Shown: positions 1 through 64,000 of the stretch, in pieces
Numbering within the stretch: the first letter of the stretch is position 1
How the letters are laid out: every line of letters starts with the position of its first letter
From: Dechloromonas denitrificans
GTDB lineage: Bacteria > Pseudomonadota > Gammaproteobacteria > Burkholderiales > Rhodocyclaceae
Assembly (NCBI RefSeq): GCF_001551835.1
Contig: NZ_LODL01000019.1
Span: forward strand, 431,430 to 495,429
Direction of reading: 5' to 3'
DNA length: 64,000 nucleotides
Notes under the pieces: generated by a model
Databases searched by the model: none
Told to the model about the DNA's origin: nothing
What the model saw: only the letters and a program-made list of their open reading frames with translations
Program-made: the position numbers and the translations under genes

Positions 1-116
1 ATTTCCTCGAAGGCGGCAATGCCCACCTTTCGCGCGATGCCGACGCGACCGCCCCGGCCACCGCCTTTACGTCAGCCCCGCCATCGGCTACCTTCAATGA
101 CCGACTGGCCTACTGA
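1..116 (+). CDS. C-terminal fragment of an upstream protein, cut by the window edge
   Basis: Frame 3 is open from the first bases and reads FLEGGNAHLSRDADATAP and onward, ending in DRLAY and a TGA stop at 114-116. The codons look like normal coding sequence for this genome, and the stop lies 10 bases before the prepilin-like gene that follows, so I read it as the tail of the previous gene in the same operon. Operons of minor pseudopilins are common, so it may be another pilin-like or pilus-assembly protein, but only 37 residues are visible and no domain can be recognised. Confidence 0.55.
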   Translation, partial: FLEGGNAHLSRDADATAPATAFTSAPPSATFNDRLAY

Positions 117-126
117 CCCTTTGCAA

Positions 127-849
127 ATGCGACGCTCCCCGCCTACCGAACAAGGCTTTTCCCTGGTCGAACTTGCCGTCGTCCTGGTCATCGTCGCGCT
201 GCTCTCGAGCGGGCTGATGCTCGGCTTGAGCGCCCAGCGCGACAGCGCTGCCAATCAGGAAGTCCAGCGCCAGCTCGACACCGCCCGCGAAGTCCTGCTC
301 GGCTTCGCGATGGCCAACGGCCGCCTGCCCTGCCCGGCCATCCCGACCCTGGCCAGCGGCGCCGCCAATGCCGGCCTGGAAGACCGAGCCAATGCCAACT
401 CGGCCTGCAACCGCAGTCACGGCGTGCTGCCCTGGGCCACTCTCGGCTTACCCGAAACCGACCCCTGGGGACAGCGCCTGAGTTACTTCGTCAACAGCCG
501 CTTTTCAGCACCGCTGACCGCCACCGCCCAAAGTAGTTTCACGCTGGCCAGCGGCGTCGCCCCCGATAATGCCGGCCTCGCCAACATCACCAACCTGACG
601 ATTCACGGTTCGACCAACGTCGCCATCGAGATTTCAGCGGTGATCGTCAGCCACGGCAGCCGCAGCCAGGGGGCCTACCAGCCGAATGGCGGGCAACTGG
701 CCGGCGCCATCGGCGACGAGGCGGAAAATGCCGACGCCGACCTGACCTTTGTCGCCGACACGCCCGGCACCGATTTCGACGACCTGCTGACCTGGATCAG
801 CCCCAACCTGCTCAAGTCGCGTCTGGTTGCTGCCGGCAAACTGCCCTGA
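127..849 (+). CDS. Prepilin-like protein with N-terminal methylation motif
   Basis: The protein opens with a short basic leader ending in Gly, then FSLVELAVVLVIVALLSSG. This is the class III signal used by type IV pilins and type II secretion pseudopilins, with Glu at position 5 after cleavage and a hydrophobic helix following. A PilD-type prepilin peptidase would cut after the Gly and methylate the new Phe. The start at 127 gives a normal 10-residue leader; an ATG at 97 in the same frame would overlap the upstream gene. The remaining 200 or so residues are a variable periplasmic domain with several Cys. At about 240 aa it is larger than a major pilin, which fits a minor pseudopilin. The exact system (Tfp, T2SS or MSHA-like) cannot be told. 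Confidence 0.8.
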   Translation: MRRSPPTEQGFSLVELAVVLVIVALLSSGLMLGLSAQRDSAANQEVQRQLDTAREVLLGFAMANGRLPCPAIPTLASGAANAGLEDRANANSACNRSHGVLPWATLGLPETDPWGQRLSYFVNSRFSAPLTATAQSSFTLASGVAPDNAGLANITNLTIHGSTNVAIEISAVIVSHGSRSQGAYQPNGGQLAGAIGDEAENADADLTFVADTPGTDFDDLLTWISPNLLKSRLVAAGKLP

Positions 850-860
850 CCCGGCGCCGC

Positions 861-883
861 TTGACCGGCAGTGATTGACCGGC
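861..883. repeat. Short direct repeat TTGACCGGC x2 upstream of the cyclase gene
   Basis: TTGACCGGC occurs at 861-869 and again at 875-883, a 14-bp period, in the 92-bp gap before the adenylate cyclase gene. Either copy could act as a -35 box, but I see no convincing -10 at the right spacing. It may be a binding site for a regulator or chance in a GC-rich gap. Confidence 0.3.
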
Positions 884-941
884 CTTCCGCAGGCTGCCAC
901 ACTGAGCTATGCCGAGTCGATAAACAAGCCACAGACCAGCC

Positions 942-2213
942 GTGAGCGAGCCAACCTTCCTGTTCTCCCTGCGTAATGCCGGCATCCACCCGGATGACGA
1001 CGCCGAAACGCGGCTGAAGAAATCCCTGCTCATCTTCGCCACCGGCCTGGTCTGCCTCGGCTCGATGCTCTGGCTTTTCCTCTATGGCCAGATGGGCCCG
1101 CAGTTCTCGGCGACCCCGCCCTTCATTTTCCAGCTACTGCTGGTCAGCAACCTGCTGCTCTATTTCTACAGCGGCAATTTCAGTTTTTTCCGCTATTCGC
1201 AGCTGGCCCTCTTCCTGTTTGCCCCCTTCGCGGTGCAATGGAGTATCGGCAACTTCATCACCGCCAGCGGCGCCAGCCTCTGGGGCTTGCTGGCCCCGAT
1301 CGGCGCCGTGCTCTTTTTCGGCGTCCGCGAGTCGCAGGCCTGGTTCATTGCCTATATTTTCCTGACTGCACTCTCCGGCTTCTTCGACTATTTCCTGGCC
1401 GACAGCGTGGCCGCGGCGACGCCCAAGGTCTCGATCCGGACCAGCGTCTTTTTCTTCGCGCTCAATTTCGCCGCCATCTCCAGCATCGTCTATCTGCTAC
1501 TGCGTTACGCCGTGCAGGAAAAAGCCAATGCCCAAGCCTCGCTGGAAGAAACCCACCGTCTGCTCCAGATCGAGCAGGATCGCTCCGAGCGCCTGCTGCT
1601 CAACATCCTGCCCGGGCCGGTTGCCGAACGCCTCAAGCATGACAACCAGACCATCGCCGACGGCTTTGCCGATGTCACGGTGATGTTCGTCGACATCGTA
1701 AATTTCACGAAAATTGCCGAGGGCCTGACCCCACAGCAGGTCTTTTCGATGCTCAACCGCATCTTTTCGTCATTCGACGAACTGGCCGAGCAATATGGCA
1801 TGGAAAAGATCAAGACCATCGGCGACGCCTACATGGTTGCCGGCGGCCTGAACAACGAAGAAACCAATTACACCAAGTCGATCGCCGAACTGGCCATCGC
1901 CATGCGCGACCTGCTGCATCGCGACTTCAGCGTCAATGAAATGCATCTCGATGTCCGTATCGGCATCGGTACCGGACCGGTGGTCGCCGGCGTCGTCGGC
2001 AAAAAGAAGTTCATCTACGACCTGTGGGGCGACACCGTCAATCTGGCGAGCCGGATCACCAGCGAAGGGGTGCCCGGCATGATCCAGGTCGACGAAATGA
2101 CGCATCGCCGCCTGGCCGAGCATTTCGCCTTTCTCGAACCGCAAACCATCTACTTGAAGGGCAAGGGCAACACCCTCGTCCACCGCCTGCTCGGCAAACG
2201 CGACCGGCCCTGA
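942..2213 (+). CDS. Membrane-bound class III adenylate cyclase
   Basis: The 423-aa protein has an N-terminal membrane domain of about six helices (residues 28-190), a short coiled coil (195-220), and a C-terminal class III nucleotide cyclase domain (about 240-420). The two metal-binding aspartates are D251 (in VMFVDIVNF) and D295 (in TIGDAYM). Substrate-specifying positions carry Lys (K291) and Asp (in YDLWGDTVN), which points to ATP rather than GTP, so it should make cAMP. The start is a GTG. It converges with the histidine kinase gene, leaving an 11-bp gap. The membrane part probably senses an unknown signal; no recognised sensor such as CHASE2 is evident. Confidence 0.9.
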   Translation: MSEPTFLFSLRNAGIHPDDDAETRLKKSLLIFATGLVCLGSMLWLFLYGQMGPQFSATPPFIFQLLLVSNLLLYFYSGNFSFFRYSQLALFLFAPFAVQWSIGNFITASGASLWGLLAPIGAVLFFGVRESQAWFIAYIFLTALSGFFDYFLADSVAAATPKVSIRTSVFFFALNFAAISSIVYLLLRYAVQEKANAQASLEETHRLLQIEQDRSERLLLNILPGPVAERLKHDNQTIADGFADVTVMFVDIVNFTKIAEGLTPQQVFSMLNRIFSSFDELAEQYGMEKIKTIGDAYMVAGGLNNEETNYTKSIAELAIAMRDLLHRDFSVNEMHLDVRIGIGTGPVVAGVVGKKKFIYDLWGDTVNLASRITSEGVPGMIQVDEMTHRRLAEHFAFLEPQTIYLKGKGNTLVHRLLGKRDRP

Positions 2214-2224
2214 GCCAGTGCCGA

Positions 2225-3910
2225 TTACTCGGTGGCGCGGGTCAGCCTGAAACTCACGCAGCCGTCACGATTTTCCGCCAGCGCCAAACGATAGCCCAGG
2301 CCCTCGGCCTGCCGTGCCGCGTGGAACAGGCCGATGCCCAACCCATCCTCCGAAGCTACCGGCTCGGATAACAGCGAGTTGGCCAGTTCGCCCGGAATAC
2401 ACGGGCCGTCGTCGTTCACCGCCAGCCCCGCCTCGGCAAAGCCGACGCAAATCCTCAACCCCGGGCTACGCTGCCCCTTGGCCAGAACGTTCTGCAGCAG
2501 ATTCTCCAGCACGCTGTCGAACAAAGCCCCCGGCACAGCGAGATCGGCCGCCGGCTCGCCCTGCCAGGCAATGGCCAGATGGGCATAACGTTCCTGTACC
2601 GCCCGCCACCAGTCTCGGGCCGGCAACTGATCGACCCGCTCGGTCCGCGGTGACTGCAATTTCTCCAGGGTGGCCTTCAGGCGCTCGGTGATTTGCGGCA
2701 ACTGTCGCCCGAGCAGGGCCGCGACTTCGGCCGGATCGCCGGGCTGAGCGGCGGCATAGCAAAGCAGTTGCATCGACTGCAGGAGGTTTTTGACATCGTG
2801 CGTCACGCGCGCCCCGGTTTCATAGACCGCCTGCAGATAGCTCATGCGTTGCAAATCGTGGGTTTGCCGCTTGACCAGATAAAACTCTGCAGCCAGACGC
2901 AACAGCCATTCAACGTGCCAGCGCATCGCCGGCGACGGCGGATGGCGAAAAAACACCGATAGCGCCACGCCGTTCAACTGCAGGCTATGCAGCAAGGACG
3001 TTTCTTCGCCGAACTGCTCAAGGGGCCCGACGGTTTGCCAAGAGGCTCCGGTCACCCAGGGCATGCCGCGCAGCCGCCGCATCACCGCGCCCAGAAAACG
3101 TTCCGGATGCGCCTCCCGCTCGCTCTCTTCCGACAACTGCACCAGCCATTGTTCCAACGGCATGCCGACCGACAACAGATAACGGGAAACCGCCGAACCG
3201 ATACCGGAAAACCCGGCCCGCGGATTCCACGCCCAGGCCACCACCAGCAGCGCCGCAGCCAGGGTCAGCGAGGTCTTGAACAGCGATTCGACATAGCCGA
3301 TCTCGCCGACCAACATGTAGGCCAGAGCGCCGAGGACAAAGACGGCCAGCACCAGGAACACCAGCATGCCGTAGAAAAGATCGAATGCATCCCCGGCCCG
3401 GCGCTGCAGGGGCTGGGCCGGGAAAACCAGCAATAACGGCAACAGCAGCGGCATGAAACGGGCGAAAACGTCACGCGGCAGGGGATCGAGCACCACCGCA
3501 GGAGAAATCTCGGGAACCACGCCGAGCACCGTCAAGCCAACCAGATAGCCAAACGCCAACAGATAACCCAGGCGCTCCCGCCGCGACTCGGTCCACAGCA
3601 CCCGGCCGCCGATGACCGCCGCCAGGGCGCCACACCAAATCAGCAACAACCAGGGTCCGAGAAAGAGCACGGTCGCCGAGGCAATGGCGACCAGCAAGGC
3701 ACCCTGGCGCGGACTGATCCGCTGCTCACCGGCGACAAAGGGTTGCCAGATCAGGAAGAGCCCAAGCGCGACCAGCCAGAGCAGACGAACGGCCAGGATT
3801 TTCCAGCCGCCGAAAGCAAGCAGATGAACGAGGAGCAGGTGCGCCGCCAACAGCATATGCGGCCGCCGTTCCAGCCAGAGGCCCAGGGAAAGACGAGGCT
3901 GAGCGTTCAT
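2225..3910 (-). CDS. Membrane sensor histidine kinase
   Basis: The 561-aa protein starts with six to eight hydrophobic helices (residues about 18-240), followed by a cytoplasmic linker and a C-terminal kinase core. The H box is ETGARVTHDVKNLLQSMQ, the N box is in SVLENLLQNVLAKG, the G1 box is NDDG and the G2 box is EDGLGIGLF. The HDVKN form of the H box resembles PrsK-type kinases from exopolysaccharide/exosortase systems, but there is no evident GAF domain, and no response regulator or exosortase gene is next to it, so I keep the general name. The start is the ATG at 3910; the gene diverges from the pilin-like gene at 4042. Confidence 0.85.
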   Translation of the reverse strand: MNAQPRLSLGLWLERRPHMLLAAHLLLVHLLAFGGWKILAVRLLWLVALGLFLIWQPFVAGEQRISPRQGALLVAIASATVLFLGPWLLLIWCGALAAVIGGRVLWTESRRERLGYLLAFGYLVGLTVLGVVPEISPAVVLDPLPRDVFARFMPLLLPLLLVFPAQPLQRRAGDAFDLFYGMLVFLVLAVFVLGALAYMLVGEIGYVESLFKTSLTLAAALLVVAWAWNPRAGFSGIGSAVSRYLLSVGMPLEQWLVQLSEESEREAHPERFLGAVMRRLRGMPWVTGASWQTVGPLEQFGEETSLLHSLQLNGVALSVFFRHPPSPAMRWHVEWLLRLAAEFYLVKRQTHDLQRMSYLQAVYETGARVTHDVKNLLQSMQLLCYAAAQPGDPAEVAALLGRQLPQITERLKATLEKLQSPRTERVDQLPARDWWRAVQERYAHLAIAWQGEPAADLAVPGALFDSVLENLLQNVLAKGQRSPGLRICVGFAEAGLAVNDDGPCIPGELANSLLSEPVASEDGLGIGLFHAARQAEGLGYRLALAENRDGCVSFRLTRATE

Positions 3911-3990
3911 TTCCAGACAACCTGTCGATTTTTGGACAGCATGGACTGAACAAACATCATCAAATTTGCCAAAACCGGGTACTTTTCCAT

Positions 3991-4006
3991 AGGCACAATA
4001 TTTGCA
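3991..4006 (+). promoter_or_regulatory. Sigma-54 promoter of the pilin-like gene
   Basis: AGGCACAATATTTGCA has GG at 3992-3993 and GC at 4004-4005 with exactly 10 bases between, the hallmark -24/-12 spacing of sigma-54 promoters. Predicted transcription start is near 4017, 25 bases before the ATG, with a CGGAG ribosome site at 4031-4035. Major type IV pilin genes are classically RpoN/PilR-dependent, which agrees with the gene downstream. Confidence 0.7.
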
Positions 4007-4041
4007 GGTACTTTTTCAGAAAATACTAAACGGAGCATGCC

Positions 4042-4692
4042 ATGAAAAAGCAACAAGGGGGCTTCACCCTCGTCGAAATCGCCATCGTGCTGGTCATTAT
4101 CGGCCTGCTGCTGGGCGGTGTGCTGAAGGGGCAGGAGTTGATCACCCAGGCGAAAATAAAGAACGTTGCCAACGACCTGAACGGGATGGCAGCAGCCATT
4201 TATGGCTACCAAGATCGCTACAAAGCTTTTCCAGGAGATGATGACAAAGCATCCAGCCGTTGGACTGGTGCAGGCAATGGCGACCACAACGGCAAATTAA
4301 GCGGCGCGTTTAATTCCAAAACGGACACTGACGAAACACGGATGTTCTGGAATCACCTACGACTTGCCGGGTTCATCGGCGGCGACACCGCATCGCTTGC
4401 CCAACCTCAAAATGCAGTCGGTGGAATTATTGGCGTACAAACAGATGCAGGACCGAGCAGTTCTGTTGAATTGGCCGGCTTGATCGTTTGTTCCTCGAAC
4501 CTTCCGGGCAAAATTGCAAATGCAATTGACGCTCAATTCGATGATGGTGTCCCCAATAAAGGAACTGTGCGCGGATACATCCAATCTAGCAGTGTGGCGG
4601 CTGATGGCGGCACCAGCCCTACAGCAATAGCATCTGCAACTGCTTATACGGATGATGGAGTCAAGCTCTTCACCATCTGCAAATCGCTTTAA
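4042..4692 (+). CDS. Type IV pilin-like / pseudopilin protein
   Basis: The 216-aa protein starts MKKQQGG then FTLVEIAIVLVIIGLLLGG, a canonical prepilin leader with Glu5 and a hydrophobic alpha-1 spine. Cleavage after the second Gly by prepilin peptidase is expected. The following segment (KGQELITQAKIKNVANDLN) matches the alpha-1C region of pilins and GspG/MSHA-type pseudopilins. The body is polar and rich in Ala, Ser, Gly and Asp, with two Cys near the C-terminus that could form the D-region disulfide. GC and codon use are lower than the neighbours, common for surface-exposed pilin genes. It stands alone, with its own sigma-54 promoter and a strong terminator. Confidence 0.85.
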   Translation: MKKQQGGFTLVEIAIVLVIIGLLLGGVLKGQELITQAKIKNVANDLNGMAAAIYGYQDRYKAFPGDDDKASSRWTGAGNGDHNGKLSGAFNSKTDTDETRMFWNHLRLAGFIGGDTASLAQPQNAVGGIIGVQTDAGPSSSVELAGLIVCSSNLPGKIANAIDAQFDDGVPNKGTVRGYIQSSSVAADGGTSPTAIASATAYTDDGVKLFTICKSL

Positions 4693-4702
4693 TATCCCTT
4701 TG

Positions 4703-4727
4703 AAAAAGCCCGCCTCGGCGGGCTTTT
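4703..4727. terminator. Bidirectional rho-independent terminator
   Basis: An 11-bp perfect stem, AAAAAGCCCGC and its complement around a CTCG loop, has A and T tracts on both sides. It sits between the convergent pilin and antiporter genes and can end both transcripts. Confidence 0.9.
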
Positions 4728-6686
4728 TCAATTCTGCAGCAGGCGATCTTCCGCTGCGAATACTGCTTCGGGGTCACCCAGCACGACCAGCACATCTCCT
4801 TCTTCCAGCCGCGTTTCCGGCGCCGGCTCGACGGCGCGGATGCCACGGCGACGGATGGCGCTGACTTCGCAGCCCAACTCCTCAAGATTGACATCATCCA
4901 GGGTCCGACCGACGGCGGCCGCCCCCGGCACGAGCAGAATGGAATGCAGGCGCGGCTGGTGATCGTCATCCTCATCGCGGTCGCGGTCACTGAGACCGCG
5001 ATAGAAACCGCGCAGCAGGCTGTAACGTTGCGAGCGAGTCTGGCGGATGCGCTTGAGAACGCGGTTGATCGGTATGCCGAGCAGGACCAGCGCATGCGAA
5101 GCGAGCATCAGGCTGGCCTCCAGCGCTTCCGGCACCACCTCGGCTGCACCTGCCCGTGTCAGGCGCTCCATGTCGCGCTCATCGGCCGTCCGCACCACCA
5201 CCGGCAAATCCTGGCGAACCGATTGAATATGGTGCAGTACCTTTTCGGCGAGCAAGGTATCGCTGAAGGTGACGATCACCACGCTCGCCCGCATCAGGCC
5301 AGCGGCGATCAACGCCTCCTTGCGCCCGACATCGCCGAACACGACATTTTCGCCGCCTGACGCCGCCTCTCTGACCCGATCAGGGTCAAGGTCAAGGGCA
5401 ATGTAATTGACCCCCTCCTGCCCGAGGAAGCGAGCCAGGTACTGGCCGCTCCGGCCGAAACCGCAAAGAATCGCGTGCTTTTCGGTACCCATCGACTGGG
5501 CGGCAATCTGGGTCAACTGCATCGAGCGGAGCAGCCATTCGCCGGAGGCAAACCGCATCACGATGCGCTCACTGTAATGCACGATAAAGGGCGCAATCAG
5601 CATCGACAGAACCAGCGCAGTCAACACCACCTGCTCGACGGCTTTGGGCATGCGGGCAATTTCGCCGAGCAGCACGAAACCGAACTCGCCACCGGCGCAA
5701 AGCCAGAGTGCCGAACGAATGGCGTTGCCCGGCGTTGCCCCCAGGCGCCAAGAGAGCAGACCGACCACCAGGCTCTTGGTGACCAGCAAGCCAGCCAGGA
5801 CCAGCAGAACTTGCCACCACAGGCCCACCAGAATATGCATGTCCAGCTTGACGCCGATGGTGACGAAGAACAACCCCATCAGCACATCACGGAAAGGCTT
5901 GATGTCTTCTTCCACCTGAATGCGGTATTCGGTTTCCGAGATCAGCATGCCGGCTACGAAGGCGCCAAGCGCCAGCGAAAGCCCGGCCAGTTCGGTCAAT
6001 GTGGCCAGGCTGAGCGTGATCAGCAAAACGTTGAGGACAAACACTTCGGACGACTTGGCCCGGGCGACGAAATGGAACCACTTGCGCATCAGCTTCTGGC
6101 CAAATACCAGAATGACGGCGAGGACGACAACCGCCTTCAGCAAGGCGATACCGAGCAGCATGGCGAGCTTTTCCGGCGGCTGGGTCAGCGATGGAATCAG
6201 CACCAGCAAGGGCACCACGGCCAGATCCTGGAAGAGCAGCACGCCCATGATCTCGCGGCCGTGCGCTGAGTCGAGTTGCATCCGCTCGGCCAGCAGTTTG
6301 GTCAGCACGGCCGTCGACGACATCGCCAGCACGCCGCCCAGCGCGATGCCCAGTTGCCAGTTGATGCCGAAGAGCATGACCATGCCGGTAATCAGCACCA
6401 TGCTGAGGAGTACCTGCAACAAGCCGAGCCCGAAGACGATGCGCTTCATCGCATAGAGCTTGGGCAGCGAAAATTCGAGGCCGATTGAGAACATCAGGAA
6501 AACGACGCCGAATTCGGCGATGTATTCCGCCCGATGCATGTCGTACATCAGGTTCAGCGCATGCGGCCCGATCAGGCTGCCGACGAACAGGTAGCCAAGC
6601 ACCGGCGGCAGATTGAAGCGGCGGAAAATAACCACCGCCAGAACAGAGGCGCCAAGCAACAGCAGAACGAGGGGAAGTGCGCTCAA
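4728..6686 (-). CDS. KefB/KefC-type monovalent cation:proton antiporter (CPA2)
   Basis: The 652-aa inner-membrane protein has about 12 hydrophobic helices in the first 380 residues (Na+/H+ exchanger fold), then an RCK-N/TrkA-N nucleotide-binding domain (HAILCGFGRSGQYLARFLG, the GxGxxG motif) near residues 400-520, and a C-terminal TrkA-C domain ending in LLVPGAAAVGRTLDD and EGDVLVVLGDPEAVFAAE. This is the architecture of KefB/KefC/YbaL, which export K+ or Na+ in exchange for protons under nucleotide or ligand control. I chose the TTG at 6686 (MSALPLVLL) because the upstream extension is not hydrophobic and runs into the divergent promoter region of kdsD. The physiological ion cannot be read from sequence. 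Confidence 0.9.
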   Translation of the reverse strand: MSALPLVLLLLGASVLAVVIFRRFNLPPVLGYLFVGSLIGPHALNLMYDMHRAEYIAEFGVVFLMFSIGLEFSLPKLYAMKRIVFGLGLLQVLLSMVLITGMVMLFGINWQLGIALGGVLAMSSTAVLTKLLAERMQLDSAHGREIMGVLLFQDLAVVPLLVLIPSLTQPPEKLAMLLGIALLKAVVVLAVILVFGQKLMRKWFHFVARAKSSEVFVLNVLLITLSLATLTELAGLSLALGAFVAGMLISETEYRIQVEEDIKPFRDVLMGLFFVTIGVKLDMHILVGLWWQVLLVLAGLLVTKSLVVGLLSWRLGATPGNAIRSALWLCAGGEFGFVLLGEIARMPKAVEQVVLTALVLSMLIAPFIVHYSERIVMRFASGEWLLRSMQLTQIAAQSMGTEKHAILCGFGRSGQYLARFLGQEGVNYIALDLDPDRVREAASGGENVVFGDVGRKEALIAAGLMRASVVIVTFSDTLLAEKVLHHIQSVRQDLPVVVRTADERDMERLTRAGAAEVVPEALEASLMLASHALVLLGIPINRVLKRIRQTRSQRYSLLRGFYRGLSDRDRDEDDDHQPRLHSILLVPGAAAVGRTLDDVNLEELGCEVSAIRRRGIRAVEPAPETRLEEGDVLVVLGDPEAVFAAEDRLLQN

Positions 6687-6739
6687 GGGGCGTTTTCGCG
6701 ATTCAGGTATACTTCGGCCATCATAACCGCAGCCTGCCC

Positions 6740-7738
6740 ATGAACCCAAGCCTCACCGCCCTTCGTTTTTCGCCGGAACGCGCTCTGGAACTGGGCCGCC
6801 AGACCTTGAGCATCGAGGCTGCTGCGGTCGACGCCCTGAAAAACCGGATAAACGCCGATTTTTCCCGGGCCGTCGAGCTGATTCTCAATTGCCACGGCCG
6901 CCTGATCGTCAGCGGCATGGGCAAATCCGGCCATATCGCGCGCAAGATCGCCGCCACCATGGCCAGCACCGGCACCCCCGCCTACTTCGTTCACCCGGCC
7001 GAAGCCAGTCATGGCGACCTCGGCATGATCACCCGCGACGATGTGCTGCTCGCCCTCTCCAATTCGGGGGAATCGGAAGAGTTGCTGCGCATCGTGCCGC
7101 TGGTCAAACGGCAGGGCGCCCGACTGATTTCGATGACCGGCTCGGCCAGTTCGACGCTGGCCCGCGAAGCCGACGTGCACCTCGACGCCGGCGTCAGCCA
7201 GGAAGCCTGCCCGCACAATCTGGCACCGACCGCCAGCACGACCGCTGCGCTGGCGCTGGGCGATGCGCTGGCCGTCGCCCTGCTCGATGCCCGTGGCTTC
7301 GGCCCGGACGATTTCGCCCGCTCGCACCCCGGCGGCTCGCTCGGCCGCCGCCTGCTGACCCATGTCGCCGATGTGATGCGGGCTGGCAACCAGGTGCCAG
7401 CCGTCCTGCCCGGCACCGACATCAGTGAAGCGATCATCGCGATGTCGCGCGGCGGCCTCGGCCTGGTTGCCGTCACCGACCCGGCGGGCCGGACGCTCGG
7501 CATCTTTACCGACGGCGACCTCCGCCGCGCTTTTGAAAAGCGCATCGACCTGCAACAGGGCAGCATCGACTCGGTGATGCATCCCGCCCCCCGTACCATC
7601 GGGCCGGATCGTCTCGCCGTCGAAGCGGTCGAAATGATGGAGCGCCTGCGCATCAACGCCCTCCTCGTCACCGACGCCGACGGCATTCTGGTCGGCGCCC
7701 TCAACATGCACGACCTCTTCACTGCCAAGGTTATCTGA
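6740..7738 (+). CDS. kdsD: Arabinose-5-phosphate isomerase
   Basis: The 332-aa protein interconverts D-ribulose 5-phosphate and D-arabinose 5-phosphate, the first committed step to Kdo for LPS inner core. An N-terminal SIS domain holds SGMGKSGHIARKIAATMAS and the HPAEASHGDLGM segment, and two CBS domains follow (VADVM near residue 212 and SVMHP near 280). Length matches E. coli KdsD (328 aa). The ATG at 6740 is preferred because an upstream extension in the same frame would overlap the divergent antiporter promoter region. It leads the operon kdsD-kdsC-lptC-lptA with 1- to 4-base overlaps throughout, so the genes are translationally coupled. Confidence 0.95.
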   Translation: MNPSLTALRFSPERALELGRQTLSIEAAAVDALKNRINADFSRAVELILNCHGRLIVSGMGKSGHIARKIAATMASTGTPAYFVHPAEASHGDLGMITRDDVLLALSNSGESEELLRIVPLVKRQGARLISMTGSASSTLAREADVHLDAGVSQEACPHNLAPTASTTAALALGDALAVALLDARGFGPDDFARSHPGGSLGRRLLTHVADVMRAGNQVPAVLPGTDISEAIIAMSRGGLGLVAVTDPAGRTLGIFTDGDLRRAFEKRIDLQQGSIDSVMHPAPRTIGPDRLAVEAVEMMERLRINALLVTDADGILVGALNMHDLFTAKVI

Positions 7739-8265
7739 TGGACGCCAAAGCCCGCGCCGCCCGAATCAAACTCGTCGCTTTCGACATCGATGGCGTCATG
7801 ACCGACGGCGGCCTGCATTACACCGATGATGGCGGCGAACTGAAAACCTTCAACGTGCAGGATGGCCTTGGCCTGAAATTCATGCAGCGCGCCGGTATCG
7901 AACTGGCCATCGTCACCGGCCGAACCTCCGGCGTCGTTGCCGCCCGCGCCGCCGACCTCGGCATCGAACATGTCTTTCAGGGCGTCGCCAACAAGCGTAC
8001 CGCCGTCGGCAGCCTGCTCGAAAAGCTGGATCTGCAGTGGCACGACTGTGCCTTCATGGGCGATGACGTCATCGATCTGCCGACCATGACTTTGTGCGGT
8101 TTTGCCATCGCGCCGGCCAATGCCCGCCCGCTGGTCAAGGAACACGCCCATGCCATCACCGATGCCGCCGGCGGCCAGGGTGCGGTCCGCGAAGCGATCG
8201 AGTTCATCCTCGCCGCGCAAGGCAAGCTCGAAGCGGCCTTCGCGCCCTACCTCGACCCGCAATGA
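7738..8265 (+). CDS. kdsC: 3-deoxy-D-manno-octulosonate 8-phosphate phosphatase
   Basis: The 175-aa HAD-superfamily enzyme of the C0 subclass dephosphorylates Kdo-8-phosphate to Kdo. Motif I is FDIDGVMTDG with catalytic Asp16 and Asp18; motif II Thr is in IVTGR; motif IV is GDDVIDLP. It lacks a cap domain, as expected for the tetrameric KdsC. The ATG overlaps the kdsD stop (TGATG) and its own stop overlaps the lptC start (ATGA). Confidence 0.95.
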   Translation: MDAKARAARIKLVAFDIDGVMTDGGLHYTDDGGELKTFNVQDGLGLKFMQRAGIELAIVTGRTSGVVAARAADLGIEHVFQGVANKRTAVGSLLEKLDLQWHDCAFMGDDVIDLPTMTLCGFAIAPANARPLVKEHAHAITDAAGGQGAVREAIEFILAAQGKLEAAFAPYLDPQ

Positions 8266-8843
8266 AGCACTGGCCCAGCCAACTCTTTCCGGTCATCCTG
8301 CTCGCGTTGCTGGCCGGGCTCAGTTTCTGGCTGCAAAAAGCCGTTGATCTCGGCGAGCAAAAGCACGATGGCAAGCTGCGCCACGATCCGGATGCCATTG
8401 CCGAAAACTTCACCGTTCGCCGTTTCGATGCGAGCGGCCAGGTCAAATACCGTCTGGCAGCCCCTCATCTCGTTCATTACCCGGACGACGACACCTCGAT
8501 CCTCAAGTCACCGACCCTGATCAGCTATCGCCACGAGGCCCCGCCCTTCACGCTGACCGCGAAGAATGCCAAGGTCACGGCCAAGGGTGAGACGGTCTAT
8601 CTGTGGGAAGAGGTCAGCGCCACCCGCGCAGCCACCGCCGACCGTCCGGAAATGGTCGCCCGCATGCTGGACCTGACCGTTCAGCCGGATGCCGGCTTTG
8701 CCTTCACCAACAGCCCGGTCGAAATTACCCAGGGCCAATCCTGGGTCAAGGGCGTGGGTGCCGAACTCGACGACAAGACCTCCACCCTTGTGCTGCAATC
8801 ACAGGTGACCGGCCTGTATATCCGACCCAGGACTACGCAATGA
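8262..8843 (+). CDS. lptC: LPS export system protein LptC
   Basis: The 193-aa protein has a single N-terminal membrane anchor (FPVILLALLAGLSFWL) followed by a periplasmic beta-jellyroll domain containing FTVRRFDASGQVKYRLAAPH, the typical YrbK/LptC signature. It passes LPS from the LptBFG transporter to LptA. Size equals E. coli LptC (191 aa). The start ATG overlaps the kdsC stop and the end overlaps lptA by 4 bases. Confidence 0.93.
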   Translation: MKHWPSQLFPVILLALLAGLSFWLQKAVDLGEQKHDGKLRHDPDAIAENFTVRRFDASGQVKYRLAAPHLVHYPDDDTSILKSPTLISYRHEAPPFTLTAKNAKVTAKGETVYLWEEVSATRAATADRPEMVARMLDLTVQPDAGFAFTNSPVEITQGQSWVKGVGAELDDKTSTLVLQSQVTGLYIRPRTTQ

Positions 8844-9442
8844 TCCTCCGTCTCGCCACTCTGACACTTTGCCTTCTCGCCGCCCAGCCTGCGCTGGCCG
8901 AACGGGCCGACCGCGACAAGCCGATGCAGCTTGAAGCCAACCGGGTCTCGATCGACGACGCCAAGAAGATCCAGATCCTCGAAGGCGATGTCGTCATCAC
9001 CAAAGGTACCATGGTGCTCAAGGCCGATCGCATCGTCATCACCGAAGACCAGTACGGCTTCCAGAAAGGCACCGCCTTCGCCGGCAAGGGCGGCCTCGCC
9101 CGCTTCCGCCAGAAGCGCGAAGGCAGGGACGAATACATCGATGGCGAAGCCGAGCGCATCGAATACAACAGCAACAGCGAAATTGCCGAACTATTTCATC
9201 GGGCCTGGGTGAGAAGCGGCGAGGACGAAGTCAAAGGCGATTACATCTGGTACGACGCCGTCAGCGAAAAGTACCTGGTCACCGCCGGCGAGACGCGCGA
9301 CCCGAAAGCCGGGCCGCCGCGCGTGCGCGCCGTCATCCAGCCCAAGAACAAGGGCAGCGAACCGGCCCAGCCGGCTGTTCGCGGCGAGCGACTGGAATTG
9401 AAGGGCGCCCCCGGCCTGAATAGCCAACCGAGCCGGGAATAG
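8840..9442 (+). CDS. lptA: LPS export periplasmic bridge protein LptA
   Basis: The 200-aa protein has a signal peptide (cleavage after LLAAQPALA, near residue 20) and an OstA/LptA domain: QLEANRVSIDDAKKIQILEGDVVITKGTM is quoted here only by its ends, QLEANRVS and GDVVITKGT. LptA oligomers form the periplasmic bridge that carries LPS to LptDE. A charged tail follows the domain. In most relatives lptB (the ABC ATPase), rpoN and hpf come next; here the operon ends and phasin genes follow, so LptB must be encoded elsewhere. Confidence 0.93.
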   Translation: MILRLATLTLCLLAAQPALAERADRDKPMQLEANRVSIDDAKKIQILEGDVVITKGTMVLKADRIVITEDQYGFQKGTAFAGKGGLARFRQKREGRDEYIDGEAERIEYNSNSEIAELFHRAWVRSGEDEVKGDYIWYDAVSEKYLVTAGETRDPKAGPPRVRAVIQPKNKGSEPAQPAVRGERLELKGAPGLNSQPSRE

Positions 9443-9537
9443 CCCAACCGCACTTTGCCGCAACGCAAAACAACCGGCACTACCTGATTTAGGGTAGTCG
9501 CGCTAAGTCATTGAGAAACAGACTAAAAAATATTTTG

Positions 9538-9636
9538 GTGCACTGCACAAAAGGCAGTTGACATCAAAACAATCACCTCTATAATTACAGGCATGGTGCA
9601 GTGCAACATTGCTTCAGATAAGTGCGCTGCAACGGT
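9538..9636 (+). promoter_or_regulatory. Phasin promoter with three TGC-rich operator-like elements
   Basis: A near-perfect sigma-70 promoter reads TTGACA at 9558-9563, 16 bases, TATAAT at 9580-9585. Just upstream is the palindrome GTGCACTGCAC (9538-9548); just downstream of the -10 lies GTGCAGTGCAACATTGC (9596-9612); a third TGC-rich block (AGTGCGCTGCAACGG) starts at 9621. A strong promoter overlapped by TGC-rich repeats is what is seen at phasin genes controlled by the PHA-sensing repressor PhaR in other bacteria. The PhaR assignment is an inference; no phaR gene is in the window. The rest of 9443-9537 shows nothing else I recognise. Confidence 0.75.
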
Positions 9637-9681
9637 TTTTTTGACTGTCTTGCATGACCTTTTAATCTAGGAGATACCACC

Positions 9682-10236
9682 ATGTTCACCACGCCTGAGC
9701 AATTCGCTTCCGCCAACAAAGCCACTGTTGACTCCCTGCTCTCCCTGGCCAACACCGCCCTGGCATCTGCCGAGCGCATCGCTGCCCTGAACCTGAACAC
9801 CGCCCGTTCGCTGATGGAAGATTCCGTCTCCGGCGCCAAGGCCCTGATGGGTGCCAAGGACGTTCAGGAAGCCCTGTCCATCCAGGCTTCCCTGGCCCAG
9901 CCGAACGTCGAGAAGGCCGTTGCCTACTCGCGCAGCGTCTACGAAATCTCTGCCCAGACCCAGGAAGAACTGTCCAAGATGGTTGAAGGCCAGTTCGGCG
10001 AATTCCAGAAGACCGTCGCCGGCCTGCTCGACAAGGCTGCCAAGTCCGCCCCGGCTGGCTCCGACGTTGCCGTTGCCGCCGTCAAGAGCGCCATCGCTGC
10101 CGCCAACTCCGCTTTCGACAACATGAACAAGGCTGCCAAGCAAGTTGCCGAAATCGCCGAAGCCAATGTTGCTGCTGCCACCAACGCCACCGTCAAGGCC
10201 GTCGGTTCCGCTGCTGCCGCCAAGAAGTCCAAGTAA
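9682..10236 (+). CDS. phaP: Phasin (PHA granule-associated protein), copy 1
   Basis: The 184-aa, all-helical, Ala-rich protein has the Phasin_2 family layout: MFTTPEQFASANKATVDSLL at the N-terminus, then long amphipathic helices including LNTARSLMEDSV, QASLAQPNVEKAVAYSRSVYEI and EIAEANVAAATNATVKAV, and a basic tail KKSK. Phasins coat polyhydroxyalkanoate granules and control their size and number. A ribosome site (AGGAG at 9669-9673) precedes the ATG. Codon use is biased (GCC/CTG/AAG), as expected of an abundant protein. It is followed by a strong terminator and then a paralogue. Confidence 0.92.
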   Translation: MFTTPEQFASANKATVDSLLSLANTALASAERIAALNLNTARSLMEDSVSGAKALMGAKDVQEALSIQASLAQPNVEKAVAYSRSVYEISAQTQEELSKMVEGQFGEFQKTVAGLLDKAAKSAPAGSDVAVAAVKSAIAAANSAFDNMNKAAKQVAEIAEANVAAATNATVKAVGSAAAAKKSK

Positions 10237-10244
10237 TCAGTTGT

Positions 10245-10275
10245 AAAAGCCCCCGCCTCACGGCGGGGGCTTTGT
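10245..10275 (+). terminator. Rho-independent terminator after phasin 1
   Basis: AAAGCCCCCGC and GCGGGGGCTTT form an 11-bp stem around CTCACG, followed by a short T-rich tract (TTTGTTT). It separates the two phasin genes, so the second must depend on read-through or its own weak promoter; the 36 bases left before the second gene hold no clear promoter. Confidence 0.85.
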
Positions 10276-10311
10276 TTCATCCACACTTACCAAAACAGAC
10301 TGGAGATGATG

Positions 10312-10878
10312 ATGAGCAACCCGAATATTGACCAACTGGCCGCCGCCCAAAAAGCCAATGCCGAAGTGATGATGGCCCTGCTGCGTACCGCCTTCAACGG
10401 CGTCGAGCGCCTGACCGCCCTCAACATGGCTGCCTCCCGCGAATTCTTCAACAACACCGTTGCCAGCACCCAGCAACTGATGTCCGCCAAGGACGCCAGC
10501 GAAATGGCCAAGCTCAACAGCAATCTCGCCCAGCCGAACGTCGACAAGTTGATGGATTACTCCCGCAACGTGTATGACCTGGTGGCCCAGATGCAGAAGG
10601 AAGTGACTTCGGTCATGGAAGCCCAGTACAGCACCTTCACCAAGACCGCGACCAGCGCCGTCGAGAAGGCCAAGGCTTCCGCACCGGTCGGTGGTGACGT
10701 GTTCGCCGCCACCATGCAGTCCATGCTCGGCGCCTCGACCAAGGCGTTCGACACCATGACCTCGATGGCCAAGCAACTGTCCGACATCGCCGAAGCCAAC
10801 ATGTCCGCCGCTGGCAAGGCCACCGGCAAGGCCGTCAGCGCGACGACCGCCGCCGCCAAGAAGACCGCTGCCAAGTAA
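10312..10878 (+). CDS. Phasin family protein, copy 2
   Basis: The 188-aa paralogue of the preceding phasin shares NLAQPNVDKLMDYSRNVYDLV, the internal helix pattern and the DIAEANMSAAGKATGKAV C-terminal helix. Three ATGs occur in a row at 10306, 10309 and 10312; the GGAG at 10302-10305 is adjacent to the first and ideally spaced (6 bases) for the third, so I chose 10312. Like copy 1 it should bind PHA granules. The N-terminus differs (SNPNIDQLAAAQKANAEVM), which may change granule or partner binding. Confidence 0.88.
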   Translation: MSNPNIDQLAAAQKANAEVMMALLRTAFNGVERLTALNMAASREFFNNTVASTQQLMSAKDASEMAKLNSNLAQPNVDKLMDYSRNVYDLVAQMQKEVTSVMEAQYSTFTKTATSAVEKAKASAPVGGDVFAATMQSMLGASTKAFDTMTSMAKQLSDIAEANMSAAGKATGKAVSATTAAAKKTAAK

Positions 10879-10897
10879 ACAGGCGCTTCCGGCCCAA

Positions 10898-10927
10898 GAA
10901 AAACCCGCGAAATCGCGGGTTTTTTTA
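10898..10927 (+). terminator. Rho-independent terminator after phasin 2
   Basis: AAAACCCGCG and CGCGGGTTTT form a 10-bp stem around AAAT with a run of seven T residues. It also serves, with A residues on the other side, as a possible end of the leftward cinA-like gene. Confidence 0.9.
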
Positions 10928-10949
10928 CGTCTACCGTCGGAGTCCCCGA

Positions 10950-11714
10950 CTAGGCACGCCAGGCCCAATTGATGCCGCGCCTTTCGACTTCGGCACGGAT
11001 TTCCGCCATGGCCTGCTCGACCAGCCCAGGCTCGCCTTCGACGCCGAGTTCCAGATGCTTGCGCTCCTTGCCGACCAGCGAAGGCAGCGAGAACAGGCGC
11101 AGCGTCGGGTAATCCTTGACGATGCGCTCCATCAGGTCGAGCAAGGCGCTTTCATAGGCCATCGGCCCAGTCAGCAGGACGGCCTTTTCGACCATGCCGC
11201 TCACCGCCTTGAATTCATCCCGATAGAAGGTATCGAGTGCCCATTCGATCATCGGATGGGCCATCTGCGGGAAGCCTGGCACGAAATAATGCCCCTTGGC
11301 CATGAAGCCGGGAATGCGGTTGAACAGGTTGGGGATGATCTGCACGCCCTGGGGGAAAGTCACCAACAACTTGCGCTTGTCGGTGATTTCCTCGCCGGCG
11401 AAGCGGACCTTCAATTCCTCGTACCCCTCGGCATGCAGTTCGAGATCGACGCCCAGCGCCAGGGCCACGGCCTGCCGGGTATGGTCGTCCGGCGTGTTGC
11501 CGATGCCGCCGCAGGAAAACACCACATCGCCGGTTGCCATCGTCCGCTTGAAAGTTTCAGCCAGACGCTGGCGGTCGTCGCCCAGATACTCCACCCACGA
11601 CAAACGCAAACCGCGTGCCCCGAGCAGTTCGGCAATCTTGGTGAAGTGCTTGTCCTGGCGCTTGCCGGACAGGATTTCGTCGCCGATGATGATGGCGCCA
11701 AAGGTACGGCTCAT
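10950..11714 (-). CDS. CinA-like molybdopterin-binding domain protein
   Basis: The 254-aa protein starts MSRTFGAIIIGDEILSGKR, the signature of the CinA N-terminal / MoCF-binding fold, with VFSCGGIGNTPDDHTRQAVA forming the dinucleotide-binding loop. Family members include competence/damage-inducible CinA and YfaY; some have ADP-ribose pyrophosphatase activity. The C-terminal nicotinamide-nucleotide amidase domain of full CinA (another 160 aa) is absent, so this is the stand-alone domain and probably not a PncC-type amidase. Its ATG overlaps the stop of the upstream EI24-like gene by 4 bases. Third gene of the hrpA operon. Confidence 0.85.
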   Translation of the reverse strand: MSRTFGAIIIGDEILSGKRQDKHFTKIAELLGARGLRLSWVEYLGDDRQRLAETFKRTMATGDVVFSCGGIGNTPDDHTRQAVALALGVDLELHAEGYEELKVRFAGEEITDKRKLLVTFPQGVQIIPNLFNRIPGFMAKGHYFVPGFPQMAHPMIEWALDTFYRDEFKAVSGMVEKAVLLTGPMAYESALLDLMERIVKDYPTLRLFSLPSLVGKERKHLELGVEGEPGLVEQAMAEIRAEVERRGINWAWRA

Positions 11715-12445
11715 ACACGCTCTCCCTCGATGGTGACAATTGCCCCGCCGCGCGAGCGACGGAGGGCTTCCAGCCCGTAATGGACGAATGATAGCGCCGC
11801 CAGCGCCGGGACCAGCAGACCGAGCAGCGGAATGTGGGCGAGCAGCGCCATGCTCAGGCCAAGCATGAACAGGGGCGCCTTGTTCTGCTGGCGAATGGCC
11901 TGCCACTCGGCCACCGTGGCATGCATCGATAGAGCGTCGTAGGCGAAGGTCCGGCGATTGAGCCAAGCCATCAGCAGGAGCGGCAGAATCAGCGACAGGC
12001 CGGGGATGATCCAGAACGGCAAGCTCAACAGCCAGCCGGCGATGAACAAAAGCGAGGCCAGCACGCTGTTCACCGCAGCAGCGACGAAACTGTCCTTACC
12101 CATCGGTGCCACGTCACGGTATTCGGTCTCGGAAAGGTGCTTGAGCAGCAGCGGCATGATCACCACGGCGGCGAGCAGCGAGGCAGTCAGGTAGGCGCCG
12201 GCGAAGATCGCCATCCAGCCACCCATGTAGGCCAAGATATGGGCCAGCCAGGCCAGACCCCAGCCGATCAGCAGGCTCATCGGCGGGTGGCCGAGCAACC
12301 AGTCGACCAGCACGCCCAGCCCCCAGATCGCCAGCACGATCCACAACACCAGCGAGAAAAGCGCCGGCACCAGCACATAGACCCAGACCTTGCCACGGCG
12401 CAGGCTGGCCAGCGAGCGCATCAGCGCCAGCATCACGTCACCCAT
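11711..12445 (-). CDS. EI24/CysZ-like integral membrane protein
   Basis: The 244-aa protein has four to six hydrophobic helices, beginning RRGKVWVYVLVPALFSLVLW, and a conserved central stretch (TEYRDVAPMGKDSFVAAAVN) typical of the EI24 domain family, which contains the sulfate transporter CysZ. No cysteine-biosynthesis genes are adjacent, so the substrate is left open. The start at 12445 overlaps the end of hrpA by 8 bases; an internal ATG at 12433 is an alternative. Confidence 0.75.
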   Translation of the reverse strand: MGDVMLALMRSLASLRRGKVWVYVLVPALFSLVLWIVLAIWGLGVLVDWLLGHPPMSLLIGWGLAWLAHILAYMGGWMAIFAGAYLTASLLAAVVIMPLLLKHLSETEYRDVAPMGKDSFVAAAVNSVLASLLFIAGWLLSLPFWIIPGLSLILPLLLMAWLNRRTFAYDALSMHATVAEWQAIRQQNKAPLFMLGLSMALLAHIPLLGLLVPALAALSFVHYGLEALRRSRGGAIVTIEGERV

Positions 12446-15400
12446 GCTTGATGCCCTCCCATTGCTTCTGCAGACGCTTGGTCGATACGGGCACCGGCGT
12501 CCGCAGTTCCTGCGCATAGAGCCCGACGCGCAGCTCTTCGAGCAGCCAACGGAACTGCTCGATCTGCGGATCGATGGTACCCAGCTTGGCGAGCTGGATG
12601 GCGCGGCGTTCGTAGTTGGTCCACAAGGGGCCATACTCGGCCATCAATTGTGCGTCGCGCGCCGGGTTGGCCTTCAGCTTGTCGAGCCGGACCTGGATCG
12701 CCTTGAAATAGCGCGGATAGTGCTGCAGCCGCTCGAAAGGCGTATCTGTGACGAAACTCTTGCCCATCAGGCGCTTCACCTGCGCCTCGATGTCCTGCAC
12801 TACCGCGGCATGGGCCTTGAAGGCCGGCAATTTCTTGGTCACTGCCTGCCATTCGGTGAGCACGGTACCGACCATGCGGCAGACCTCTTGCATGATCAGG
12901 CCGAGGCGTGCCTTGCTGTCGCCGCAGCGGCTCTTGAAGGCATTCGGCGTCGTCGGCAGCGGCTCGGTCAGGCAGGCCCGTTCGAAGGTCAGCGCGATGA
13001 TCTGCCGTTTCAGGTCGTCGTTGCTGCCCAGCGCCATGTACTGCATGCCCATCTGGGTCAGGCCGGGCACGTTCTTGTCGAAATACTTCACCTGGTCGCG
13101 GAACTGCAGCATGAACAGGCGGAGCAGACCGGCGCGATGGGCGGCGGCCGCTTCTTCGGCCGAATCGAAGACCTTCAGGCTGACGCTTTCGCCGTCATCG
13201 GTCAGCCCCGGATAGCCGAGCACAGTCTGGCCGGCGACCGGCACTTCCATCAGCTCCGGCAATTCGCCGAAGGTCCAGTCGGTCAGCTTGGTGTATTCGG
13301 ACGGCGTTTCGTGCAGTTCGGCGAACTCCTGCTTCGCCTCCTTGCCCCACTCGGCGCGCAAGGCGACCAGGCTCCGCTGCATGTCGAGCTGGCGGCCGTG
13401 TTCGTCGATCAGCTTGTAGTTCATCGAGAAGTGCGGCGGCAGCGCGTCGGGCCGGAAGGCATCCGGCGTCACCGCCCAGCCGCGCGCATTCAGGCCACGC
13501 GCTTCGAGGATATGGTCAATCAGCGGCTGGATCAGCCCCTGATTCATCTTCTTTTCGTTGCCGGCCACGGTCGACATGAATTCTTCGACAAATTCCGGCA
13601 CCGGCACCAGTTTCGCCCGGATCTTCTGCGGCAGCGTCTTGATCAGCTGCACCAGCTTTTCCTTCAACAGCCCGGGCACCAGCCATTCCATGCGCTGCAC
13701 CGGAATCTGGTTCAGTTGCGCCAGCGGCAGGGTCAGCGTCACGCCGTCGCGCGGCGAACCCGGCTCGAAATGGTAGGTCAGCGTGTATTCGACGCCGCCG
13801 ACCTTCAGGTGATGCGGGAAGGCCTCGGTCGTGACGCCGGCCGCCGAATGGCGCATCAGGTCGTCCTTCGACAAATAGAGCAGCTTCGGATTGTCGCGCT
13901 CGGCCTCCTTGCGCCAATGGTCGAAAGTGGCGCCGTTATGGATGCCTTCTGGAATGATCGAGTCGTAGAAGGCAAAGATCAGCTCGTCGTCGACCAGCAC
14001 GTCCTGGCGGCGTTGCTTGTGTTCGAGATGCTCGATGTCGCGGATCTGCTTCTGGTTATGCTGGTAGAACGGCCAGCGCTTGGCGTAGGCGTCGTCGATT
14101 TCCTCGCCGACCAGGCCCTGGCGGATGAAGATTTCGCGCGCCTCGGCCGGTGCCAGCGGACCGTAATGGATGCGCCGCTTCGGATTGATGACCACGCCGT
14201 AGAGCGTCGTCCGCTCCCAGCCGGCGACCTGCATCGCCTTCTTTTCCCAGTGCGCGTCGAAGTAGCTGCGCTTGATGAGGTGAGCGCCCACTTTCTCCAG
14301 CCAATCCGGCTCGATGCGGGCGACACAGCGCCCGAAGAGGCGCGTCGTCTCGGTGATCTCGGCCGCCATGATCCACTTGCCTGCCTTCTTTTGCAGCGGC
14401 GACGACGGGTGGATCAGGTAGCGGATGCCGCGCGCCCCGAGGTAATAGCCGGATTCGTCGGCCTTGCAGCCGATGTTGCCGAGCAGACCGGAGAGCAGCG
14501 CCTGATGGATGGCGTCGTAGGTACCGGGAATCTCGCTTTCCTTCCAGCCGCCGTCCTTGGCCGCCAGTTCGCCGATCATCGCGTGCAACTGGCTGTGCAC
14601 CTCGCGCCACTCGCGTAAGCGCAGGTAGGAGAGGAAATGCGCGTGACAGGTATCGACCAGTTGCTTGTTCGACTTCTTGTGTTCGACGGCGTTCTGGAAC
14701 CAATTCCAAAGCTTCCACCAACTGAGGAACTCCGACTTCTCGTCGGCAAACAGCTTGTGCTTCTCGTCCGCCGCCTGCTGGCGTTCCTGCGGCCGCTCGC
14801 GCGGGTCCTGCACCGAGAGGCCGGCGGCAATGACCATCACTTCCTTCAGACAACCGAGATCGCGCGCCGCAACCAGCATGCGGCCGATGCGCGGATCGAG
14901 CGGCAGGCGGGCCAGCGACTCGCCAACCTTGGTCAGGCGGTTTTCCTCGTCGAGCCCGCCCAATTCCTGCAACAGTGCGTAGCCGTCGGCAATCGCCTTG
15001 GCCGGCGGCGGCTCGATGAAGGGGAAGCTCTCGACATCGGTCAGCTTCAGCGACTTCATGCGCAGGATGACGCCGGCCAGCGAGGAACGCAGGATTTCCG
15101 GGTCGGTGAACGGCGCGCGGGCGTTGAAATCCAACTCGTCGTACAGGCGAATGCAGACGCCGGCCGCTACCCGGCCGCAACGCCCGGCCCGTTGCCGTGC
15201 CGCCGCCTGCGAGATCTTCTCGATCTGCAGTTGCTCGACCTTGTTGCGGTAGGAGTAGCGCTTGACGCGGGCCAGCCCGGTGTCGATGACGTAGCGGATG
15301 CCGGGCACGGTGAGCGAGGTTTCGGCGACGTTGGTCGCCAGCACGATGCGCCGCTGGTTGCCGGACGGCTTGAAGATGCGATCCTGCTCGCCGGCCGACA

Positions 15401-16433
15401 GGCGCGAGAAGAGCGGCAGGATTTCCGGCGCATGTGCCGATGACATGCCCGGCCGGGCCAGCGCATGCTTGCGCAAGGCTTCGGCTGCCTCACGGATTTC
15501 GCGCTCGCCGGGCAGGAAAACCAGAATGTCGCCGCTACCCAGCCGCGACAGTTCATCGGCGGCATCGACGATGGCGTCGTACAGATCTCGCTCGTCGTCC
15601 TGTTTTTCGAGATCGGACACCGGCCGGTAACGCACGTCGACCGGATACAGCCGGCCGGAAACCTCGATCACCGGCGCACCATTGAAATGCTGTGAAAAGC
15701 GCTCGGCGTCGATGGTCGCCGAGGTGATGATCACCTTCAGGTCCGGCCGCTTGGGCAGCAACTGCTTCAGGTAGCCGAGCAGGAAATCGATGTTCAGGCT
15801 GCGCTCGTGCGCCTCGTCGATGATGATCGCCTCGTAGGCGTTCAAATAGGGGTCGGACTGCGACTCGGCGAGCAGGATGCCGTCGGTCATCAGCTTGACC
15901 CAACTGTCGGTGGTCGACTTGTCGTGGAAACGGATTTTGACGCCGACCCCGGCCCCGACCTGCGTCTTCAGCTCCTGCGCCAGACGCGTCGCCACCGAAC
16001 GGGCGGCCAGCCGGCGCGGCTGCGTGTGGCCGATCAGGCCGCGAGAACCGATGCCGAGATCGAGGCAGATTTTCGGCAACTGCGTCGTCTTGCCCGAACC
16101 GGTTTCACCGCAGACGATGACTACCTGGTTTTTCTCGATCAGGTCGGCGATGTCAGCCCGCCGCTCATTGACCGGCAGGTCGGTCTGGAATTCCGGCTTC
16201 GGCAGTTTGCCGCGCCGGGCGACGACCGCCGCCTGCGACTGCGCCAGCAGGGCACCGAGCTCGGCCTGCAGTTTTTGCCGTTTTTCAGCGGTCGACCCTA
16301 GGGCCAGCCCTTGTTTTTGTGGTCGTAGCATTTCGCGCTGCAGGGCCAGTAGCCGGCGCGCGTCGGCGGTCAGTGTTGCGCGGAGGGAGTCGTCACGCCG
16401 CGAAGGTGTATTCTTGTGGGAAGCTTGGGCCAT
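12438..16433 (-). CDS. hrpA: DEAH-box ATP-dependent RNA helicase HrpA
   Basis: The 1331-aa protein matches HrpA in length (E. coli 1300 aa). Walker A GETGSGKTT is at residues 109-117, DEAH at 206-209, SAT (ITSATID) in motif III, and QRAGRCGR in motif VI, followed by winged-helix, HA2 and OB-fold regions and the long HrpA-specific C-terminal DUF3418 region. HrpA is a 3'-5' helicase involved in mRNA processing and in rescuing stalled ribosomes. The N-terminal 80 residues are basic. A perfect TATAAT on the coding strand lies at 16447-16442, only 9 bases from the start codon, which would make the mRNA nearly leaderless unless the real start is the Met at residue 35. Confidence 0.95.
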   Translation of the reverse strand: MAQASHKNTPSRRDDSLRATLTADARRLLALQREMLRPQKQGLALGSTAEKRQKLQAELGALLAQSQAAVVARRGKLPKPEFQTDLPVNERRADIADLIEKNQVVIVCGETGSGKTTQLPKICLDLGIGSRGLIGHTQPRRLAARSVATRLAQELKTQVGAGVGVKIRFHDKSTTDSWVKLMTDGILLAESQSDPYLNAYEAIIIDEAHERSLNIDFLLGYLKQLLPKRPDLKVIITSATIDAERFSQHFNGAPVIEVSGRLYPVDVRYRPVSDLEKQDDERDLYDAIVDAADELSRLGSGDILVFLPGEREIREAAEALRKHALARPGMSSAHAPEILPLFSRLSAGEQDRIFKPSGNQRRIVLATNVAETSLTVPGIRYVIDTGLARVKRYSYRNKVEQLQIEKISQAAARQRAGRCGRVAAGVCIRLYDELDFNARAPFTDPEILRSSLAGVILRMKSLKLTDVESFPFIEPPPAKAIADGYALLQELGGLDEENRLTKVGESLARLPLDPRIGRMLVAARDLGCLKEVMVIAAGLSVQDPRERPQERQQAADEKHKLFADEKSEFLSWWKLWNWFQNAVEHKKSNKQLVDTCHAHFLSYLRLREWREVHSQLHAMIGELAAKDGGWKESEIPGTYDAIHQALLSGLLGNIGCKADESGYYLGARGIRYLIHPSSPLQKKAGKWIMAAEITETTRLFGRCVARIEPDWLEKVGAHLIKRSYFDAHWEKKAMQVAGWERTTLYGVVINPKRRIHYGPLAPAEAREIFIRQGLVGEEIDDAYAKRWPFYQHNQKQIRDIEHLEHKQRRQDVLVDDELIFAFYDSIIPEGIHNGATFDHWRKEAERDNPKLLYLSKDDLMRHSAAGVTTEAFPHHLKVGGVEYTLTYHFEPGSPRDGVTLTLPLAQLNQIPVQRMEWLVPGLLKEKLVQLIKTLPQKIRAKLVPVPEFVEEFMSTVAGNEKKMNQGLIQPLIDHILEARGLNARGWAVTPDAFRPDALPPHFSMNYKLIDEHGRQLDMQRSLVALRAEWGKEAKQEFAELHETPSEYTKLTDWTFGELPELMEVPVAGQTVLGYPGLTDDGESVSLKVFDSAEEAAAAHRAGLLRLFMLQFRDQVKYFDKNVPGLTQMGMQYMALGSNDDLKRQIIALTFERACLTEPLPTTPNAFKSRCGDSKARLGLIMQEVCRMVGTVLTEWQAVTKKLPAFKAHAAVVQDIEAQVKRLMGKSFVTDTPFERLQHYPRYFKAIQVRLDKLKANPARDAQLMAEYGPLWTNYERRAIQLAKLGTIDPQIEQFRWLLEELRVGLYAQELRTPVPVSTKRLQKQWEGIKHG

Positions 16434-16441
16434 GGGGGGGC

Positions 16442-16447
16442 ATTATA
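16442..16447 (-). promoter_or_regulatory. Possible -10 box for hrpA (TATAAT)
   Basis: On the minus strand TATAAT precedes the hrpA ATG by about 8 bases. There is no convincing -35 at 16-18 bases. If it is real, transcription would begin within two bases of the annotated start. Confidence 0.35.
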
Positions 16448-16454
16448 TTCGCCC

Positions 16455-16484
16455 CAAAAACAAACGCCGCCCAAACGGGCGGCG
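16455..16484 (-). terminator. Orphan terminator-like hairpin upstream of hrpA
   Basis: On the minus strand CGCCGCCC, loop GTTT, GGGCGGCG is followed by TTTGTTTTT, a good intrinsic terminator. No leftward protein gene ends here: the DNA to its right (16485-16645) is the leader of the rightward hemerythrin gene. It could end an antisense or small RNA, or insulate hrpA from upstream transcription. Confidence 0.65.
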
Positions 16485-16645
16485 CATGCTCCTTGCCGTC
16501 CGCCAGGAACTGTTTGCCAAGGTGACGGCCTAATCGCCAGACCCGGTATAAACAGGGGCAAGGGAGGTTGTTGTGCCGCCCTTCTGCCCGGCGCGAATCC
16601 TGGCCCCTGCCACATCGGATGATTTCTCAGAAGGGAGATCAAGAT

Positions 16646-17092
16646 ATGCCCGCAATAAGGGAACAAGCCGTCGAGAAAATGCGCCGGGATCACGATCAAA
16701 TGCTGCAGTTGATCGAGCGCATCGAGGCCCAGTGCAACCAGCGTGACCGGCTGGACAATTGCAACGACTGCCATTCCAGCCAGCGCGGCGTCTGCCACGG
16801 CAATATCGAGCAGATGATCCGGGCCTTCGTCGAAATAACGCTGAAACACAACCTGGTCGAATCGATCTACATGGATGGGATGGTCCCGACAGCGCACCGC
16901 ATTGCGCACAATCAGGCACACATGGATATCGCGCAGCAGTTGAAGGAGATTCGCGTAGTTTTTTCCGGCGACGGCAACGGCATCCAGGCCATCGAGGGTA
17001 TCGACCGCGTCCGGGAAACCTTGTTCGCCCACTTCAAGGAGTACGACCAGCAACTCGAGGGTTATCTCGCGGCGGCTGTCGCCAGCGCCTAG
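16646..17092 (+). CDS. Hemerythrin-domain protein with a Cys cluster
   Basis: The 148-aa protein carries a complete set of hemerythrin di-iron ligands: H16, H68 and E72 (HNLVE), H88 and H92 (HNQAH), H129 and D134 (HFKEYD). Such proteins bind O2, NO or act as oxygen sensors or carriers; no signalling domain is fused. Between the first and second helices is a Cys cluster, C30, C39, C42 and C50 (NCNDCH and VCH), not part of the canonical fold, which could bind a metal or form redox disulfides. A GGGAG ribosome site at 16633-16637 supports the start. The pore-loop-like gene follows 8 bases later and is probably cotranscribed. Confidence 0.88.
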   Translation: MPAIREQAVEKMRRDHDQMLQLIERIEAQCNQRDRLDNCNDCHSSQRGVCHGNIEQMIRAFVEITLKHNLVESIYMDGMVPTAHRIAHNQAHMDIAQQLKEIRVVFSGDGNGIQAIEGIDRVRETLFAHFKEYDQQLEGYLAAAVASA

Positions 17093-17100
17093 AGCGGGCG

Positions 17101-17466
17101 ATGAAAAGGCTTCTCCCCGATTTTGAGCATCGCTCTCAACCCGTAATTTCGCTGCATCAGTTCATTGTTCGGCTGGCGCACAGCGGAATCGTTGCCCTTA
17201 CACTTATAGCCGTTTCGCTGTTTATCGGCATGGTCGGGTATCACATCATTGAGGGTTTGGGCTGGATTGATGCGTTCCTGAACGCGTCAATGCTCCTCGG
17301 CGGAATGGGCCCCGTAAACACCCCGGTCACATTCGGTGGCAAGCTCTTTGCCGGCCTGTATGCACTCTACTGCGGCCTGGTGGTGATCATCGTCGCCGGC
17401 GTCATTCTCGCGCCGATGGCACACCGTGTCCTTCACAGGTTTCACATGGAGAGCGGCGATCGATGA
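17101..17466 (+). CDS. Small membrane protein with a pore-loop-like segment
   Basis: The 121-aa protein has two clear transmembrane helices (about residues 25-50 and 80-103) separated by a hydrophobic re-entrant-like stretch containing SMLLGGMGPVNTP. This helix-loop-helix layout resembles 2TM ion channels (Ion_trans_2), but the TVGYG filter is replaced by LGGMGPV, so potassium selectivity cannot be assumed. The C-terminus has a His-rich cytoplasmic tail (MAHRVLHRFHMESGDR). It sits 8 bases after the hemerythrin gene. I do not recognise an established function. Confidence 0.6.
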   Translation: MKRLLPDFEHRSQPVISLHQFIVRLAHSGIVALTLIAVSLFIGMVGYHIIEGLGWIDAFLNASMLLGGMGPVNTPVTFGGKLFAGLYALYCGLVVIIVAGVILAPMAHRVLHRFHMESGDR

Positions 17467-17537
17467 GCACGGCAAGGGATGTACCTCAACCTGCCACAAG
17501 GGTAAGTAGCGTCCGCACCATACCCAAGGAGGCAACC

Positions 17538-17771
17538 ATGAAATCGAGGATCGTCATTGCAGCCGTATCAACCCTGTTCGCCATTTCCGCCCTCGCCGCA
17601 CCTGCCCCCTGGTACAAATGGCGCAGCAAGCTGGATGGCAAGGCGCTATGCACACAGACTTATCCCGGCCAGGGTTGGGAAAAGGTCAGTGGTCCGTACA
17701 AGGATGGGCGCTGCGAAACAGCCGGGCTTCCCGGCGAATACCCGCCCAGACCACTACCTCCAAGCAAGTAG
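17538..17771 (+). CDS. Small secreted protein of unknown function
   Basis: The 77-aa product begins with a signal peptide (MKSRIVIAAVSTLFAISALA) leaving a mature protein of about 55 residues that starts APAPWYKWRSKLDGKALC. It contains two Cys (in KALC and GRCE), suggesting one periplasmic disulfide, and a Pro-rich end. A strong AAGGAGG ribosome site lies at 17526-17532, which fixes the ATG at 17538. No known domain recognised. Confidence 0.7.
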   Translation: MKSRIVIAAVSTLFAISALAAPAPWYKWRSKLDGKALCTQTYPGQGWEKVSGPYKDGRCETAGLPGEYPPRPLPPSK

Positions 17772-17897
17772 CCCCCCGCCAATAGACACACGCGGTCACA
17801 GCTTCGCCACGAACCTCACACGATTTCGCCGGTCGATACCGGTTAGCATCAAGTCATGGCCCGAACACCGGCGCCGCGGACTCGGGGGAGAGGGAAC

Positions 17898-18515
17898 ATG
17901 TACCACGGGGAAAAATTCAATGCCTGGACACACTTGCTCGGCGCCCTATTCGCGCTGGGCGGCGCCGCCTGGCTGATCAAACTGGCGGCAGCCAGCGGCG
18001 ACGGCTGGAAGCTGTTCAGCGTAGCCGTCTATGGCGCGACGCTGGTCGTGCTGTACAGCATTTCCACCCTCTATCACAGCGTACGCGGCCGGGCGAAAAA
18101 TGTGCTCCGCAAGCTCGACCACCTGTCGATCTACCTGCTGATCGCCGGCAGCTACACGCCGTTCTGCCTGATCAGCCTGCGCGGGCCGTGGGGCTGGTCG
18201 CTGTTCGGCATCGTCTGGACGCTGGCTCTGATCGGCATGCTGCAGGAGATCAAGCCGCGCTCGGAGGCACGCGTGCTGTCACTGGTCATCTACGCGCTGA
18301 TGGGCTGGATCGTGCTGGTCGCCATCAAGCCCTTGCTGGCCAGCATTGGCCTGGCCGGCTTTCTCTGGCTGGCGGCCGGCGGCCTCTTCTATACGGTGGG
18401 CATCGTTTTCTTCGCCTTCGACGAGCGTTTCCGCCACTGGCACGGTATCTGGCACCTGTTCGTGATCGCCGGCAGCCTTTCCCATTTCATTGCGATCTTG
18501 TTCTACGTGCTGTGA
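17898..18515 (+). CDS. Hemolysin III family (PAQR-like) membrane protein
   Basis: The 205-aa protein has seven hydrophobic helices and the family motifs: NAWTHLLGA near the N-terminus, STLYHS, LDHLSIYLLIAGSYTP, and the last-helix HWHGIWHLFVIAG. The conserved Ser, His and Asp residues are the proposed metal site of this alkaline-ceramidase-related superfamily. Bacterial members (YqfA/TrhA) affect membrane energetics and lipid homeostasis; despite the name few are hemolysins. A purine-rich GGGGGAGAGGG ribosome site precedes the ATG. The 126 bases before it (17772-17897) show no other feature. Confidence 0.9.
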   Translation: MYHGEKFNAWTHLLGALFALGGAAWLIKLAAASGDGWKLFSVAVYGATLVVLYSISTLYHSVRGRAKNVLRKLDHLSIYLLIAGSYTPFCLISLRGPWGWSLFGIVWTLALIGMLQEIKPRSEARVLSLVIYALMGWIVLVAIKPLLASIGLAGFLWLAAGGLFYTVGIVFFAFDERFRHWHGIWHLFVIAGSLSHFIAILFYVL

Positions 18516-18563
18516 ATCACCGACAATGACGGCCGCTTATCAATTGCCGGCGTCATTGAGACC

Positions 18564-19184
18564 ATGCGTTACCAAGGAAAAATCACCCGCTGGAAGGACG
18601 AGCAGGGTTACGGCTTCATCACCCCCAACCAGGGCGGGGCGGAAGTCTTCGTGCATATCAAGTCCTTCGCCCATCGTCAGCGCCGGCCGGAAGTCGGCCA
18701 GATCGTCACCTACGAACTGGATCAGGACCAACGCGGGCGCCGGCAGGCCCGGGCGACGGATTTCGTCGGCGCGGCGAAAAATGCCCGAAATTCACGGTCG
18801 ACCGCAGCAAACCGGCTGCCGCTGCTGATTGCCGGCCTTTTTCTCGCCTTCGTTGCATTTTCGGTGCTGGCCGGCAAGCTGCCGCTCGCCCTGCTCGGCC
18901 TCTATACCGGGGCCAGCCTGGTCGCCTTTATCGCCTACGCCATCGACAAGTCCGCCGCCCGCCAGCAGCGCCGGCGCACCCAGGAAAGCACGCTGCAGCT
19001 GCTCGCCCTGATCGGCGGCTGGCCCGGCGCGCTGATCGCCCAGAACCGCCTGCGCCACAAAACGAGCAAGGCCTCGTTTCTCGTCGTTTTCTGGGCCTGC
19101 GTGCTGCTCAATTGCGCCGCCCTCGGGCTGTTGCTGACCCCATCCGGCAGCCGGGCGCTGAAGACTGCCCTCGGCGTCGCCTGA
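18564..19184 (+). CDS. Cold-shock domain / DUF1294 fusion membrane protein
   Basis: The 206-aa protein has an N-terminal cold-shock OB fold with RNP motifs (GYGFITP at residues 15-21 and VFVHIKSF at 28-35), a basic linker, then a DUF1294 membrane domain of three or four helices (LPLLIAGLFLAFVAFSVLA, then GLYTGASLVAFIAYAIDK) including the characteristic IGGWPGALIAQ and HKTSKASF segments. The fusion is a known architecture; it would tether a nucleic-acid-binding domain to the inner membrane. Its function is not established. Confidence 0.88.
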   Translation: MRYQGKITRWKDEQGYGFITPNQGGAEVFVHIKSFAHRQRRPEVGQIVTYELDQDQRGRRQARATDFVGAAKNARNSRSTAANRLPLLIAGLFLAFVAFSVLAGKLPLALLGLYTGASLVAFIAYAIDKSAARQQRRRTQESTLQLLALIGGWPGALIAQNRLRHKTSKASFLVVFWACVLLNCAALGLLLTPSGSRALKTALGVA

Positions 19185-19279
19185 AGCGGGTCGCTCCGGC
19201 AATCCCGGCACGCCTTCCGGCAGCCGCATGTGATAATGCCTCCGTTCTATTCCGAATGGCTTTTTCCTACCTTCCGCCG

Positions 19280-20140
19280 ATGCTCTGCCCTCTTCTCTAC
19301 AATCGCCTGAAGTTCATCGTCCTGCTGCTGAGCGCGCTGCTGGCCGGGACGGCCGGCGCCGAAACGCTGCTCAAGCGCAATGTCGCCTACGGCAACGACG
19401 AGGAACAGCGCTTCGACGTCTATGCCCCGCCCCAGGCCAAGGGGGCGCCGGTCATCCTGATGGTGCATGGCGGCGGCTGGCAGTTCGGCGACAAGGAGAT
19501 GCGCCGGGTCGTCGAGAACAAGCTGGCACGCTGGGTACCCAAGGGCTTCGTCTTCATTGCGGTCAACTATCGTTTATTGCCCAAAATCGGGCCGCTCGAC
19601 CAGGCTCGCGATGTCGCCCGGGCGCTGGCCATGGCCCAGGAACTGGCGGCGAGCTGGGGGGCCGAACGCAGCAAATTCATCCTGATGGGCCATTCGGCCG
19701 GCGCCCACCTGGTCGCACTGCTCGCCGCCCGGCCGGAGCTGGCGGCCGAACAGGGGGCCTCGCCCTGGCTCGGCAGCATCCTGCTCGACAGCGGTGCGCT
19801 CGATGTGCCGGCCATCATGGGCAGCCGGCATCTGCCGCTCTACGACCGCGCCTTCGGCAAGGACCCGGCCTACTGGCACGCCGTTTCACCCTTCCAGCAA
19901 CTCAGCCGACCGAGCAGCGCGCTGCTCGCCGTCTGCTCCAGCCAGCGCCAGCACGCCTGCCCGGAGGCCCGCCGCTTCGTCGACAAGGCCAGCCAGTTGG
20001 GCACCCGGGCCGCCGTGCTGACGCAGGATCTGTCGCATGGCGAGATCAACCAGAAACTGGGCGAGGAGTCGGACTACACCGCGGCGGTCGAAGCCTTCAT
20101 GCGCGGCCTGGACAAGCGGGTTGCCCAGGCGCTGAAATAG
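19280..20140 (+). CDS. Secreted alpha/beta hydrolase (esterase/lipase-like)
   Basis: The protein (286 aa from this start) has a signal peptide ending LLAGTAGA, then an alpha/beta-hydrolase fold of the BD-FAE/HSL-like type. HGGGW (oxyanion hole), the nucleophile elbow GHSAGA with catalytic Ser, and a late His in LSHGEIN complete the expected triad with an Asp I cannot place securely. It probably cleaves carboxyl esters in the periplasm. An ATG at 19256 in frame is an alternative start; an extended -10-like TGTGATAAT at 19229-19237 lies before both. It is followed by a sigma-54 promoter serving the next gene. Confidence 0.8.
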   Translation: MLCPLLYNRLKFIVLLLSALLAGTAGAETLLKRNVAYGNDEEQRFDVYAPPQAKGAPVILMVHGGGWQFGDKEMRRVVENKLARWVPKGFVFIAVNYRLLPKIGPLDQARDVARALAMAQELAASWGAERSKFILMGHSAGAHLVALLAARPELAAEQGASPWLGSILLDSGALDVPAIMGSRHLPLYDRAFGKDPAYWHAVSPFQQLSRPSSALLAVCSSQRQHACPEARRFVDKASQLGTRAAVLTQDLSHGEINQKLGEESDYTAAVEAFMRGLDKRVAQALK

Positions 20141-20148
20141 CGGCAGGC

Positions 20149-20164
20149 TGGCACGGCTGTTGCA
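20149..20164 (+). promoter_or_regulatory. Perfect-consensus sigma-54 promoter upstream of the 88-aa gene
   Basis: TGGCACGGCTGTTGCA matches the sigma-54 consensus TGGCACG-N4-TTGCA at every fixed base, with GG at 20150-20151 and GC at 20162-20163 (10 bases apart). Transcription should start near 20175. A leader hairpin (CCGCT with AGCGG, and GTCG with CGAC inside) spans 20183-20211 before the ribosome site GGAG at 20231-20234. Confidence 0.85.
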
Positions 20165-20240
20165 CAAACCGGATAACTGGCCCCGCTGACGTCGACTATC
20201 CGACAAAGCGGCCGGCCCGCACAGTCAACCGGAGTCTTTG

Positions 20241-20507
20241 ATGAACGCACATCCCGCCACCGTCGACCGCCACGGCAACGCAGTCCAGCTGGGCGACCGG
20301 GTCCGCATTTTGGCCGTATCCCCCGATCCGGACATGGACGAGGACGATCTCGACATGTTCAACGACATGATCGGCTCGACCTGCGAAGTCGAGCGCATCG
20401 ACGACGAAGGGGCTGCCTGGGTAGCAATCTGGTGGAACGGTTTTGACGGGCCGCTACTGACCACGGTCGGCCTGGCGCCAGGGCAAATGGAAAAGGCGGC
20501 CGCGTAG
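20241..20507 (+). CDS. Small acidic protein of unknown function under sigma-54 control
   Basis: The 88-aa protein begins MNAHPATVDRHGNAVQLGDR and has a beta-rich look: LGDRVRILAVSPDPDM, a strongly acidic loop (DMDEDDLDMFND), then STCEVERIDDEGAAWVAIWW and TTVGLAPGQM. The GDxV..., GSxCxVxxIDD and WVAIWWN pattern suggests an SH3/KOW-like barrel. It has no signal peptide or membrane segment and one Cys. I do not recognise the family. Its sigma-54 promoter and position two genes from the NafY-like gene suggest a nitrogen- or redox-related role, but that is inference only. Confidence 0.75.
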   Translation: MNAHPATVDRHGNAVQLGDRVRILAVSPDPDMDEDDLDMFNDMIGSTCEVERIDDEGAAWVAIWWNGFDGPLLTTVGLAPGQMEKAAA

Positions 20508-20517
20508 GCCGCCTTAA
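20489..20517. terminator. Hairpin ending the 88-aa gene and the convergent small gene
   Basis: AAGGCGGCC and GGCCGCCTT form a 9-bp stem around GCGTA overlapping the stop codon of the 88-aa gene. The minus strand reads TTTT after the stem, so it is a better terminator for the leftward 95-aa gene than for the rightward one. Confidence 0.6.
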
Positions 20518-20556
20518 AACTGCCAGCCCGGAAAGTTTTCCCGGCTGGCCAGGCGC

Positions 20557-20844
20557 TCAGCAGTGGCGCTGGGCCTGCGGATTCCAGGCAAACAGGCGGC
20601 GGGCCAGACGGTTCAGGCGCACGCCGAGGGCCGGTCCGGTCTTGCCGGATGCTTGCTGCGGATTCCAGGAAAAGGCCGGGCGCAACGTTGCCGCCACCAG
20701 GCTCAACAGGGAAAGCGCACTGTTGCCGAGCAGCAATGCGTACAGACGCAGACGCTCGGCGAACAAGCCTTGCAAACGCTGAATTTCCTGGGCGCGAAGG
20801 GCGCGAGCCTGGCGTTCGATGGTTGGGATGTCGATGGGGGTCAT
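20557..20844 (-). CDS. Small protein, candidate PHA-regulon member
   Basis: The 95-aa protein starts MTPIDIPTIERQARALRAQE, a charged amphipathic helix, followed by one hydrophobic stretch (LYALLLGNSALSLLSLVAA) and a basic C-terminus. An AGGAG ribosome site lies 6-10 bases before the ATG. I do not recognise a named family. The reason to notice it is its control region: a sigma-70 promoter overlapped by a dyad sharing 12 identical bases with the phasin operator. An amphipathic/hydrophobic small protein would suit association with PHA granules or the membrane. Confidence 0.7.
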   Translation of the reverse strand: MTPIDIPTIERQARALRAQEIQRLQGLFAERLRLYALLLGNSALSLLSLVAATLRPAFSWNPQQASGKTGPALGVRLNRLARRLFAWNPQAQRHC

Positions 20845-20861
20845 GGCTTACTCCTGCTGCG

Positions 20862-20911
20862 GTGCAACATTGCACGGATCGAACTGTAATTGCATGAGCA
20901 ACCAATAACAA
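20862..20911 (-). promoter_or_regulatory. Promoter and PhaR-like operator of the 95-aa gene
   Basis: On the minus strand TTGTTA (20911-20906), 17 bases, TACAGT (20888-20883) form a plausible sigma-70 promoter. Immediately downstream is the palindrome GTGCAACATTGCAC at 20862-20875, covering about +1 to +14. Its first 12 bases, GTGCAACATTGC, are identical to 9601-9612 at the phasin promoter, and lie at the same place relative to the -10 box. Confidence 0.7.
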
Positions 20912-20959
20912 TTACGCCGCCAGGAACAACATTTGTGAATTTTTGTCCATAATCAAGCC

Positions 20960-21868
20960 ATGGATCGCTCTGCCGAAATGACCGCCTTCGTCCGCTCCGT
21001 CGATACCGGCGGCTTTTCTGCTGCAGCGCGGGAGCTGGACCTGACCCCGTCCGCCCTCTCCAAGCTGGTCACCCGGCTCGAAGACCGGCTGGGCGCCCGG
21101 CTGCTGCAGCGGACGACGCGCCGCCTGCACCTGACGCCGGAAGGCGAGGCCTTTTACCTGCGGGCCCGGCGCATCCTGGCCGAGATGGACGAAGCCGAAG
21201 CCGAAGTGCTGCAGTCGGCCAGCCACCCACAGGGCCTGCTCCGCCTGCATTGCGGCTCGGCCTTCGGCATGCACCAGCTGGCACCGGCCATTCCGCACTT
21301 TCTCGAACGCCATCCCGGCGTCCATCTCGACATCACCATCAACGACCAGCCGCCCGCCGCCGTCGAAGAGGGCATCGATCTCGCCATCCGCATCGGTCAG
21401 CTCGACGAGTCGTCGATGGTCGCCCGCCGTATCTGCAACCTGGAGCGCGTTATCTGCGCCGCGCCGTCCTACCTGGCCAGGTACGGCACGCCGCGCACGC
21501 CGGACGACCTGCATCAGCACAACTGCCTGTGGATCACCAGCCTGCCGGTACTGCGCCGCTGGCCGTTCGATACCGACGACGGCATCCGCGTCGTGCATAT
21601 CGACGGCAATGTCGTCGCCAACAATGCCGAGACGGTGCTGCAACTGACCATGGCTGGCGTCGGCATCACCCGGCTGACCGATGTCATCGTCGGCGACGCC
21701 ATCCAGCGCGGCGACCTGGTGCCGATCCTGACCGACTGGCACCACGTCGAGCCGGTGCCGCTCTTCGCCACCTACCCGAGCGGCCGCCACCTGTCGCCCA
21801 AGGTACGGGCGATGGTTGATTTCCTGGTCGAACGCTTTGCCGGCACGCCCTGGCGCAGCGCCGCCTAG
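20960..21868 (+). CDS. LysR-family transcriptional regulator
   Basis: The 302-aa protein has the LysR N-terminal winged HTH (AEMTAFVRSVDTGGFSAAARE, then LTPSALSKLVTRLEDRLGARLLQRTTR) and a C-terminal periplasmic-binding-like effector domain (PGVHLDITINDQPPAAVEEG and onward). It belongs to the large group with an aspartate-rich early effector region (LDLAIRIGQLDESSMVARR). It diverges from the 95-aa gene; its own -10-like CATAAT at 20948-20953 would give an almost leaderless message. The target and ligand are unknown; divergent genes are often LysR targets. Confidence 0.92.
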   Translation: MDRSAEMTAFVRSVDTGGFSAAARELDLTPSALSKLVTRLEDRLGARLLQRTTRRLHLTPEGEAFYLRARRILAEMDEAEAEVLQSASHPQGLLRLHCGSAFGMHQLAPAIPHFLERHPGVHLDITINDQPPAAVEEGIDLAIRIGQLDESSMVARRICNLERVICAAPSYLARYGTPRTPDDLHQHNCLWITSLPVLRRWPFDTDDGIRVVHIDGNVVANNAETVLQLTMAGVGITRLTDVIVGDAIQRGDLVPILTDWHHVEPVPLFATYPSGRHLSPKVRAMVDFLVERFAGTPWRSAA

Positions 21869-21892
21869 CGCCGGGCCGGGCGTTTTTGCCCT

Positions 21893-22627
21893 TTATTCGG
21901 CGTCAACCGCGGCACTGTAGTTTTTCAGCCGCTTTTCGGCGGCGACGCCGAGTATTTTCAGCAACCAGGGCGGCGGCGACTCGGCCATCGCTTTCTGGAA
22001 CTGGGCCAGCACGGCCTCGGCCGGGCCGCCGTCGGGCAGCTTGATCGGGTAGATGTCGGCCCGAATGACCTTGGCCGCCGCCGGACCGCCAATCGACACG
22101 ACATAGCAGACATGGCAGTCGCCGATCAGTTTGGCCCGCCACAGGTTGCGGTCCTCGGCGAACTCGGCGTCCATCGTGTCGCGGATATCGACCAGCCGGA
22201 TGGCTGCCGGCGAAACCTGATAGACGAGAAAGCGCAGGCAGGAGCCGAAATGGCCGCTCAGCAGATCGCCCTTGTCGGAGGCGATGGCGACGCGCACCGA
22301 ACCCGGCATGTCGCCATCGCTGTAGGGCTGGATCTTGGGCAGCGTGTCGTCGCCCTGGGTTTCGCCCCACAGGATGCGCACGGCCAGTTTCATCGCTTCG
22401 AGACCGATGCCGATATCCTCGCCATCCTCTTCGCCATCGACGCTGGCGAAGCCGGTCTTCAACTGGGTGACGGTGACCTTGCGCAGCGCTTCCTCGTCGA
22501 TCTCGTCGCCCAACTGGCGGCGCAGCAGGTCGATCAGCGACGGCAAGGTCACATTGGGCATGGCCCGCGCTGCCAGCGCCACACGCAGCGCGGCCTCACG
22601 GGTAATCGGAGGCGTGGATTGTTCCAT
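21893..22627 (-). CDS. NafY/NifX-like FeMo-cofactor-binding protein
   Basis: The 244-aa protein has two parts. The C-terminal half (VRVAIASDKGDLLSGHFGSC, then FLVYQVSPAAIRLVDIRD) is the dinitrogenase iron-molybdenum-cofactor-binding fold shared by NifX, NifB C-terminus and NafY. The N-terminal 95 residues (AALRVALAARAMPNVTLPSL, then LLRRQLGDEIDEEALRKVTV) match the extra N-terminal domain that distinguishes NafY from NifX. NafY binds apo-dinitrogenase and FeMo-co. Length fits NafY. A consensus-spaced sigma-54 promoter precedes it. No nifHDK genes are in the window, so they must be elsewhere if functional nitrogenase is present. Confidence 0.85.
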   Translation of the reverse strand: MEQSTPPITREAALRVALAARAMPNVTLPSLIDLLRRQLGDEIDEEALRKVTVTQLKTGFASVDGEEDGEDIGIGLEAMKLAVRILWGETQGDDTLPKIQPYSDGDMPGSVRVAIASDKGDLLSGHFGSCLRFLVYQVSPAAIRLVDIRDTMDAEFAEDRNLWRAKLIGDCHVCYVVSIGGPAAAKVIRADIYPIKLPDGGPAEAVLAQFQKAMAESPPPWLLKILGVAAEKRLKNYSAAVDAE

Positions 22628-22670
22628 CGTCTTGCTCCTCTGTCGGAAAGGGGTTGGGGTTTGAACCTTC

Positions 22671-22688
22671 TTGCAGAGATGGTGCCAA
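22671..22688 (-). promoter_or_regulatory. Sigma-54 promoter of the NafY-like gene
   Basis: The minus strand reads TTGGCACCATCTCTGCAA: GG (22686-22685) and GC (22674-22673) are exactly 10 bases apart, and TGGCAC and TGCA match consensus. It lies about 45 bases before the start codon. Confidence 0.8.
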
Positions 22689-22712
22689 CCCCGGCAAGCC
22701 CCTGATTTCTAA

Positions 22713-22730
22713 CAGGCACACGCCTTGCTC
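22713..22730 (+). promoter_or_regulatory. Sigma-54 promoter of the SagB-like gene
   Basis: CAGGCACACGCCTTGCTC has GG at 22715-22716 and GC at 22727-22728, 10 bases apart, and GGCACACG/TTGC close to consensus. It starts transcription near 22740, 23 bases before the SagB-like ATG. It is back-to-back with the minus-strand sigma-54 promoter, only 24 bases away. Confidence 0.75.
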
Positions 22731-22762
22731 AATCACCCCCAAACAGCAGAAAGCCCCCTTCG

Positions 22763-24430
22763 ATGTCGGATACCCCACAAAACCCGCCGCCCGACGCCGC
22801 CGTCGTCCGCGCCTACCACGCCCGCACCAAGCACCGCTTCGAAGCCTATGCCGAAGGCCCCGGCCAGCTCGACTGGGACGCCCAACCGGCCCCCTTCCGC
22901 CACTACGCCGGCGCCCCGCTACTTGAACTGCCGCTCAGTGCCGACCAGTTCGAGCGGCCCTACGGTCGACTGCCGGAAAAACCCGAAAACCCGGCTGCCG
23001 CTGATCTGCACAGCCTGGGCGCCGTGCTCGAACTGGCCTTCGGAATCTCGGCCTGGAAAAGCTGGGGACCGAGCCGCTGGGCGCTGCGCTGCAACCCGTC
23101 GTCCGGCAACCTGCACCCGGTCGAAGCCTATGTCCTGGCCGCCCATCTGCCCGGCCTGGCCGACGGCACCCATCACTACGATCCGGAAAACCATGTGCTC
23201 GAAGGGCGCGCCCTGCACCCGGCCGATGCCGGCGCCGCCTGGCTGGCCATCGGCCTGTCCAGCGTCATGTGGCGCGAAGCGTGGAAATATGGCGAACGCG
23301 CCTTCCGCTACTGCCAGCTCGATGTCGGCCACGCCGTCGGCGCCCTCGCCTATGCCGGCGCACTGCTCGGCTGGGAAGTCGAGGTGCTCGCCGTGCCGAA
23401 CGCGACGCTGGCCCGTTGCTTCGGCCTCGACCGCCTCGACGATTTCCCGGATTCCCGCTACGCCTTTACCGAAGACGAGGAACCGGAAATCCTGCTCGCC
23501 CTGCGCGCCCCCGGCCTCGCCTCGCCGCCGGCCGGCGAACTGCTGTCCGCCTGGCTGGCCGGCGCCACTTGGCACGGCCGGCCGAGCCGCATCGACCCGG
23601 CGCCAGGCTACCGCTGGCCGGCGATCGATCAGGTCGCCCAGGCCAGCCGAGTCGCGCGGTCGACATCCGAAAAATGGCAATTTCCCACCCTGCCGCCACT
23701 CGCCCCGCACAGCAGCCCGGCCGGCGCCGCCGCCCTCATTCGTCAGCGCCGCAGCGGCCAGCGCTTCGACCCGAAGTACAGCCTGCCGAAAGCCGCCTTT
23801 TACCGCATGCTCGACGCCGTATTGCCCCGGCCGCAGGTGCCATTCACAGCGCAGGAAAACCCGCCGCAAATCCACCTACTGCTTTTCGTGCTGCGCGTCG
23901 ATGGCCTGCCGAGCGGCCTCTACCTGCTGCCGCGCAGCCCGGCGGCCGCCGCCGAACTGGCGGAAGCGCTCGGCCAGGTCGACCAGCGCTTTGCCGAACG
24001 CCGCCCGGTCGCCAGCTTCGATGCTGAGTGCCCGGCCCACCTCGGCCTGGTCCAGCTCTGCCCATTGGGCCTGCAGGAGTTGCAACGACTGGCCCGCGCA
24101 CTGTCCTGCCATCAGGACATTGCGGCAACCGGCGCCTTCTCGCTCGGCATGCTCGGCGACTTTGCGGCCGCCACCGCGGACGGCTACGGCTACCGCAGCC
24201 TGCTGCGCGAAGCCGGGCTAGTCGGCCAGGTGCTCTACCTGGAGGCGGAAGCGGCCGGCGTCCGCGGCACCGGCATCGGCTGCTTTTTCGACGACCCGGT
24301 GCACCAGGCTTTCGGCCTGAACGGCAACCGCTGGCAAAGCGTTTATCACTTCACGGTCGGCACGCCGATCACCGACGCCCGCATCGAAACCGGCCCCCCC
24401 TACCCCCAACGCCAAAAGGATTCAGCATGA
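22763..24430 (+). CDS. Two-domain SagB/ThcOx-type nitroreductase-fold oxidoreductase
   Basis: The 555-aa protein has two tandem nitroreductase-like (FMN-dependent) domains. The first (about 60-270) contains RCNPSSGNLHPVEAYVLA, the SagB-type substrate/FMN motif; the second (about 310-540) contains LIRQRRSGQRFDPK, SGLYLLPR and GIGCFFDDPVHQAFGL. SagB proteins oxidise azolines in thiazole/oxazole-modified peptides, but no YcaO cyclodehydratase or precursor peptide is nearby, so a peptide-modifying role is not supported. Shared sigma-54 control with the NafY-like gene suggests a redox role linked to nitrogen fixation. Its stop overlaps the ankyrin gene start (ATGA). Confidence 0.85.
   Translation: MSDTPQNPPPDAAVVRAYHARTKHRFEAYAEGPGQLDWDAQPAPFRHYAGAPLLELPLSADQFERPYGRLPEKPENPAAADLHSLGAVLELAFGISAWKSWGPSRWALRCNPSSGNLHPVEAYVLAAHLPGLADGTHHYDPENHVLEGRALHPADAGAAWLAIGLSSVMWREAWKYGERAFRYCQLDVGHAVGALAYAGALLGWEVEVLAVPNATLARCFGLDRLDDFPDSRYAFTEDEEPEILLALRAPGLASPPAGELLSAWLAGATWHGRPSRIDPAPGYRWPAIDQVAQASRVARSTSEKWQFPTLPPLAPHSSPAGAAALIRQRRSGQRFDPKYSLPKAAFYRMLDAVLPRPQVPFTAQENPPQIHLLLFVLRVDGLPSGLYLLPRSPAAAAELAEALGQVDQRFAERRPVASFDAECPAHLGLVQLCPLGLQELQRLARALSCHQDIAATGAFSLGMLGDFAAATADGYGYRSLLREAGLVGQVLYLEAEAAGVRGTGIGCFFDDPVHQAFGLNGNRWQSVYHFTVGTPITDARIETGPPYPQRQKDSA
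22764..22779. promoter_or_regulatory. Possible NifA upstream activator site (TGT-N10-ACA)
   Basis: TGT at 22764-22766 and ACA at 22777-22779 with 10 bases between match the NifA site. It lies about 80 bases upstream of the NafY-like sigma-54 promoter, a usual distance, although it falls inside the first codons of the SagB-like gene. The motif is short enough to occur by chance in a few kb. Confidence 0.4.
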
Positions 24431-24867
24431 GCCCGCAACTCGCCGCCTTTCTCGCCGACCACGGCTTTGCGCCGGACAAGCTCTCCGCCCCGCAAGCCGA
24501 CGGCCGCTTCACGCCGCTGATGCGCGCCGCCAAGGAAGGCCGCCTAGATATCGTCGAGGAACTGCTGGCGGCCGGCGTCGATATCGCCGTCACCAACGCC
24601 GACGGCTGCAACGCGCTGTGGCTGGCCTGCTACAACGGCAGCCACGCGTTGATCGAACGCCTGATCGCCGCCGGCATCGACCTTGATCGGCAAAACGGCA
24701 ACGGGGCGAGTTGCCTGATGTACGTCGCGTCGAACAGCAAGCCCGATCTGGTCAAGCTGCTGCTGGAAAAAGGCGCCAATCCGCGCCTGAAGAATTTCGA
24801 TGACTTTTCGGCGCTCGACCTAGCCGCCTCGGTCGCCTGCCTGAAATTGCTGCGCCAGGCAGCCTGA
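24427..24867 (+). CDS. Ankyrin-repeat protein
   Basis: The 146-aa cytoplasmic protein contains about three ankyrin repeats: RFTPLMRAAKEGRLDIVEEL, GCNALWLACYNGSHALIERL and GASCLMYVASNSKPDLVKLL, each followed by the typical xxGAxxx turn, plus a partial fourth (FSALDLAASVACLKLLRQ). Ankyrin repeats mediate protein-protein contact, so it probably binds the SagB-like enzyme or its partner. Translation is coupled to the upstream gene by a 4-base overlap and an AAGGA site at 24416-24420. Confidence 0.9.
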   Translation: MSPQLAAFLADHGFAPDKLSAPQADGRFTPLMRAAKEGRLDIVEELLAAGVDIAVTNADGCNALWLACYNGSHALIERLIAAGIDLDRQNGNGASCLMYVASNSKPDLVKLLLEKGANPRLKNFDDFSALDLAASVACLKLLRQAA

Positions 24868-24880
24868 CAGCGCCGCCATG

Positions 24881-24904
24881 AAAAAAGCCACCGCGCGGGT
24901 GGCT
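24881..24904 (-). terminator. Terminator of the small lipoprotein gene
   Basis: On the minus strand AGCCACC, loop, GGTGGCT is followed by TTTTTT (the A run at 24881-24886). It lies 25 bases after the stop of the lipoprotein gene. Confidence 0.8.
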
Positions 24905-24928
24905 CTGCATGGCCGGGCGAACAACAGT

Positions 24929-25168
24929 CTAGTGCTTGGCCTTGGCCCCCATCCATTGGGCGGCCTTGCCATCACTGGTCTTTTCGCAGACGACATCGAC
25001 GCCGGAAATCGCCGCCTTGGCGCCAACATCGAAGAACTTGCCATGGTCGCCCGAGTAGCACTGCGGGGCCGGCTTGGCCGGGGTAGCGGCAGCCTGCGGC
25101 GCCGGGGCCTGGCTGGCACAGGCAGTCAGGGTCAGGGCAGTGGTGGCGGCAAGAATCAGGGAACGCAT
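24929..25168 (-). CDS. Small lipoprotein of unknown function
   Basis: The 79-aa product has a lipoprotein signal (MRSLILAATTALTLTAC) with lipobox LTAC and Cys17 as the likely acylated residue, then an Ala/Pro linker and a short domain with two Cys (PQCYSGDHGKFF and VDVVCEKTSDG), suggesting a disulfide. GGAG 7 bases before the ATG at 25168 selects this start over the upstream Met codons. No family recognised. Confidence 0.75.
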   Translation of the reverse strand: MRSLILAATTALTLTACASQAPAPQAAATPAKPAPQCYSGDHGKFFDVGAKAAISGVDVVCEKTSDGKAAQWMGAKAKH

Positions 25169-25238
25169 GGCAATCTCCATCAATGATCAAATTGGAGACG
25201 GCATTCTCTTAAGCTTTTATTGCAGTTTGATTGCAGCC

Positions 25239-25646
25239 TCAGGACCAGATGCGGGTCGCGCCCACCGCCAGCAGGCCGAGATAGGTCGCCGTCAGCGAGC
25301 CGAGCAGATGCACGGAGGCGAGGCCGATCGCCAAAGCCGGCTGGCCGGCCAACAGGCGCTCGACGACCTCGGCCGAAAAGGTCGAGAAAGTGGTCAGGCC
25401 GCCGAGAAAGCCGGTAATCGCGAACAGCTTCAAAGCCAGCGGAAAATGCGTATTGAGGTGGAAGATACCGACGGCGACGCCGATCAGGTAACCGCCGATG
25501 ACGTTGGCGGCGAGCGTACCGAGCGGCAAGGCGATGAACAGCGGGTTCAGGGCCAGCCCGAGCAGCCAGCGCAACCAGGCGCCGAGAGCGGCCCCGGTGC
25601 CGATGGCGAGAAAATTGAGCGCGGTGAGGTTATGCAGGGCGGTCAT
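25239..25646 (-). CDS. crcB: Fluoride ion channel CrcB/Fluc
   Basis: The 135-aa protein has four hydrophobic helices and the Fluc signatures: GALGAWLRW-like first helix (GAALGAWLRWLLG), the pore Asn in GTLAANVIGGYLIG, and TGFLGGLTTFSTFSAEV with the Phe box and central Na+ site TTFSTF. Dual-topology dimers export fluoride. No fluoride riboswitch can be seen in the 68 bases before it. Confidence 0.95.
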   Translation of the reverse strand: MTALHNLTALNFLAIGTGAALGAWLRWLLGLALNPLFIALPLGTLAANVIGGYLIGVAVGIFHLNTHFPLALKLFAITGFLGGLTTFSTFSAEVVERLLAGQPALAIGLASVHLLGSLTATYLGLLAVGATRIWS

Positions 25647-25714
25647 GGGGGAATTGTAGCGGTTTGCCGGCCGGCCCCGGTTAAAATAGCGCGATTGAAA
25701 TCAGAGGTTTCACC

Positions 25715-27514
25715 GTGAGCAGCCCCAACAAACCTGAAGTCGCCCCCGCCGCCAATTTCATCCGCAACATCGTCGAAGCCGACCTCGCCGCCGGCAAGCA
25801 TGCCCAGCGCCACTGGGCCGGCCAGCCCGGTACCGCCGCCGACCACGCCGCCGCCCCGCTCGACGCCGCCAAGCTGCGCACCCGCTTCCCGCCCGAGCCG
25901 AACGGCTACCTGCACTTCGGCCACGCCAAGTCCATCCTGCTCAACTTCGGTCTCGCCCAGCAGTATGGCGGCCGCTGCCACCTGCGCTTCGACGACACCA
26001 ACCCGGAGAAGGAAGACCAGGAATACGTCGACTCGATCATCGATGCCGTCAAGTGGCTCGGCTGTTCCTGGGAGAAGGACGGCGAAAGCAACCTCTACTA
26101 CGCCTCCAACTACTTCGACTGGATGCTGCAATGCGCCGAAGCGCTGATCAGCGCCGGCCACGCCTACGTCGATAGTCAGTCGGCCGACGAAATGCGCACC
26201 AACCGCGGCACGCTGACCCAGCCCGGCAAGAATTCGCCCTTCCGTGACCGTTCCGTCGCCGAGAACATCGATCTCTTCAAGCGCATGCAGGCCGGCGAGT
26301 TCGCCGACGGTCAACACATCCTGCGCGCCAAAATCGACATGGCGGCCCCCAACATCAACCTGCGCGACCCGGCCATCTACCGCATCCGCCACGCGACGCA
26401 CCACAACACCGGCGACAAGTACTGCGTGTATCCGATGTACACCTTCGCCCACCCGATCGAAGATGCGCTGGAAAACATCACGCATTCGATCTGCACCCTG
26501 GAATTCGAGGATCAGCGGCCGTTCTACGACTGGCTGCTCGAACGCCTGGCCGAAGCCGGCCTACTGCAGCGCCCGCTGCCGCAGCAGATCGAGTTCTCGC
26601 GCCTCAACCTGACCTACGTGGTTTTGAGCAAACGCAAGCTGATCCAGCTCGTCGATGAGAAGCACGTCGACGGCTGGGACGACCCGCGTATGCCGACCCT
26701 GGTCGGCGCCCGCCGTCGCGGCTACTCGGCCGACGGCTTCCGCCTGTTCATGGAGCGCGTTGGCGTTACCAAGAACGACTCGCTGATCGACTACGTACTG
26801 TTCGAAGATGCCATGCGCGAAGTGATGAACGAGTCCGACCAACGCCGCATCGCCGTGCTCGATCCGGTCAAGCTGATCATCGACAACTACCCGGCAGGCC
26901 AGGTTGAAGAATGCTTCGCACCGAACCACCCGCTGCACCCGGAACTCGGCCAGCGTTCGATTCCGTTCAGCCGCGAACTGTGGATCGAGGGCGAGGACTT
27001 CATGGAAGTGCCGAGCAAGGGCTTCCGCCGCCTGTTCCCGGGCAACATGGCCCGCTTGCGCTACGGCTACGTCGTCGAATGCACCGGCTGCGACAAGGAC
27101 GCCGACGGGAAGGTTATCGCGGTGCACTGCAATTATTTGCCCGAAACCAAATCCGGCACGCCGGGCGCCGACAGCGTCAAGGTCAAGGGCAACCTGCACT
27201 GGGTCTCCGCCGCTCACGCCTACCAGGCAGAGATCCGCCTGTTTGAACGCTTGTTCAAGGTGCCCGCCCCTGGCGCCCGCCGCGAAGGCGATGCGCCGGA
27301 ACTGGAGCGCGATTTCCTCGACGACCTGAATCCGGAATCGAAGCAAACCATCGTCGCCCAGCTCGAACCCTGCCTGAAGGATGCCAAGCCGGAAGAGCGC
27401 TTCCAGTTTGAACGCCACGGCTATTTCATCGCCGACCGGATCGATTCGAAGGACGGCCAGCCGGTCTTCAACCGTGCCGTCACGCTGAAGGACTCCTGGG
27501 GCAAGGCCGCCTGA
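25715..27514 (+). CDS. glnS: Glutaminyl-tRNA synthetase
   Basis: The 599-aa class I synthetase charges tRNA-Gln. The HIGH motif is in PPEPNGYLHFGHAKS and the KMSKS-type motif is VVLSKRKL; the C-terminal anticodon-binding beta-barrels follow. Length is 40 residues more than E. coli GlnS (554 aa), mainly an N-terminal extension (MSSPNKPEVAPAANFIRN). Start is GTG at 25715 with a GAGG site upstream. Presence of GlnRS means this organism need not rely on the indirect transamidation path for Gln-tRNA. First gene of a tightly packed rightward run. Confidence 0.97.
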   Translation: MSSPNKPEVAPAANFIRNIVEADLAAGKHAQRHWAGQPGTAADHAAAPLDAAKLRTRFPPEPNGYLHFGHAKSILLNFGLAQQYGGRCHLRFDDTNPEKEDQEYVDSIIDAVKWLGCSWEKDGESNLYYASNYFDWMLQCAEALISAGHAYVDSQSADEMRTNRGTLTQPGKNSPFRDRSVAENIDLFKRMQAGEFADGQHILRAKIDMAAPNINLRDPAIYRIRHATHHNTGDKYCVYPMYTFAHPIEDALENITHSICTLEFEDQRPFYDWLLERLAEAGLLQRPLPQQIEFSRLNLTYVVLSKRKLIQLVDEKHVDGWDDPRMPTLVGARRRGYSADGFRLFMERVGVTKNDSLIDYVLFEDAMREVMNESDQRRIAVLDPVKLIIDNYPAGQVEECFAPNHPLHPELGQRSIPFSRELWIEGEDFMEVPSKGFRRLFPGNMARLRYGYVVECTGCDKDADGKVIAVHCNYLPETKSGTPGADSVKVKGNLHWVSAAHAYQAEIRLFERLFKVPAPGARREGDAPELERDFLDDLNPESKQTIVAQLEPCLKDAKPEERFQFERHGYFIADRIDSKDGQPVFNRAVTLKDSWGKAA

Positions 27515-28098
27515 TGGCTCTGGCTGCAGCGGCCGACATCCTGGCTTTCTGGTTCGGCCAGCCGGGCGAAGCCGGTCACGGCCAACCGCGCACCGCCTGG
27601 TTTCGCAAGGATGCCGCCTTCGACGCCGAGATCCGCCGCCAATTTCTGGCGACGGTCGAGGCCGCGCTGGCCGGCCAGTTGGCCGACTGGGCGAACTCGC
27701 CGCAAAGCCTGCTCGCCCAGCTCATCCTGCTCGACCAGTTTCCGCGCAACCTCTTTCGCGGCGAGGCCCAGGCTTTCGCCGGCGATGCGCAGGCCCGGCA
27801 ACTGGCCGAACGAGCCCTCGACCAGGGCTGGGACAAGGGCCTGAGCGCCGTCGAAAAGCTGTTCATCTACCTGCCTTTCGAGCACAGCGAAGCGCTCGCC
27901 GACCAGCAGCGTTCGCTGGCGCTGTTCACCGCGCTGGCCGCCGAACACGCCGGCTGCGAAGGCTACCTCGACTACGCGCAGCGCCATTACGACGTGATCG
28001 CCCGCTTCGGGCGCTTCCCGCACCGCAACGCGGCACTGGGCCGACCTTCCACCCCCGAAGAGACGATTTACCTCGCTCAGCCGGGCAGCGGCTTTTAA
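27514..28098 (+). CDS. DUF924 family protein
   Basis: The 194-aa helical protein matches DUF924: ADILAFWFGQPGEAG at the start, ILLDQFPRNLFRGEAQAF in the middle, EKLFIYLPFEHSEAL, and FGRFPHRNAALGRPSTPEE with EETIYL near the end. The TPR-like fold has no proven activity. It overlaps the glnS stop by one base (TGATG), so the two are coupled. Confidence 0.88.
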   Translation: MALAAAADILAFWFGQPGEAGHGQPRTAWFRKDAAFDAEIRRQFLATVEAALAGQLADWANSPQSLLAQLILLDQFPRNLFRGEAQAFAGDAQARQLAERALDQGWDKGLSAVEKLFIYLPFEHSEALADQQRSLALFTALAAEHAGCEGYLDYAQRHYDVIARFGRFPHRNAALGRPSTPEETIYLAQPGSGF

Positions 28099-28102
28099 CT
28101 CC

Positions 28103-29287
28103 GTGTCGGCCCGCAACGTCGCACAGCTCGGCCAAGTCTTCACGCCGCCCAAGGTGGTGGATTTCATGCTCGACCTCTGCCAGAACCGGGGCCGGGTGCT
28201 GGAACCCTCGGCCGGTGACGGCGCGTTTTTCCGCACCCTGCGCGAACGCCAGGTGGACTGCGTCGGCATCGAGATCGACCGCTGCGTCGCGCCGGAAGGC
28301 GCCGAAATCCGCGATTTCTTCGATTACCCCCTCAGCGAGCAGTTCGACAGCATCGTCGGCAACCCGCCCTACGTCCGCTTTCAGGATGTCGCGGTGGACA
28401 CCCGGAAAAAGCTGAAATCCGACCTCTTCGACGGGCGCAGCAACCTCTTCCTGTTCTTCATCGAGAAGTGCGTGCGCCACCTGAAGCCGGGCGGCGAACT
28501 GGTCTTCATCGTACCGCGCGAATTCATCAAGCTGACCGCCGCCAAGAAGCTGAATGCCTGGCTGCACGAACAGGGCAGCATCACGCATTTCTACGAAACC
28601 GGCGATACCCGCGTTTTCGACGAACATACGCCGAACTGCGCCATCTTCCGCTTCGAAAAGGGCCGGCTGGACCGCCAGATGGCCGATGGCCGGCGCTTCA
28701 CCGAGGTCGACGGACAGCTGATGTTCCTGCGCGACGACTACGGCGTCCGCTTTGCCGACGTGTTCACGGTCAAGGTCGGCGCCGTCTCCGGGGCCGACCA
28801 CATCTTCGCCCACGCCAAGGGCAACATGGAATTCGTCTGCTCGAAAACGGTCGAAACCGGAGCGACGCGGCGCATGCTCTACGGCATCAAGCACCCGCAT
28901 CTCGACAAGCACAAGGCCGAACTGCTCGGCCGCCGGGTCCGGACTTTCGACGAAAGCAACTGGTGGCAGTGGGGCAGAGCCTTCCCGATCAACCTGCACC
29001 CGCGCATCTACGTCAATGGCCGGACGCGCAAGCCCGAACCGTTCTTCCTGCACGACTGCAACAGTTTCGACGGCGCCATCCTCGCCCTGTTCACCCGCAA
29101 CCAGCGCATGCAGCGCCGCGAACTGATCGAATGCACGATGATGCTGAACAAGGAAGTCGACTGGCAGGAACTCGGCTTCGTCTGCGACGGCCGTTTCCTG
29201 TTCACCCAGCGCAGCCTGCAGACCTGCCTGCTGCCGGACAAGTTTTCCCGCTATTTACCGTCTGATTTGAAAAAGGACGCCGCATGA
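28103..29287 (+). CDS. N6-adenine DNA methyltransferase (TaqI-type, orphan)
   Basis: The 394-aa gamma-class enzyme has motif [14 protein letters not shown] (residues 10-22), motif [12 protein letters not shown] (33-43) for S-adenosylmethionine and motif IV NPPY at 87-90 for the flipped adenine, then a C-terminal target-recognition region that is not identifiable by motif. No restriction endonuclease or specificity subunit lies beside it, so it is an orphan or solitary modifying enzyme. Start is GTG at 28103; its stop overlaps pyrF by 4 bases, placing it inside a housekeeping operon. Recognition sequence unknown. Confidence 0.85.
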
Positions 29288-30096
29288 CCTTCACGCAAAT
29301 GCTCGCCGCCGCCTGGCAGAAAAACAACTCCCTGCTCTGCGTCGGCCTCGACCCCGACCCGGCCAAGTTCCCCGCCCACCTCAAGGGCCGCGACGACGCC
29401 ATCTTCGAGTTCTGCGCCGCCATCGTCGATGCGACTGCCGATCTCGTCTGTTCCTTCAAGCCGCAGATCGCCTACTTCGCTGCCCGCCGTGCCGAAGACC
29501 AGCTTGAAGCGCTGATCGCCCACATTCACGAAAAGCACCCGGGCATCCCGGTCATTCTCGACGCCAAGCGCGGCGACATCGGCTCCACCGCCGAACAGTA
29601 CGCTGTCGAAGCTTTCGGCCGCTTTCAGGCCGATGCCGTCACGGTCAACCCCTACATGGGCCGCGACTCGGTCGATCCCTACCTGGCCTACCCGGACAAA
29701 GGCGTCATCCTGCTCTGCCGGACCTCCAACGCCGGCGGCTCCGACCTGCAGTTTCTCGATGTCGGCGGCGAAAAGCTCTACGAGCGCGTCGCCGGCCTGT
29801 CGGCCAGGACCTGGAACAGCACCGGCCAGATCAGCCTGGTGGTCGGCGCCACCTTCCCGGCCGAGATTGCCCGCGTGCGCGAAATCGTCGGCGACATGCC
29901 GCTGCTCGTCCCCGGTATCGGCGCCCAGGGCGGCGACATCGAGGCCACCGTACGGGCCGGGCGTACCGCCGACGGTACCGGCTTGATGATCAACTCCTCG
30001 CGTGCCATTCTCTATGCTGGTCAGGACGAGAACTTCGCCGCGGCTGCCCGCCAGGCAGCACTTGAAACCCGCGACGCGATCAACCGCTATCGCTAA
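29284..30096 (+). CDS. pyrF: Orotidine 5'-phosphate decarboxylase
   Basis: The 270-aa protein catalyses the last step of UMP synthesis. The catalytic cluster [11 protein letters not shown] gives D93, K95 and D98; the phosphate-binding end is [10 protein letters not shown]. It is of the longer type 2 group (around 270 aa) rather than the 230-aa E. coli type. Overlaps the methyltransferase stop. Confidence 0.96.
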
Positions 30097-30107
30097 GGAG
30101 TACCGCC

Positions 30108-30965
30108 ATGCGCATCGATGACTACCGGGACAGCGACAACGTCGAAGACCGCCGCGGCGGCGGGGGTGGCATCGGGCGCGGCGGGGTCGGCATCGGCGGC
30201 ATCATCCTGGCGCTGGTCGTCAGCTATTTCACCGGCATCAACCCGCTGACCCTGCTCGGCTTCATCGAACAGACGCCGCTCGCCCAGCACAGCGCGCCAG
30301 CCGCCCACAAGCCGCCGGCCAACGATGAAAGCGCCCGTTTCGTTTCCAAGGTTCTGGCCTCGACCGAAGATGTATGGACCGACACCTTCCGCCAGAATGG
30401 CCGCCAGTACGAAGTGCCGAAACTGGTGCTGTTCACCGGCGCCACGCCGACCGCCTGCGGCACCGGCCAGACGGCGATGGGCCCCTTCTATTGCCCCGGC
30501 GACCGCAAGGTTTATATCGACCTCGCCTTCTACCGCGAGCTGAAGGAGCGTTTCCATGCGCCCGGCGAATTTGCCCAAGCCTACGTCATCGCCCACGAAG
30601 TCGGCCACCACGTCCAGAACCTGCTTGGCATCGCCGAAAAAGTGCATACGACGCAGCAACGCGTCGGCAAGGCCGAAGCCAACGCCCTCTCCGTCCGCAT
30701 GGAACTGCAGGCCGACTGCCTGGCCGGCGTCTGGGGCAAACGCACCGACACGATGAAGCAGGTGCTCGAACCCGGCGACCTCGAAGCGGCCCTCAATGCC
30801 GCCTCAGCCATCGGCGACGACCGGCTGCAACAGCAGGCGCAGGGTCGCATCGTGCCGGAAAGCTTCACCCACGGCAGTTCCGCCCAGCGCGTCCGCTGGT
30901 TCAAGAAGGGGTTCGAAAGCGGCGACATGGCCCAGTGCAACACCTTCAAGGCGGCACAGCTGTAA
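30108..30965 (+). CDS. YpfJ-family neutral zinc metallopeptidase
   Basis: The 285-aa protein has a Gly-rich cytoplasmic start (residues 17-31), one transmembrane helix (about 29-45), and a periplasmic domain with HEVGHH at 163-168 (zincin HExxH; H163, E164, H167) and a downstream metal-ligand Glu/Asp in LQADC. This is the putative neutral zinc metallopeptidase family (YpfJ); substrate unknown. A TAAGGAG ribosome site lies between it and pyrF. Confidence 0.9.
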   Translation: MRIDDYRDSDNVEDRRGGGGGIGRGGVGIGGIILALVVSYFTGINPLTLLGFIEQTPLAQHSAPAAHKPPANDESARFVSKVLASTEDVWTDTFRQNGRQYEVPKLVLFTGATPTACGTGQTAMGPFYCPGDRKVYIDLAFYRELKERFHAPGEFAQAYVIAHEVGHHVQNLLGIAEKVHTTQQRVGKAEANALSVRMELQADCLAGVWGKRTDTMKQVLEPGDLEAALNAASAIGDDRLQQQAQGRIVPESFTHGSSAQRVRWFKKGFESGDMAQCNTFKAAQL

Positions 30966-30971
30966 GCACCG

Positions 30972-31532
30972 TTGGAACCCGACGCCACCAATCCTCCGGC
31001 GACGCCCAAACCGCCCCGCTGGCGCCGCTGGCTGGTCGAAGGCCTGCTCCTGCTTGGCATCGCTATCGCCATCAATGTCGCCGTCCAGCTCTGGCAGGGG
31101 CGCGCCACGCCGCACGGCCCGGCGCCGCAGTTCGCCGGTCAACGCCTTGACGGCACGCCTTTCGACCTCGTCGCCTGGCGCGCCCAACATCCCGGGCGGG
31201 CTGTACTGCTCTATTTCTGGGCCGACTGGTGCGCCATCTGCCAGACCACCGCCGGCAATGTCACGGCCATTGCCGAAGACTGGCCGGTGACCAGCATCGC
31301 TATCCAGTCCGGGCCGGCCGAACAAGTGACGAGGATCATGGCCGAAGCCGGCTACAACTGGCCGACGCTGCCTGACCCCAAGGCCGCCATCCATCGCCAG
31401 TACGGCCTGCCGGGCGTACCGGCCTTCATCGTCATCAACCCGGCCGGCGAGGTCGCTTTCGTCACCCTCGGCTACACCTCGGAACTCGCGCTGCGCCTGC
31501 GTTTGTGGTGGGCCAGCCGCCTCGCCCGATGA
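30972..31532 (+). CDS. Membrane-anchored thioredoxin-like oxidoreductase (ScsD/TlpA type)
   Basis: The 186-aa protein has a cytoplasmic tail, one N-terminal transmembrane helix (about 23-42), then a periplasmic thioredoxin fold with WCAIC as the CxxC active site in YFWADWCAICQ and cis-Pro region GVPAF. It resembles ScsD/TlpA proteins that reduce or isomerise periplasmic disulfides. Start is TTG at 30972. It overlaps the M23 gene by 4 bases, so both are coupled to envelope maintenance. Confidence 0.88.
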   Translation: MEPDATNPPATPKPPRWRRWLVEGLLLLGIAIAINVAVQLWQGRATPHGPAPQFAGQRLDGTPFDLVAWRAQHPGRAVLLYFWADWCAICQTTAGNVTAIAEDWPVTSIAIQSGPAEQVTRIMAEAGYNWPTLPDPKAAIHRQYGLPGVPAFIVINPAGEVAFVTLGYTSELALRLRLWWASRLAR

Positions 31533-32347
31533 AACTGCATAGAGTCCTGCTCTTCCTTGGCATCCTCGGCCACTTGGGAACTGCCGTCGCCCTGCCCAGG
31601 CACGCCCCGGTGCCCGGCGGCATCGCCGTCATCGACCTCGGCCCGGCCAGCCAGCAGGCGCCCAGCGCCCGCCTGGGCGAACAGCCGCTGGCCGTAGTCA
31701 AAGAGCAGGGCCGCTGGTATGCGCTGCTCGGCATCCCGCTCGACACGCTGCCCGGCGAAATGGAAATTGCCGTTTCCGGCGGGTCGACCGCCGGCATCAG
31801 GACTGTCAATATCGGCATCAAGAATTACCCGGAACAGCGCCTGACCATCAAGGACAAGCGCAAGGTCGAGCCCAACCCGGATGACCTCGCCCGCATCGAG
31901 CGCGAAAAGGCAGTCACCGAAGCGGTCAAGCGCCACTTCAGCAGCCATGCCCCGGCCACCGATTTTCTGCTGCCGGCGAGCGGCCCGCTCTCCTCACGCT
32001 TCGGCCTGCGCCGCATCTTCAACGGCCAGCCGCGCAACCCGCATGCCGGACTCGATGTCGCCGTCGGCACCGGTGCGCCGATCCGGGCGCCGGCCGATGG
32101 CATCGTCGCCAACACCGGCGACTATTTCTTCAATGGCAACACCGTCTTCATCGACCACGGCCAGGGCCTGATCAGCGCCTACATGCACCTCTCGCGCATC
32201 GACGTCCGCCCGGGTCAAACGGTGAAAAAAGGCGAACTGCTTGGCGCCGTCGGCGCCACCGGCCGCGTCACCGGCCCGCACCTGCACTGGGCAGTCATCC
32301 TCAACAACACGCCGGTCGACCCCGAACTCTTCCTGGCCCGGCCGTAA
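31529..32347 (+). CDS. M23 family metallopeptidase (peptidoglycan endopeptidase-like)
   Basis: The 272-aa protein has a signal peptide (MKLHRVLLFLGILGHLGTAVA) and a C-terminal LytM domain: NPHAGLDVAV provides the first His and the Asp, and GPHLHWAV the HxH pair, so the zinc site looks intact and the enzyme may be active. A beta-rich N-terminal region (about 25-110) precedes it. Members cleave peptide cross-links or activate amidases. Followed by a strong terminator. Confidence 0.92.
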   Translation: MKLHRVLLFLGILGHLGTAVALPRHAPVPGGIAVIDLGPASQQAPSARLGEQPLAVVKEQGRWYALLGIPLDTLPGEMEIAVSGGSTAGIRTVNIGIKNYPEQRLTIKDKRKVEPNPDDLARIEREKAVTEAVKRHFSSHAPATDFLLPASGPLSSRFGLRRIFNGQPRNPHAGLDVAVGTGAPIRAPADGIVANTGDYFFNGNTVFIDHGQGLISAYMHLSRIDVRPGQTVKKGELLGAVGATGRVTGPHLHWAVILNNTPVDPELFLARP

Positions 32348-32353
32348 ACGGAG

Positions 32354-32377
32354 AAAAGGCAGCCGCAGCTGCCTTTT
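32354..32377. terminator. Bidirectional terminator
   Basis: AAAAGGCAGC, loop CGCA, GCTGCCTTTT: a perfect 10-bp stem with A and T tracts, ending the rightward M23 operon and the leftward 41-aa gene. Confidence 0.9.
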
Positions 32378-32394
32378 CCCGGCACGCAGCGAAT

Positions 32395-32520
32395 TCAGAC
32401 CTTCGGCTTCGAAGGCGTACTCATCTGTTTTTCGTCTTTCGCCTTGTCGCCACAGGCGATGGCACTCAGGCTGCCCAAGGCAAAGACGGCAGCAATCACG
32501 GCTGACAGCAGTTTCTTCAT
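32395..32520 (-). CDS. Tiny lipoprotein-like protein
   Basis: A 41-codon gene: MKKLLSAVIAAVFALGSL begins a signal sequence, IAC supplies a possible lipidated Cys23, and a short charged tail (GDKAKDEKQMSTPSKPKV) follows. AAGGAGAT 5-6 bases before the ATG is an excellent ribosome site, and a terminator follows, so the unit looks like a real monocistronic gene. Similar tiny lipoproteins act as entericidin-like peptides or envelope anchors; no specific family is claimed. Confidence 0.65.
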   Translation of the reverse strand: MKKLLSAVIAAVFALGSLSAIACGDKAKDEKQMSTPSKPKV

Positions 32521-32586
32521 CACGGATCTCCTTCGGGTTGAACTGGATGTTTGATCTATTGGCGCTGACATGGTTCATTACAGCCC

Positions 32587-32910
32587 ATGCCCGAGCAGAT
32601 CATCTACCTCCACCGCAGCGCCCCGCCGAAACCGGCCGCCGGCCAGCCCTGCAACGGCTGCGGCGTCTGCTGTGCGCTGGAAACCTGTCCGGCTGCCCGC
32701 TTGCGTTTTTGGCAAAGAAAAGGCCCCTGCCCCGCCCTCGAATGGTCGGCAGCCGACGCCCGCTATCACTGCGGCCTGCTGCTCCGGCCCGCTCATTATT
32801 TCGGCTGGCTGCCCGCCGCCGGTGAAGCTCGGGCCGGCAAACTGATGCAACGCTGGATCGCCGCCGGCAAAGGCTGCGACTGCAGCGCCGAAAGCGCCGC
32901 TGCGGATTAA
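32587..32910 (+). CDS. YkgJ-like cysteine-cluster protein
   Basis: The 107-aa protein has the pattern CNGCGVCCALETCP near residues 22-35 and further Cys in GPCPAL, YHCGLL and GCDCS, the arrangement of the YkgJ/CxxCxxCC Zn- or Fe-S-binding family. The function of the family is unsettled. Its end overlaps the 3' end of the convergent RidA gene by 4 bases. Confidence 0.78.
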   Translation: MPEQIIYLHRSAPPKPAAGQPCNGCGVCCALETCPAARLRFWQRKGPCPALEWSAADARYHCGLLLRPAHYFGWLPAAGEARAGKLMQRWIAAGKGCDCSAESAAAD

Positions 32911-33254
32911 GCGAGGGCGGCGGTCAACACCATTTCGACGCGATATTCCGGCTTGGCCAGCCGGGCCTGCAAACAGGCGCGGGCCGGCGCGCAACCGGGT
33001 GGCAACCAGGCATCCCACACCGCGTTCATCGCCTCGTAATCGGCCATGTCGCTGAGGTAGATGGTCACCATCAGCAAGCGGGATTTGTCGCTGCCGGCCT
33101 GGGCCAGCAAGCGCTCGACACTGGCCAGCAAATTGGCGGTCTGGGCGGCGGCATCGCCGTCGAGATTGGCGGCGACTTCGACAAGGTAAACGGTGCCGTT
33201 ATGGACAACGCTATCGGAAAAACGGCCGGTCGTGCCGTGGCGCTGAATCTGCAT
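32907..33254 (-). CDS. RidA/YjgF family protein
   Basis: The 115-aa protein has RidA features: VVHNGTVYLVEVAANLDGDA, TANLLASVERLLAQAG, IYLSDMADYEAMNAVWDAW and the C-terminal PACLQARL-like segment (ARACLQARLAKPEYRVEM) with the Arg that in RidA binds the substrate carboxylate. RidA deaminates reactive enamine/imine intermediates. Subfamily (RidA versus Rid2-7) cannot be assigned with certainty; the sequence looks nearer the Rid5-7-type. Its upstream leader contains a strong hairpin. Confidence 0.85.
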   Translation of the reverse strand: MQIQRHGTTGRFSDSVVHNGTVYLVEVAANLDGDAAAQTANLLASVERLLAQAGSDKSRLLMVTIYLSDMADYEAMNAVWDAWLPPGCAPARACLQARLAKPEYRVEMVLTAALA

Positions 33255-33272
33255 CAGGAATCCTCAAAACGT

Positions 33273-33301
33273 GAAGCCCATGCGTTTCGGGCATGGGCTT
33301 C
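33273..33301. other. Strong leader hairpin upstream of the RidA gene
   Basis: GAAGCCCATGC and GCATGGGCTTC form an 11-bp perfect stem around a 7-base loop. On the minus strand it lies 19-47 bases before the RidA start, in what would be the 5' untranslated leader. It lacks a T run, so it is not a good terminator. The rest of 33302-33483 has no gene I can support. Confidence 0.55.
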
Positions 33302-33483
33302 GGTTACTGCACCAAGACACATTAGGCCAAGGTTTTCGGCTTTTCGCCGTTACGGAGTACTACACGGTAATCTCAAGATTTTTTCCATCGACAACTGCCA
33401 TAGAATCTCCTGCAACGCAGCGGGTACTGCCACTTCTTGCTGGGCTTGCTGCTAACCTCAGCACGGGTTCAGCTTACCACTCT

Positions 33484-33513
33484 GAAGAAAAAATACTAGC
33501 CAAATCATTTGGC
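33484..33513 (-). terminator. Terminator of the leftward signalling operon
   Basis: On the minus strand GCCAAA, loop TGA, TTTGGC is followed by TAGTATTTTTTC. It comes directly after the stop of the PstS-like gene. Confidence 0.75.
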
Positions 33514-33515
33514 CA

Positions 33516-33929
33516 TTAACGCTTGAAAACGACGTTCGCCCCCTTCGGCACTTTGGATTGCGGCACGTAGGCAACCGCCCCCGGCGTACTCCCGACGAAG
33601 CGCAATATTTCCTCGACGCTGGCCATTTCACGCGGCGGCGTTCCCTTGCCGACATAGCGACGCACCAGCCAGTAGCCGGTGTATTGCTCCTCGTTCTGCT
33701 CCAGGTAGGCTTCCAGGAACTGCTGCCGCAACGGGTTGCCGGGTGGCAAATTGACCGGCACCGCCGGCTGCTCGGCAATCGACAAGATACGCCCGGTGTA
33801 CAGGCGCTGCACGGTCGCCAGATCGGTTTTCGGCACGCTGCCATGGGCGATGATGACGAGCGCCTCCTGGGCCTGCCCCGAGAGCGGGGCAATCAGCACC
33901 AGCAGCAGAAAAAACAGTTTCCTGCGCAT
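33516..33929 (-). CDS. Small PstS-like periplasmic substrate-binding protein
   Basis: The 137-aa protein has a signal peptide (MRRKLFFLLLVLIAPLSGQA) and a single PBP-like half domain: LVIIAHGSVPKTDLATVQRL, YTGRILSI, PVNLPPGNPLRQQFLEAYL and PGAVAYVPQSKVPKGANVV. It resembles the phosphate-binding PstS family but is about half its size and has no ABC permease or ATPase beside it, so a sensing or ligand-presenting role is more likely than uptake. GAGGGGGATC precedes the ATG at 33929. Last gene of the operon with porin, HD-GYP regulator and hybrid kinase. Confidence 0.78.
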   Translation of the reverse strand: MRRKLFFLLLVLIAPLSGQAQEALVIIAHGSVPKTDLATVQRLYTGRILSIAEQPAVPVNLPPGNPLRQQFLEAYLEQNEEQYTGYWLVRRYVGKGTPPREMASVEEILRFVGSTPGAVAYVPQSKVPKGANVVFKR

Positions 33930-33939
33930 GATCCCCCTC

Positions 33940-35202
33940 TCAGAAAGTGAAGTTATAGGAGAGGGAGAAAATATTGAAATGCATGTCGCCGCTGTTGCCG
34001 CCGGAGGGAGCATCGACGAAATTGGACGCCACCCCGGTCTGGGTATGCGCCCACTCGGCCTTGAAGATGCTGCGCGGCGTCAGGCGAAACGAGGTGCCGA
34101 GCGCACCGGTCCATTGCTCGTAGGGCGACACGATATCAGCCTGCAGTTTCTGGTAGTTGTATAGTGCGCTGCCGCGCCGGTTGCGTTCGGCCGAGGCATC
34201 GATGTCCTGGTACAGATCCAGGGCGCCGCTGCTCGATTTGGTCTTGGCGTAATAGACATAGGGCGTCCAGGCGCCGATCCGCTTCGAGACGGCCAGGTAG
34301 GCGCCCCAACGGGTCAGTCCCTCGCTGGCGCTATCGACCTTCATCCGCGCATATTCGGCCGTCACCTTGACCTCGGCCGGCAGGCTGATGCTGGCCGCCA
34401 TCGTCTGCACCGGGATCCGCAGGTTATCGACCTTGCTACTGCTCAGCATGTCGTAAAAACCGAAATTCGGTGTCACCTGGCGATAGGGAATTTCACTTTG
34501 TGACGGCCCGCCGACGCGCGAGGCATTGACCTCGTGGATGCCGATCCGGAAAGTGTTGCCGATGTCACGAGCGGTCAGGACCAGGCCGGAACTGGCGACT
34601 TCGAGGGGAATGAACCAGCTGCCCGGCGTCGGATTGCCGTCCCGGACCTCCCGCCCGTAATAGCGCCAATACGGGTCGGCGCGGCCGGTATAGGCCTCGA
34701 GGTTCCACTCCATCGTTTCCGCCAGCCAGCTCTTGCTGACGCTGACGCCCCAGACGTCGGTCATCGGGGAAATCGAATAGACCTCCTGCGGCAGGCGAGC
34801 CAGATCAAAAGTGGCACCGACATCGAGATTTTCAGTGTTGAGCATCAGCGGCAGACGAATCTTGCCGAGCCGGATCAGCCAGTCATCGCTTGGCCGCCAG
34901 GAGACAAAAGCCCAGGTCAGCGCCGCCTGCCAGCGCGACTCGTAATGATCAGATGGGGCCAGGCGGGCCTGGACCGTCGCCCCCCAATGCTGATCGAACT
35001 TGACGTCCACCTGCCCACCGAGAACGCTGTCGCGCTTGATGGTGCCGCTGTCGTTGATGAACCGCTGGTAGTTCCGCGACGCGTCCGACTCGACGTAGCC
35101 GAGGGTGCCGAAGCCGGACCAGTTCAAATCGACAGCCTGCACCGGCTGGACGAAAACCAGCAGAAAAGGCAAGACGCCGGTCAGCAATGATCGATGATTC
35201 AT
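33940..35202 (-). CDS. Outer-membrane beta-barrel (porin-like) protein
   Basis: The 420-aa product has a signal peptide (MNHRSLLTGVLPFLLVFVQPVQA), alternating beta-strand character and a C-terminal aromatic residue (LSYNFTF*), the signal for BAM insertion. The segment IRLGKIRLPLMLNTENLDVG is typical of a porin-like family distinct from the OmpC-type porins. Met codons at 35214 and 35202 are possible; the latter gives the better signal peptide. It lies 10 bases upstream of the PstS-like gene and 32 bases after the HD-GYP gene, consistent with one operon. Confidence 0.8.
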   Translation of the reverse strand: MNHRSLLTGVLPFLLVFVQPVQAVDLNWSGFGTLGYVESDASRNYQRFINDSGTIKRDSVLGGQVDVKFDQHWGATVQARLAPSDHYESRWQAALTWAFVSWRPSDDWLIRLGKIRLPLMLNTENLDVGATFDLARLPQEVYSISPMTDVWGVSVSKSWLAETMEWNLEAYTGRADPYWRYYGREVRDGNPTPGSWFIPLEVASSGLVLTARDIGNTFRIGIHEVNASRVGGPSQSEIPYRQVTPNFGFYDMLSSSKVDNLRIPVQTMAASISLPAEVKVTAEYARMKVDSASEGLTRWGAYLAVSKRIGAWTPYVYYAKTKSSSGALDLYQDIDASAERNRRGSALYNYQKLQADIVSPYEQWTGALGTSFRLTPRSIFKAEWAHTQTGVASNFVDAPSGGNSGDMHFNIFSLSYNFTF

Positions 35203-35234
35203 ATCGGAAAACATTCCAATGGGATATGACGGAT

Positions 35235-36323
35235 TTATTCGTCCGCCAGTTTAATGGCAATACTGGCGAATTCATCCTGCAAGGCCAAAAAAGCATCCAT
35301 CAGTAAGGGGTCGAAATGCCTGCCGCACCCCTCAAGCATGATCGCCACCGCTTCCTCGTGACTGAATGCCGCCTTGTAGGGCCGCCGCGAACGCAAGGCA
35401 TCATAGACGTCGGCCACCGCCATCAGCCGCGCCGGCAACGGAATTGCCTCGCCGACCAGAGCATCCGGATAACCGCCGCCATCCCAGCGCTCGTGATGAC
35501 TGCGCGCTATCTGGCTGGCGTAGAGCAGCATCAGGTTGTCGTCGCCGAGTTCCTGGCGTGTCCTTTGCAGCATGCCCTCGCCCTTGATGGCATGCGTCTT
35601 CATGATCTCGAATTCTTCCGGCGTGTGCTTGCCCGGCTTGAGCAGGATATTGTCGGGAATGGCGATCTTGCCGATATCGTGCAGCGGCGAAGCCTTGGCG
35701 ATACTGTCGATGGTCTCCGGGGTCAGGAAAGCCTGGTCGCGCGCCTGCCGGGACAGGTGCTCGGCCAGTCGACGCACATAGGTCTGGGTACGGCGGATGT
35801 GATTGCCGGTGCATTCGTCGCGGAATTCGGCCAGCGATACCATGACCCGGATCGCCCCGGCCTGCAGTTTGAGCACCTCATTGACCCGCCGCTCGACCTC
35901 GGCTTGCAGCCAGGCGCTCTTGTCTTCGAGAAAGCTCTGCCAGGCCCGCACCTGCAGATGGGCCCCGATCCGGGCGAGCATGATCGACGGCGAAAACGGC
36001 TTGTGGATGAAGTCGACCGCACCCAACTGGAAGCCCCGCTCCTCGTCGGCCGCCTCGATCTTGGCGGTAAGAAAAATCACCGGCATATGGGCCGTCAACG
36101 GATTGGCTTTCAGTTGCTGAATCACTTCATAACCGTCCATCTCCGGCATCATGATGTCGAGCAACACCAGATCGGGTGGCGAATCAAAAGCCAGTTCCAG
36201 CCCACGGGCGCCACTGTTGGCCAGTTTCACCCGATATTGATCACGCAGCAGGTGATTGATCAAGCTGAGATTCGATGGCGTGTCGTCAATGACCAGAATG
36301 GTCTTGCGCTGATCGTCGTTCAC
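35235..36323 (-). CDS. Response regulator with HD-GYP c-di-GMP phosphodiesterase domain
   Basis: The 362-aa RpfG-like protein has an N-terminal receiver (ILVIDDTPSNLSLINHLL, phospho-acceptor Asp in VLLDIMMPEMDGYE, Lys in FIHKPFSP) and a C-terminal HD-GYP domain with HDIGK, HAIKGEG, HHERWDGGGYP and LMAVADVYDALRSRRPY; the catalytic residues look intact. It should hydrolyse c-di-GMP once phosphorylated. It overlaps the hybrid kinase stop by 4 bases (ATGA), so that kinase is its obvious partner. Confidence 0.93.
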   Translation of the reverse strand: MNDDQRKTILVIDDTPSNLSLINHLLRDQYRVKLANSGARGLELAFDSPPDLVLLDIMMPEMDGYEVIQQLKANPLTAHMPVIFLTAKIEAADEERGFQLGAVDFIHKPFSPSIMLARIGAHLQVRAWQSFLEDKSAWLQAEVERRVNEVLKLQAGAIRVMVSLAEFRDECTGNHIRRTQTYVRRLAEHLSRQARDQAFLTPETIDSIAKASPLHDIGKIAIPDNILLKPGKHTPEEFEIMKTHAIKGEGMLQRTRQELGDDNLMLLYASQIARSHHERWDGGGYPDALVGEAIPLPARLMAVADVYDALRSRRPYKAAFSHEEAVAIMLEGCGRHFDPLLMDAFLALQDEFASIAIKLADE

Positions 36324-39300
36324 TGAACTTCCCCTCCCATCCCTGTCGTTTCCAGCACGCGCAGGGCATCATCAAAATCCCAGGCGCTGATCGCCCGGCC
36401 AAGGCGTTTGCAAACCACCGGCGAAAAATAACTGGCGAAACTTTCCTGATGGCCCAGCCACAGGGCCTCCGCCTCGCCATCGCCCTCCATCAGGCAATGC
36501 CGCAGGCGCCGAACAACGCGGGCAATATCGCTCGGCTGCTGGCTCGCCACGCTCGGCGCTGGCGCTTCCGGCAAATTCGCCAGGCCGGCCAGCAAGGGGG
36601 CAATGGCCGCATCAAGCGCCTGCAAGCACGGTGCGACATCGGCTGCACCGGCTTTGATTTCGTCCTCCAGATTTGCCGCCTGCACCTGGACATCGCTCAT
36701 CGCCAGATTCCCGGCCAACCCCTTGACGGAATGCGCCAGGCGCTGCGCCGTTGCCCGATCGCCCGCGGCCAGGCGGGACTCGATCTCGGCGACAACCTTC
36801 CCTTGCTCGCTGGCAAAACGCCGCAGCATGCGGCAGATGAAAGCGACCCGCCCGGGAAAACGCTGGTAAAGCAGTCGAGCATCAAGCCCGGGCAACTGCG
36901 CCAGGTGATCGAGAACACGCTGATCCTCGACGCTCTCGGCCAGCAGCGCTTTATCGGCGGACGGCGGCAAGCGCTCTTCAGCCAGCGTTCGACGATGGCG
37001 CGACAATACGTCGAACAAGTCGTCCGGCTCAAAAGGCTTGGAAATATGGCCATTCATGCCGGCCGCCAGCGCCGCCTGCAATTCGCCTCCCACCGCATGG
37101 GCGGTCATGGCGACTACCGGCAGCCCGCCATAGCGCGTGTTGGCCCGCAGCAGGCGGGTTGCCTCGCTGCCGTTCAGGACCGGCATTTCCAGATCCATCA
37201 GGACCAGGTCGTAATGCGCCGGCGACTGCTTGAACAACAGATCCAGCGCCTGCTGGCCATCCCTGGCCAAATCGACGATGACGCCCCAGGCATGGAGGAT
37301 CTCGACCGCCACCTGCTGGTTGATCTCGTTGTCCTCGACCACCAGCACCCGCATCCCATCCAGGTTCTTTTGCGGCGCCCCGGCATTAGTCTGAAGCGGC
37401 AAGTCCTCGCCGACGGCACTGTTGGCGACTTCGCACAAGATTTTCGGCGGCGCCGGCTTTTGCAGCACGTCGCCGACCCCGAGCTGGGCGGCCTGGTCGC
37501 GCAACAAGGCAACATCCAGCGCCGAGACGACGATCGTCTTTTCCGGCAGCGCCAAGTGCCGGTCAAGCATGGTTTCGAGCACGGCCGCCCCCCCCATGCC
37601 GGGCATCATCCAGTCGAGCAACAACAGGTCATATGGCTGGCTCCGGGCCTGCGCCGCCTCCAGCAAGGCAATCGCCGCCGGCCCGTCGGCCGCTGCATCG
37701 ACCAGCGTGCAGCCGAGCAGACGCAGCAGTTCGACCATGCTTTCGCGGGCCGGCGCATAGTCGTCAACGACCAGGGCGCGGCGGCGCCGGATCTTGCCGC
37801 CATCATGGGCAACGTAGGCTGCCACCGGCAGGCGGATCGCAAAATCGAACAGGCTGCCGCGGTCGACCTCGCTTTTAGCCCGAATATTCCCGCCCATCGC
37901 CTCGACCAGGCGCTTCGAAATACTCAGGCCGAGCCCGGTGCCACCGTATTTCCGGGTTGTCGAACCATCCGCCTGGCTGAATTCCTGGAACAGTCGCCCC
38001 TGTTGCTCTGCGCTCATGCCGATCCCGGTATCCTCGACGGCGAAATGCAGTACGGCGCTGCCATCTTCATTGTCCCAGTCGCTGACGACGAGGCGGACGT
38101 GCCCGCGCTCGGTGAACTTGACCGCATTCGACAGCAGGTTGATCAGGACCTGGCCGAGACGCAACGAATCACCGACAAAGGCGCTGCCATGGGCGATCCG
38201 GTAATCGAGGATGAGTTCCAGCTGCTTGTCCTGGGCGCGCTGCTGCACCATGAAGACGGCATTCTGGACGACCGACTGCAGGTCGAAGGATTCGCTTTCG
38301 AGCACGACCTTGCCGGCCTCGATCTTCGAATAATCGAGAATGTCATTGAGGATGCCGAGCAGGGACTTGGCGGCATCGTGGATCTTCGCGACATAATTGC
38401 GCTGCGTCGGCTGCAGGTCGGAGCGTAAGGCCAGATAGGCCATGCCGAGGATGGCGTTCATCGGCGTCCGGATTTCATGGCTCATATTGGCGAGAAAGAT
38501 CGACTTGGCCTCAGCCGCCACTTCGGCCCGCGCCCGGGCCAGCGCCAGTTCCTCCTGCACCACCTGGCGCTGCTCGATATCGGCCTCGATCGCCGCCGCC
38601 ATACCATCCATCGTCGTCGCCAGTGTTTGCACTTCGACAAAACCGTTTACATTGCCGACCCGCTCGCCGTAGGACTTGTGGGCCAGGGCGCTGGCCGCCT
38701 GGTGCAAGGCGAACAGCGGCGCCAGCAGATGCCGCGTCAGATAGCGGTAGCTCAACAACAGCAATAATGCAGCCGCCAGCAAGAGCGCCAGCGCCGTCAT
38801 GATCAGACTCTCCAGCTTCTCCGTCGCATTATCGACATTACGCTGGGTGCGCCCATCGACCAGTTGCGCCAGCCCTTCCACCGCCTCGACCAGATCGGCC
38901 CGCAAGCGCAGGTAATCCGCCTCATGCAGCAACTTGGCGGCAAACTCGCGTTGCGGCTCGCTTTCCGAGACGAATTCCTTGCTGGCCGGGTCGTAAAGCC
39001 CCTGCGTCGCGGCAAAGGCAATTTGCTCGACCTGCTTCATCTGCTCGGCCAAACCGAGAATGCGGCTGACCGCCCCCTGTTCCCGCGCATCGAAGCCGAG
39101 CTGGCCGGCGAGCTTGATCAGGGGCAGCACATCGCCGCCGGAGGGCTGCTGATACGGACGCAGGCCGGCCAGCACCTGATCCCAATAGGCGCCCGGCTGG
39201 TCGGGGGGACGTGGCTTGGTGCCCTCCCGGATGCCGAGGATGTCATAGTAATAGATCAGGTAACGCGGATTCGCCGTGCTGACATAGGAACTGACCAGGC

Positions 39301-39490
39301 GGCTGAGCAACTCGACCTCCAGGCGCACGTCATTCATCAGGGTCAGCGAGGTCTGGCGCTGATAGGTCACGGCGTTGGCCTCTTTGAAGGCGGACAGCGC
39401 CGCCAGCGTCACGCCGCCAATCAGCAGCAACATGCCGATCAGCAGCAGCGACAAAAGGACGAAGGCCTGACGCAACTTCACGGCAGCCAC
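36320..39490 (-). CDS. Hybrid sensor histidine kinase with two receivers and HPt
   Basis: The 1056-aa protein has an N-terminal transmembrane helix (about 8-33), a periplasmic sensor region (about 35-225), a second helix (about 228-248), HAMP, then a HisKA (FLANMSHEIRTPMNAILGM, H-box His), HATPase with N box (NLLSNAVKFTERG) and GGTGLGLSISKRLVEAMGG, a receiver (DLLLLDWMMPGMGG), a second receiver (DLVLMDLEMPVLNGSEATR) and an HPt domain (RLAHSVKGLAGN) near residue 900. This BarA/ArcB-type multistep architecture would pass phosphate via HPt to the HD-GYP regulator. It heads the four-gene operon. The periplasmic domain could sense the operon's PstS-like protein. Confidence 0.93.
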   Translation of the reverse strand: MAAVKLRQAFVLLSLLLIGMLLLIGGVTLAALSAFKEANAVTYQRQTSLTLMNDVRLEVELLSRLVSSYVSTANPRYLIYYYDILGIREGTKPRPPDQPGAYWDQVLAGLRPYQQPSGGDVLPLIKLAGQLGFDAREQGAVSRILGLAEQMKQVEQIAFAATQGLYDPASKEFVSESEPQREFAAKLLHEADYLRLRADLVEAVEGLAQLVDGRTQRNVDNATEKLESLIMTALALLLAAALLLLLSYRYLTRHLLAPLFALHQAASALAHKSYGERVGNVNGFVEVQTLATTMDGMAAAIEADIEQRQVVQEELALARARAEVAAEAKSIFLANMSHEIRTPMNAILGMAYLALRSDLQPTQRNYVAKIHDAAKSLLGILNDILDYSKIEAGKVVLESESFDLQSVVQNAVFMVQQRAQDKQLELILDYRIAHGSAFVGDSLRLGQVLINLLSNAVKFTERGHVRLVVSDWDNEDGSAVLHFAVEDTGIGMSAEQQGRLFQEFSQADGSTTRKYGGTGLGLSISKRLVEAMGGNIRAKSEVDRGSLFDFAIRLPVAAYVAHDGGKIRRRRALVVDDYAPARESMVELLRLLGCTLVDAAADGPAAIALLEAAQARSQPYDLLLLDWMMPGMGGAAVLETMLDRHLALPEKTIVVSALDVALLRDQAAQLGVGDVLQKPAPPKILCEVANSAVGEDLPLQTNAGAPQKNLDGMRVLVVEDNEINQQVAVEILHAWGVIVDLARDGQQALDLLFKQSPAHYDLVLMDLEMPVLNGSEATRLLRANTRYGGLPVVAMTAHAVGGELQAALAAGMNGHISKPFEPDDLFDVLSRHRRTLAEERLPPSADKALLAESVEDQRVLDHLAQLPGLDARLLYQRFPGRVAFICRMLRRFASEQGKVVAEIESRLAAGDRATAQRLAHSVKGLAGNLAMSDVQVQAANLEDEIKAGAADVAPCLQALDAAIAPLLAGLANLPEAPAPSVASQQPSDIARVVRRLRHCLMEGDGEAEALWLGHQESFASYFSPVVCKRLGRAISAWDFDDALRVLETTGMGGEVQ

Positions 39491-39687
39491 CCTGAAAATC
39501 GCCGACTACCCGCTATTTTGTCCAGACATGCGACGCTTGACGACACCAAGCAACCTCCCCAATCCACTCGTCGTGAAATTTATGATATGTCATATTCAGG
39601 GACGGAGCACGTCAAATTACCGGATGGGTTGGTCAACGGCGCCGGATGGGCGAGAATGACGAATCGTTGCCGTCCGCCCCTGGAACC

Positions 39688-40275
39688 ATGGATAACCTGA
39701 TCAAGGATACCGTTACGCTGGAGCTCTTCTGCTGGCTGGAGCCGGACTCCGAGTTGCCGGGCTGGGACATTCTCAAGGGCAGCCCTTTCGGCGCCACGCT
39801 GGCTTCGCCGGAAGGCGGCGGACCGACGCCGGGCGACCAGCTGATCTCGGTGCAGAACTACTTTGCCGAGTACCACCTCGAATATTTCCGGCAGCGCCGC
39901 TACAACCATTTCCCCAGCCGCCTGCACGCCCTGCTGCTGTTTGCGACGCGCACCGATGCGATGACTTTCCGCAGCAAGCACCCGCAAAAAATCTTTGGCA
40001 AGAACCTCGCCTGCGCCAAGACCAAGGCCGCCTACATCTGCTCCTTCCACGATGCCAGCTGGCTGGACTACCTGCGCCTGCCGCACAACCTGTCACTGTC
40101 GGCGCTCGACGAAGTTGCCGAATACTACTGGTCGGGCAAGACCGTCGAAGAAGTCGGCCTGACCTTCATGAACGAGCCGTGGCAGGAGCCGCCGGTAATC
40201 GAGGCGCTCTACCAGGGCGCCCTCGAGCCGGTAGCCGGCCACGCCCAGTCCGGCTGGCTCCCCGGCTTTCGTTAG
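39688..40275 (+). CDS. Unrecognised protein upstream of the efflux operon
   Basis: The 195-aa protein (209 from an alternative ATG at 39646) starts MDNLIKDTVTLELFCWLEPD. It has no signal peptide or membrane segment. The central region, with YFAEYHLEYFRQRRYNHFPS, LLLFATRTDAMTFRSKHPQ and AYICSFHDASWLDYL, weakly resembles ADP-ribosyltransferase-like domains of the DUF2441 type, and DEVAEYYWSGKTVEEVGL is a likely helix. I am not confident of any family. It lies 8 bases before the MacA-like gene (ribosome site TTAGGAG), so it may share its operon. The leader 39491-39687 holds no clear promoter. Confidence 0.6.
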   Translation: MDNLIKDTVTLELFCWLEPDSELPGWDILKGSPFGATLASPEGGGPTPGDQLISVQNYFAEYHLEYFRQRRYNHFPSRLHALLLFATRTDAMTFRSKHPQKIFGKNLACAKTKAAYICSFHDASWLDYLRLPHNLSLSALDEVAEYYWSGKTVEEVGLTFMNEPWQEPPVIEALYQGALEPVAGHAQSGWLPGFR

Positions 40276-40283
40276 GAGTCAGC

Positions 40284-41432
40284 ATGCGCCGCATCGCCAT
40301 CATCGTTGTCGTCATCGCCGTTATCGGCCTTGGCCTGTTCTGGTACAACCGCCCCAAACCGACTCCGGTCGTGCTCAAGGAAGTCGCCGCCGGCAAGGTC
40401 GAAGCGACCCTGGCCAACACCCGGGCCGGCACGGTCGAAGCCTGCCAGCGGACCAAGCTGTCCACGATCATTGGCGGCCGCATCGAATATCTCGGCGTCA
40501 AGGAAGGCGACCGCGTCAAGAAAGGCCAGTTGCTGCTCAAACTGTGGAATGACGACCAGCAGGCCCAGGCCGCGCTGTCGCAGGCGCAGGTCGTGCTGGC
40601 CGGCAAGCGGGTCGAGGAAGTCTGCATTGCTGCGGTCAACGCCGAAAAAGAGGCAAAAAGGCAAAGCGAGTTGCGTGAAAAAGGCTTTGTCTCGAGCAGC
40701 CGCGAGGAAGCCGCCCGCACCGATGCCGAAGTCCGCCGGGCCAGTTGCAACACGGCCAAGGCCGATGTCGCCCAAGCCGAAGCCAAGTTCCGGGCGACCC
40801 GTGTCGAACAGGGCCGCGTCGCGCTCTATGCCCCGTTCGACGGCACCGTTGCCAAGATTGTCGGCGAGCTAGGCGAATACTCGACCCCGTCGCCTCCCGG
40901 CGTCCCGACGCCGCCGGCGATCGACCTGATCGACGATTCCTGCCTCTACGTCAAGGCGCCGATGGATGAGGTCGATGCACCGAAGATCAAGGCCGGCCAG
41001 ACCGTGCGCATCACGCTCGATGCCCTACCCGGTAAGCAGATTCCCGGCAAGGTGCGGCGTGTCGCCCCTTACGTCTCGGCTGTCGAAAAGCAGGCGCGAA
41101 CAGTCGATATCGAAGTCGATTTCGATCAGCCGGAAGCGACCGGCAAGCTGCTGGTCGGCTACAGCGCCGACGTCGAAATCATTCTCGCCGGCCGCGACCA
41201 GGTGCTGCGCATTCCGACCGCGGCCATCCAGGAAGGCGGCCGCGTGCTGGTGTTCAATGCCGACAGCGGCAAGCTGGAAGAGCGCCAGATCAAGGCCGGG
41301 CTGGCCAACTGGGAATACACCGAAGTGCTGGACGGACTGAGTGCCGGCGACCGCATCGTCACCTCGCTGGAGAAGGAAGGCGTCAAGGCCGAGGCGAAGG
41401 TGACGCCTGACGACAAAGCCAAGGCGAAGTAG
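40284..41432 (+). CDS. MacA-like periplasmic adaptor (membrane fusion protein)
   Basis: The 382-aa protein has an N-terminal membrane anchor (MRRIAIIVVVIAVIGLGLFW), a lipoyl half (LGVKEGDRVKKGQLLLKLW), a helical hairpin (about 85-165), the second lipoyl half (GRVALYAPFDGTVAKI), then beta-barrel and membrane-proximal domains (KAGQTVRITLDALPGKQIPG). It would link the ABC transporter that follows to an outer-membrane channel. No TolC-type channel gene is next to it. Confidence 0.9.
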   Translation: MRRIAIIVVVIAVIGLGLFWYNRPKPTPVVLKEVAAGKVEATLANTRAGTVEACQRTKLSTIIGGRIEYLGVKEGDRVKKGQLLLKLWNDDQQAQAALSQAQVVLAGKRVEEVCIAAVNAEKEAKRQSELREKGFVSSSREEAARTDAEVRRASCNTAKADVAQAEAKFRATRVEQGRVALYAPFDGTVAKIVGELGEYSTPSPPGVPTPPAIDLIDDSCLYVKAPMDEVDAPKIKAGQTVRITLDALPGKQIPGKVRRVAPYVSAVEKQARTVDIEVDFDQPEATGKLLVGYSADVEIILAGRDQVLRIPTAAIQEGGRVLVFNADSGKLEERQIKAGLANWEYTEVLDGLSAGDRIVTSLEKEGVKAEAKVTPDDKAKAK

Positions 41433-41436
41433 GCGC

Positions 41437-42126
<690 letters not shown>

Positions 42127-42129
42127 CCC

Positions 42130-43338
42130 ATGCGCTTCGCCGACACCCTGCGTTTTGCCCGCGATGCCGCCACCGGCTACCCGATGCGGACGACCTTGTC
42201 GGTGCTGGCGATGTCGATCGGCGTCGCCGCCGTCGTCGTCCTCACTGCGCTCGGCGACGGGGCGCGACGCTACGTCGTCGGCCAGTTTTCGTCGATCGGC
42301 ACCAACCTCGTCATCGTCTTGCCCGGCCGTTCCGGGACTGGCGGCTTCAACCCGGCCAACGCCATCACGACGACGCCGCGCGACTTGAGCGTCGATGACG
42401 CAGCCTCGCTGCAACGCGTTCCGGCCGTCAAACGGGTGGCGCCGCTCGCCGTCGGCACCTCGGAAATCAGTTTCGGCGGCCGTTTACGCGAAGTGATGGT
42501 GGCCGGCTCGACCAGCGACTTCATCCCGATCCGCAACTTCGAGCTGGCCCAGGGTCAGGGCTTGCCGGAAGAGGACTGGAATCGGGGCTCCTCGGTCGCC
42601 GTCATCGGTTCCAAGATTCGCGAGGAAATGTTCGGCAGCGAACCGGCAGTCGGCCAGTTGATCCGCGTCGGCGACCGCCGCTTGCGCGTCGTCGGCGTCC
42701 TCAAGTCGGTCGGCCAAGGGCTGGGCATGAACACCGACGAACTGGTCATCCTGCCGGTGTCGCTGGCCCAGGCCATGTTCAACTCCAACACCCTGTTCCG
42801 CATCCTGGTCGAGGCGAAGAGCCGCGAGGCGATACCGGAGGCCAAGGAGCAGGTAATGAATCTCCTCAAGCAGCGCCATCGCGGCGAGGAGGACGTCACG
42901 GTGATCACGCAGGATGCCGTGCTGGCCACTTTCGACAAGCTGCTCGGCGCGCTGACCCTCGGCGTCGCCGGTATCGCCGCGATCAGCCTGGCCGTCGCCG
43001 GCATCCTGGTGATGAACGTCATGCTCGTCGCCGTCACCCAGCGCACCGGCGAAATCGGCCTGCTCAAGGCGCTCGGCGCCACGGCGCGCACCATCCGGCT
43101 GGCCTTCCTGGCCGAGGCGGCGATGCTCTCCGCGGTCGGCGCACTGGTCGGCTACCTGCTTGGCCAACTGGGCGCCTTCGCGCTGCGCCAGGCCTTTCCG
43201 GTTTTTCCCGCCTACCCGCCGGACTGGGCCGTGATTGCCGGACTCGGCACCGCGCTCGGTACCGGCCTGCTGTTCGGCGTCATGCCGGCCCGCCGCGCCG
43301 CCCGGCTCGACCCGGTGCAGGCCTTGATGAAGCACTGA
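42130..43338 (+). CDS. ABC transporter permease, FtsX/MacB type, copy 1
   Basis: The 402-aa protein has one N-terminal helix (TTLSVLAMSIGVAAVVVLTA), a large periplasmic MacB_PCD domain (about 45-245), and three C-terminal helices in the FtsX domain (about 275-390) ending ARRAARLDPVQALMKH. The VTQRTGEIGLLKALGA and DPVQAL segments are family hallmarks. Confidence 0.93.
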   Translation: MRFADTLRFARDAATGYPMRTTLSVLAMSIGVAAVVVLTALGDGARRYVVGQFSSIGTNLVIVLPGRSGTGGFNPANAITTTPRDLSVDDAASLQRVPAVKRVAPLAVGTSEISFGGRLREVMVAGSTSDFIPIRNFELAQGQGLPEEDWNRGSSVAVIGSKIREEMFGSEPAVGQLIRVGDRRLRVVGVLKSVGQGLGMNTDELVILPVSLAQAMFNSNTLFRILVEAKSREAIPEAKEQVMNLLKQRHRGEEDVTVITQDAVLATFDKLLGALTLGVAGIAAISLAVAGILVMNVMLVAVTQRTGEIGLLKALGATARTIRLAFLAEAAMLSAVGALVGYLLGQLGAFALRQAFPVFPAYPPDWAVIAGLGTALGTGLLFGVMPARRAARLDPVQALMKH

Positions 43339-43339
43339 G

Positions 43340-44539
43340 ATGCGCTTCGCCGACTCGCTCCAGCTCGCTACCCGCGCCATCGCCGCCCAGCGCCTGCGCA
43401 GCTTCCTGACCCTGCTCGGCATCGCCGTCGGCATTGCGGCGGTGATCCTGCTCACCTCGATCGGCGAAGGCATTCACCGCTTCGTGCTCGGCGAATTCAC
43501 CCAGTTCGGCACCAACGTCATTGCGGTGGCCCCTGGCAAGACCAAGACCGGCGGTTCGACCTCCGGCCTGCCGTCGAGCGCCCGGCCGCTGTCGCTGGAA
43601 GATGCCAGATCGCTCGAACGCCTGCCGCATGTCATCGCCGTCACTCCGAACGTGCGCGGCAACGCCGAAGTCGAGGGCAACGGCCGCACCCGCCGGACGC
43701 TGGTCTATGGCGTCAATGCCAAATTGCCGGTGATCTTCCGGTCGACCATCCAGAGTGGCCAATTTCTGCCGGCCGACGATGAAAGTAGCGCCCGCGCCTT
43801 CGTCGTCCTCGGCGCCAAGGTCAAGAACGAACTGTTCGGCAGCGACAACCCGCTCGGCCAGCGCCTGCGCATCGGTGGCCTGCATTTCCGGGTGATCGGC
43901 GTGATGGCGCCGAAAGGCCAGTTTCTCGGCATCGACCTCGACGACACCGTCTTCATCCCGGCCGTCCGTGCCCAGGAGTTGTTCAACCGCGAAGGCGTCG
44001 ATGAAATCAATATCGCCGCCGAAGAAGGCGTGCCTTCGGCCAGCATCGCCGCCGCCATCAAGGAACGCCTGATCGCCCGCCATGGCCGCGAGGACTTCAC
44101 CATCGTCACCCAGGAAGAGATGTTGAAGACGCTGTCCAACATCCTCAACGTGCTGACCATGGCCGTTGGCGCGCTCGGCGGCATTTCGCTGCTGGTCGGC
44201 GGGGTCGGCATCGTCACCATCATGACCATCGCGGTCAGCGAGCGAACCGGCGAGATCGGCCTACTGGTCGCCCTCGGCGCACCGCGGCGCACCATTCTCG
44301 CCCTTTTTCTCGGCGAAGCGGTCGCTCTCTCGACACTCGGCGGCTTTCTCGGCCTGCTGCTCGGCTTCGGGCTGGCCCAGTTGATCCACCTCGCCGTCCC
44401 CGCCCTGCCGGTGCACACCCCGCTCAGTTTCGTCCTGCTCGCCGAGTTGGTTGCCGTCTCGATCGGCCTCGCCGCCGGCGTCCTGCCCGCCCGCCGCGCC
44501 GCCAAACTCGACCCGGTGGAGGCTTTGCGAACGGAATGA
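43340..44539 (+). CDS. ABC transporter permease, FtsX/MacB type, copy 2
   Basis: The 399-aa paralogue shares the layout: N-terminal helix (LRSFLTLLGIAVGIAAVILL), periplasmic MacB_PCD (DARSLERLPHVIAVTPNVRG, and IRIGG-type motifs), and FtsX helices ending ARRAAKLDPVEALRTE. Two different permeases with one ATPase suggest a heterodimer, unlike homodimeric MacB. The gene is 1 base after copy 1. Confidence 0.93.
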   Translation: MRFADSLQLATRAIAAQRLRSFLTLLGIAVGIAAVILLTSIGEGIHRFVLGEFTQFGTNVIAVAPGKTKTGGSTSGLPSSARPLSLEDARSLERLPHVIAVTPNVRGNAEVEGNGRTRRTLVYGVNAKLPVIFRSTIQSGQFLPADDESSARAFVVLGAKVKNELFGSDNPLGQRLRIGGLHFRVIGVMAPKGQFLGIDLDDTVFIPAVRAQELFNREGVDEINIAAEEGVPSASIAAAIKERLIARHGREDFTIVTQEEMLKTLSNILNVLTMAVGALGGISLLVGGVGIVTIMTIAVSERTGEIGLLVALGAPRRTILALFLGEAVALSTLGGFLGLLLGFGLAQLIHLAVPALPVHTPLSFVLLAELVAVSIGLAAGVLPARRAAKLDPVEALRTE

Positions 44540-44585
44540 CGTGCTAAAGTTAGCCCGACAAATTTCATAACCCGAGGAAACAGCA

Positions 44586-45005
44586 ATGACGTATTACATC
44601 GAAGACCTGCAACCCGGCATGAGCGCCACCATCGGCAAGACCATCACCGATGCCGACATCGTTCTCTTTGCAGGTGTTTCCACCGACACCAACGCCGTCC
44701 ATCTGGACGAGGAATTCGGCAAGACCACCCCGTTCGGCGGCCGCATCGCCCACGGCATGCTGTCGGCCAGCTTCATCTCGGCCGTGCTCGGCGCCCACCT
44801 GCCCGGCCCCGGCACCATCTACCTGGCCCAGACGCTGAAATTCAAGGCCCCGGTCCGCCCCGGCGATACCGTCAAGACCACCGTCACCGTCAAGGAAGTC
44901 GTCGCCGCCAAGAAGCGCGTCATTCTCGACACCGTCTGCAAGGTCGGCGAAACGGTCGTCATCGAAGGCGAAGCCACCGTCATGATCGGCAACAAGCCGG
45001 CCTGA
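44586..45005 (+). CDS. MaoC-like (R)-specific enoyl-CoA hydratase (PhaJ-like)
   Basis: The 139-aa hot-dog-fold protein has the hydratase-2 motif STDTNAVHLDEEFGKTTPFG: catalytic Asp and His in DTNAVH, followed by RIAHGMLSASFISAVLG. PhaJ supplies (R)-3-hydroxyacyl-CoA for polyhydroxyalkanoate synthesis, which fits the phasin genes elsewhere in the window, but MaoC proteins also act in other pathways. GAGGAAACAGCA precedes the ATG. Confidence 0.85.
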   Translation: MTYYIEDLQPGMSATIGKTITDADIVLFAGVSTDTNAVHLDEEFGKTTPFGGRIAHGMLSASFISAVLGAHLPGPGTIYLAQTLKFKAPVRPGDTVKTTVTVKEVVAAKKRVILDTVCKVGETVVIEGEATVMIGNKPA

Positions 45006-45024
45006 TCGACGCCTGCTTCAGACG

Positions 45025-45057
45025 TAAAAAAGCCCGGTTCGCGAACCGGGCTTTTTG
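45025..45057. terminator. Bidirectional terminator
   Basis: AAAAAAGCCCGGTTCG is followed by its complement through CTTTTT, a stem of about 14 bp with A and T tracts. It separates the PhaJ-like gene from the convergent pseudouridine synthase gene. Confidence 0.92.
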
Positions 45058-45072
45058 TTGCGCTGCCGCTTT

Positions 45073-46200
45073 CTAGAAAGCTTCGTCGGCACGCAGGAAA
45101 CGCCATTGGCCGATTTCCAGATCACCCAGCTTGACGCGACCGATGCGTACCCGCTTCAAACCGATGACGCGCAAGCCGACCAGTTCGCACATCCGGCGAA
45201 TCTGGCGCTTCTTGCCTTCCTTCAGGATGAAGTGCAGCTGGTCCTCGTTCAACTGCTTGACCCGCGCCGGCTTCAGCGCCTGACCATCGAGTTCGAGGCC
45301 GTGGTTGAGCAATTCCAGGCCGCCTTTGATCATCTCGCCGGCGACGCGAACCAGATATTCCTTCTCGACCTGGCTGTCGTCGCCGATCAGCTTCTTGGCC
45401 ACCCGGCCATCCTGGGTCAGGACCAGCAAACCGGTCGAATCGATATCGAGCCGGCCAGACGGCGCCAGGCTGCGCAGCATCCAGGGCTTGAACTCGGGAT
45501 CGCCCGACTGCTTGAGCTGGTTATCGGCGGTAATCAGTGTGATCGCCGGCGTAAAGCCGGGCTCCGGCTGGCCCGAAACATAGCCGACCGGCTTGTTGAG
45601 CAATACCGTGACCTGCTTGGCCTGATCGTGCTTGGCTTCTTTCGAGATCGAAATCTCGGCATCCGCCTTGATCCGCGTCCCGAGTTCGCTGACCCGCTCG
45701 CCATCGACGAAGACCCAGCCGCGCTCGATCCACAAATCGGCCTCGCGCCGCGAACACATGCCGCGCTCTGACATCACCTTGGACAAACGCACGCCTTCCG
45801 GCGGCGGTGCATTCGGATCGCGCACCGGCCGCGGCGCCGGCGCTAGTTTAGCAAGCGGCGCGGATTTGGCGACCGGCGCCTTCTTGCTGCCCGTCGTATC
45901 GTACTTGGCCGACGCTGTCTGGCGCGGCGGCGGACCGCCGCGCAGCGGCTTCTTGTTCGGCGCGCGCGGCGACACGGCGGCGTCCTTATTGACGCCCAGC
46001 GTGCCGACCGGCTTCTCGCACTTGGCAACGGGTTCGGCCGCAACGGCCGCTACCGGCTCGGCAGCCGGCCTGGTTTTTGCCGGTTTTGCCACGTCGACCG
46101 CTGGGGTGTCCGTCGGCTTGCGCCATTTCGCCCACGGGTCGTCTGCAGCCGCTTCGCTGGGCGGCTGCCCGGGTTTCGTATCCTTGTCGAAACCGCTCAT
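45073..46200 (-). CDS. RsuA/RluB/RluE/RluF-family pseudouridine synthase
   Basis: The 375-aa protein has a Pro/Lys/Ala-rich N-terminal tail (residues 1-115), an S4 RNA-binding domain ([20 protein letters not shown]) and a catalytic domain with the active Asp in GRLDIDSTG and an upstream KPVGYVSG motif. It modifies uridines in rRNA; the target position (RluF-like is possible) is not assignable by eye. It overlaps the FKBP gene by 4 bases. Confidence 0.9.
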
Positions 46201-46541
46201 TGCACAGCTAGCAGTTCAACCTCGAAAACCAGCGTCGCGTTCGGCGGGATGACGCCACCGGCACCGCGCGCGCCGTAGCCGAGTTCAGCCGGAATGGTCA
46301 GCTTGCGGGTGCCGCCGACCTTCATGCCCTGGACGCCTTCGTCCCAGCCGGCAATGACGTGACGCTGACCAAGCGGGAAATCGAACGGGTCGTTGCGATC
46401 CTTGCTCGAATCGAACTTGCTGCCGTTGGTCAGCCAGCCGGTGTAATGGACGACAACGTGGTCGCCGACCTTGGCCTCAACGCCTTCGCCAACAACGCTA
46501 TCTTCGTAGACAAGGCCGGAGGCCGTAGTGATTTCAGCCAT
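46197..46541 (-). CDS. FKBP-type peptidyl-prolyl cis-trans isomerase
   Basis: The 114-aa single-domain FKBP starts [18 protein letters not shown]. Active-site residues are in [34 protein letters not shown] and [19 protein letters not shown], as in classical FKBP12-like proteins. No signal peptide, so it is cytoplasmic. GGAG at 46548-46551 on the coding strand fixes the start. Confidence 0.93.
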
Positions 46542-46663
46542 GAAAAGCTCCAGATTTACGGAGTCGAAACGACTCACGATTCTGCCGTTGCCCTCGGCGA
46601 GAGGAAAGCGGCAAAAGGGTGGATGGAAAGGCGAAAAGTCTACCACAACGCCAAGACAAGGCT

Positions 46664-46691
46664 TTGACTTCTCAGAGATTTTCCGTATAAT
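46664..46691 (+). promoter_or_regulatory. Strong sigma-70 promoter of rplU-rpmA
   Basis: TTGACT (46664-46669), 16 bases, TATAAT (46686-46691), followed by a GC-rich discriminator (GCGCGG), as usual for ribosomal-protein and stringently controlled genes. Start near 46698; leader of about 40 bases with CGGAG before the ATG. Confidence 0.85.
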
Positions 46692-46738
46692 GCGCGGTTC
46701 TTTGTAGCACCCTTTGTATTATTTTCGGAGTCCAACCC

Positions 46739-47050
46739 ATGTATGCGGTCATAAAAACCGGCGGTAAGCAGTATCGCGTTACCAACGGTCTAAAACTTAA
46801 AGTAGAACAGATACCGGCAGACGTTGGCGCAGAAGTTACCCTTGACCAGGTCCTCATGGCAGGCGAAGGCGAGTCGGTAAAGATCGGCGCTCCCTTCCTT
46901 GCTGGCGCCACCGTCAAAGCCACCGTGATTTCCCACGGCCGCCACGACAAGGTCAAGATCTTCAAGATGCGTCGTCGTAAGCATTACCAAAAGCATCAAG
47001 GCCATCGTCAGAACTACACCGAACTGCGCATCGATTCGATCGCCGCTTAA
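46739..47050 (+). CDS. rplU: 50S ribosomal protein L21
   Basis: The 103-aa protein begins [14 protein letters not shown] and contains the family signatures [28 protein letters not shown]; length equals E. coli L21. It binds 23S rRNA. First of rplU-rpmA-obgE. Confidence 0.98.
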
Positions 47051-47072
47051 GTTCAGACAAGGAGCTAACTAA

Positions 47073-49664
<2,592 letters not shown>

Positions 49665-49678
49665 ACCCAACCGACCAA

Positions 49679-49711
49679 CAAAAAGCCCCAGAAATTTTCC
49701 GGGGCTTTTTT
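49679..49711 (+). terminator. Terminator after proB
   Basis: AAAAGCCCC and GGGGCTTTT form a stem with T run, around an AT-rich loop. Confidence 0.88.
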
Positions 49712-49740
49712 ACATCTGTAGCCAGCAAAAACAGTACAAC

Positions 49741-49765
49741 AAAAAGGGCGCCGAAGCGCCCTTTT
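49741..49765 (-). terminator. Terminator after the porin gene
   Basis: On the minus strand AAAAGGGCGC, loop TTCG, GCGCCCTTTTT: 10-bp stem with the stable TTCG tetraloop, 26 bases after the porin stop. Confidence 0.92.
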
Positions 49766-49790
49766 CTCGCACTAACTGACCGAAGTCAGA

Positions 49791-50894
49791 TTAGAACAGG
49801 TGGCGAACGCCAACCTGGAAGCCTTGCTGGAAGGTCATACCAGAGTTGCTAGCATCGCCGACCACTGCAGCACGACGCAGGGTAACACCATTTTGCGTGG
49901 CGCTGTCGTTGTCGATGATGGAGTAAGCAGTGTACAGATCGGTACGCTTGGAGAGGGCATAGTTGCCGCCAACAGCGAATTGCTGAGCATTGCCGCCAGC
50001 AGCCGAGTTGCCATCAGAGAACATGTAGGAGGTCTTGATCGCAAACTTGCCAACCGGAACCGTGGCACCAATCATGTAGTTGTCGATCTGAACATCATTC
50101 GTGCCGGTGGCATTATCTTGAATGTTGTGCGAGATCAAACCATGAATCTTGACGACCTTAGCATCAAACGTACCACCCAAGGTGTAGTTGTCAATCGACT
50201 TCATCGTGGTCGGCACGCCATTGCCAGAGGCACCAGCGATGCGATGCACGTTGAAACCCACATCAACCGGGCCAGCCGTGTAACGAGCCAACAGAGCGTA
50301 GACCGTGTTGTTCTGCGAGTTGTCGATAGACGACTCTTGGGCGATGGCGTTGTTGGAGTAAGCACCAGTAACGGTGAAGCCACCGAAGGACGGAGAAACG
50401 TAGGCAACAGCATTGTCAACACGGGTCGGGTCGAAAAGGCCACCACCGTAGACGTTCTTGTACTGACCAACGGTACCGGCAGAGAACGGGTCAATAGCGG
50501 AAACGAAGGAGAAGTGCGGGGTGTACAGACGACCGGCGATGGCGGTACCGAAACCACCGGTCAGGCCAACATAGGCTTGACGGGTGAAGCTGATGGACTT
50601 GTTGGTGCCAGCAGCAGTGGTGGCATCAGAGCTGGCATCAACGCCAAAACCTTGCTCGAGCAAGAAAACAGCTTTCAGGCCATTGCCCAGATCCTCAACA
50701 CCCTTGAAGCCCAGGCGGTTACCTTGAGCTTGACCACCGTCGATAGCGGAGTTGCTGTCGACGTTACGGTTGTTTGAGTCGTAACGGTAGGCGTAACCCA
50801 TATCGACGGAACCGTAGATGGTGACGTTGGATTGGGCGAAAGCAGCGGTAGAAGCCAGGCCAGCAACAGCCAGAGCGATAATCTTCTTTTGCAT
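49791..50894 (-). CDS. Betaproteobacterial trimeric porin (OmpC-type)
   Basis: The 367-aa protein has a signal peptide (MQKKIIALAVAGLASTAAFA), then QSNVTIYGSVDMGYAYRYDS, GNRLGFKGVEDLGNGLKAVF and FSRQAYVG-like (FTRQAYVGLTGGFG), the classical porin signature, and a C-terminal VGVRHLF with terminal Phe for BAM. It forms a general diffusion channel. GC is lower and codons more biased than neighbours, consistent with high expression rather than transfer. Its leader has a sigma-70 promoter and hairpin. Confidence 0.95.
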   Translation of the reverse strand: MQKKIIALAVAGLASTAAFAQSNVTIYGSVDMGYAYRYDSNNRNVDSNSAIDGGQAQGNRLGFKGVEDLGNGLKAVFLLEQGFGVDASSDATTAAGTNKSISFTRQAYVGLTGGFGTAIAGRLYTPHFSFVSAIDPFSAGTVGQYKNVYGGGLFDPTRVDNAVAYVSPSFGGFTVTGAYSNNAIAQESSIDNSQNNTVYALLARYTAGPVDVGFNVHRIAGASGNGVPTTMKSIDNYTLGGTFDAKVVKIHGLISHNIQDNATGTNDVQIDNYMIGATVPVGKFAIKTSYMFSDGNSAAGGNAQQFAVGGNYALSKRTDLYTAYSIIDNDSATQNGVTLRRAAVVGDASNSGMTFQQGFQVGVRHLF

Positions 50895-50920
50895 CAGAAA
50901 ATCTCCTTAGTGGTTAGTTT

Positions 50921-50946
50921 TTAATCGGCGCTTGCGAACCGATTAA
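50921..50946 (-). other. 5' leader hairpin of the porin mRNA
   Basis: TTAATCGG and CCGATTAA form an 8-bp stem around CGCTTGCGAA, whose inner CGC/GCG may extend it. It lies between the promoter and the AAGGAGA ribosome site. Abundant porin mRNAs often carry stabilising or sRNA-target leaders; no sRNA is identified here. Confidence 0.5.
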
Positions 50947-50978
50947 GCTTTACCTCTCGGATTGAGAAGTTGGGCTTG

Positions 50979-51008
50979 ATTGTCGCAAAGAGCGGAAGAC
51001 AGTAGCAA
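50979..51008 (-). promoter_or_regulatory. Probable porin promoter
   Basis: Minus strand TTGCTA (51008-51003), 18 bases, GACAAT (50984-50979). Predicted start near 50972, giving a leader of about 78 bases. Confidence 0.5.
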
Positions 51009-51068
51009 CGGCTGTTTGGACTATGGGTATGCTTCTGTAAAGTTTTGTTGTTTCGACGCAACAACTGG

Positions 51069-51857
51069 TCAGGCAAACAGGCGAGCCAGTTCGACGCCGG
51101 GTTCCGGGGCGCGCATGAAAGCTTCGCCGACCAGGAAGGTTTCAACCTTGCAGGCACGCATGCGGGCGACGTCTTGCGGAGCAAGGATGCCGCTTTCGGT
51201 GACGACGATGCGCTCGTCGCCAATCTTCGGCAGCAGACCGACTGTTGTATCCAGCGTCACTTCAAAGGTGCGCAGGTTACGATTATTGATGCCGAGCAGC
51301 GGGGTTTTCAGTTGCAGCGCGGCATCGAGCTCTTCGCCGTTATGCACTTCGACCAGCACCGCCATACCGTAGCCATGAGCCCGCGCTTCCAGCGCCTGCA
51401 TTTCTCCAAGACTCAAGGCAGCAGCGATGAGCAGAATGCAGTCGGCGCCCATCGCGCGGGCTTCGGCGACCTGGTAGGCATCAATCATGAAGTCCTTGCG
51501 CAAGACCGGCAAGGTGCAGGCAGCGCGGGCGGCCAGCAGGTATTCAGGGCAACCCTGGAAATACTGGCGATCGGTCAATACCGACAGGCATGCGGCGCCA
51601 TGCTTTTCATAGCTTTGCGCAATTTCGGCCGGATGAAAATCGGGGCGAATGACACCTTTCGACGGACTGGCCTTCTTGATTTCGGCGATGACCGCCGGTT
51701 GACCGCCAGCAATCTTGCGGCGGATGGCCCCGACGAAATCACGGGGCGCCGACTGGGCCGCCGCTTCGGCCTCGACCACGGCCAGCGGCTTGACGGCCAG
51801 CGCCGCCGCCACTTCCTCGCGCTTGGTGGCGATGATCTGGTTGAGGATATCGCTCAT
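51069..51857 (-). CDS. trpC: Indole-3-glycerol phosphate synthase
   Basis: The 262-aa TIM-barrel enzyme converts CdRP to indole-3-glycerol phosphate. Characteristic segments: [32 protein letters not shown] (catalytic Lys and Glu region), [21 protein letters not shown] and TESGI. The ATG overlaps the trpD stop (ATGA). Single-domain, not fused to TrpF. Confidence 0.97.
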
Positions 51858-52882
51858 TTGCCGCCCAATCGCCGGGTGCATTGAACGAACTGATCGAGCT
51901 TGGCGCGCGCCGCACCGCTGGCGATTGCCTCGCGTGCCTTGGCGATGCCGTCACCGATACTGTCCGCAGCGTTGGCCACATAAAGAGCGGCACCGGCATT
52001 CAGGCAGACGATCTCGCGAGCCGCCCCCGGCTTGTTGTCCAGCGCGCCGAGCAGCATGGCCCGCGATTCGTCGGCACTGGCAACGCGCAGGTTGCGCAGC
52101 GACAGCATCTGCAGGCCGAAATCTTCCGGATGCACTTCGTATTCGCGGATCTGGCCGTCCTTCAGTTCGCCGACCAGGGTCGCCGCGCCGAGCGAAATTT
52201 CGTCGAGACCGTCGCGGCCATGTACGACCAGCACCCGTTCGGCGCCCAGGCGCTGCATCACGCGCACCTGGATGCCGACCAGGTCGGGATGGAAAACGCC
52301 CATCAGGGTGTTCGGCGCACCGGCCGGATTGGTCAGCGGGCCAAGAATATTGAAGATGGTGCGGACGCCCATTTCGCGGCGCACCGGCGCGACGTGCTTC
52401 ATCGCGCCATGGTGGTTGGGGGCAAACATGAAGCCGATGCCGGTTTCCTCGATGCAGGCGGCGACCTGTTCGGGCGCCAGCATGATGTCGGCGCCCAGCG
52501 CCTCCAGCACATCAGCGCTCCCCGAACTGGACGAGACACTCCGGCCGCCATGCTTGGCCACCTTGGCGCCGGCCGCGGCACAAACGAAAACCGAGGTCGT
52601 CGAAATGTTGAAGCTGTGCGCCGCATCACCGCCTGTACCGACGATATCGACGAAACGGCGGTCGTAAGGCACCGTCACCGGCGTCGCCAGTTCGCGCATG
52701 ACGCTGGCGGCAGCGGCGATCTCGCCGATGGTTTCCTTCTTGACGCGCAGGCCGGTGGTGATGGCGGCAATCATGACCGGCGTCACTTCGCCGCTCATGA
52801 TCTGGCGCATCAGCGAGACCATTTCATCGTGGAAAATTTCGCGGTGTTCGATCACACGCTGGAGGGCGGCTTGCGGGGTCAT
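51854..52882 (-). CDS. trpD: Anthranilate phosphoribosyltransferase
   Basis: The 342-aa enzyme has [20 protein letters not shown] and [20 protein letters not shown], the PRPP-binding and anthranilate-binding segments, plus [10 protein letters not shown]. Its start overlaps the trpG stop by 4 bases. Confidence 0.97.
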
Positions 52883-53451
52883 TTCTTGTGTTCGTCCAGG
52901 AAGTTCTTCAACAGGTCGTGACCGCGCTCGGTCAGGATCGATTCGGGATGGAACTGCACGCCTTCGACGGCCAGCGTCTTGTGACGGACGCCCATGATTT
53001 CGCCGTCGTCGGTCCAAGCGGTGATTTCCAGACAGTCCGGCAGGCTCTCGCGCTCGATGGCCAGCGAGTGGTAGCGGGTGCAGGTCAGCGGATTGGGCAG
53101 CCCCTTGAAAACGCCCACATCCTTATGGTGTACCGGTGACACCTTGCCGTGCATCAACTGCTTGGCGTGCACGATCTTGCCGCCGAAGGCTTCGCCGATC
53201 GACTGGTGGCCGAGACAGACGCCGAGCAGCGGGATCTTGCCGGCGAATTCGCGGATCGCCGCCAGCGAGATGCCGGCCTGGGCCGGGGCGCAGGGACCGG
53301 GCGAGATAACCAGATAATCCGGCTTCAGACGGGCAATATCGGCCACCGAAATGGCGTCGTTACGAAAAACCTGCACATCCTGACCCAGTTCACCGAAGTA
53401 CTGGACGATGTTGTAGGTGAAACTGTCATAGTTATCCACCATCAGCAGCAT
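52879..53451 (-). CDS. trpG: Anthranilate synthase glutamine amidotransferase subunit
   Basis: The 190-aa class I GATase has DNYDSFTYN at the N-terminus, nucleophile Cys in [15 protein letters not shown] and the catalytic HPE in GVQFHPESI. It supplies ammonia to TrpE and may also serve as PabA for p-aminobenzoate. trpE is not adjacent. The 147 bases between it and the divergent glycosyltransferase gene contain AAGCAAGGAAGC before trpG but no convincing leader peptide or attenuator. Confidence 0.96.
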
Positions 53452-53598
53452 GCTGTCGCTTCCTTGCTTGGTACGGTAAGTGACAAATTCTACAACAAGC
53501 CCCCGCCCCTCGCCGCCCCGAGAAGCCCCGGCCGGGCAGAATCGGCGTCGGCATTCCGGTTTCAAGTTAAAATGCCGCCTTTCCCGCCGGATCCACTT

Positions 53599-54609
53599 AT
53601 GAGCGCCGCCATTTCCATCCCCCCGCACAGCCTGTCCATCGTCGTCCCGTTCTACAACGAGGAAGACAACATCGCACCGCTGGTCAAGCGCGTGCATGAG
53701 GCGCTGGTCGGCTACGAGCATCCGTGGGAACTGGTCCTGGTCGACGACGGCAGCAGCGACGCCACCGTCGAGCGCGCCCTGCAGTCGGCCAAGGAATACG
53801 GCCCGCACGTCCGCATTGTCGAACTGACCCGCAACTTCAAGCAGACCGCCGCCATGCAGGCCGGCATCGACGCGGCGCGCGGCGACGTCATCGTCACCAT
53901 GGACGGCGACTTGCAGAACGATCCGATCGACATCCCGCGTATGGTTGCCCGGCTGTTGAACGAAGACCTCGACCTGGTTGCCGGCTGGCGCCAGAACCGC
54001 CAGGACGGCCTGGTCCTGCGCAAGATTCCGTCGAAGATTGCCAACAAGCTGATCGCCCGGATGACCGGCGTCCATCTGCGCGACTACGGCTGCAGCCTGA
54101 AGGCTTTCCGCGGCAGCGTCATCAAGAGCGTCCGCCTGTACGGTGAAATGCACCGCTTCATCCCGGCCTGGCTGGCCACCGTGACGACGCCGCGCCGCAT
54201 CGCGCAGGAACCGACGACGCACCACGCCCGTACCGCCGGCGTTTCCAAATACGGCATCTCACGCACCTTCCGCGTCATTCTCGATCTGATCGCCGTCTAT
54301 TTCTTCATGCGCTTCCGCGCCCGCCCCGGCCACTTCTTCGGCGGCATCGGCCTGGTCCTGACCGCGCTGTCCGGCCTGGTGCTGACCTGGCTGGGCTGGG
54401 TCAAGTTCGGCCTCGGTGAGAACATCGGCAACCGGCCGCTGTTGATCGTCGCCATCGGCGGCCTGATTGCCGGCGTGCATTTCGTCACCACCGGCGTGCT
54501 GGCCGAACTGCTGGCCCGCATCTACTTCGAATCCGGCACCATCCGCTCCTATGCCGCTCGCCCGGAACGCGCGCTGGCGGCCGACGAAGGCTGGCACAAA
54601 TCGGCGTGA
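53599..54609 (+). CDS. GT2 polyprenyl-phosphate glycosyltransferase
   Basis: The 336-aa protein is GtrB/ArnC/DPMS-like: GT-A domain with [33 protein letters not shown] and the DxD-type [10 protein letters not shown], followed by two C-terminal helices (about 240-305). Such enzymes load a sugar onto undecaprenyl phosphate for periplasmic transfer. Stop overlaps the next gene (GTGA). Confidence 0.9.
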
Positions 54610-56075
54610 CGGCTGCGGTAGACGCCCGAATTTACGCAAAATTCGGCGGCACGATCCTGTTCGGCCTGACCGCCGTGCTGCTCGCCTGGCGCTGCTGGGT
54701 GGTGCCGCAGCTCGGCATCACGCTTTACATTGATGAAGCGCAATACTGGACCTGGGCGCAACACCTGACCTGGGGCTACTTCTCGAAGCCGCCCGGCGTC
54801 GCGGCGCTGATCGCCGCCTCCACGGCGCTGTTCGGCGACGGCATTCTCGGCGTCAAGGCGCTGGCCATGCTTTGCTACCCGGCCGCGGCGGCAGCCTGCT
54901 GGGCCATTGCCCGCCGCCTGTACGACGAACGCACCGCCTTCTGGTCGGCCGTTGCCGTGCTCACCCTGCCGATGTTTTCCTGGCTCGGCCTGTTCGTGTC
55001 GACCGATGCCCTGCTCACCCTGTTCTGGGCACTGGCGCTGTGGGCTTACCTGCGCGCGCTGGCCAGCGATGCCTGGGCCGACTGGCTGCTGCTCGGCCTC
55101 GTCTGCGGCCTCGGCCTGCTCTCCAAATACACGATGGCGGCCTGGCTCGGCGCCGCCTTCCTGCACCTGCTCGCCTTCCACCGCGCCCGGCTGGCCTCGC
55201 TCAAGCCCTGGCTGGCGGCCGGGTTGGCGCTGGCCATCCTGGCACCGAACATCTACTGGAATGTCGCCAACGACTTCCCGACCCTGAAGCACACCGCCGA
55301 CATCACGCTGAACAAGAAGGCCGGTGGCGGCCTGGCGGCACTCGGCGAATTCTGGGCCGCACAGTGGCTGTCCTTCGGCCCGGTGCTGGGCAGCGTCTTT
55401 TTCATCCTGCTCGTCCAGGTCCGGCAAAGCTGGCGCGACGACCGGACCCGGCTCCTGCTCTGGTTCGCGCTGCCGCTGTGGGCCGTCGTTTCGGCGCAGG
55501 CGATGAAGAGCAGCGCCAACGCCAACTGGGCCGCCCCCGCCTTCGCGCCGGCCGCGATTGCCGCCGTCGCCTGGCTGCTGCAGCGCGACAAGAAGCGCCT
55601 GCTGGTCGTCGGCCTGGCCCTCAACGTGCTGCTGGTCGGCGTCGTCTATCACTGGCCCAGCCTGATTGCCACGGTCAACGTGCAAAATCCGGCAAAAATG
55701 AATCCCTTCAGCCGCGCCCGGGGCTGGGATGAACTGGGCCGCCAGCTGACGCCGATCATGCAGGCCCACCCCGGCAGCGTACTGGTCGCCGACAACCGCA
55801 CCCTGCTCGCCCACATGCTCTACGAACTACGCGAACTGAAGCCGGCCGCCGCCAGCTGGAACCCGAGCGGCGTGGCGAGCGACCATTACAAGCTGACCAC
55901 CGATCTGCGGCCATGGCTGGGCAAGGATGCGATCCTGATCACCCAGGACCCGGCCGACCAGTTCGCCAGCTACTTCTCCACCGTCGAAAAACTGGCGACG
56001 CTGAAGGCACCGCTCGACGCGCAGACGACGCGCGACATGGATGTTTACCTGCTGCGTGGCTTCAAGGGCTACTGA
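54606..56075 (+). CDS. ArnT-like family 39/83 membrane glycosyltransferase
   Basis: The 489-aa protein has about 11 helices and the family motif LYIDEAQYWTWAQHLTWGY with catalytic Asp/Glu in the first periplasmic loop (IDEAQYW) plus GYFSKPP. Family members transfer sugars from polyprenyl phosphate to lipid A or proteins. Start is GTG. The pairing with the GT2 gene mirrors ArnC/ArnT and FlmF/FlmK-type systems, so lipid A phosphate or core decoration is likely. Confidence 0.88.
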   Translation: MTAAVDARIYAKFGGTILFGLTAVLLAWRCWVVPQLGITLYIDEAQYWTWAQHLTWGYFSKPPGVAALIAASTALFGDGILGVKALAMLCYPAAAAACWAIARRLYDERTAFWSAVAVLTLPMFSWLGLFVSTDALLTLFWALALWAYLRALASDAWADWLLLGLVCGLGLLSKYTMAAWLGAAFLHLLAFHRARLASLKPWLAAGLALAILAPNIYWNVANDFPTLKHTADITLNKKAGGGLAALGEFWAAQWLSFGPVLGSVFFILLVQVRQSWRDDRTRLLLWFALPLWAVVSAQAMKSSANANWAAPAFAPAAIAAVAWLLQRDKKRLLVVGLALNVLLVGVVYHWPSLIATVNVQNPAKMNPFSRARGWDELGRQLTPIMQAHPGSVLVADNRTLLAHMLYELRELKPAAASWNPSGVASDHYKLTTDLRPWLGKDAILITQDPADQFASYFSTVEKLATLKAPLDAQTTRDMDVYLLRGFKGY

Positions 56076-56751
56076 ACTTCGCCTGGCGATCATCCTGTTC
56101 GGCCTGCTGGCCGGGCTGTTCATCGCCTTTCCGCAGCTCGACCTGCTGGCCAGCGGCCTGTTCTATCGTGGCGACGGCCACTGGGCGCTGAACCGCGAAA
56201 ACCTCTGGCTGGCCATTCCCTATCGCGGCCTGCCGCGCCTCGGCCAGGGCCTGCTGGTCGGCCTCTTGCTGCTCTGGCTGCTCAGTTTCTCGTCGCGCCT
56301 GCCACGGCTGCGCGCCCGCCGCGTCAGCTTCGGCTTTCTGCTGGTCGCCGCGCTGGCCGGCCCGATCCTGCTGGTCGACGCGACGCTGAAGGAACATTCC
56401 GGCCGGACCCGGCCGGTCAACACGACGCATTTCGGCGGCAGCAAGCAATTCACGCCGGCCTTCATACCGGCCGATCAGTGCCAGGCCAATTGCTCCTTCG
56501 TCAGCGGCCATGTCGCCACCGCCGCCTTCATCATGGCTTTCGGCTGGCTCGGCGCCCCCGCCGTGCGCCGCCGCTGGCTGCTGGCCAGCCTCGCCTTCGG
56601 CGGCCTGTTCGCGCTGGTCCGCATGGTGCCAGGCGGGCATTTCCTGTCTGACACCATCTTCGCCTGGTTCGCCACCTATTTCAGCCTGTGGGCGACCGAA
56701 TGGCTGTTTCGCAAGCTCGGCTGGCTGCCAGCCAGCCACTCGCCCAGCTGA
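56041..56751 (+). CDS. PAP2-family membrane phosphatase (LpxE/LpxT-like)
   Basis: The protein of about 230 aa has five or six helices and the PAP2 motifs KEHSGRTRP (motif 1), CSFVSGHVA (motif 2) and RMVPGGHFLSD (motif 3), so the catalytic residues are present. Candidates are lipid A 1-phosphatase, undecaprenyl pyrophosphatase or phosphotransferase. The start is uncertain: ATG at 56041 or GTG at 56056, both overlapping the previous gene. Completes a GT2-GT39-PAP2 envelope module. Confidence 0.85.
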   Translation: MFTCCVASRATELRLAIILFGLLAGLFIAFPQLDLLASGLFYRGDGHWALNRENLWLAIPYRGLPRLGQGLLVGLLLLWLLSFSSRLPRLRARRVSFGFLLVAALAGPILLVDATLKEHSGRTRPVNTTHFGGSKQFTPAFIPADQCQANCSFVSGHVATAAFIMAFGWLGAPAVRRRWLLASLAFGGLFALVRMVPGGHFLSDTIFAWFATYFSLWATEWLFRKLGWLPASHSPS

Positions 56752-56883
56752 TCCTCGCACGATCGACCCGAGCCGCCCTGCCCATTGAGGAGCCTGGGCG
56801 GCACCGCTGCCTTCCGCCTCTGTAGTTCGCCCCGGCTCGACAGCCCTTAACGGCACACTCTTGCCGTGCTGCCAGCCTGCGCC

Positions 56884-56935
56884 GTTCGGAAAACCGAACA
56901 CCCCGGACCGCCCATCCTTCGGAAACCCGTCCGAA
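56884..56935 (+). promoter_or_regulatory. Tandem dyads, candidate DctD sites upstream of aspA
   Basis: GTTCGG-AAAA-CCGAAC at 56884-56899 and TTCGGA-AACCCG-TCCGAA at 56918-56935 are two inverted repeats sharing the TTCGG/CCGAA arms, with centres 35 bases apart. They lie 60-110 bases upstream of the aspA sigma-54 promoter, where enhancer-binding proteins sit. DctD is encoded downstream of the same operon, making it the likely binder. Confidence 0.6.
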
Positions 56936-56994
56936 CCGTCGCGCCACCCCGGCAAAAACCCTTGTAAATCAAGCCCCCGGCCGAGCTGCGCCGC

Positions 56995-57010
56995 TGGCAC
57001 GGTGCGTGCG
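56995..57010 (+). promoter_or_regulatory. Sigma-54 promoter of aspA-dctA
   Basis: TGGCACGGTGCGTGCG: GG at 56996-56997, GC at 57008-57009, 10 bases apart, with the full TGGCACG half. Transcription near 57021, 48 bases before aspA. Confidence 0.8.
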
Positions 57011-57068
57011 ATAGATATAGGACCGGACGGTGTGCCCACACCCGATCGGCCACAACACTGGAGACACC

Positions 57069-58493
<1,425 letters not shown>

Positions 58494-58534
58494 GCGGCAG
58501 CACCACATTCAATGCACACAACAAGGAAAAAATC

Positions 58535-59839
58535 ATGAAAATGAACCGTCTGACGACGATGATCGGGATCGCCATGGTGCTCGGCGTCATTGTCGGCTAC
58601 GCGTGCAACACGCTGGCCGGCAGCCCCGCCGAAGCCAAGGAAATCGCCGGCTACTTCGGCATCCTGACCGACATCTTCCTGCGTCTGATCAAGATGATCA
58701 TCGCGCCGCTGGTCTTCGCCACCCTGGTCGCCGGCCTGGCCGGCATGGGCGACTCGAAGACGGTCGGCCGGATCGGCGCCAAGGCGCTCGGCTGGTTTGT
58801 CGGTGCCTCGTTTTGCTCGCTGCTGCTCGGCCTGGTCTTCGCCAACCTGCTGCAGCCGGGTGCCTCGCTCGCCGTGCCGCTGCCGGAAGTCGGCAGCGCG
58901 GTGAACCTGAAGACCAGCGCCCTCAACCTCAAGGACTTCATCACCCACGTCTTCCCGAAGAACATCTTCGAAGCGATGGCGGCCAATGAAATCCTGCAGA
59001 TCCTGGTCTTCGCCGTCTTCTTCGGCCTGGCGCTGGGCCACCTGCACAACCAGACGGCACGCAGCCTGGTGTGCACGATGGAAGAAATCGTCCATGTCAT
59101 GCTCAAGGTCACCGACTACGTGATGCGCTTCGCCCCGGTCGGCGTCTTCGGCGCCGTCGCCGGCATCATCACGACCAACGGCCTCGGCATGCTGACCGTC
59201 TTCGGCAAGCTGCTGATCAGCTTCTACCTCGCCCTCGGCGCCCTCTGGCTGCTGCTGATCACGGCCGGCTACTTCGTACTCGGCAAGGATGTCTTCCGCC
59301 TGCTCAAGCTGGTGCGCGGCCCGATGCTGGTCGGTTTCTCGACGGCGAGCAGTGAGTCGGTCTATCCGAAGCTGATGGAACAGCTTGAAAAGTTCGGCAT
59401 CAAGAACCGCGTCACCAGTTTCGTGCTGCCGCTCGGCTACTCCTTCAACCTCGACGGTTCGATGATCTACACCACCTTCGCCGCGCTGTTCGTGGCCCAG
59501 GCCTACGGCATCGAACTCAGCCTGGGGACGCAGATCACCATGCTGTTGGTGCTGATGGTCTCCAGCAAGGGCATTGCCGGCGTGCCGCGCGCCTCGCTGG
59601 TCGTCGTCGCCGCCGTGCTGCCCATGTTCAACCTGCCGGAAGCCGGCCTGCTGCTGGTACTCGGCATCGACCACTTCCTCGACATGGGGCGCACCGTCAC
59701 CAACGTGCTGGGTAATGCCATCGCCACCAGCGTCGTCGCCAAGTGGGAAAACGCCATCGACCCGGTGGACGATGCCCTGGCCGATGCTGACGAAGCGCTG
59801 CCGGTACCCGACGACGGGATCGTGCCGGTCGCTGCCTGA
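58535..59839 (+). CDS. dctA: C4-dicarboxylate/amino acid:cation symporter (DctA/GltP family)
   Basis: The 434-aa DAACS transporter has eight or so helices, the serine-rich hairpin STASSESVYPKLME, the NLDGSMIY motif in helix 7 and the second hairpin SSKGIAGVPRASLVV. It should import succinate, fumarate, malate or aspartate with protons or Na+. AAGGA precedes the start; only 41 bases after aspA. dctA is the likely name because of aspA and dctBD context. Confidence 0.9.
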   Translation: MKMNRLTTMIGIAMVLGVIVGYACNTLAGSPAEAKEIAGYFGILTDIFLRLIKMIIAPLVFATLVAGLAGMGDSKTVGRIGAKALGWFVGASFCSLLLGLVFANLLQPGASLAVPLPEVGSAVNLKTSALNLKDFITHVFPKNIFEAMAANEILQILVFAVFFGLALGHLHNQTARSLVCTMEEIVHVMLKVTDYVMRFAPVGVFGAVAGIITTNGLGMLTVFGKLLISFYLALGALWLLLITAGYFVLGKDVFRLLKLVRGPMLVGFSTASSESVYPKLMEQLEKFGIKNRVTSFVLPLGYSFNLDGSMIYTTFAALFVAQAYGIELSLGTQITMLLVLMVSSKGIAGVPRASLVVVAAVLPMFNLPEAGLLLVLGIDHFLDMGRTVTNVLGNAIATSVVAKWENAIDPVDDALADADEALPVPDDGIVPVAA

Positions 59840-59888
59840 CGCAAGTTTCCTCTGGTATTCGGCATAGCCCTCTTGCCGAATCTTTAAC

Positions 59889-59922
59889 GACCCGGTACCA
59901 ATGGTACCGGGTCCTTTTTTTC
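59889..59922 (+). terminator. Terminator after dctA
   Basis: GACCCGGTACC, loop AAT, GGTACCGGGTC, CTTTTTTT: perfect 11-bp stem. Confidence 0.93.
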
Positions 59923-59929
59923 TCAGAAT

Positions 59930-60685
59930 ATGACTATCGACTGGCTCATCCTCGCTCCCGCCGCCTTTTTTGCCGGCATGGTAGACGCAGCGGTCGGCGG
60001 CGGCGGCCTGATCCAGATCCCGGCCCTGCTCTCCACCTTCCCGCAAACCGCCATCCCGACGCTGTTCGGCACCAACAAGCTGTCGAGCATCGCCGGCACC
60101 GGCGCCTCGCTGTGGCGCTATGCCCGCGCCGTGCGGATTCCCTGGCGCCTGGTGCTGCCCGCCACTGCCGCCGCGCTGGTTGGCGCCTGGCTGGGTGCCG
60201 CCGTGGTCGCCTGGATACCGCGCGAAGCGATGCGACCACTGGTCGTCGTCATGATGCTGGCCGTCGCCATCTACACCTTCCTGCGCAAGAACCTCGGCCA
60301 GGAAGAAACGCACAAACCGCGCCCCGGCGATCTCTGGCGCGGCGCCCTGTTCGGCCTGGTGATCGGCTTCTACGACGGCTTCTTCGGCCCGGGCACCGGC
60401 AGTTTCCTGATCTTCGGCTTCGTCCGCGTCTTCGGCATGGACTTCGTCCGCGCCTCGGCCAGCGCCAAGGTGATCAATTTCGCCACCAACCTGTCGGCCA
60501 TCGCCTTTTTCGCCAGCCACGGCCCGATCCTGTGGGCCATCGGCCTGACCATGGCGGCCTGCAATCTGGCCGGAGCCTACCTCGGCACTCATCTTGCGCT
60601 GAAACACGGCGCCGGCTTCATCCGCCAGGCCTTCCTGGGCGTCGTCGCCATCCTGATCGTCAAACAACTGGTCGAAATCCTCTAA
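59930..60685 (+). CDS. TSUP-family (TauE/SafE) transporter
   Basis: The 251-aa protein has about eight helices with the two TSUP half-repeats: FAGMVDAAVGGGGLIQIPAL and GFYDGFFGPGTGSFLIFGF. The family exports sulfite/sulfonates or related anions; substrate here unknown, though proximity to dct genes may mean an organic acid. Confidence 0.9.
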   Translation: MTIDWLILAPAAFFAGMVDAAVGGGGLIQIPALLSTFPQTAIPTLFGTNKLSSIAGTGASLWRYARAVRIPWRLVLPATAAALVGAWLGAAVVAWIPREAMRPLVVVMMLAVAIYTFLRKNLGQEETHKPRPGDLWRGALFGLVIGFYDGFFGPGTGSFLIFGFVRVFGMDFVRASASAKVINFATNLSAIAFFASHGPILWAIGLTMAACNLAGAYLGTHLALKHGAGFIRQAFLGVVAILIVKQLVEIL

Positions 60686-60697
60686 CATAGGCCGACC

Positions 60698-62566
60698 ATG
60701 CCCAGCCGTTTCCTGCGCCACCTGCCGATGCTCCTGCTCCTCGTCGTCCTGATGGGCCTGAGCGGCTTCGGCGCCCACCGCGTCGCCCAGCAACTCGGCC
60801 TTGCCGACCTGCAGGCGACCGGTCTGCACCGCCTCGACCTGTACACCGCGAGCCTGGAGCGGGAAATCGGCAAATATGCCTTCCTGCCCGGCACGCTCGG
60901 CCTCGAACGCGACGTCCTCGACCTGCTCCGGCGGCCGGGAGACGACAAGCTGGCGCCCTCGGTCAACGCCTACCTCGAACAGCTCAACGACCGCGCCGGC
61001 ACCCTGTCGATCTACGTCATCGACACCGCCGGCCATGTCGTCGCTTCCAGCAACTGGCGCCGGGCCGACAGTTTCATCGGCGAAGACCTCTCCTTCCGCC
61101 CTTATTTCCGCGAGGCGATGGCCAGCGGCAACGGCCGTTTCTTCGGCATCGGCACGACGCGCGGCGAACCCGGCTACTACCTCGCCTCGACGCTGGCCGA
61201 CGACAGCCGGACGCTCGGCGTCGCCGTCATCAAGGTCAGCCTGGAACAGCTGGAAAAGTCGTGGAGCACGGTCGAGGCACCGGCCATGGTCAGCGACGAG
61301 AACGGCGTCGTCATCCTCGGCTCGGTCGCCGACTGGAAATTCACCACGCTGCGCCCGCTCGACGAAACGACGCGGCGCGCCTTCGACCAGACCCAGCAAT
61401 ACAACCGGCGCGCCCTGACGCCGCTCGAACTGAAGGAAATCGCCGAACTCGACCATGGCGCCCGGCTGGTCAGCATCGCCAAGAAGGGACCGGAAATGGT
61501 CTCGGTCTACCCGGTGGCCGGCCGTTTCCTGGCCCAATCCCGGCCACTGCCCGGCACGCCGTGGACGCTGACCGTCCTTTCCCACCTCGAACAGGTCGAC
61601 GAGATCGCCCAGAGCCGGGCGATGGTCGCCATTGTCGGCGCCGCCTTCCTGTTCATGCTCGGCCTGACCCTCGATGAGCGGCGCCGCCACCTGAAGGACC
61701 GGTTGGCTGCCCGCGAGGCGCTGCAGAAGGCGCACGACCAGCTGGAACGCAAGGTCGACGAGCGGACTGCCGACCTCTCGGCCGCCAACCACCTGCTGCA
61801 GGACGAAATCGCCGAGCGCATCCGGGCCGAACGGACGCTGCGCGCCGCCCAGGACGAACTGGTCCAGGCCGGCAAGCTGGCGGTGATCGGCCAACTGTCG
61901 ACCGGCATCGCCCACGAACTGAACCAGCCGCTGGCCGCGCTGCGCACGCTGTCCGGCAACGGCGTTCGCTTTCTCGAACGGGGCGATGTCGCCACCACCC
62001 GGGCCAATCTCGAACGCATCGCCCAACTGGTCGACCGCATGGGTCTGATCACCGGCCAGTTGCGCGCCTTCGCCCGCAAGTCGAGCGGCCAGCTGCAGCC
62101 GGTCGCCCTCTGCCATGCCCTGGACGCCGCCCTCGCCCTGCTCGAGCCGCGACTGAGCCAGGCCGGCGCCGAAGTCGTCCGCCACTGCCCGCTGCCCGAA
62201 CCGCGCGCCCGCTGCGACGCCAACCGGCTGGAACAGGTGCTGATCAACCTGATCGGCAACGCGCTCGATGCGATGGACGGCCAGCCGGCGCCGCGCATTG
62301 AACTCGACTGCGCCGGCCTCGACGGCCAGGCCCGGCTGAGCGTGCGCGACCACGGCCCGGGGCTGGACGAGGCGGCCTTGAGCCATCTTTTCGAACCCTT
62401 CTTCACGACCAAGGCGGCCGGCGTCGGCCTCGGTCTCGGGCTGACCATCTCGGCCGGCATCGTCCGCGATTTCGGCGGCACGCTGAGCGGCGCCAACCAT
62501 CCGGACGGCGGTGCCGTGTTCACGCTGGAACTCCCTTTGCTCGACGAGACCGAACGCCATGACTGA
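60698..62566 (+). CDS. dctB: C4-dicarboxylate sensor kinase DctB
   Basis: The 622-aa kinase has two transmembrane helices (about 7-27 and 306-323) around a double PDC/Cache periplasmic domain (RADSFIGEDLSFRPYFREA and GEPGYYLASTL) as in DctB. A coiled coil, HisKA (GIAHELNQPLAALRTLS, His406), then HATPase (NLIGNALDAMDG, GVGLGLGLTIS). It autophosphorylates DctD in response to C4-dicarboxylates. Overlaps dctD by 8 bases. Confidence 0.92.
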   Translation: MPSRFLRHLPMLLLLVVLMGLSGFGAHRVAQQLGLADLQATGLHRLDLYTASLEREIGKYAFLPGTLGLERDVLDLLRRPGDDKLAPSVNAYLEQLNDRAGTLSIYVIDTAGHVVASSNWRRADSFIGEDLSFRPYFREAMASGNGRFFGIGTTRGEPGYYLASTLADDSRTLGVAVIKVSLEQLEKSWSTVEAPAMVSDENGVVILGSVADWKFTTLRPLDETTRRAFDQTQQYNRRALTPLELKEIAELDHGARLVSIAKKGPEMVSVYPVAGRFLAQSRPLPGTPWTLTVLSHLEQVDEIAQSRAMVAIVGAAFLFMLGLTLDERRRHLKDRLAAREALQKAHDQLERKVDERTADLSAANHLLQDEIAERIRAERTLRAAQDELVQAGKLAVIGQLSTGIAHELNQPLAALRTLSGNGVRFLERGDVATTRANLERIAQLVDRMGLITGQLRAFARKSSGQLQPVALCHALDAALALLEPRLSQAGAEVVRHCPLPEPRARCDANRLEQVLINLIGNALDAMDGQPAPRIELDCAGLDGQARLSVRDHGPGLDEAALSHLFEPFFTTKAAGVGLGLGLTISAGIVRDFGGTLSGANHPDGGAVFTLELPLLDETERHD

Positions 62567-63899
62567 AGCACTGAAAGTACTGATCATCGAGGACGACCCG
62601 GACGTCGCCCTCGGTTGCGAGCAAGCCCTGCAGCTCGAAGGCATCGCCACCGAATGCGTCGGCAGCGCCGAGCAGGCCCGCCGCCGGCTCGGCCACGACT
62701 ACCGCGGCATCATCGTCAGCGACATCCGGCTGCCGAAAATGGACGGTATGGCCTTCCTCCGCGAGACGCTGGCCGTCGATCCGGAACTGCCGGTGGTGCT
62801 GATCACCGGCCACGGCGACGTGACGATGGCGGTGCAGGCGATGAAGGACGGCGCCTACGACTTCATCCAGAAGCCTTTTCCGCCGGAATACCTGGTCGAG
62901 GTCGTCCGTCGGGCGCTGGAAAAGCGCCGGCTGGTGCTGGAGGTGCGCGATCTGCGCCGCCAACTGGAACAGCGCGACCAGCTTGAAGGCAAGCTGATCG
63001 GCCGCGCCCCAGGCATGCAGAAGCTGCGCCAGATGCTGGTCGGCCTCGCCGGCAGCGCCGCCGACGTGCTCATTCACGGCGAAACCGGCACCGGCAAGGA
63101 ACTGGTCGCCCGCTGCCTGCACGAAGCCAGTGCACGCCGGGATGCCAATTTCGTCGCCATCAACTGCGGCGGGATGGCCGAGAGCCTGCTCGACAGCGAA
63201 CTCTTCGGCCACGAAGCGGGCGCTTTCACCGGCGCCGCCAAGCGGCGGATCGGCAAGATCGAGCATGCCAGCGGCGGCACGCTGTTTCTCGACGAAATCG
63301 AGAGCATGCCGATGAGCATGCAGATCAAACTGCTGCGCGTGCTGCAAGAGCGGACGCTGGAACGGCTCGGCTCCAACACGCTGCTCAACATTGACTGTCG
63401 CGTCATTGCCGCGACCAAGACCGACCTGCTCGAACTGGCCGGCCGCGGCGGCTTCCGCAACGATCTTTATTACCGGCTGAGCGTCGCCACGCTGGCCCTG
63501 CCGCCGCTACGCGAGCGACGCGAGGACATCCCGCTGCTCTTCGAGCACTTCCTGCTCCAGGCTGCCGCCCGCCACCAGCGGCCGGTGCCGGAAACGACGG
63601 CCGGCCGGGTCCGGCAACTGGTCGGCTATGCCTGGCCGGGCAACGTGCGCGAGCTGCGGAACGTCGCCGACCGCTGCGTGCTCGGCATCGAAAGCGGCTC
63701 ACCGCCCTTCGGCCAGCCGGCGGCGGACGGCCCGACGCCGCTGGCCGAGACCGTCGAAGCTTTCGAACGCGCCCTGATCGCCGATGCGCTGCGCCGCCAC
63801 GGCAGCCTGGGCCGTACCGCCGAAGCGCTGGTCGTCGCCAAGACCACGCTGCACGACAAGATTCGCAAGTACGGGCTGGCCGACGACGGCGTTTCCTGA
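62559..63899 (+). CDS. dctD: Sigma-54-dependent response regulator DctD
   Basis: The 446-aa NtrC-family activator has a receiver with phospho-Asp55 in IIVSDIRLPKMDG, an AAA+ domain with Walker A GETGTGKE (174-181), the sigma-54 contact loop GAFTGA (221-226), Walker B GTLFLDEIE and a FIS-type HTH at the C-terminus (GSLGRTAEALVVAKTTLHDK). It should bind upstream sites and open sigma-54 promoters, here most plausibly that of aspA-dctA. Confidence 0.95.
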   Translation: MTEALKVLIIEDDPDVALGCEQALQLEGIATECVGSAEQARRRLGHDYRGIIVSDIRLPKMDGMAFLRETLAVDPELPVVLITGHGDVTMAVQAMKDGAYDFIQKPFPPEYLVEVVRRALEKRRLVLEVRDLRRQLEQRDQLEGKLIGRAPGMQKLRQMLVGLAGSAADVLIHGETGTGKELVARCLHEASARRDANFVAINCGGMAESLLDSELFGHEAGAFTGAAKRRIGKIEHASGGTLFLDEIESMPMSMQIKLLRVLQERTLERLGSNTLLNIDCRVIAATKTDLLELAGRGGFRNDLYYRLSVATLALPPLRERREDIPLLFEHFLLQAAARHQRPVPETTAGRVRQLVGYAWPGNVRELRNVADRCVLGIESGSPPFGQPAADGPTPLAETVEAFERALIADALRRHGSLGRTAEALVVAKTTLHDKIRKYGLADDGVS

Positions 63900-63935
63900 G
63901 CGTTCAGCCCACGCCAGGGAGACGCTGGAATATTC

Positions 63936-64000
63936 GTCATCCCCGCGCAGGCGGGGATCCAGTTCATTGATTTTTGTGGATTCCCGCCTGCGCGGGAATG
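63936..64000. repeat. Inverted pair of REP-like palindromes
   Basis: ATCCCCGCGCAGGCGGGGAT (from 63939) and ATTCCCGCCTGCGCGGGAAT (from 63980) are two closely related palindromes, arranged around an AT-rich 20-base spacer and cut by the window end. This type of repeat is widespread between genes of many beta- and gammaproteobacteria; it can end transcripts or stabilise mRNA and yields spurious reading frames with the peptide WIPACAGMT. Confidence 0.75.

Follow-up and report, generated by a model that had tools for sequence, protein, structure and literature searches.

The window analysed here, 64,000 nucleotides of the Dechloromonas denitrificans genome, contains a phasin gene (9682-10236, plus strand; Pfam Phasin_2) and a gene for a small protein of 95 amino acids (P0001; 20557-20844, minus strand) that have the same 12 letters, GTGCAACATTGC, in front of them (9601-9612 and 20862-20873). 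The initial annotation had noticed this run, each time just downstream of a -10 box, and had read it as an operator common to both genes and the small protein as a possible PHA-regulon or granule protein. This raises the question whether the run is part of an operator, whether that operator belongs to PhaR, and what this would mean for the 95-aa protein.

The repeated 12-mer and the probable operator at 20854-20870

The identity of the two runs is seen directly in the sequence, and so are the -10 boxes beside them, TATAAT (9580-9585) at the phasin gene and TACAGT (20883-20888) at the 95-aa gene. The genome-wide scan that had been proposed, run with GTGCAAYRTTGC over 4.24 Mb, gave exact matches at the same two places only, i.e. 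at the phasin gene and the 95-aa gene (three strand hits). Taken alone, the repeat is weak evidence, because chance pairs of 12-mers are common in 64 kb (a couple of hundred by our own rough estimate). Copies with up to two mismatches number nine in the window, near the chance mean of 6.6. The likeness of the two places is wider than the 12-mer: 9594-9612 (TGGTGCAGTGCAACATTGC) and 20855-20873 (TGCTGCGGTGCAACATTGC) agree, as read from the sequence, in 17 of 19 positions. In its composition, the 12-mer is half of a PhaR-type site plus the adjoining TTGC.

In the available passages of the work on R. eutropha, PhaR sites are described as degenerate palindromes with one central nucleotide and the consensus YTKNTGCRNYGCANMAR, in which positions 1-4 and 7 from the centre are almost perfectly conserved; the rule given for a site is at most three mismatches to the consensus (PMC12849132). 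The stretch CTGCTGCGGTGCAACAT at 20854-20870 (minus strand ATGTTGCACCGCAGCAG) is a palindrome of this type with a single-nucleotide centre and the core TGCACCGCA. It has one mismatch to YTKNTGCRNYGCANMAR, well within the published rule and in an outer position, and positions 1-4 and 7 are intact on both sides. The site lies just downstream of the -10 box and of the inferred transcript start. Binding of PhaR at 20854-20870 is predicted.

The 17-bp palindrome is found with at most two mismatches in 16 of 16 orthologous upstream regions (ten with one, six with two), which are not 16 independent observations because the orthologues are related. In all 16 it sits past the -10 box, at -26 to -34 from the ATG. 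Positions 1-4 and 7 are kept on both sides in 13 regions, and the core is damaged in three (L039, L040, L101). The letters of the arms vary among orthologues while the palindrome stays, as in ATGTTGCGTCGCAACAA and ATGTTGCATTGCAACAA. Random draws of 150 bp (4,000, taken from 12 of the loci with the operator sites included) contained a match with up to two mismatches in 8% of the cases and with up to one in 2%. The 16 regions include L097, whose protein is 99% identical to our own; L098-L100, L103-L105, L107 and L108 repeat L032-L034 and L036-L040 and were counted once, as were L133 and L106, which have the same upstream sequence. L041 (G007, a 27-residue fragment) and L042 (the second piece of the G024 gene) were left out of the counts, and the starts of L034, L035 and L039 were shifted in frame to an ATG.

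The perfect palindrome that the initial annotation had described at 20862 is present as a 6+6 inverted repeat with a 2-nt centre, GTGCAACATTGCAC (20862-20875), whose centre is 6-7 bp off that of the PhaR register. In its complete form, GTGCAANNTTGCAC, it is found in only 5 of the 16 orthologous regions; its outer arm GTGC[AC]A (20870-20875) is retained in 13, and the phasin site of the window bears a TTGC that matches this arm. When complementary pairs per centre were compared in 13 of the 16 regions, the PhaR register was best (0.67), followed by an intermediate centre (0.61) and the 6+6 repeat (0.59). As the main operator, GTGCAACATTGCAC was set aside, since it is intact in 5 of 16 regions, with the 17-bp palindrome found at up to two mismatches in 16 of 16, even though 0.59 is near 0.67. 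Because of this symmetry and the retention of the arm, the 6+6 repeat may have a role outside the PhaR reading; judged by its sequence, the arm may be an extra half-site. Thus, the idea of an operator common to both genes holds in so far as both have a PhaR-type site, with the correction that the true operator of the 95-aa gene would be 20854-20870 and not GTGCAACATTGCAC.

PhaR-type sites at the phasin gene, at phaR and in the genome

The phasin promoter consists of TTGACA (9558-9563) and TATAAT (together 9558-9585, plus strand) and has three PhaR-type elements: operator 1 upstream of the -35 box (9535-9551, no mismatch to the PhaR consensus), operator 2 near the transcription start (9593-9609, two mismatches) and a third, weak element (9619-9635, three mismatches, offset -63). 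At least two sites with at most two mismatches are present in 29 of 30 phasin promoters of the genus (our own plus 29 relatives, the best-scoring 30 of the phasin matches), usually one about -135 to -160 and another about -77 to -101, counted from where the phasin match begins. This resembles the arrangement at R. eutropha phaP1, where, in the passages at hand, sites precede the -35 box and also occupy the transcription start, and are likewise single-centre palindromes with a TGCRNYGCA core (PMC12849132). The 95-aa gene differs from that described system in having one site plus the GTGCAA arm, in front of a small gene without a phasin domain.

PhaR itself is encoded in the genome by one gene (PF07879, E 7.5e-29, over the cut-off). 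Two TGCANTGCA cores just upstream of it (G000:C2:143564-143572 and 143618-143626; L073/L096) suggest that phaR may be autoregulated. One of these cores directly follows a TATAAT box.

The strict motif HTKNTGCRNYGCANMAD occurs at 36 sites in the genome and its reversed pattern, which controls only weakly for composition and codon bias, at none. A looser pattern, TGBTGCRNYGCAVCA, with 22 mismatch-free sites, was replaced by the published form. Outside our crude gene calls lie 23 of the 36 sites, a raw count uncorrected for the intergenic fraction of the genome. Of the 13 inside, one is the site of the 95-aa gene, where a spurious ORF won the call, six fall in the first 60 bp or so of the called ORF and six are deeper. 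Six of the 36 sites belong to four phasin genes. The random scatter over the genome that had been named as a refutation of the operator is thus spoken against by the 23 sites outside gene calls and the six at phasin genes.

Other neighbours, from a survey of 30 adjoining ORFs out of a larger number, are a MaoC-phosphotransacetylase protein (with the site inside the called ORF), acetate kinase, a MeaB-type mutase component, a C4-dicarboxylate transporter, a TRAP binding protein and regulators, as well as an HSP90-family gene, a helicase and a GatC-type gene that have no evident link to storage. The strict sites concerned include L083, L086, L090, L093 and L123, near MaoC-PTA, MeaB-type mutase, acetate kinase, DctP and DcuA/B genes. 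By this motif, the PhaR regulon of the genus is possibly enlarged and would reach past phasins. For the S. meliloti PhaR (AniA) regulon, the passages available describe a palindromic YGCRNYGCR-type motif and targets beyond phasins as well, and at SMa1961 a single site between the -10 box and the transcription start; that motif is alphaproteobacterial and its arms are AT-rich, and those passages do not mention the 95-aa family (PMC12542648). One more strict site (L114:1501-1517; G000:C7:127766-127782) has no clear gene start beside it. By analogy with mmgR, which is among the targets of PhaR in S. meliloti, it is perhaps at the promoter of a small RNA.

The density of the motif sets the genus apart: 6.93 sites per Mb in 35 genus genomes (855 sites; reversed pattern 17), compared to 2.21 per Mb in 16 genomes with PhaR and 1.95 per Mb in eight without PhaR from other families of the order. 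Among these other families the presence of PhaR hardly matters, and since the density there is alike with and without it, the argument from site counts is limited to this genus. As a general sign of PhaR, the strict-site count failed outside the genus and was given up.

The divergent LysR gene and rival readings

The spacer upstream of the 95-aa gene also serves a divergent gene for a LysR-family regulator (20960-21868, plus strand; best NCBIfam match YafC, below cut-off). The promoter of the 95-aa gene, TTGTTA (-35, 20906-20911) and TACAGT with a 17-bp spacer, both on the minus strand, is conserved in relatives. In an alignment of 15 spacer sequences (orthologues from genus genomes and named genome records), much of the spacer has diverged. 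Retained are a block on the lysR side, both promoter boxes, the element that follows the -10 box and the surroundings of the ribosome-binding site. The block, ATTATGGACAAAAATTCACAAATGTTGTTCC on the minus strand (20923-20953), has its centre about 60 bp upstream of where the 95-aa transcript is inferred to start; it is a candidate LysR site and/or lysR promoter, in which no clear dyad was resolved. It is strongly conserved (ATTATGGAnnAAAATTCACAAATGTTTTTCC, minus strand) and separate from the PhaR-type site. LysR binding sites are inverted repeats of the form T-N11-A; in the operator at 20854-20870, the symmetric T..A pairs about the centre are, by eye, 7 and 13 nt apart and not 11.

The divergent pair is present in all 16 loci compared. 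LysR orthologues of at least 74% identity number 13 in 60 genus genomes (own included), and all of them lie beside a divergent 95-aa gene; the 95-aa protein was searched in a set of 60 as well (own, 35 genus relatives, 24 of other families), and among the 36 genomes common to both searches the same ten have both genes. G007 has a fragment of the 95-aa gene only, together with distant LysR relatives. A search of viral contigs with the LysR protein gave no relative. LysR activators bind at about -60 from the transcript start. The LysR protein is likely a second regulator of the 95-aa gene.

It might then be asked whether the operator at 20854-20870 belongs to the LysR protein instead of PhaR, since a regulator that is always paired with the 95-aa gene, in 13 of 13 cases and in the same ten of 36 genomes, could be the main one. 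Against this, the same motif occurs at phasin promoters and upstream of phaR, the one-nucleotide centre and the TGCRNYGCA core agree with the PhaR site as far as the published passages give it (PMC12849132), and the separate block at about -60 would be the better LysR candidate. We regard assignment of the operator to LysR as unlikely.

Two further explanations were weighed. That the shared 12-mer arose by chance agrees with the abundance of 12-mer pairs in 64 kb and with the near-chance number of its close copies in the window, but it is disfavoured by the comparative data, i.e. the position-specific conservation in 16 of 16 regions, together with the fit to the published motif, and has very little probability. 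At the 5' end of the transcript, GTGCAATGTTGCAC could fold into an RNA hairpin; retention of the GTGC[AC]A arm in 13 orthologues and the nearby inferred transcript start would be in line with this. However, the arm is missing in three orthologues, the predicted leader structures differ among orthologues, and none of the 16 leader folds stands out from 200 mononucleotide shuffles each (z from -1.4 to 1.1). With no support from these folds, the hairpin was dropped as highly improbable.

Proposed control and the 95-aa protein

In the reading we prefer, and hold with good confidence, 20854-20870 serves PhaR as an operator where transcription of the 95-aa gene begins; the gene would be repressed by PhaR, released by PHA and probably activated by LysR. 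This reading is built on what the sequence shows: the motif, where it lies, how it is conserved, and a gene for PhaR. Free PhaR, probably as a dimer, would occupy 20854-20870 and block RNA polymerase. Once PHA is made, PhaR would be drawn to the granules and the 95-aa gene would be released along with the phasins. The divergent LysR protein would probably activate the promoter from the block at 20923-20953; this logic of activation by LysR and repression by PhaR is proposed because of the LysR pairing and the conserved block at about -60. Since the site is found in 16 of 16 regions, PhaR is encoded and six strict sites are at phasin genes, the 95-aa gene is a strong candidate for a PhaR target that stays repressed until PHA titrates PhaR away, and it is probably switched on during bioplastic storage. 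For Dechloromonas agitata, the passages available describe the genes phaR and phaC as well as inclusions that would fit PHA granules (PMC13044030), which makes PHA storage in the genus plausible.

With regard to the protein, the suggestion of a PHA-regulon or granule protein stands for the regulon part, as a strong candidate by sequence. The protein has no recognisable phasin domain: a Pfam search with E up to 1 gave no family. Like phasins (PF09361), it is small, has an amphipathic and hydrophobic helix and has the operator type in common with them; unlike them, it has no Pfam match. The structural model (mean pLDDT 75.8, pTM 0.38) has one long helix, residues 6-58, ahead of two WNPQ motifs. 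Residues 36-54 are hydrophobic, and the protein is modestly amphipathic. These predicted features fit a granule-surface or membrane-associated protein and prove neither. A place on PHA granules is possible, but regulon membership is no proof of it, since the site neighbours include metabolic enzymes, transporters and regulators. It is tempting to speculate, quite tentatively, that the protein stands for a new, narrow class of PHA granule or granule-membrane proteins with a long helix and a C-terminal WNPQ that most members have twice. Its control would be shared by PhaR, for the storage state, and a LysR sensor dedicated to it, and the PhaR regulon of this genus would extend past phasins to acetyl-CoA and acyl-CoA enzymes.

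Searches with E up to 1 found no relative of the 95-aa protein among PHROGs or solved structures. NCBIfam NF046098 (RSP_7527) is matched by our protein with 26.3 bits (cut-off 26). The match pairs residues 2-23 with 22 of the 48 profile positions, and the remainder of the helix and the WNPQ motifs fall outside it; all nine A1 members match it at E of at most 0.1. In R. sphaeroides, RSP_7527 is a hypothetical protein gene from which the sRNA UdsC derives, according to the passages available (PMC9779115). No paper on the 95-aa family in PHA storage is among the matches listed from the open-access literature. As far as we have seen, the family is uncharacterised, and the kind of operator is known while the regulon member is new. 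PHA storage in Dechloromonas and its relatives can thereby be connected, in a way open to experiment, with a family of small proteins not characterised so far, and the PhaR regulon of the genus may well be larger than its phasins. Should the connection be confirmed, the family would offer a candidate for a granule protein that lacks the phasin fold.

Members of the family turned up solely in Dechloromonas, in Azonexus and in unnamed Rhodocyclaceae or Betaproteobacteria records. The scan of genome records gave 12 loci, with the titles Dechloromonas, Azonexus, Rhodocyclaceae, Rhodocyclales or Betaproteobacteria, and possibly missed distant relatives because it starts from conserved peptide patterns. 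Invariant in the nine aligned members are the DI, IE, AR, RP and WNPQ positions, and seven of the nine have a second WNP motif. L036 and L039 are shorter members with a single WNPQ motif. The orthologue in G024 (L040/L042) is split across two reading frames; because of frame shifts, the L040 protein is absent from A1 and that of L108 from A2. In Dechloromonas hortensis, the 95-aa protein is 99% and the LysR protein 100% identical to ours.
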